Source: a virus
Reading direction: 5' to 3' (one strand)
IMG/VR virus record: IMGVR_UViG_3300010885_023843
Span: 1 to 21,683 of that record
DNA: 21,683 bases
Below are positions 1-21,683 of the stretch, piece after piece. Numbering within the stretch: the stretch's first letter is position 1; each line of letters opens with the position of its first letter. Both the position numbers and the translations under genes were made by a program. A model generated the notes under the pieces. It was not told the DNA's origin. It did no database searches and was given only the letters and a program-made list of their open reading frames with translations.

Positions 1-58
1 AATTAAAAACGAATCTGTATTAATAGTAGATACTATAGTTATTTCTCAATCAACATAG
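1..58 (+). CDS. C-terminal end of an upstream gene, probably a baseplate protein (gp6 position)
   Basis: An open frame enters from the left edge (codons from base 2) and ends at the TAG at 56-58, giving the last 18 residues (IKNESVLIVDTIVISQST). The stop codon overlaps the AGGA that serves as the ribosome site of the next gene, so the two are probably co-transcribed. The fragment is too short to identify by itself. The following two genes resemble T4 gp7 and gp8, so by T4 gene order this would be gp6, but that rests on position alone. Confidence 0.5.
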   Translation, partial: IKNESVLIVDTIVISQST

Positions 59-70
59 GAATAATAATTC

Positions 71-1171
71 ATGATTTTATTATTTAATAAAAATATTCCA
101 AACCAAGATTATCAAGTTATTATTGATGTCTCTGATCAGTATAGGGAGATGATTTCTCCAGAAATTAGACCTATATCTCAAACCGTTTATAATTTCTTTA
201 CTCCATCCCAACCGCTTGATACCTCTTGTAATTATCCAATAAATATTGCAGAATTATTTCCATATTGGGTTCAAAAGGATACTGTTAATACTGTTAGTCT
301 AATTACTCTGACAGAATCATATTATAAATGGTTAAGTTGTAATACTCAAGATATTAATAAATTAAGTTTTTTTCGATTAGAAGATCTTACAGACACAGAA
401 GAAATACCAGCGGATTATTTAAAATATTTAACTAATACTTATTTGAATGCTCTACCAATAGAATACATTAATACTACTGGAACTTATATCGAAGGTCTAG
501 TTGATGAAAAAAATATAAGAAAATTATTAGATAATGTAAAAATTAATCTATATGGGCGCAAAGGCACAGATCAAAGTTTTAAGTTAGTAATAAATGAATT
601 ATTTGATATAGATCCAGAAAGAATATCAGTTTCTTATCCTAAAAAATATATAATGAGATTAAATAGTGGTCGATTTGATTGGATGTCAGACGAACAAGAC
701 CTTGAACTTGGGGAACTGACTAGTAGTTGTTTAAATTATTCTATTCTTTACGATGCAAATAACCTATGGCAAGATTATTCTTATGTTGTTAATGTTTCTG
801 AATTATCGGTAGAATATTATAAAAATATAGTTAAACCTCTGCTTCATCCTGCAGGAACTATTGATTTTTATCAAATAAGACAAGATATTTTTAATAACAT
901 AGACGAAACTATTAAAATTGTAAAAAACGAAATACCTATTATAAAAAATTATCAAGGATATACTCTTGGTTCCAACCAATCTCTTGCTGTTTGTTATGCT
1001 GGATTTACCTCGCCAACATATACATTTCCGTCTTGGGACGAAGAAATTTACAGTAAATATTATTCTGGCATGACATTTGGTATGATAAATATAGAAGACT
1101 TCTTGTTGTTGTCGCCGTTATCAGGATATACTTATCCAAACGAAACTCGTAGTGTAACTATTTGCCCATAA
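71..1171 (+). CDS. Short gp7-like baseplate wedge/structural protein
   Basis: This 366-residue protein has no signal peptide or membrane segment. Residues 159-178 (LYGRKGT then SFKLVINELF), residues 189-204 (YPKKYIMRLNSGRFDW) and LHPAG at 258-262 recall a signature I associate with gp7-position structural proteins of marine T4-like phages: a 'GT..SF...LF' stretch, then 'YP...ILR.S.G.W', then 'HPAG'. It directly precedes a gp8-like gene, as gene 7 does in T4. T4 gp7 is over 1000 residues, so this would be a much reduced version or the N-terminal core only. The start is supported by AGGA 10 bases upstream. Role in the wedge is inferred from the signature and position; a different baseplate-associated protein remains possible. 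Confidence 0.5.
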   Translation: MILLFNKNIPNQDYQVIIDVSDQYREMISPEIRPISQTVYNFFTPSQPLDTSCNYPINIAELFPYWVQKDTVNTVSLITLTESYYKWLSCNTQDINKLSFFRLEDLTDTEEIPADYLKYLTNTYLNALPIEYINTTGTYIEGLVDEKNIRKLLDNVKINLYGRKGTDQSFKLVINELFDIDPERISVSYPKKYIMRLNSGRFDWMSDEQDLELGELTSSCLNYSILYDANNLWQDYSYVVNVSELSVEYYKNIVKPLLHPAGTIDFYQIRQDIFNNIDETIKIVKNEIPIIKNYQGYTLGSNQSLAVCYAGFTSPTYTFPSWDEEIYSKYYSGMTFGMINIEDFLLLSPLSGYTYPNETRSVTICP

Positions 1172-1189
1172 TTACTAGAATAATCCATC

Positions 1190-2560
1190 ATGAAACAACC
1201 AAATTTATCAAACTTAACACTAAAACAAGTTCCATCGGAAATGTTTTTAGTTCTTGGAGGAAATCGAACACCCATTGATTCGGGTTTTGATCGTAATGCT
1301 GATTCTGCATTTGCCAAAAGAATTCCAGAAAACAAAAGATGTTTAATAGGAGATAATAATATTTGGTCAGCGGGAAAAATATACGACACATATACACTAC
1401 AATCTGCAAATAATTATTATGTTTTTAATCCAAACAACAATGTTGTTTATTTGTGTTTGGGAAATAATGCAGACAATAGAATAGACGGAACAGTAATTAC
1501 TTCTTCCTTTATACCAAACCACACTACTCCAACAGTAGTACTTTATGATGATGGTTACAGCTGGATGCCAATATTTAAAGTAGATCCTACTCAATATGCT
1601 TTTGTTAATAACAAGGATCTTCCTTTATATGACATTTCTATAAATCAAGATTATAATAATTTTACACAAAAATACGAACCTCTTTGCGGTTCAGGAGTTA
1701 CTGCCTTTGGGTGTTGTTGTCTTTATTTTAAAGAAGCCAATACAGACGAATTAACAAACGAAGTATATGCTAAGGGTGACGTATCTAACGAAACTATATT
1801 TTCTGATTGTTATGAATGTCAAAAATTAGCTGATAAATTGGATCGCCAGCCTATATTTTTGAGTGGTTTAACGGCAGGTAGTATTGTTTCAAGTAATACA
1901 GGAGAAAATCCTTTATGTGCTGCTACAACCACAATAAACACCTTGTATGAAAAATTACAAGAAAGTAAATACACATTTACTTATGGCAGCAGTAATGAGT
2001 TTGCTGTAAACTTATTGTCAAATTTTTCTAGCACTAATGGTATTATGTCTGCTCGTATTGATTTGAGTAATTTAACAACAGCTCAACGAACAGTTTCTAC
2101 ACCAAATCCAGTTGTAACAGTAATAGATCCTATTGGTTCTGGTGCTAGTGTTCGATTAAAAACTAGTCAAATTGATGCGAATTCTTATGAAGTTTACGGA
2201 ATAGAAACTTTAGAATATGGTCAAGATTATGTGCTTCCAGATATTTTAATCTCAGGAACTACACAGACAAATCCACTAAATGATGCCATTACCCTATTTA
2301 CGTTTCCTGATAATATATTTGAAAGTACAGAAATTCTAGTTTCTGGTAAAAGATATAAAATTAATTTTAGTATTTTAAGTACTGATATTTCTAATGTTTC
2401 TGGAATAGATAATATAACAAAATATGGTGTTTTAATAAATCCTGGATTTACTTCAGGAAATGGATTAGCTCAATTTACAAAAAATAGTTCAACAATAACG
2501 ACTATGGAATATCGTGTATTCCTTGGTCTAGATTCAAGTTTTCCGCAGTGCGACGTTTAG
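1190..2560 (+). CDS. gp8: Baseplate wedge subunit, gp8-like, with an extra cysteine cluster
   Basis: A 456-residue protein. Residues 64-145 follow the gp8 pattern: a YDTY segment, a tyrosine-rich YYVFNPNNNVVYLCL strand, a threonine/proline stretch, then DGYSWMPIFK and a Phe-Val...Pro-Leu strand. In T4, gp8 is a 334-residue dimeric wedge component that joins gp7, gp10 and gp6. Here it is about 120 residues longer. An unusual region at 166-210 holds C166, three adjacent cysteines at 175-177 and a CYEC pair (C207, C210), suggesting metal binding or disulfides. The C-terminal half is beta-rich, with a VLPDILISG strand near 348-356. It is separated by 18 bases from the gene before; the ribosome site is weak. 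Identification rests on the motif pattern and gene order. Confidence 0.7.
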   Translation: MKQPNLSNLTLKQVPSEMFLVLGGNRTPIDSGFDRNADSAFAKRIPENKRCLIGDNNIWSAGKIYDTYTLQSANNYYVFNPNNNVVYLCLGNNADNRIDGTVITSSFIPNHTTPTVVLYDDGYSWMPIFKVDPTQYAFVNNKDLPLYDISINQDYNNFTQKYEPLCGSGVTAFGCCCLYFKEANTDELTNEVYAKGDVSNETIFSDCYECQKLADKLDRQPIFLSGLTAGSIVSSNTGENPLCAATTTINTLYEKLQESKYTFTYGSSNEFAVNLLSNFSSTNGIMSARIDLSNLTTAQRTVSTPNPVVTVIDPIGSGASVRLKTSQIDANSYEVYGIETLEYGQDYVLPDILISGTTQTNPLNDAITLFTFPDNIFESTEILVSGKRYKINFSILSTDISNVSGIDNITKYGVLINPGFTSGNGLAQFTKNSSTITTMEYRVFLGLDSSFPQCDV

Positions 2561-2574
2561 TATAAAGGATCACT

Positions 2575-3000
2575 ATGGCAGAGTCTCCTCCAGTTAAAAC
2601 TTTAGATTTTTCACCAGGCGTTTATAACGTTCTTAATAGTACGCAGGTTCTGTATAATCAAACTGCAAATAATTATAATGTATTTTCTACTTTACGAAAA
2701 ACTAGTACTGATTTAATAACATACACAAATACTTCTAATCAGTCATGTACCCAGACTGGATTAATTGCTTATGTAACTGATATTCCAGGTGCTATAAATC
2801 TTGGAGATAAAATGACTGTTGGAGGAGCTGTATATACAGTCAAAAAGATAGAAGAAGTTCCTATTTTAGACAAAACAAAGGGAAAATATTTATCTACTGG
2901 TGTTTTGAATTTTGGAAATGGCGTTGGAATATCTGGTGGTCAGACTGGATCAGTAAAAACATATAACTTTGATATTAGTATAAATACATTTACAGGATAA
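2575..3000 (+). CDS. Small orphan structural-region protein
   Basis: I do not recognise this 141-residue protein. It begins MAESPPVKTLDFSPGVYNVL and is rich in Thr, Ser, Asn and Gly, with alternating hydrophobic residues typical of beta structure. It has one cysteine, no membrane segment and no signal peptide. The start follows an AAGGATC ribosome site. It sits 14 bases after the gp8-like gene and 9 bases before the next, so it is probably a baseplate or fibre-attachment component made with them. A late promoter box lies inside its last codons and likely drives the next gene. It occupies roughly the place of T4 gene 9, but I see no gp9 similarity. Confidence 0.6.
   Translation: MAESPPVKTLDFSPGVYNVLNSTQVLYNQTANNYNVFSTLRKTSTDLITYTNTSNQSCTQTGLIAYVTDIPGAINLGDKMTVGGAVYTVKKIEEVPILDKTKGKYLSTGVLNFGNGVGISGGQTGSVKTYNFDISINTFTG
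2979..2986 (+). promoter_or_regulatory. T4-type late promoter box
   Basis: An exact TATAAATA match in the last codons of the preceding gene, 23 bases before the ATG at 3010. In T4 this is the full late promoter element recognised by the gp55 sigma factor. Position just before a gene start supports function, though AT-rich sequence gives chance matches. Confidence 0.6.
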
Positions 3001-3009
3001 AAATTACAA

Positions 3010-3747
3010 ATGAGCATAACCGAACCATTCAAAACAGGATTTCCTCTCAGAGCAAATCCGTTTCGTAGCAGAATAGAATCCCAAATTGATGCTGCAAAAA
3101 ATTATTATGCTGTAGCATTTAGACCTGGTTTTCCTTTGCAGGCTGCGGAACTTAACGAAATGCAAGAAATTTTTTATGTTCAACAGACATTGACGCAAAC
3201 TATGATGTCTTCCTGGCTTACCAAGGTAATATTTGATGATCAACGAGGAGGTTCTGTGGAAGGTCCAGGCTGGAATGGATGCACTCCACTTACTCCTGGT
3301 AATATTATTAATACTTCTACAGATAGTGCAATCAATTTGTCTGCTGGTATTGGGTGGTATTTAGTAAAAAGCAAAGAATTTAATGGTGGTTTCGGAGTCT
3401 GGGTTTATAACTCGATAGTAACACCAATACTTACAAATTTTACTTTGACTACCCCAAGTACCGCAAATAATGCTTACGGAATAATAATAAAGCCTTTAAC
3501 TATATCTTGCACAACACTTGCTCCAGGCACTAATGAAGACGATTCTATTCAAGATCAAACAAGCATTAATGTTATTAATGGTCCGTGTGGTGCTTCTAGA
3601 CTACAATTGAAAATTATGAGATTTGGTAATGAATCAGATTTACAATCAGGAGAAACGTTACTTCCTATATTCACGGGAATACGTGGAACTAACACTATAG
3701 AAGTAAATTTTATAAACAATTATCAGATTCACAGAATAACTTACTAA
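3010..3747 (+). CDS. Virion structural protein with DUF4815-like N-terminus
   Basis: A 245-residue protein. Residues 30-64 contain KNYYAVAFRPGFPLQAAELN followed by a Gln-rich helix. This closely follows the conserved start of the DUF4815 phage structural family ('Y..V.FRPG..LQA.ELNE.Q'), which occurs in tail and baseplate proteins of large aquatic phages. The rest is beta-rich with WNG (about 88-90) and GIGWYL near 114-119. It has its own predicted late promoter and starts 9 bases after the previous stop. It could be an adaptor between wedge and fibres, since it lies between gp8 and the fibre genes. The exact role is unknown; the domain call is from the motif alone. Confidence 0.6.
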   Translation: MSITEPFKTGFPLRANPFRSRIESQIDAAKNYYAVAFRPGFPLQAAELNEMQEIFYVQQTLTQTMMSSWLTKVIFDDQRGGSVEGPGWNGCTPLTPGNIINTSTDSAINLSAGIGWYLVKSKEFNGGFGVWVYNSIVTPILTNFTLTTPSTANNAYGIIIKPLTISCTTLAPGTNEDDSIQDQTSINVINGPCGASRLQLKIMRFGNESDLQSGETLLPIFTGIRGTNTIEVNFINNYQIHRITY

Positions 3748-3767
3748 AAACAGGATAATCACAAAAA

Positions 3768-6143
3768 ATGCCAACACCAATCACATCTTTAGTTACTACT
3801 GATACATTTAGTACGTGGTTCAACACTACAAATACAGTCATATCTGCACTTAATGGTATTAGTATGTACAAAGGATTTGCTGGAGATGGTGTTAGCATCA
3901 CTTATGATACATCTGGTAACTATACGTTTAGTCACTCAAACACAGTAACTACTGGAGTAACATTCAACGGAAATATTTTATTTAATGGAACAGTTTCGTT
4001 TGCTGGTGCAGTTCCTTCAGTTTCTACTACTACAATTAGTATTTCTCCTGCTGTTGTAGGCTTGACTTCTGGCAACATAGTAACCACACATCCTACATTA
4101 GGATTGACTTTGGCAAAGGCAAATAGCGCAAGCACATCAGAAGTTATGGGAGTTGTTGTAGCTCAATCTGCTTCTGCCACAACAGTTGCTGTTAGCGGGT
4201 CGATCAATAATACAGTATTCAGTAAAACAATCAGTAATGCATTAGGAATTTCTGGTGCCACACTAACCACAGGACAAGCATACTTTTTAAGTCCAACTGT
4301 GGCTGGTGGAATCACAACAATTGAACCAAACACATTTGGTCATGTTTCTAAACCTATTTTATTGGGTATTACTGGTAGTGCTGGTTCTATACTTCCGTAT
4401 CGTGGCATTGTTATTGAAGGTATTAGTGCTGGTATTACTGCAGAATTAGACAATAAAATAATTGTCCAAGTAGATTTTAGTTCTAATCCTGTTGCAATTA
4501 ATACTACTGGTAATGCAATTAAAGTAGGAGATTCTTTTTGCGTTGTATATGACGATGAATCAGCAATTATTCCATTACTTAGTAATACTGGAAAATATAA
4601 ACTTGCAGGAAAATTAAATTCTTCTTCTAATACTAATTGTTTTGTTCCTGATATTTCTACTGGGAATTTTAATTCAATGGGTGATTTGCTTGGGTCTAAT
4701 TTTTTGGGTCTTATTAGTAAGATTATTAGTACTACAGCAACAACATACATCTTAGAAATTACTACTGTAGGCGGATCATTTAATTCTAATATTACTGATT
4801 TGGATTCTAATTTCTATAGTGCATCTCTAGACACTGGTTCATATTCTGTGATATTTAATGGTGTGGATCTACAACTTAGTCCAAATATACTTTCTACTTC
4901 AATAGATTATAAATTTTTAGATATTATTAAATTAGATGGAAGCACTGCAAAAATAATTCTAAGCAAAACTCAAAATACCAGAGATATTATTTTACCTATT
5001 GTTTCTCCACTTAGTAGTTTTGCTGCATTTGGTGGTGGAGGATCAAATGGTGGTGAATATGATAATTTACTTGCTAATGGTACGTTCAGTATTTGGCAGA
5101 GAAACTCAACATCATTAACTGCTGGTAACTTAAACACATACAGTACACCAGTTGCTGATCGCTGGTTTATTATCAAGGATGGTATTACTGGAACAACTGC
5201 TTCTATTTCTAGACAAGTGTTTGCATCAGATCAAATCTCTGTTCCAGGATCTCCACTATATTATGTGGATTGTGCGTTCCAATACACACAACCAAGTAGT
5301 TTAAATAAACGACCAAAACTAGAAAATATTCAGAAGGAAGCACGTCTGCTTCAAAATCAAAATGCAACTATTAATTTCTGGGCAAAGTCCACAATTGATG
5401 GATCTACTCTAGATGTAGTTTATAATCGGTATAAAGATACATACACATCTACCGCTGGTGTTACTGCAGATCTAGCTAATCGTGTGTTGGTTGGTACTGG
5501 TGGTGTAACTCTTACTACTTCGTGGACAGAGTATGTTTATACTTTTCCTGTTACTACTTGGGGAACAACATTAGGAACAACTCAAAGTGGTTGGTTTGGT
5601 GTAGGATTTGAATTTCCAAATTCTTCTACTACTATTAGTCTTGCACAAGTTCAATTAGACTTTAATGGAAATACTGGATCTGTATTTTATGTTAGTCCAG
5701 ATACTGAATTGAAACGTTGCAAACCTTATTACCAAAGAACTTATGATTTAGGACAAACTGCAGGATATCCTGGAAGTTCTACAAACAACGAACAAATATT
5801 ACAATTAGCAAACTTAAATTCTCAAACAGTATATTTTATTAATTTTCCAACAGAAATGGTTAGTAGTCCAACTATTTCTTTGTATACACCAAACGGAATA
5901 TTAGGTGATGCTTATAATATGAATTCAGGAAAAAATATGGCAAGTTCGGATGCCACAACAGTTACGTATCCGTGGACAACAACTACATTTACTCGTATAA
6001 GTAGTGCTTCGTCTTATGGAAACATCTCTGTTGGTTCTACTAGTAAAAAGGGAATGCAAATTTCCATACTTAGTGGAGCAGCATCTTTAGATGCACTAAA
6101 ATTCCACTATGTTGCAGATTCAGATTTAAATTTAAACGTATAA
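3768..6143 (+). CDS. Tail fibre protein with carbohydrate-binding-like C-terminal half
   Basis: A 791-residue protein. The N-terminus (about 12-32, DTFSTWFNTTNTVISALNGI) matches a start motif common in tail fibres of aquatic T4-like phages and probably mediates attachment. Residues 94-225 form a beta domain that recurs in the next gene. Residues 417-430 are a Gly-rich hinge. Residues 431-660 look like a tail-fibre jelly-roll, carbohydrate-binding-like module: NLLANGTFSIWQR, ADRWF, SRQVF, INFWAKS, then ELKRCKPYYQRTYDLG, with LKFHYVADSDLNL near the end of the protein. This suggests glycan recognition at the host surface. An AGGATAA sequence precedes the ATG. Fibre identity is well supported; receptor type is not visible. 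Confidence 0.75.
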   Translation: MPTPITSLVTTDTFSTWFNTTNTVISALNGISMYKGFAGDGVSITYDTSGNYTFSHSNTVTTGVTFNGNILFNGTVSFAGAVPSVSTTTISISPAVVGLTSGNIVTTHPTLGLTLAKANSASTSEVMGVVVAQSASATTVAVSGSINNTVFSKTISNALGISGATLTTGQAYFLSPTVAGGITTIEPNTFGHVSKPILLGITGSAGSILPYRGIVIEGISAGITAELDNKIIVQVDFSSNPVAINTTGNAIKVGDSFCVVYDDESAIIPLLSNTGKYKLAGKLNSSSNTNCFVPDISTGNFNSMGDLLGSNFLGLISKIISTTATTYILEITTVGGSFNSNITDLDSNFYSASLDTGSYSVIFNGVDLQLSPNILSTSIDYKFLDIIKLDGSTAKIILSKTQNTRDIILPIVSPLSSFAAFGGGGSNGGEYDNLLANGTFSIWQRNSTSLTAGNLNTYSTPVADRWFIIKDGITGTTASISRQVFASDQISVPGSPLYYVDCAFQYTQPSSLNKRPKLENIQKEARLLQNQNATINFWAKSTIDGSTLDVVYNRYKDTYTSTAGVTADLANRVLVGTGGVTLTTSWTEYVYTFPVTTWGTTLGTTQSGWFGVGFEFPNSSTTISLAQVQLDFNGNTGSVFYVSPDTELKRCKPYYQRTYDLGQTAGYPGSSTNNEQILQLANLNSQTVYFINFPTEMVSSPTISLYTPNGILGDAYNMNSGKNMASSDATTVTYPWTTTTFTRISSASSYGNISVGSTSKKGMQISILSGAASLDALKFHYVADSDLNLNV

Positions 6144-6152
6144 GGATAATAA

Positions 6153-7286
6153 ATGTCTAATTCTTCCAGTTCACAAAATAGTAGAGTCTTTTCGCCATAT
6201 ATTGTCTTGGCACAAGATACCTCACGCCTTTTTATTACTATAAAGACAGGAGAAGGTTATAGCATTGCTGCTGGTATTACTGGTGGAGATGTTGTTCGAT
6301 TTGATCCTGAATATACTGGAGGAGGTTTGACTGGGCAATACGTTAAATCGCAAGCTGATACTGATGAACATGCTGAAGTTGTTGGTATTGTCGAAACTAA
6401 ATCAAATAATACTTATACTGTTGTTACACATGGTTCTATTTTATATCCCCCTAGTCGTTTAACTGGAATTTGTGGAGCTGGTGGTGGTCTTGATGTTTTA
6501 TTTTTAGATTATAATATTGCTGGTGGATTGACTGGAACTATAGATGTTGATGATACTAGTTCAAAAATTATTAAACCTGTATTTCAGATTGCACCACATA
6601 GTACTTATAATGGTATTGTAGTAAATTATATTGGTTATAAAGCAGGAAATGCTGCTGTAGTAGAATCCGTTCCTTTTGGTGCAGGGGATGTTAGGTTTCT
6701 TACATCATCTGCTACTCCTAGTAATAATTGGCTGAATGTTAGTACAGATCAGAGTTTATTAAAAGAATCATATTCAGATTTATACGCAATTTATGGAAAT
6801 AGTGGCGGACCTTTTGTTGAACGCATTACCGTTACATCTACACCTTCTGCTACATTAATAGGAAAAATAGCATACCAATTAAGTGGAGGTAGTCAAATAA
6901 ACACAGGCACAGTTATTAGTGTTGATGCTGCTCAAAAATATATTCACGTACAAAAAGTTGCTAATAAATCATTAATGTCTGTTTCTAAAACAATCTATAT
7001 TTCTACTAGTGGTTCAGGACAATCATTTTCAGCAACATCAACACAGGTTTATCAATTTACTGTTCCTGCAATTGTCACAAATAACGCATCGACTCAAGGA
7101 GGAAATAATCTAATTCCGTATATAGAAACAACTAATAACACTTATATAAGCGTTCCAGATTCGTTAAATATCAATTCTATGAATATATCTGGAATTTTAA
7201 CTTTAGGAAATATAACAGATATGGAAACTCGTATTAATTATATGCAATCACAAATTGATTCTATAAATACTAGGCTAAATCTGTAA
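6153..7286 (+). CDS. Tail fibre/collar-type protein with interrupted collar-like domain
   Basis: A 377-residue protein. Residues 38-165 repeat the beta domain of the preceding fibre gene (both have a 'GD/N-V-V' strand, a 'V-V-G-I/V-V' strand, a T-V strand, and an 'A-G-G-I/L-T' turn). Residues 176-215 resemble a phage tail-collar microdomain: FGAGDVRFL, a WL, then SYSDLYAIYG. The usual closing strand appears only at 299-325 (VYQFTVPAIV, then GNNLIPYIET), so about 80 residues are inserted. The C-terminus (352-377) is a short predicted coiled coil (METRINYMQSQIDSINTRL) suited to trimerisation. The stop overlaps the next start by one base. The collar call is moderate. It may be analogous to the T4 gp12 short tail fibre, but no direct gp12 similarity is seen. 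Confidence 0.65.
   Translation: MSNSSSSQNSRVFSPYIVLAQDTSRLFITIKTGEGYSIAAGITGGDVVRFDPEYTGGGLTGQYVKSQADTDEHAEVVGIVETKSNNTYTVVTHGSILYPPSRLTGICGAGGGLDVLFLDYNIAGGLTGTIDVDDTSSKIIKPVFQIAPHSTYNGIVVNYIGYKAGNAAVVESVPFGAGDVRFLTSSATPSNNWLNVSTDQSLLKESYSDLYAIYGNSGGPFVERITVTSTPSATLIGKIAYQLSGGSQINTGTVISVDAAQKYIHVQKVANKSLMSVSKTIYISTSGSGQSFSATSTQVYQFTVPAIVTNNASTQGGNNLIPYIETTNNTYISVPDSLNINSMNISGILTLGNITDMETRINYMQSQIDSINTRLNL
7262..7269 (+). promoter_or_regulatory. T4-type late promoter box
   Basis: Exact TATAAATA within the last codons of the collar-like gene, 16 bases before the ATG at 7286. The spacing is nearly the same as for the box before gp13. It would give the collagen-stalk adhesin genes their own late transcript with a very short leader. 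Confidence 0.65.
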
Positions 7287-8653
7287 TGATTATTGTTGGT
7301 TCTAGTGTATTTACTTCGTCTTCTCATTCCTCTGTTACGGGACCAACAGGTTCAACAGGTTCAACAGGACCCGCAGGATTAGGATTAACTGGTTCTACTG
7401 GTTCTAGTATTACAGGAATCACTTTAGTTGATCGTTATTTGATAACTACATTTTCTGATGGTTCTACATACTCTACTTCTACACAAATATATGGTGCAAC
7501 TGGAAATGCATCTTATTTGTTGAGTTTTTCTAATATAGGAACTGGTGTTAGTTTAGGTTATGGTACTACTGGGTCTAATTTGCAATTAAGACCTATACGA
7601 TTTGTTAATACTACTAATGCAGTATTTATTATAACAGATGGACCTAATGTAGATGAGGTTATATTTTCAATTAATAGTCCTGGAGTAACATTAGTAAATT
7701 CTGTATCAACAGAAAGAAATTTAATAAAATTTAATTCATCTGGTAAACTAGAAAGAGTTTCTAATACTTTTGGCATAACACTACCATCAGATCTAACTGA
7801 TACTAATCCTGGTGTAGAATCTGTTGGTTTTGTCAATGCAAATATTTTTGAGATTGTTCGTGGTGGTGGGTGGACAGGTTCCACAGGAGGTGGTTCTACA
7901 GGAGCAATTGGTTGTACTGCCACAGTTGTAGGAATTACTTGTACCATAGACCCTACTTTTAGAGAATTTGATGGTCAGATGTATGGTTCTAGTTCTCGTG
8001 TGTTTGTTACAGATTTTCGTGGAAGCACTGGAACAATTATTATTAATAATCCACCAAACGATAATAAAGTTTATGGGTTTGATTTGCTTCTTTCTGGAGC
8101 ATTAAATCCTCAATTAATTTCTAACAGATTTAGTTCTAATATCAAATGGTCTTTAAATAGACCACCATGTTTTAGTTTTGACGGAATTACGTGTGATATG
8201 AAAATATCATTTTTTGGTTTAGGGGGAACTACATCTTGGTATGCTTCAGCAATTTCAACGTCATCTCGATGTACTGATAATCAAATATTTGATTCTAATT
8301 GTATTTCTCCTAGTGAATTTACCTCTGGAAGTTCTACATTTAAAGAATTAGGGTATGTTGGAGCTTGTTGTAAGGCTGATGGAACTTGCCAAGAAACCTA
8401 TGCAGAAAATTGTGTAGGATTCTTTCATGGTATCGGAACTACTTGTGGAGCAACATACGATTCTATTTGTGATAAAGTAGGGGCGTGTTGTGTCTTTGAT
8501 ACAGCATATAGGTGTTATGATTATTTGAGTTGTACTGATTGTTTGGCTTTAGGAGTATCTGGTTCAGTAACAACACAGTTTGCAGGAAAATATACAACGT
8601 GTTTTGATATAGATTGTAATATTCTTCGAAATAATTATTATATATTTTTATAA
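7286..8653 (+). CDS. Collagen-stalk, Cys-module adhesin 1
   Basis: A 455-residue protein. Residues 19-40 are a collagen-like tract (GPTGSTGSTGPAG then LTGSTGS). Next comes a short strand pair ending in a DG turn (about 45-60), a beta-rich middle (80-190) and a second Gly-rich linker (193-208, GGGWTGSTGGGSTG). A further beta module (229-330) follows. The C-terminus has two Cys modules, 359-395 (GACCKADGTC...) and 399-444 (GACCVFDTAYRC...). It is paralogous to the next two genes. Collagen-like phage tracts form trimeric triple helices in fibres, so this is probably a trimeric host-binding spike. The Cys pairs could bind metal or form disulfides after lysis. The function of the head domains is unknown. 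Confidence 0.7.
   Translation: MIIVGSSVFTSSSHSSVTGPTGSTGSTGPAGLGLTGSTGSSITGITLVDRYLITTFSDGSTYSTSTQIYGATGNASYLLSFSNIGTGVSLGYGTTGSNLQLRPIRFVNTTNAVFIITDGPNVDEVIFSINSPGVTLVNSVSTERNLIKFNSSGKLERVSNTFGITLPSDLTDTNPGVESVGFVNANIFEIVRGGGWTGSTGGGSTGAIGCTATVVGITCTIDPTFREFDGQMYGSSSRVFVTDFRGSTGTIIINNPPNDNKVYGFDLLLSGALNPQLISNRFSSNIKWSLNRPPCFSFDGITCDMKISFFGLGGTTSWYASAISTSSRCTDNQIFDSNCISPSEFTSGSSTFKELGYVGACCKADGTCQETYAENCVGFFHGIGTTCGATYDSICDKVGACCVFDTAYRCYDYLSCTDCLALGVSGSVTTQFAGKYTTCFDIDCNILRNNYYIFL
7340..7405 (+). repeat. Collagen-like Gly-X-Y coding tract
   Basis: Encodes residues 19-40 of the adhesin beginning at 7286, with Gly at almost every third position and mostly Thr, Ser, Pro or Ala at the others. 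The register slips once at GLGLTG. Confidence 0.75.
8360..8617 (+). repeat. Two G-x-C-C cysteine modules
   Basis: Copies at 8360-8470 and 8480-8617 encode GACC followed by Cys at varied spacings and ending in C-x(3-6)-C. They are the first two of nine related copies across four genes. Confidence 0.7.
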
Positions 8654-8666
8654 GTAATATAGAACC

Positions 8667-9776
8667 ATGAACATTAGAGCATCTAGTTTAATTTATATAC
8701 AAAGCCAATCAGGGCCTGTTGGTCCTACTGGTGCTACTGGTGCTACTGGTTCTACTGGTCCTACTGGAGGAACAGGAAATACAGGAAATTCGGGTAATAG
8801 TATAGATTACATAAGAAAAATAAATTCTGATGGTATTACTGTTTATTTAGTGGATGGCACTGCAATAAGTATTACTGGTTTATCTGGTAACAGTGCTGGA
8901 TCTGCTGATTTTTCATTAAATCCTTATGGTATTCTGGGATCTACTGGAACTACACCTTTATCGTTTAATATTGTTAGTGGGGTATCTGGTTTAACTGCAT
9001 CATTTAAATCTATAAAAGGATTCTATGGTATTAGTTTAGGCTATCAAGGAATGGATTTGATGTTTCGGGGTTTATCTACTACATCTGGTTTTGGTATAAC
9101 AAATGCAATTTTATATTCTGCAGGAAATACTGCTTTTGTTTTGATGGATGCAAATGGAGTAAATAGTATATTCCGTTATGAAACTCACACTTCTGGTTCT
9201 ACAACACAACACGTTGCTGTGGCAACAATATCTAAGTTTTTACAAGGTAAAAATTCTACAGGTATAACTAATATAAATTTAATCAATATTAATGGTATTA
9301 CTGCATATATTAAAAATTTTGCAGACACTTCAGTTAATTCTTTATATAGTAGTGGAGGAATATGGTATAATAAACAATGGTATAATAGTTCTTATAAGGA
9401 TGTTAAAGCAGTTTTAACACCACTTAATGCTGTGCAAAATAGCGGAATAACTTTTAATACGAATATTGTTTTTAGATCTCAAAACACGACTCCACTTAAT
9501 TTTCAAGAATATGGTTCTTGTTGTTTTTGTGATACTAATAGACAATGCTTAGATTATGTTACTAGATCCTATTGTTCTAGTATTACAAATTCGGTATTTT
9601 CTGCAAGTACAACTTGTGAGACTAGAGAGCGTAATCTCGAAACTAACTGTTATATGGTTGCTGGTGCCTGTTGTATTAATGGTGCTTGTAGACAAATATC
9701 ACAGACACTATGCGAATTGTATGGGGGTAATTTTAGAGGAGATATTGCTTGTGCTAGTGCGGGAGCATGTTCGTAG
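8667..9776 (+). CDS. Collagen-stalk, Cys-module adhesin 2
   Basis: A 369-residue protein with the same plan as its neighbours. A short N-terminal strand (residues 1-15, RASSLIYIQSQS) leads into a collagen-like stalk at 16-45. Then come a strand pair with VDGTAISITG (62-71), a beta-rich domain with SLGYQGMDLMFRG (123-135) and ITNAILYSAGNTAFVLMD (144-161), a second beta module at about 200-275, and two Cys modules at 283-328 and 333-368. It follows adhesin 1 by 13 bases with a weak ribosome site, so it is probably on the same transcript. A trimeric spike is inferred from the collagen stalk. No enzyme motif is visible. The second Cys module has the fullest form, with C-x(3)-GG-x-F between cysteines. 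Confidence 0.7.
   Translation: MNIRASSLIYIQSQSGPVGPTGATGATGSTGPTGGTGNTGNSGNSIDYIRKINSDGITVYLVDGTAISITGLSGNSAGSADFSLNPYGILGSTGTTPLSFNIVSGVSGLTASFKSIKGFYGISLGYQGMDLMFRGLSTTSGFGITNAILYSAGNTAFVLMDANGVNSIFRYETHTSGSTTQHVAVATISKFLQGKNSTGITNINLININGITAYIKNFADTSVNSLYSSGGIWYNKQWYNSSYKDVKAVLTPLNAVQNSGITFNTNIVFRSQNTTPLNFQEYGSCCFCDTNRQCLDYVTRSYCSSITNSVFSASTTCETRERNLETNCYMVAGACCINGACRQISQTLCELYGGNFRGDIACASAGACS
8721..8765 (+). repeat. Five tandem 9-base units coding G-x-T
   Basis: Five consecutive units of the form GGTNCTACT (N is C, G, G, T, C) run without interruption in the stalk of adhesin 2, followed by more degenerate GGA-starting units to about 8800. Low unit divergence suggests recent slippage or unequal exchange. 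Confidence 0.85.
9513..9770 (+). repeat. Two G-x-C-C cysteine modules
   Basis: Copies at 9513-9650 (GSCCFCDTNRQC...) and 9663-9770 (GACCINGACRQ...) at the C-terminus of adhesin 2. The second ends one residue before the stop. Confidence 0.7.
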
Positions 9777-9818
9777 GATTATGTTGATTTAAAGTTTACT
9801 AAATATAATAGAAATCAT

Positions 9819-12800
9819 ATGCCAACAATTATAGGAAATAGCACTATACACGATCAAAGTGGGAATACTGGACCTACTGGTAATGTTGGTCCTATTGGTC
9901 CTACTGGTAGTATTAGTTCTGTTGCTGGTCCCACTGGAACTACTGGAACTTATATTAGTATTATTAATACAGATTCTACTAGAAATACATTAACTTTTGT
10001 TGGATCTAATGGTAGTAATATTTCTATTTTACAAGGATTTACTGGACCTACTGGATATTACTCTGATTCTAGAGGAATATCTGCTGCCATATTATCTGGT
10101 TATTTTTCTGGCTTATCTGGTGTTATTAGCGGAAATACTTTTCAATTTTTAGGAATTTGTGGATCTGGATTATTAACATCGTCTTTATCTGCAGATAAAA
10201 CAGAAATTTTAATAACACCAAACGTTTTAGCTAGTTCTGCTTCCTATGGTTCTACTTTACCTAATAGTATTGTTTATACTGATTCTAATTATTCGGCAAC
10301 TACAACAAAAATTAGTATTACTGGATCAAATTCTATACTATCATTTGGTTTAACTGCTCATGGTGGTGCTACTGGCAGTTCTGTAAAGGTATTTACCGAT
10401 TTCAATGAAATTTATTTTAATATAACTGGAGGAATTACTCTAGGATTTACTGGAGGAATTACTCTAGATTCTGTGGTAACTGGTTACGATTCTGGTGGTT
10501 TAGTTATGGATCTAACTAAGTATACCACATATAAAATTAATTCTCCTATTGGTATTACTGCATTTACTTCTAACACAGACACAAAAGCACTACAGTCATA
10601 TACTTTGTTTATTGATGGTGCTGAAGTTTGGAATTTTCCAAAAAATGTATATTTTGAAAATACTAATTTAGGTGTTAGTGGATATGGATTTTTGAATGGA
10701 ATGAATATCGTTCATTTATGGAGTGATAATGCGGGTATCACATTTAACGCTGCGTTTGTTGCCAGGGGTCTTGGTGAAGAGAATGATATTGTTTATTCTT
10801 CTCTGTTTGGTTCCTGTTGTTATATCCCACCAATTATAGATGTAGGGGATCCTAATCCTTGTAAAGATTATATAACTCTAAGAGAGTGTGATATTCTTGG
10901 TGGAAATTTTTATCCATTAAAACCGTGCTCAGAAACTTGCAACATAATAGGTTCTTGTTGCAGCGAACATATTTGTTATGCAGGTGTAAAATTACGTGAT
11001 TGTGACGCAATTGGGGGAGTGTTTAGCGAATACAATTGCCTTGATATTGATTGTGAACCAATAGTAGTTTACACTTATGATATGATAATTAGTGAAAATC
11101 CAGATATTTTAGTACTGCCAAATTCTTCTAAATTATTTACTATTACAATTGAAACTACAGATATAAATCCTGTTTATGTAGATTTTCCTCGACAAATTTC
11201 TTCAACGCCTCCTGGAACTTTTTTTAAATTTACTGCAAAATTACCAGACGGAACTGCAATTAATTCTCAAGTTGAAGGTGATCCACTCACAGAACTATTA
11301 CCTGGTACCACTCTTGGTTTCTATTTTGATAATACTACCCTACCAAGTGCTGACGGTTCATCAGGAACACTTCCAATACAATTAAAAGATTCAACGGGAT
11401 CTATTAAAGACCAAATTAATATGCCTGTTGTACACTACAAAGATGGTCAGCTTCCAGGTTGTAGTGGTTGCGCTAATGCAACCAGAGTAGGTGGTGAATT
11501 TGAATTAATGTTAATGTGTGACGACTGTTATTCAAGTGTGGAAGATGGTCGCGAACATAATAAGTTGTTAGCGGTACAGTACGGATATATTAATTTTTGT
11601 GTTGGAGGAGCTGATAGTGGTTGTGGTTTTACATATGCTGCTAGTTGTATTCGTTCTGGCAACGTAATAGACTCTACTGGCGGCGGCGGCAGATTTCATT
11701 ATAATTTCTCTGACTGTAAAATTACAGATGCTAATACAGGTTCAGATCTTTGTGCTCACAGGCTTTATGGGGCTTTTTCAGATGTGGGTCCAACTGTTTG
11801 TGTTGATGCCTGTACAACAGCAGCCAAAGGAAATTTGGTGACAACAGGTTCCCATTGTAAAGGAGCAAATCGTGATGATGGAACTTCTAGTTATAGCACA
11901 ATGCTGCAGCTTCAGCCAGATATAACTTACAAATTACTAACTATGGGAATTCGTGTTGGATTTAATCCTATGTACCAAGCGATTGCAAGAGGTATAGAAA
12001 ATGATGTGGCTGGAGCACAAGTAAACGGTGAGCCACTATTTTTTAATAAAAATAATCAAGGTTCTGGAATAACCTTTAAGTCCGACAGTACTGTGTGCTG
12101 TTCTCCGAGAAGTGGTGATACAGGCACTCCAGCATTAGATTTTAGCAATCCTGACAGAAAATATTTTGTTTATTTGTTCTACATAAACGATTTTAAAGCT
12201 TACACGGGAAAAACTACTGTAATAAACCCTGGCGGACTTGGTACGGCTAATCATCCTTGTTATGATGAAAGTAACGAGATGACTGTTTATACAGTAATTG
12301 TTTCTGCAGAGCTAAATCCTGATGGTAGTATGAAGGCTGGGACTTATTGTGCAATTACTCTAAGAAGTGCTTGGTGTCAGCTTGGATTTCTGCTAAACCG
12401 CTGTAATCCTGAGTTTATTGAAAAACAAAAATATACTTATGGGTACAAATACATAGGAGAAATAAAAGAAAGTGATACAGCCTATCAAGGAGGTAATATA
12501 TGGTTTGTGAAATATAATACAAACAGATACAATCCTCTTGGCGATAGTTGTGGGTTGCAAGACACGCCAGATGCAGCAACTCGTTTTCAAGATATTACTA
12601 CTTGTCCATTCATAGTAAATCCTGCTGCTGGTCTCACTAATAAAGGTTTAAGAGAAGCAGAATTTTTTAGATATTTTTGGCAACCTACACTATGTGACAG
12701 AGATCCAAGTAGAGATAGTAATGATGGTTTTGGTCCATTAAGTTGTGCTGCTAGTAGTACTAATCAATGTTCTATACGCTTTGAAAGAGAACCATGGCAA

Positions 12801-13760
12801 GGTGGGGGAGACATGGGAGGACTAGAAGACATAGATATAAACACAGTCTGTGCATACGTAAATCCTACTAAAGTTTTGAATATAAATAAAACTCTTAATG
12901 AGAATAATCGTATTATAAGTGTTACTCCTACCGTATATAATGTAAGTACTAATGGTGATCTTACTGCTGATTACGGTGCACGTATATTTGTTTCTGCATT
13001 CCAAGACACCTACCCATGGACAGTGGGCTCTGAGGCTGGTAACAACATGAATTCTGTTGGTTCAGGAATGGAAGTCATGTCGTCTGGTGCAACAATTACA
13101 GTGGGAGAACCGTGTTGCCAAGCTGATTGGGAGTTTTATTTTATTTATACTGGTAGCACTAATATAACTCAAAGCCCTCCAGTCATAGCTAGCCAAAAAA
13201 TACGCATACCATTTATTTCCAGTCCAGAGAATCCCAAAGTAGAATTTTATGAGCCAAGTTTATTTATTCGCACAACATCATCATTGCAAACTGACGCCTT
13301 AGGCAGTCCAACTGGTAATATTGAATTCGTAGTACGTCCAAGCGAAAATTTAGGAGATTATATTGGAAAGGAAGATACTGATCAATTTTTAGTATGGACA
13401 GAAAAAGCCTCAGGAGGATATAACTACGATTTCTGGACTAACGGTACTGATGTGAATCCACATACTTTTATTATCCCTAACGCAGCGTCAACTTTAAAAC
13501 TGTACACAGACACAGCAGCAAGACGATACGTTAAAGTACACGCATTAGTAACTAGAACATACATTTCCACTTTAGGAAGTGGCGAACTTCTAGCAAGGCA
13601 CTCTGATTCTGTATCAAAAGTTTATATAGATCCACCACCAGCAGGATTATTAGAATTTTTTACGCCAATAAATACACAAACTAAAAAAATAAATAATCAA
13701 TGTGTTAGTATAGATTGCGTTGGTATTGAATCTTATTGCGCTGATTTAGAGGATTGTTAA
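9819..13760 (+). CDS. Giant collagen-stalk, Cys-module adhesin 3 with long C-terminal extension
   Basis: A 1313-residue protein. Residues 15-44 are a collagen-like stalk; a beta-rich region follows to about 325, and Cys modules lie at 331-374 and 378-412, as in the two preceding paralogues. Unlike them it continues for 900 residues. A beta-sandwich-like segment (about 420-545) leads to a Cys-rich region starting at CSGCA (about 548) and CDDCYSS (about 566), with a Gly run GGGG near 624. Several more Cys-bearing beta domains follow, and the protein ends VGIESYCADLEDC. No catalytic motif is recognised. Hand-counted GC over 11641-11940 is about 41%, against 28% over 9181-9480, which suggests the extension has a different origin. 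It is probably the largest host-recognition spike of the virion. The start has only a weak ribosome site. Confidence 0.7.
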   Translation: MPTIIGNSTIHDQSGNTGPTGNVGPIGPTGSISSVAGPTGTTGTYISIINTDSTRNTLTFVGSNGSNISILQGFTGPTGYYSDSRGISAAILSGYFSGLSGVISGNTFQFLGICGSGLLTSSLSADKTEILITPNVLASSASYGSTLPNSIVYTDSNYSATTTKISITGSNSILSFGLTAHGGATGSSVKVFTDFNEIYFNITGGITLGFTGGITLDSVVTGYDSGGLVMDLTKYTTYKINSPIGITAFTSNTDTKALQSYTLFIDGAEVWNFPKNVYFENTNLGVSGYGFLNGMNIVHLWSDNAGITFNAAFVARGLGEENDIVYSSLFGSCCYIPPIIDVGDPNPCKDYITLRECDILGGNFYPLKPCSETCNIIGSCCSEHICYAGVKLRDCDAIGGVFSEYNCLDIDCEPIVVYTYDMIISENPDILVLPNSSKLFTITIETTDINPVYVDFPRQISSTPPGTFFKFTAKLPDGTAINSQVEGDPLTELLPGTTLGFYFDNTTLPSADGSSGTLPIQLKDSTGSIKDQINMPVVHYKDGQLPGCSGCANATRVGGEFELMLMCDDCYSSVEDGREHNKLLAVQYGYINFCVGGADSGCGFTYAASCIRSGNVIDSTGGGGRFHYNFSDCKITDANTGSDLCAHRLYGAFSDVGPTVCVDACTTAAKGNLVTTGSHCKGANRDDGTSSYSTMLQLQPDITYKLLTMGIRVGFNPMYQAIARGIENDVAGAQVNGEPLFFNKNNQGSGITFKSDSTVCCSPRSGDTGTPALDFSNPDRKYFVYLFYINDFKAYTGKTTVINPGGLGTANHPCYDESNEMTVYTVIVSAELNPDGSMKAGTYCAITLRSAWCQLGFLLNRCNPEFIEKQKYTYGYKYIGEIKESDTAYQGGNIWFVKYNTNRYNPLGDSCGLQDTPDAATRFQDITTCPFIVNPAAGLTNKGLREAEFFRYFWQPTLCDRDPSRDSNDGFGPLSCAASSTNQCSIRFEREPWQGGGDMGGLEDIDINTVCAYVNPTKVLNINKTLNENNRIISVTPTVYNVSTNGDLTADYGARIFVSAFQDTYPWTVGSEAGNNMNSVGSGMEVMSSGATITVGEPCCQADWEFYFIYTGSTNITQSPPVIASQKIRIPFISSPENPKVEFYEPSLFIRTTSSLQTDALGSPTGNIEFVVRPSENLGDYIGKEDTDQFLVWTEKASGGYNYDFWTNGTDVNPHTFIIPNAASTLKLYTDTAARRYVKVHALVTRTYISTLGSGELLARHSDSVSKVYIDPPPAGLLEFFTPINTQTKKINNQCVSIDCVGIESYCADLEDC
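9861..9950 (+). repeat. Collagen-like Gly-X-Y coding tract
   Basis: Encodes residues 15-44 of adhesin 3 (GNTGPTGNVGPIGPTG, a short break, then GPTGTTG). Confidence 0.7.
10809..11054 (+). repeat. Two G-x-C-C cysteine modules
   Basis: Copies at 10809-10940 (GSCCYIPP... with C-x(3)-GG-x-F) and 10950-11054 (GSCCSEHIC... ending CLDIDC) within adhesin 3. The CxDIDC ending matches the end of the second module of adhesin 1, CFDIDC. Confidence 0.7.
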
Positions 13761-13761
13761 A

Positions 13762-14985
13762 ATGAGTATTCAATTTAGAGCAAGAACTATAACTCCTACT
13801 ATACAAGCATATCCTCCATCTATTTCTGGTGATTCTAGTGTTGGCTGGTGTTGTGGAAGTCTAGACAGAATATCTTCTAAAGTCGAGTGTGATGTTGCTC
13901 GTGGTTATTTTTTACCAGGACATACTGCTAGAACTGCGTGTCCTTCTTGTCCTGCAGCCTTTACTTCAAACACTGGGTCGTTAGGAGCATGTCATTATTA
14001 TAACAAGCAAAATGGATTTTATAATATTATGTGTAGTGATGTATACACTAATTTTGAATGTAATGATTTACACCAAGGAGCGGAAGAAGGATTACAATAC
14101 ACATTTAATCCGAATACTACTTGTGAATATTCTAATCACACAGAAAATACAAATAATATATTAGGAAATTGTTGCACACAAGGATTAACAGGAATAATTT
14201 CTTGTTCAATTGCATCCCAGACACAATGTTCTGGATTTTGGTCTTATCCAACAAATGGTATTATTTCTTGCAATGATTCTGTTCCGTGTTCTGGTGTTTA
14301 TTTTACAGGAGTTGATGAAATTTCTCCAAGAGCATCTTTAAATACACTTCAAACTTCAACAAATTATATTGAAACTTTACCAACAAATCCACAAATTTAT
14401 CAAGGTGGTTTGTATGTTGGAATATTTAAACCAGGATCTCCTATTAATACTAAAGGCGTAACTTTGTATGGTAGTCCCTTTACAGGAAACGCAAATCAAT
14501 ACATTTCAAGAGGAAATGGAGCAGGAACTTCTGAAAAAAGTTGGATATTAATTGCTGCTACTGATGATTTTTTCCGTATTCCTATGAATTCTGATATTTT
14601 ACCAGCAAGTAATATGACTACATCTATTTATGATGGTCTTTATAATAAACAAAATAATGAAGCTAATAAAGCTAGTGTATATTCGTTCATAGATAATTAC
14701 ACTTTAAATGGATTTAATGATTGGTATATTCCCAGCCAAGAAGAATTGGCATTTTATTTTCAGAATATAGAATATGGGTTTAAACTAAATGATCAATATG
14801 TTAAATTATCAGAAAGTTCATATATGAGTTCTACTATTTATGATAATGGAATTCAGAATTTTAACAATAAATATTTCCTGTATTCTCAGAACGCATCACG
14901 ATTCAACTACGGAAATGTTAATATTAGTCCAAGAAATATTTCACTAAATATTCGTTTATTTAGAAGAATTTATTTGAATTCGTGA
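13762..14985 (+). CDS. Cys-module adhesin with C-type-lectin-like (DUF1566/Lcl-like) C-terminus
   Basis: A 407-residue protein starting one base after the stop of adhesin 3. Residues 28-63, 75-121 and 135-176 are three more Cys modules (GWCC, GACH, GNCC). There is no collagen tract. Residues about 205-407 resemble the DUF1566/Lcl C-terminal family, which has a C-type-lectin-type fold: GGLYVGIF (215-222), SWILIA (260-265), NGFNDWYIPSQEELAFYF (316-333), YMSSTIYD (354-361) and a final IRLFRRI (397-403). In other phages and in diversity-generating-retroelement targets, this fold presents a variable ligand surface. A receptor-binding tip is therefore likely, though the exact family should be confirmed by profile search. 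No reverse transcriptase gene is present in the window. Confidence 0.7.
   Translation: MSIQFRARTITPTIQAYPPSISGDSSVGWCCGSLDRISSKVECDVARGYFLPGHTARTACPSCPAAFTSNTGSLGACHYYNKQNGFYNIMCSDVYTNFECNDLHQGAEEGLQYTFNPNTTCEYSNHTENTNNILGNCCTQGLTGIISCSIASQTQCSGFWSYPTNGIISCNDSVPCSGVYFTGVDEISPRASLNTLQTSTNYIETLPTNPQIYQGGLYVGIFKPGSPINTKGVTLYGSPFTGNANQYISRGNGAGTSEKSWILIAATDDFFRIPMNSDILPASNMTTSIYDGLYNKQNNEANKASVYSFIDNYTLNGFNDWYIPSQEELAFYFQNIEYGFKLNDQYVKLSESSYMSSTIYDNGIQNFNNKYFLYSQNASRFNYGNVNISPRNISLNIRLFRRIYLNS
13843..14289 (+). repeat. Three cysteine modules
   Basis: Copies at 13843-13950, 13984-14124 and 14164-14289. The middle one has a single Cys (GACH) where the others have CC. The last ends CNDSVPC. Confidence 0.65.
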
Positions 14986-14987
14986 TA

Positions 14988-14995
14988 TATAAACA
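14988..14995 (+). promoter_or_regulatory. Late promoter-like box (one mismatch)
   Basis: TATAAACA differs from the T4 late box TATAAATA at one position. It lies in the 34-base gap after the lectin-like gene, 24 bases before the ATG at 15020, so a short-leader transcript for the small Cys-rich gene is plausible. Confidence 0.45.
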
Positions 14996-15019
14996 TATAC
15001 ACTATTAGGAGTTTAAATT

Positions 15020-15586
15020 ATGGGATGTGGATGTAATAAAAATAAAGAAAATCAACAACCTTCTTCCGAAGGACAAACACCAGTTTCTACAAACGTAGAA
15101 TTTAGGAAAGAATCTAACCCTCAGGATATTAAGGGGTTTCTTTCTCGTAAAATAGGAATGGTCCAGAGCTTTGCTTCAGCTTTAGTAAGTCGTGGTTTAA
15201 GTGATCAGAAAATTAATAAATCTGCAAAACAACTTAGAGCAATTAGTTGTTTTGGTAATACTAATCTTGGAGGACAACTTCCTCCTTGTGAATATCTGAA
15301 AGATAGCGAAACACCAGGAAAACATTTTTGTGGTGGTTGTGGGTGTGGCGATAAACCACACACATGGCTTACTATTGAAGGCGAAGAGTATAGTAAGTTA
15401 GATTATCCTAAGCTTAGTTGTCCTCTTCATATGCCTGGATTTAGTAATTATGAACCAAGTAAACCAGACGAATCAGTTTCTCCTATCACTCGACGTTATT
15501 ATATTGAGCATATTGATTTTGGTGAAGTATTAAAATTGAATGTCACTTTACCAGAAAAACCTCAAGATCCACCAAAACCAGAATAA
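15020..15586 (+). CDS. Small Cys-rich putative metal-binding protein
   Basis: A 188-residue protein with an AGGAG ribosome site 8 bases before the ATG. It begins MGCGCNK. Residues 34-75 look helical (GFLSRKIGMVQSFASAL...). Cysteines at 77, 90, 104, 107, 109 and 134 form C-x12-C, then FCGGCGCG (103-110), then LSCPLHMPGFSNY (132-144), with His at 102, 114 and 137. This resembles a zinc-ribbon or iron-sulfur knuckle in spacing, but I cannot assign a named family. The tail is Pro-rich. It sits between the adhesins and gp13, where T4 has wac (fibritin), and shows no coiled coil. It may be a virion component or a maturation factor for the Cys-rich adhesins; this is inference from location and composition. 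Confidence 0.65.
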   Translation: MGCGCNKNKENQQPSSEGQTPVSTNVEFRKESNPQDIKGFLSRKIGMVQSFASALVSRGLSDQKINKSAKQLRAISCFGNTNLGGQLPPCEYLKDSETPGKHFCGGCGCGDKPHTWLTIEGEEYSKLDYPKLSCPLHMPGFSNYEPSKPDESVSPITRRYYIEHIDFGEVLKLNVTLPEKPQDPPKPE

Positions 15587-15602
15587 TGTAAAGTAATTTT
15601 GC

Positions 15603-15610
15603 CATAAATA
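15603..15610 (+). promoter_or_regulatory. Late promoter box (CATAAATA)
   Basis: CATAAATA lies in the 39-base gap before gp13, 15 bases upstream of its ATG. It differs from the T4 late consensus at the first base, a position that varies in late promoters of marine T4-like phages (NATAAATA). It probably drives the neck-terminase transcript. Confidence 0.6.
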
Positions 15611-15625
15611 CCATAAAGGGATCTT

Positions 15626-16426
15626 ATGGCAAAACCTACTTCAAGAGAAACATTAATTCAGTATAGTCTTAGACAATTGGGTGCTCCAGTTGTAGAGATC
15701 AATGTAGATTGGGAACAGTGCGAAGATCGTCTAGATGATGCTCTTCAATACTTCACAGAGCGTCATTTCGATGGTGTTCAAAAAGTGTTCTTTAAATATC
15801 AATTAACGGCTACAGATATAGTCAATAGGTATATTCCTACCGAAAATATTATATCCCCAAACGAAGTAGATGGTCCTACAGGTAAACAAATTGTTTCTAT
15901 TGTTAAAGTTATGCAGTTTGGAATGTTTGCAAATATTAATATGTTTGATGTTCGCTATCAACTAGCCTTATCAGATTATTTTGGTATGAATCGAAATCTT
16001 GGTGGAAATGCGTCTATGGGATTAGCTGCATACGACAGCACCAAAAGATATATTAAATTGATTGAAGATTTGTTTCAACCAGAAAAGGCTATTGAATTTA
16101 GTAAAGTTACTAATAGATTATATTTAGATATGCAGTGGAGTACTGAAGTTGTGGCTGGAGATTTTTTGGTAATTCAGGCTTATGCAGCACTAGATCCAAA
16201 TAAATATACAGAAATTTTTGATGATCGTTATCTCAAGCGATACGTTACTGCATTGATCAAACGCCAATGGGGAGCTAATATGGCAAAGTTTGATGGTGTA
16301 GCCCTTCCTGGTGGTGTTGTGATGCGAGGTGGACAAATTCAAAACGAAGCTGCTGGTGAAATTGAACGAATCGAAGAAGAAATTAAACGTGAATATGAAC
16401 TTCCTGTTGATTTCATGACAGGATAA
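15626..16426 (+). CDS. gp13: Neck protein gp13
   Basis: A 266-residue protein; T4 gp13 is 309. The N-terminus (SRETLIQYSLRQLGAPVVEI, followed by VDWEQCEDRLDDALQYFTE) is the characteristic gp13 start. YFGMN near residue 112 and MQWSTEV near 169 also fit the family, and a helical C-terminus with many Glu/Lys/Arg ends the protein. With gp14, gp13 forms the neck that seals the filled head and receives the tail. An AAGGGATC ribosome site precedes the ATG. It is followed one base later by gp14. Assignment is supported by sequence and by the 13-14-15-16-17-18-19 order. Confidence 0.9.
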   Translation: MAKPTSRETLIQYSLRQLGAPVVEINVDWEQCEDRLDDALQYFTERHFDGVQKVFFKYQLTATDIVNRYIPTENIISPNEVDGPTGKQIVSIVKVMQFGMFANINMFDVRYQLALSDYFGMNRNLGGNASMGLAAYDSTKRYIKLIEDLFQPEKAIEFSKVTNRLYLDMQWSTEVVAGDFLVIQAYAALDPNKYTEIFDDRYLKRYVTALIKRQWGANMAKFDGVALPGGVVMRGGQIQNEAAGEIERIEEEIKREYELPVDFMTG

Positions 16427-16427
16427 A

Positions 16428-17363
16428 ATGGCAACGAATCCATATTTTAAAAAGGATTATTCTGGAGAACAGGATGTCCTTGAAGATCTTACAGTTGAAC
16501 TCATTAAAACTATGGGTCGAGACATGTATTATATTCCTAGAAATATTCTAGATATGGATGTGTTGTTTGGTGAAGGGTTGCAAGTTAATTACAAAAATGG
16601 TATTCCTTTAGAAATGTATATTGATTCTGTTTCTGGATTTGATGGTCAAGGAGATATTGCTAGTAAATTCGGGATTGAAGTCAAAGACAGTATCCTGTTA
16701 ACTCTTTCCAAGAAGCGGTTCAAGCAAGAAGTACAAACTAGATTTGTTAATATAACTAGACCACGAGAAGGTGATTTAATTTATTTTCCTTTGGCAAAAG
16801 CTATATTTGAAATCAATTTTGTTGAACACGAAAATCCATTTTATCAATTTGGAAAATTGTTTTCATATAAATTAACCTGTGAACTCTTCACTTACAACCA
16901 AGAAGAAATTACAACAGGAACTACAGAAATTGATAATGTTGTTTCTGAAAATCAAGAAGTTATTACACAATTAACTTTAATACCAACAGTATCTGGTCAA
17001 ACGCAGGGATTCTATATTGGAGAAAAGATTTATCAAGTCAGTGGTGTTACTGGCAGCGGAGCAACATTAGCAAATGCCACTTTCAGTGCTTATATTATAT
17101 CTCCTGGAACTACAGGACTTGCTTATGTTAGTGCTACTACTGGTAATGTATTAAATTCAGCATCATTACTTTACACTATTAAGGGTGATTCTAGTAACTT
17201 GGAGTTCTATGTTATATCCAAGCAAGCTGGAGTTAGCTTAGCAATTATTAATTCAGAAGATAGAAGTTTACAAGGAGATAATGCTGATATTTCTCTAGAA
17301 TCCAAAATTAAGGGCTTAATAAATTATACCGAGTCGGATCCTTTTTCAGAAGGTAATTATTAA
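16428..17363 (+). CDS. gp14: Neck protein gp14
   Basis: A 311-residue protein; T4 gp14 is 256. The N-terminal 160 residues show the gp14 pattern: NPYFKKDYSGEQDVLEDL, MGRDMYYIPRN, DVLFGE, then RPREGDLIYFPL and NPFYQFGKLFSYKLTCELF. Residues about 181-265 are a Gly/Thr-rich beta segment (FYIGEKIYQVSGVTGSGA...) not expected in T4 gp14. The conserved end SDPFSEGNY follows. It works with gp13 in the head-tail connector. The ribosome site is the AGGATAA sequence overlapping the gp13 stop, and the gene overlaps gp15 by one base (TAATG), so translation is probably coupled. Confidence 0.9.
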   Translation: MATNPYFKKDYSGEQDVLEDLTVELIKTMGRDMYYIPRNILDMDVLFGEGLQVNYKNGIPLEMYIDSVSGFDGQGDIASKFGIEVKDSILLTLSKKRFKQEVQTRFVNITRPREGDLIYFPLAKAIFEINFVEHENPFYQFGKLFSYKLTCELFTYNQEEITTGTTEIDNVVSENQEVITQLTLIPTVSGQTQGFYIGEKIYQVSGVTGSGATLANATFSAYIISPGTTGLAYVSATTGNVLNSASLLYTIKGDSSNLEFYVISKQAGVSLAIINSEDRSLQGDNADISLESKIKGLINYTESDPFSEGNY

Positions 17364-18049
17364 TGTTTACCTATTATAAAAACGATTCAGTTCGAAAGTT
17401 GGTTATTGGTTTTGGTAATTTATTCAATGGTATTCAAATTGAACAGACGAATGCTGATAACAGTAAACGATTATTTACTGTTCCGTTAACTTATGCTTCT
17501 AAAGAAAAATTTATTAGACGCTTAACTGAACACAGTTCAATTAGTGAAAATACTCGTATTGAAATTGGTGTTCCCCAGATGTCGTTTGAATTGGTTGGAT
17601 TAGTCTATGATTCTGCTCGTCGAATGAATAAGTTGTCCAAAATGACACAGGTTAGTGCTAACCAAAATTCACTTGCTGCATCTTATACAGAAACTCCTTA
17701 TAATTTTACATTTAACTTGTACGTATATACCAGAAATATTGAAGAAAATTTGCAAATATTAGAACAAATATTACCGTATTTTTCACCAGAATTTATCATC
17801 TCTTTGAATATGAACACTATGCATCAGGCTGTTGATGTTCCTATAGTTCTTACTCAAACTAATTTAACACAAGAATACGAGGGAGATTTTTCTACTAGAC
17901 GAAATGTAGTATCAACATACCAATTTACAGCTAAATCCTATGTTTACGGAAATATTAATCAGAGTTTTGCTACAACGGTTAGGAATATTCAGATAAATAC
18001 TATTGACACTCCATTTACCTTTACTGATTATTATGGTGTAACTGCATGA
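17363..18049 (+). CDS. gp15: Tail terminator / sheath stabiliser gp15
   Basis: A 228-residue protein; T4 gp15 is 272. The start, FTYYKNDSVRKLVIGFGNLF followed by VPLTYASKEKFIRRL (about 40-54), matches the family. So do PQMSFEL near 71-77 and the NKLSKM loop, and YNFTFNLYVYTRN near 112-124. In T4, a gp15 hexamer caps the tube and sheath and joins the tail to the neck. The gene overlaps gp14 by one base and gp16 by four (ATGA), so expression is likely coupled. Confidence 0.9.
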   Translation: MFTYYKNDSVRKLVIGFGNLFNGIQIEQTNADNSKRLFTVPLTYASKEKFIRRLTEHSSISENTRIEIGVPQMSFELVGLVYDSARRMNKLSKMTQVSANQNSLAASYTETPYNFTFNLYVYTRNIEENLQILEQILPYFSPEFIISLNMNTMHQAVDVPIVLTQTNLTQEYEGDFSTRRNVVSTYQFTAKSYVYGNINQSFATTVRNIQINTIDTPFTFTDYYGVTA

Positions 18050-18486
18050 GCGATAATGATATTATTTCTAAATCTCTAGACTTGGCATTTTCTGGTATAA
18101 CTGCTGAAGCTATTATTCCTCCAAAAACAACAAACATTGATGGTGATTTTGATTATGCTCGTGAAAATATTAAACAATTGATTGCTAATGGTTCTGATGC
18201 TATTGATGAGATTATTAAAATTGCCAAAGCAGGAGATAATCCACGAGCATTTGAAGTAGTAAGTTTGCTGTTAAAGACTGTGGCAGACATGAATAAAGAT
18301 CTGATTGATTTATATCAGAAGACTAAAGTTGTAAAAAAAGAAGAAACTACAATCAACAACACAACAAATCAATCTATATTTGTTGGATCTACTAGTCAAC
18401 TTCAAGATCTTATCAACAAAGATCGTAGTCGTATTAAATCTATTAAAAGTCAAAAATTTTTAGAAAATGAAGAAAATGGGATCTAA
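18046..18486 (+). CDS. gp16: Terminase small subunit gp16
   Basis: A 146-residue, mostly helical protein; T4 gp16 is 164. Residues 37-105 form the helical core (FDYARENIKQLIANGSDAID, then AFEVVSLLLKTVADMNKDLIDLYQ), followed by a Lys/Glu linker and NQSIFVGSTSQLQDLI, a segment typical of T4-like small terminases. It forms a ring that regulates the gp17 motor and recognises DNA for packaging. It starts in the ATGA overlap with gp15 and overlaps gp17 by 20 bases. Confidence 0.88.
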   Translation: MSDNDIISKSLDLAFSGITAEAIIPPKTTNIDGDFDYARENIKQLIANGSDAIDEIIKIAKAGDNPRAFEVVSLLLKTVADMNKDLIDLYQKTKVVKKEETTINNTTNQSIFVGSTSQLQDLINKDRSRIKSIKSQKFLENEENGI

Positions 18487-20161
18487 GAAAAAGTATGGGT
18501 ATTTGGGTAATCCAAATCTCAAACAAATTAGCACTGATGTAGAGTTCACAAAAGAACAAGTCGCTGAGTATATGAAGTGTGCTAGCGACCCTGTTTATTT
18601 TATTAAAAAATATATTAAAATTGTTACTCTAGATAAAGGTCTTGAGCCTTTTGAGTTGTATGATTATCAAGAAAAAATGGTGGAAACTATTCAGGATAAT
18701 CGTTATATTATTGCAAAACTACCACGACAGTGTGGTAAAACTACAACCGTTGTTGCTTGGTGTGTTCATTACATTCTTTTCAATCAAAGCGTAAACGTAG
18801 CTATTTTGGCTAATAAACTGAAGACTGCCATGGAAATTATGAAGCGTGTAAAAGAAGCATACGAGTATCTTCCGAAATGGCTACAACAAGGCGTAGTGGA
18901 ATGGAATAAAACTTCTATTCAGATTGAAAACGGATCTCGTGTTTTGGCTTCTGCCACATCTGCCAGTGCTGTGCGTGGTGGTTCCTACAATGTTCTAGTG
19001 CTCGATGAGTTTGCCCACGTTCCTTCTAATATTGCAGATGAATTCTTTAGTTCAGTATATCCGACTATTACCTCTGGTCAAACAACTAAAGTTATTATTG
19101 TGTCTACACCAAACGGAATGAATATGTTTTATAATTTGTGGCAGGGAGCTACACGGAAAGAAGAAGAAGAAGGTAAGAGTGAATACGTTCCTATTGAAGT
19201 TCATTGGAGCCAAGTACCCCTATATTCTGGTGGTCCATTACGTGACGAAAAATGGAAAGATAGAACTATAAAGCAATTAGGTGGTGGAGCTGGCGGAGAG
19301 CAACGTTTCGACAGCGAGTACAATTGTGATTTCATTGGCTCTTCTAATACTCTAATTTCTACTGCCAAACTTCATACACTAACACATAAAAAACCAAAAT
19401 CTAAATCTAAAGAAGGTCTTTGGGTGTACGAAGAACCTGTAGCAAACAAACCTTACATTATGACTGTGGACACATCCAGAGGACAAGGAAAAGACTATAG
19501 TGCAATATTAGTATTCGATGTGTCAGACACTCCATATAAGGTGGTTGCAAAATATAGAAATAATATTATTTCGCCAATGTTGTTTCCTACCATGATTGAT
19601 GCTCTTGGTAGAAAATATAATACAGCCTATGTTTTGGTAGAAGTGAATGACATTGGTAGTCAAGTAGCCGATATTCTTCATTATGATTTAGAATATGAAC
19701 ATGTTCTTATGAGTACTAATAAAGGCAGAAGTGGTCAGGTACTTAATGGTGGATTTGGTAAAGGGCAGACTCTTTTTGGTGTTCGAACCACCATGCCAGT
19801 CAAGAAATTGGGCTGTTCTATTCTTAAGAGTTTAATCGAACAAGATAAACTTCTGGTAGAAGACGAAGAAGTTATTTCTGAACTGTTGACTTTTATATCA
19901 AAACATAATAGTTACGCAGCAGATGATATGCATACAGACGACCTTGTGATGTGTATGGTGTTATTTGCTTGGTTAACCAAACAGCCTTATTTCAAAGAAT
20001 TAACCAATGTAGATATCAGAAAAGAGCTTTTTGAAGGGGAGATTAAAAAAATTGAGGAAGATGACTGGTTTAGCTTTGGGTTTATATCTAATGTAGACGA
20101 GGAAGAACCTCCACAATCACAACCAGATTCAGAAGAACGTGATTTTTGGTCTAAAGTGTAA
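18467..20161 (+). CDS. gp17: Terminase large subunit gp17 (packaging ATPase and nuclease)
   Basis: A 564-residue protein; T4 gp17 is 610. The ATPase domain shows a Walker A (KLPRQCGKTT, residues 84-93), a Walker B (VLVLDE, 176-181, with D180 and E181) and a coupling motif VSTPNG (212-217). The RNase H-like nuclease domain has D335 in TVDTSRGQGKDYSA, E392 in LVEVNDIG and D491/D492 in HTDDLVM, corresponding to the T4 catalytic triad. It pumps DNA into the prohead and cuts the concatemer. Two starts are possible, at 18467 or the Met three codons on (18476); both overlap gp16. The protein ends FWSKV, and no insertion or break is seen. Confidence 0.97.
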   Translation: MKKMGSKKKYGYLGNPNLKQISTDVEFTKEQVAEYMKCASDPVYFIKKYIKIVTLDKGLEPFELYDYQEKMVETIQDNRYIIAKLPRQCGKTTTVVAWCVHYILFNQSVNVAILANKLKTAMEIMKRVKEAYEYLPKWLQQGVVEWNKTSIQIENGSRVLASATSASAVRGGSYNVLVLDEFAHVPSNIADEFFSSVYPTITSGQTTKVIIVSTPNGMNMFYNLWQGATRKEEEEGKSEYVPIEVHWSQVPLYSGGPLRDEKWKDRTIKQLGGGAGGEQRFDSEYNCDFIGSSNTLISTAKLHTLTHKKPKSKSKEGLWVYEEPVANKPYIMTVDTSRGQGKDYSAILVFDVSDTPYKVVAKYRNNIISPMLFPTMIDALGRKYNTAYVLVEVNDIGSQVADILHYDLEYEHVLMSTNKGRSGQVLNGGFGKGQTLFGVRTTMPVKKLGCSILKSLIEQDKLLVEDEEVISELLTFISKHNSYAADDMHTDDLVMCMVLFAWLTKQPYFKELTNVDIRKELFEGEIKKIEEDDWFSFGFISNVDEEEPPQSQPDSEERDFWSKV

Positions 20162-20172
20162 TTTTAGAAATA

Positions 20173-20180
20173 TATAAATA
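20173..20180 (+). promoter_or_regulatory. T4-type late promoter box
   Basis: Exact TATAAATA in the largest intergenic gap of the window (20162-20254), 74 bases before the gp18 ATG. The longer leader than at the other boxes is consistent with a separately controlled, abundant sheath and tube transcript. Confidence 0.75.
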
Positions 20181-20198
20181 TTGAGTAAGACTAAACAA

Positions 20199-20220
20199 AT
20201 GTTACGAGTAAACATGTTAC
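20199..20220 (+). repeat. ATGTTAC direct repeat in the gp18 leader
   Basis: ATGTTAC occurs at 20199-20205 and 20214-20220. The first copy can also pair with AACAT at 20211-20215 in a 5-bp stem with a 7-base loop. It lies downstream of the late box, so it would be in the mRNA leader. It may be a chance feature. Confidence 0.3.
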
Positions 20221-20254
20221 AATTACTAAATAATTTACAAAAGGAATATCTCTA

Positions 20255-21418
20255 ATGGCAGTCATCGAACCCGATTCTCCTCTTATTGCTGGTGTAGTAT
20301 CTTTTAATGGATTAATCCCTATATTTGGGTATACTGGTGCTAATGGAACTACAGCCGAAACTAGTATTGGTATAATGACAGTTCCTTCATACAATGATTG
20401 GGTTTCTCGTTTAAATTCTAGTCCATATCAAACTACAGGTCCTACAGGTGCTTGGGTTAATGAGTGGTGGGCTGTATACAATTATCTACAATATGGTGGA
20501 ATGTGTTTGGTTGGTGGAACAGGATCTACAGGAGATTATTATAGTGCCAGTGGTGTACTAACTGCTTCTAACACCCCATTACACAACAAGAGCATAAGTA
20601 CTTTTGACGTAGTATTCGATGCAGGAAATACGTATTCTGCTCAAGCAGCATATAGTATTGCTACCACGAGGCGAGATTGTGTTGCACTTATTGGAAATTA
20701 TCAAAATATTAGTGGTCTTCCTTTGGGTACAACTTATTCAGGTCAAACTGCAGATTTTGGTGTAACTCAAGGTACAACTGGTACTGAGTATGTGGCTTTT
20801 GTTGCTGGTAGAAAGAGATTTTTAAGTGATGTTGGTCAGTCTAATGGCGTAATATTTACTGCAAATTTAAGCCCAGATACTGCTGGTTGTATTGCTCGTA
20901 CTGCAGCATCTGTTTCACGATGGGTTCCGCCTGCAGGAAAAACTCGTGGTCGAATTCTTGGTGTAGTTAGTTTACAACAAAATTTTAGTGTAGCGGATTC
21001 TGATTATTTGTATGCTGGTGGTGTAAATCCAGTGAAAAATTTTCCAGGAGAAGGTACGTTTTTGATGGGTAATAAAACATCATATTCTGGTAGTGGTGTA
21101 TTAGGGTCTATAAATATAGCAGGAATGGTTGCTTATTTAAAGAAACAATTATTAATTATTGCTAATTCGCTTTTATTCGAAGCAAATACTCCGCAGTTAA
21201 GACAACAGTTTATTTCTCGTGCTACTCCATTATTAGAATCTATTAAATCTGGTAATGGCATTTCAGCATTTACAATTGTTTCGGATGCTAGCAACAACAC
21301 ACCAACAACAATAGCAGCAAATAAATTAATTGTTGATATTACTATAAAACCAAATTCGTCTGTTCAAACAATAAGTATCACTGTTATTAATAGCGATACA
21401 TCAGAAATCTTAATATAA
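20255..21418 (+). CDS. gp18: Tail sheath protein gp18 (compact)
   Basis: A 387-residue protein; T4 gp18 is 659. The N-terminus has SPLIAGVVSFNG and WWAVYNYLQYGG (70-82), the latter a typical sheath motif. The C-terminal half has the conserved sheath core: SPDTAGCIARTAASVSRW (206-223), PAGKTRGRILGVV (226-238) and GVNPVKNFPGEGTFLMGNKT (256-275). The end is a beta hairpin-like VDITIKPNSSVQTISITVI, the extended arm that links sheath subunits. The protein lacks the large inserted domains of T4 gp18 and seems to be close to a minimal sheath fold. It contracts around the tube to drive DNA delivery. AAAGGAAT precedes the ATG. It is followed closely by gp19. Confidence 0.92.
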   Translation: MAVIEPDSPLIAGVVSFNGLIPIFGYTGANGTTAETSIGIMTVPSYNDWVSRLNSSPYQTTGPTGAWVNEWWAVYNYLQYGGMCLVGGTGSTGDYYSASGVLTASNTPLHNKSISTFDVVFDAGNTYSAQAAYSIATTRRDCVALIGNYQNISGLPLGTTYSGQTADFGVTQGTTGTEYVAFVAGRKRFLSDVGQSNGVIFTANLSPDTAGCIARTAASVSRWVPPAGKTRGRILGVVSLQQNFSVADSDYLYAGGVNPVKNFPGEGTFLMGNKTSYSGSGVLGSINIAGMVAYLKKQLLIIANSLLFEANTPQLRQQFISRATPLLESIKSGNGISAFTIVSDASNNTPTTIAANKLIVDITIKPNSSVQTISITVINSDTSEILI

Positions 21419-21432
21419 GGATAAATTAATAT

Positions 21433-21683
21433 ATGGCTAATTCTCATTCAATCTCTGATTTTATTACTGGTTTTGGTGGCGGAACACGTCAAAATCGTTT
21501 CAAGATAACAGGAGCTATCGCTAGTGCTAGTAGTCCTAATACTACTTCCACTTTTGAAACTAATATTTTTTATGTAAGAACTGCATCTCTTCCTAATTCC
21601 ACATTAGGTGGAATTCCTATAAATTATCGAGGAAGAACTGTGGTATATCCTGGTGAACGAGTTTATAGTCCTTGGCAAATAAC
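21433..21683 (+). CDS. gp19: Tail tube protein gp19 (5' part, truncated by window edge)
   Basis: The first 83 residues are present: MANSHSISDFITGFGGGTRQ, then NRFKITGAI, FYVRTASLPNSTLGGIPI, YRGRTVVYPGERVYSPW. These match the T4-like tube protein pattern (NxFxV..., TASLPxSxLGxIxV, YRGRxxxYPGxRxFxxW). Tube hexamers stack to form the DNA conduit inside the sheath. The ATG follows AAGGATAAA 9 bases upstream, overlapping the gp18 stop codon. T4 gp19 is 163 residues, so about half should lie beyond the window. Confidence 0.9.
   Translation, partial: MANSHSISDFITGFGGGTRQNRFKITGAIASASSPNTTSTFETNIFYVRTASLPNSTLGGIPINYRGRTVVYPGERVYSPWQI

Follow-up and report, generated by a model that had tools for sequence, protein, structure and literature searches.

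The window, by which we mean the whole stretch of 21,683 bases analysed here (an IMG/VR record), belongs to an aquatic T4-like myovirus, whose terminase is approximately 56% identical to its counterparts from Methylophilales and cyanobacterial myophages. Four consecutive fibre genes, called here A, B, C, and D, are flanked by baseplate and neck genes (Table 1). The Cys content of genes A-D was 3.3-4.2%, versus mostly 0-1.4% in the adjacent structural genes. The wedge-like baseplate protein carries, around residues 166-210, a Cys cluster of its own (GCCC...CYEC), which is distinct from the GACC module of the fibre genes and whose GxCC is present too in the related contigs L005, L006, and L007. 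Between gene D and the neck gene there is a protein without family match in which 8 Cys were also found in nearly all relatives.

Table 1. Coordinates of the genes, modules, and other Cys-rich features in the window.
Feature	Position	Strand	Description
Baseplate-like gene	start 71		
Baseplate-like (wedge-like) gene	1190-2560		weak similarity to Phage_80a_gp11
Gene A	7286-8653	+	collagen-like stalk (GxTGPTG), trunk (residues 1-358), two modules; stop 11 residues past A2
Module A1	8360-8470	+	GACCKADGTC...C, 6 Cys
Module A2	8480-8617	+	GACCVFDTAYRC...C, 6 core Cys and one extra; placed by alignment
Gene B	8667-9776	+	collagen-like stalk, trunk, two modules; stop 1 residue past B2
Module B1	9513-9650	+	GSCCFCDTNRQC...C, 6 core Cys and one extra
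Module B2	9663-9770	+	GACCINGACRQISQTLCELYGGNFRGDIACASAGAC, most canonical copy
Gene C	9819-13760	+	collagen-like stalk, trunk (residues 1-330), two modules, 901-residue variable tip
Module C1	10809-10940	+	GSCCYIPPIIDVGDPNPC...C
Module C2	10950-11054	+	GSCCSEHICYAGVKLRDCDAIGGVFSEYNCLDIDC
C-terminus of gene C	13710-13760		four-Cys tail, ...NQCVSIDCVGIESYCADLEDC
Gene D	13762-14985	+	three N-terminal modules, then lectin-like domain (weak Pfam Lcl_C match, phrog_4245)
Module D1	13843-13950	+	GWCC..., five Cys, without Cys 3
Module D2	13984-14124	+	GACH..., without Cys 2 and Cys 6
Module D3	14164-14289	+	GNCCTQGLTGIISC...C
Cys-rich protein	15020-15586		188 residues, 8 Cys (MGCGCNK..., GGCGCG)
Neck	15626-16426		
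Terminase	18467-20161		
Sheath	20255-21418		

The starts of the nine modules were correct in the original prediction, each being the G of a G-x-C in frame within genes A-D. The module follows the pattern G-x-C-C and then four Cys at spacings of about x5, x7, x13, and x4, with GG-x-[FYW]. The G-x-C-C form announced for all copies was found in eight of them and not at 13984, which reads GACH; similarly, six Cys are present in most copies, the exceptions being D1, with five, and D2, with two lost. In shuffled proteins the expected numbers were 0.34 for G-x-C-C (maximum 4 in 5,000) and 0.0026 for the full six-Cys pattern (maximum 1), against 8 and 7 found. That the nine modules are one family was borne out by these statistics, by their mutual alignment, and by the retention of Cys in the relatives: between the window and L003 all 53 of 53 module Cys are kept, versus 217 of 375 (58%) of the other module residues, and the L003 counterpart of D2 retains both Cys 2 and Cys 6. 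A mixed profile of 56 rows, mostly bacterial and other phage modules with B2 as the one window row, recognised B2 (itself a row), A1, and C2 with 30.4, 20.1, and 16.5 bits, respectively, and gave weak scores to B1 and C1 (5.1 and 7.6 bits). Since A2 and the gene D copies were below the 5-bit listing threshold, their membership rests on alignment, spacing, and relatives.

The module is shared with bacteria. DNA patterns were used for searching sequence collections, and the proposed kinship with GACC-type repeats in secreted proteins of environmental bacteria was upheld by the pattern scan, the mixed profile, and the counts of signal peptides. In bacteria the repeat has about 36 residues and is present in 1-19 copies per exported protein, separated by short linkers that are often Pro-rich, of the PQP type. 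Among the matches listed in the pattern scan of genome contigs, most were from Phycisphaerae and other Planctomycetota and few from other groups, in a scan which demanded GGC as the glycine codon and the GG at one set position and is therefore biased to GC-rich genomes. By a simple hydrophobicity rule, signal-peptide-like starts were found in 75 of the 98 bacterial module proteins with a start inside the locus (77%), compared with 160 of 796 other ORFs (20%), and in 0 of 33 phage module proteins, a count that concerns the whole protein and not the module. Within the sampled phyla the distribution of the module is patchy and not universal; with E ≤ 1e-8 the phylum of L089 had it in 3 of the 59 genomes sampled, seed genome included, and the phylum of L038 in none of 60. 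One planctomycete array (L066, 1861-4857) consists of a variant repeat in which Cys 6 is absent and Cys 4 is doubled (ACCLPDGSCIETDPDCC). The bacterial proteins resemble those of the window in having the same module in multiple copies with short, often Pro-rich linkers; unlike the phage proteins, they have signal peptides and sometimes dockerin-like domains, and no collagen stalk was seen in them. No model of Pfam or NCBIfam lies over the modules in the scanned phage and bacterial proteins, no PHROGs family lies over them in the window proteins, and a literature search found no description of the repeat. The domain family to which the GACC module belongs is unnamed and has its main use in the exported proteins of Planctomycetota.

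The losses of Cys give an indication of how the six are paired. Cys 6 is absent in 8 of the 11 modules without Cys 2 versus 27 of the 593 modules with it; five of these eight co-losses come from one protein (L023), and counted per contig the co-loss is 4/7 versus 17/144. Cys 1 and Cys 4 are lost together in L069, L118, and L124, which are one homologous set, so this second co-loss is weak. Taken together, they suggest the pairing C1-C4, C2-C6, and C3-C5 and favour disulfides over metal. The odd Cys numbers in D1 and certain other copies count against the disulfide reading.

Searches against all PDB chains were carried out with several profiles. The 56-module profile retrieved iRhom1 and iRhom2 alone (E 0.0024-0.02), and so did the bacterial-tandem (E 0.029-0.18) and mixed-tandem (E 0.11-0.99) profiles; with the 12-module profile, the iRhoms appeared at E 0.33 and complement C2 also, at E 2.8. 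Considering that several profiles were tried, the best E of 0.0024 has to be taken modestly. A derivation of the module from T4 gp10 had been suggested; in these searches, through which the comparison was made, no gp10 chain was among the matches and the iRhoms were returned instead, so this suggestion found no support. The matching structures (PDB 8SNL, 9Q7Y, 9XY4, and 9O58) are from human iRhom1 and iRhom2 and comprise the iRhom homology domain, where six Cys are found with the order, spacing, and flanking residues of the GACC module, including G-x-[FY] before Cys 5. It was also possible to see, in the mixed-tandem alignment, a second and degenerate module copy upstream within the same domain. 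The iRhom stretches scored 25.8 and 27.4 bits against the module profile, a score which was never reached by the controls, neither by the 200 profiles whose non-Cys columns had been permuted nor by the 3,000 Cys-fixed shuffles per sequence.

Template-free models were obtained for the window pair B1-B2 (pLDDT 87.5) and for a bacterial tandem (pLDDT 92.6), both built from overlapping bacterial sequences and thus incompletely independent. With both models the iRhom chains were the sole PDB matches found by Foldseek, but with E >1 and probabilities of 0.69 and 0.72; the best rmsd was 2.7 Å for B1-B2 and 1.8 Å for the bacterial tandem, over 33-35 columns, that is, one module, and the region compared with the module fold was residues 571-606 of iRhom2. 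These models suggest that the module and the iRhom homology domain module may share a fold. The fold search of a viral structure library gave no useful match. As Pfam scans found no rhomboid membrane core in the phage proteins, the relation with iRhom is at the module level only.

Unlike the phage proteins, iRhom1 and iRhom2 are membrane pseudoproteases that regulate ADAM17, and the domain is their luminal loop. It has been described as having 8 disulfides and an unprecedented fold without known relative (PMC11248996), with all of its 16 Cys paired (PMC10148629) and two structured regions (PMC8233286). We lean towards the view that the iRhom homology domain is related to the GACC module and perhaps derived from it. 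The domain would itself be formed by two modules, with a long insertion in the first; the same bead would then be common to the ADAM17 regulator, the phage fibres, and the exported proteins of Planctomycetota. Small disulfide-rich folds are prone to convergence, and this ease, together with the modest sequence E and a fold E above 1, makes it possible, although rather doubtful, that both reached a small CC-x-C-x-C-x-C-x-C knot from separate ancestries. Against convergence, the signal sits in the non-Cys positions, as the permuted and Cys-fixed controls never matched the score, the larger profiles retrieve the iRhoms exclusively (the 12-module profile adds one weak other match), and the degenerate second copy lies inside the same domain.

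Related phage contigs were found via searches with gene C, gene A, and the neck protein and with the DNA pattern; they are mostly fragments, the largest being G001, with 153,850 bases, where the modules are confined to the fibre genes. Modules are present in the corresponding genes of L003, L005, L007, L010-L013, L022, and the marine contigs L141-L155; the 50,697 phage records of INPHARED gave zero GACC module matches. The related contigs share the gene order A-B-C-D and the trunk sequences (homologues of the gene A trunk in L003, L005, L007, and L013), and the modules still come after the trunk in genes A-C and before the lectin-like domain in D, with the exception of gene C of L013, whose degenerate modules lack GxCC. 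Beyond the modules, tips are gained, lost, or replaced among relatives. In L003 and L013, as in the window, gene A ends 11 residues past its last module; in L005, L007, L145, and L155 it is extended by 409-450 residues. Gene B ends after 0-2 residues in the window, L005, and L007 and is extended by 224, 439, or 626 residues in L151, L013, and L003, the 439-residue tip being made of RCC1 repeats. In gene C the length past the last module goes from 4 to 1591 residues; the window protein and that of L003 have an identity of about 0.8 along the trunk and about 0.2 along the tip. Certain tips resemble RCC1 or Lcl_C domains in the Pfam scan, and the RCC1 repeats in the gene B orthologue of L013 (4324-6732) were matched with E 4e-16 to 7e-12.

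Other features were observed in these contigs. The four-Cys tail of gene C is retained in L003, L010, L013, and partly L005, despite the non-conserved tip that precedes it. The marine relatives of gene C in L150 (3-4340) and L145 (1-4074) have up to 13 GxCC sites per protein and about 9% Cys, and a 102-residue ORF of the related phage L018 (2259-2564) contains 13 Cys, with a single canonical module, GACCIGGVCSVTTEAACTSAGGTWQGLGTSC. The host recognition cluster of pelagimyophages and cyanomyophages, which are also T4-like aquatic phages, likewise has a hypervariable fibre region and collagen repeats; the paper contains no description of Cys modules (PMC7029224).

Taking into account the position of the modules, their tandem arrangement, the stapled fold, and the swapped tips, we consider it probable that the module is a disulfide bead with linker in the putative fibres, oxidised after release. 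Each copy would be a bead of about 36 residues, compact and stapled by three disulfides, with the order strand-strand-helix-strand, and one to several beads with their short linkers would make a stiff and protease-resistant connector. In genes A-C this connector would couple the collagen-like stalk and trunk with an optional, fast-changing receptor-binding tip, and in gene D it would lie ahead of the lectin-like domain. The Cys of the phage proteins would be synthesised in the cytoplasm and most likely oxidised after lysis, so that the fibre would be hardened outside the cell; we infer this timing from the absence of signal peptides and because 12 related contigs, some of them partial, yielded neither a thioredoxin nor a glutaredoxin gene. 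A search for Erv1 was uninformative, target and controls being equally silent.

It seems improbable that receptor binding falls to the beads themselves, with host glycans or proteins as their ligands. Where the protein ends right past the last module, that is, within 0-11 residues in the A and B proteins listed above, the modules would be the tip, but their non-Cys residues are under little shared constraint and other orthologues bear long extra domains after them.

The surprise at finding many Cys in a phage virion was justified, yet there is a precedent in the Agrobacterium phage Milano, whose virion contains disulfides that must be reduced for contraction (PMC10811340). Milano has a contractile tail and many structural Cys, as the window phage does, and the slender middle of its short tail fibre consists of two small bead domains, each with a beta-hairpin and a short helix per subunit. 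Its fibre bonds are listed between chains, unlike the pairing proposed for the module, and Foldseek of both module models against the PDB gave no match to the Milano short tail fibre bead. In a redox switch as proposed for Milano, subunits or fibres would be cross-linked by disulfides upon release, and the breaking of these bonds at the host surface would trigger a conformational change. Such a switch would agree with the reduction required in Milano and with the extra or odd Cys of A2, B1, and D1. We give it a similarly low probability, considering that the core has six paired Cys in a compact domain, for which intramolecular bonds are the simplest arrangement, and that the exported bacterial relatives carry the module without contraction machinery.

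Metals stiffen some T4 fibre tips. Of the two options first put forward, metal knuckles or disulfides, the second is favoured by the paired Cys loss and the exported relatives, and the disulfides may, as was also put forward, be switches that lock once particles reach oxidising water. The metal option, with Zn or Fe held by the Cys in the reducing cytoplasm and stiffening the fibre, is very unlikely: it would suit the strict Cys conservation and the synthesis in a reducing compartment without signal peptide, but conserved CxxC or His is absent in 56-77 aligned modules, Cys are lost pairwise where a four-ligand site would vanish as a set, the bacterial relatives are exported, and the iRhom relative is disulfide-bonded (PMC11248996).

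With the modules read as disulfide beads and linkers, the window phage and its relatives would be a second group of contractile-tailed phages with probably disulfide-dependent fibres, which raises the question of when and how phage proteins from a reducing cytoplasm get oxidised. The modules mark the site of fibre tip exchange. This unnamed family would connect the fibres of aquatic T4-like phages with exported proteins of Planctomycetota and a human signalling regulator, and it may offer relatives for the iRhom homology domain, which had none when it was solved.
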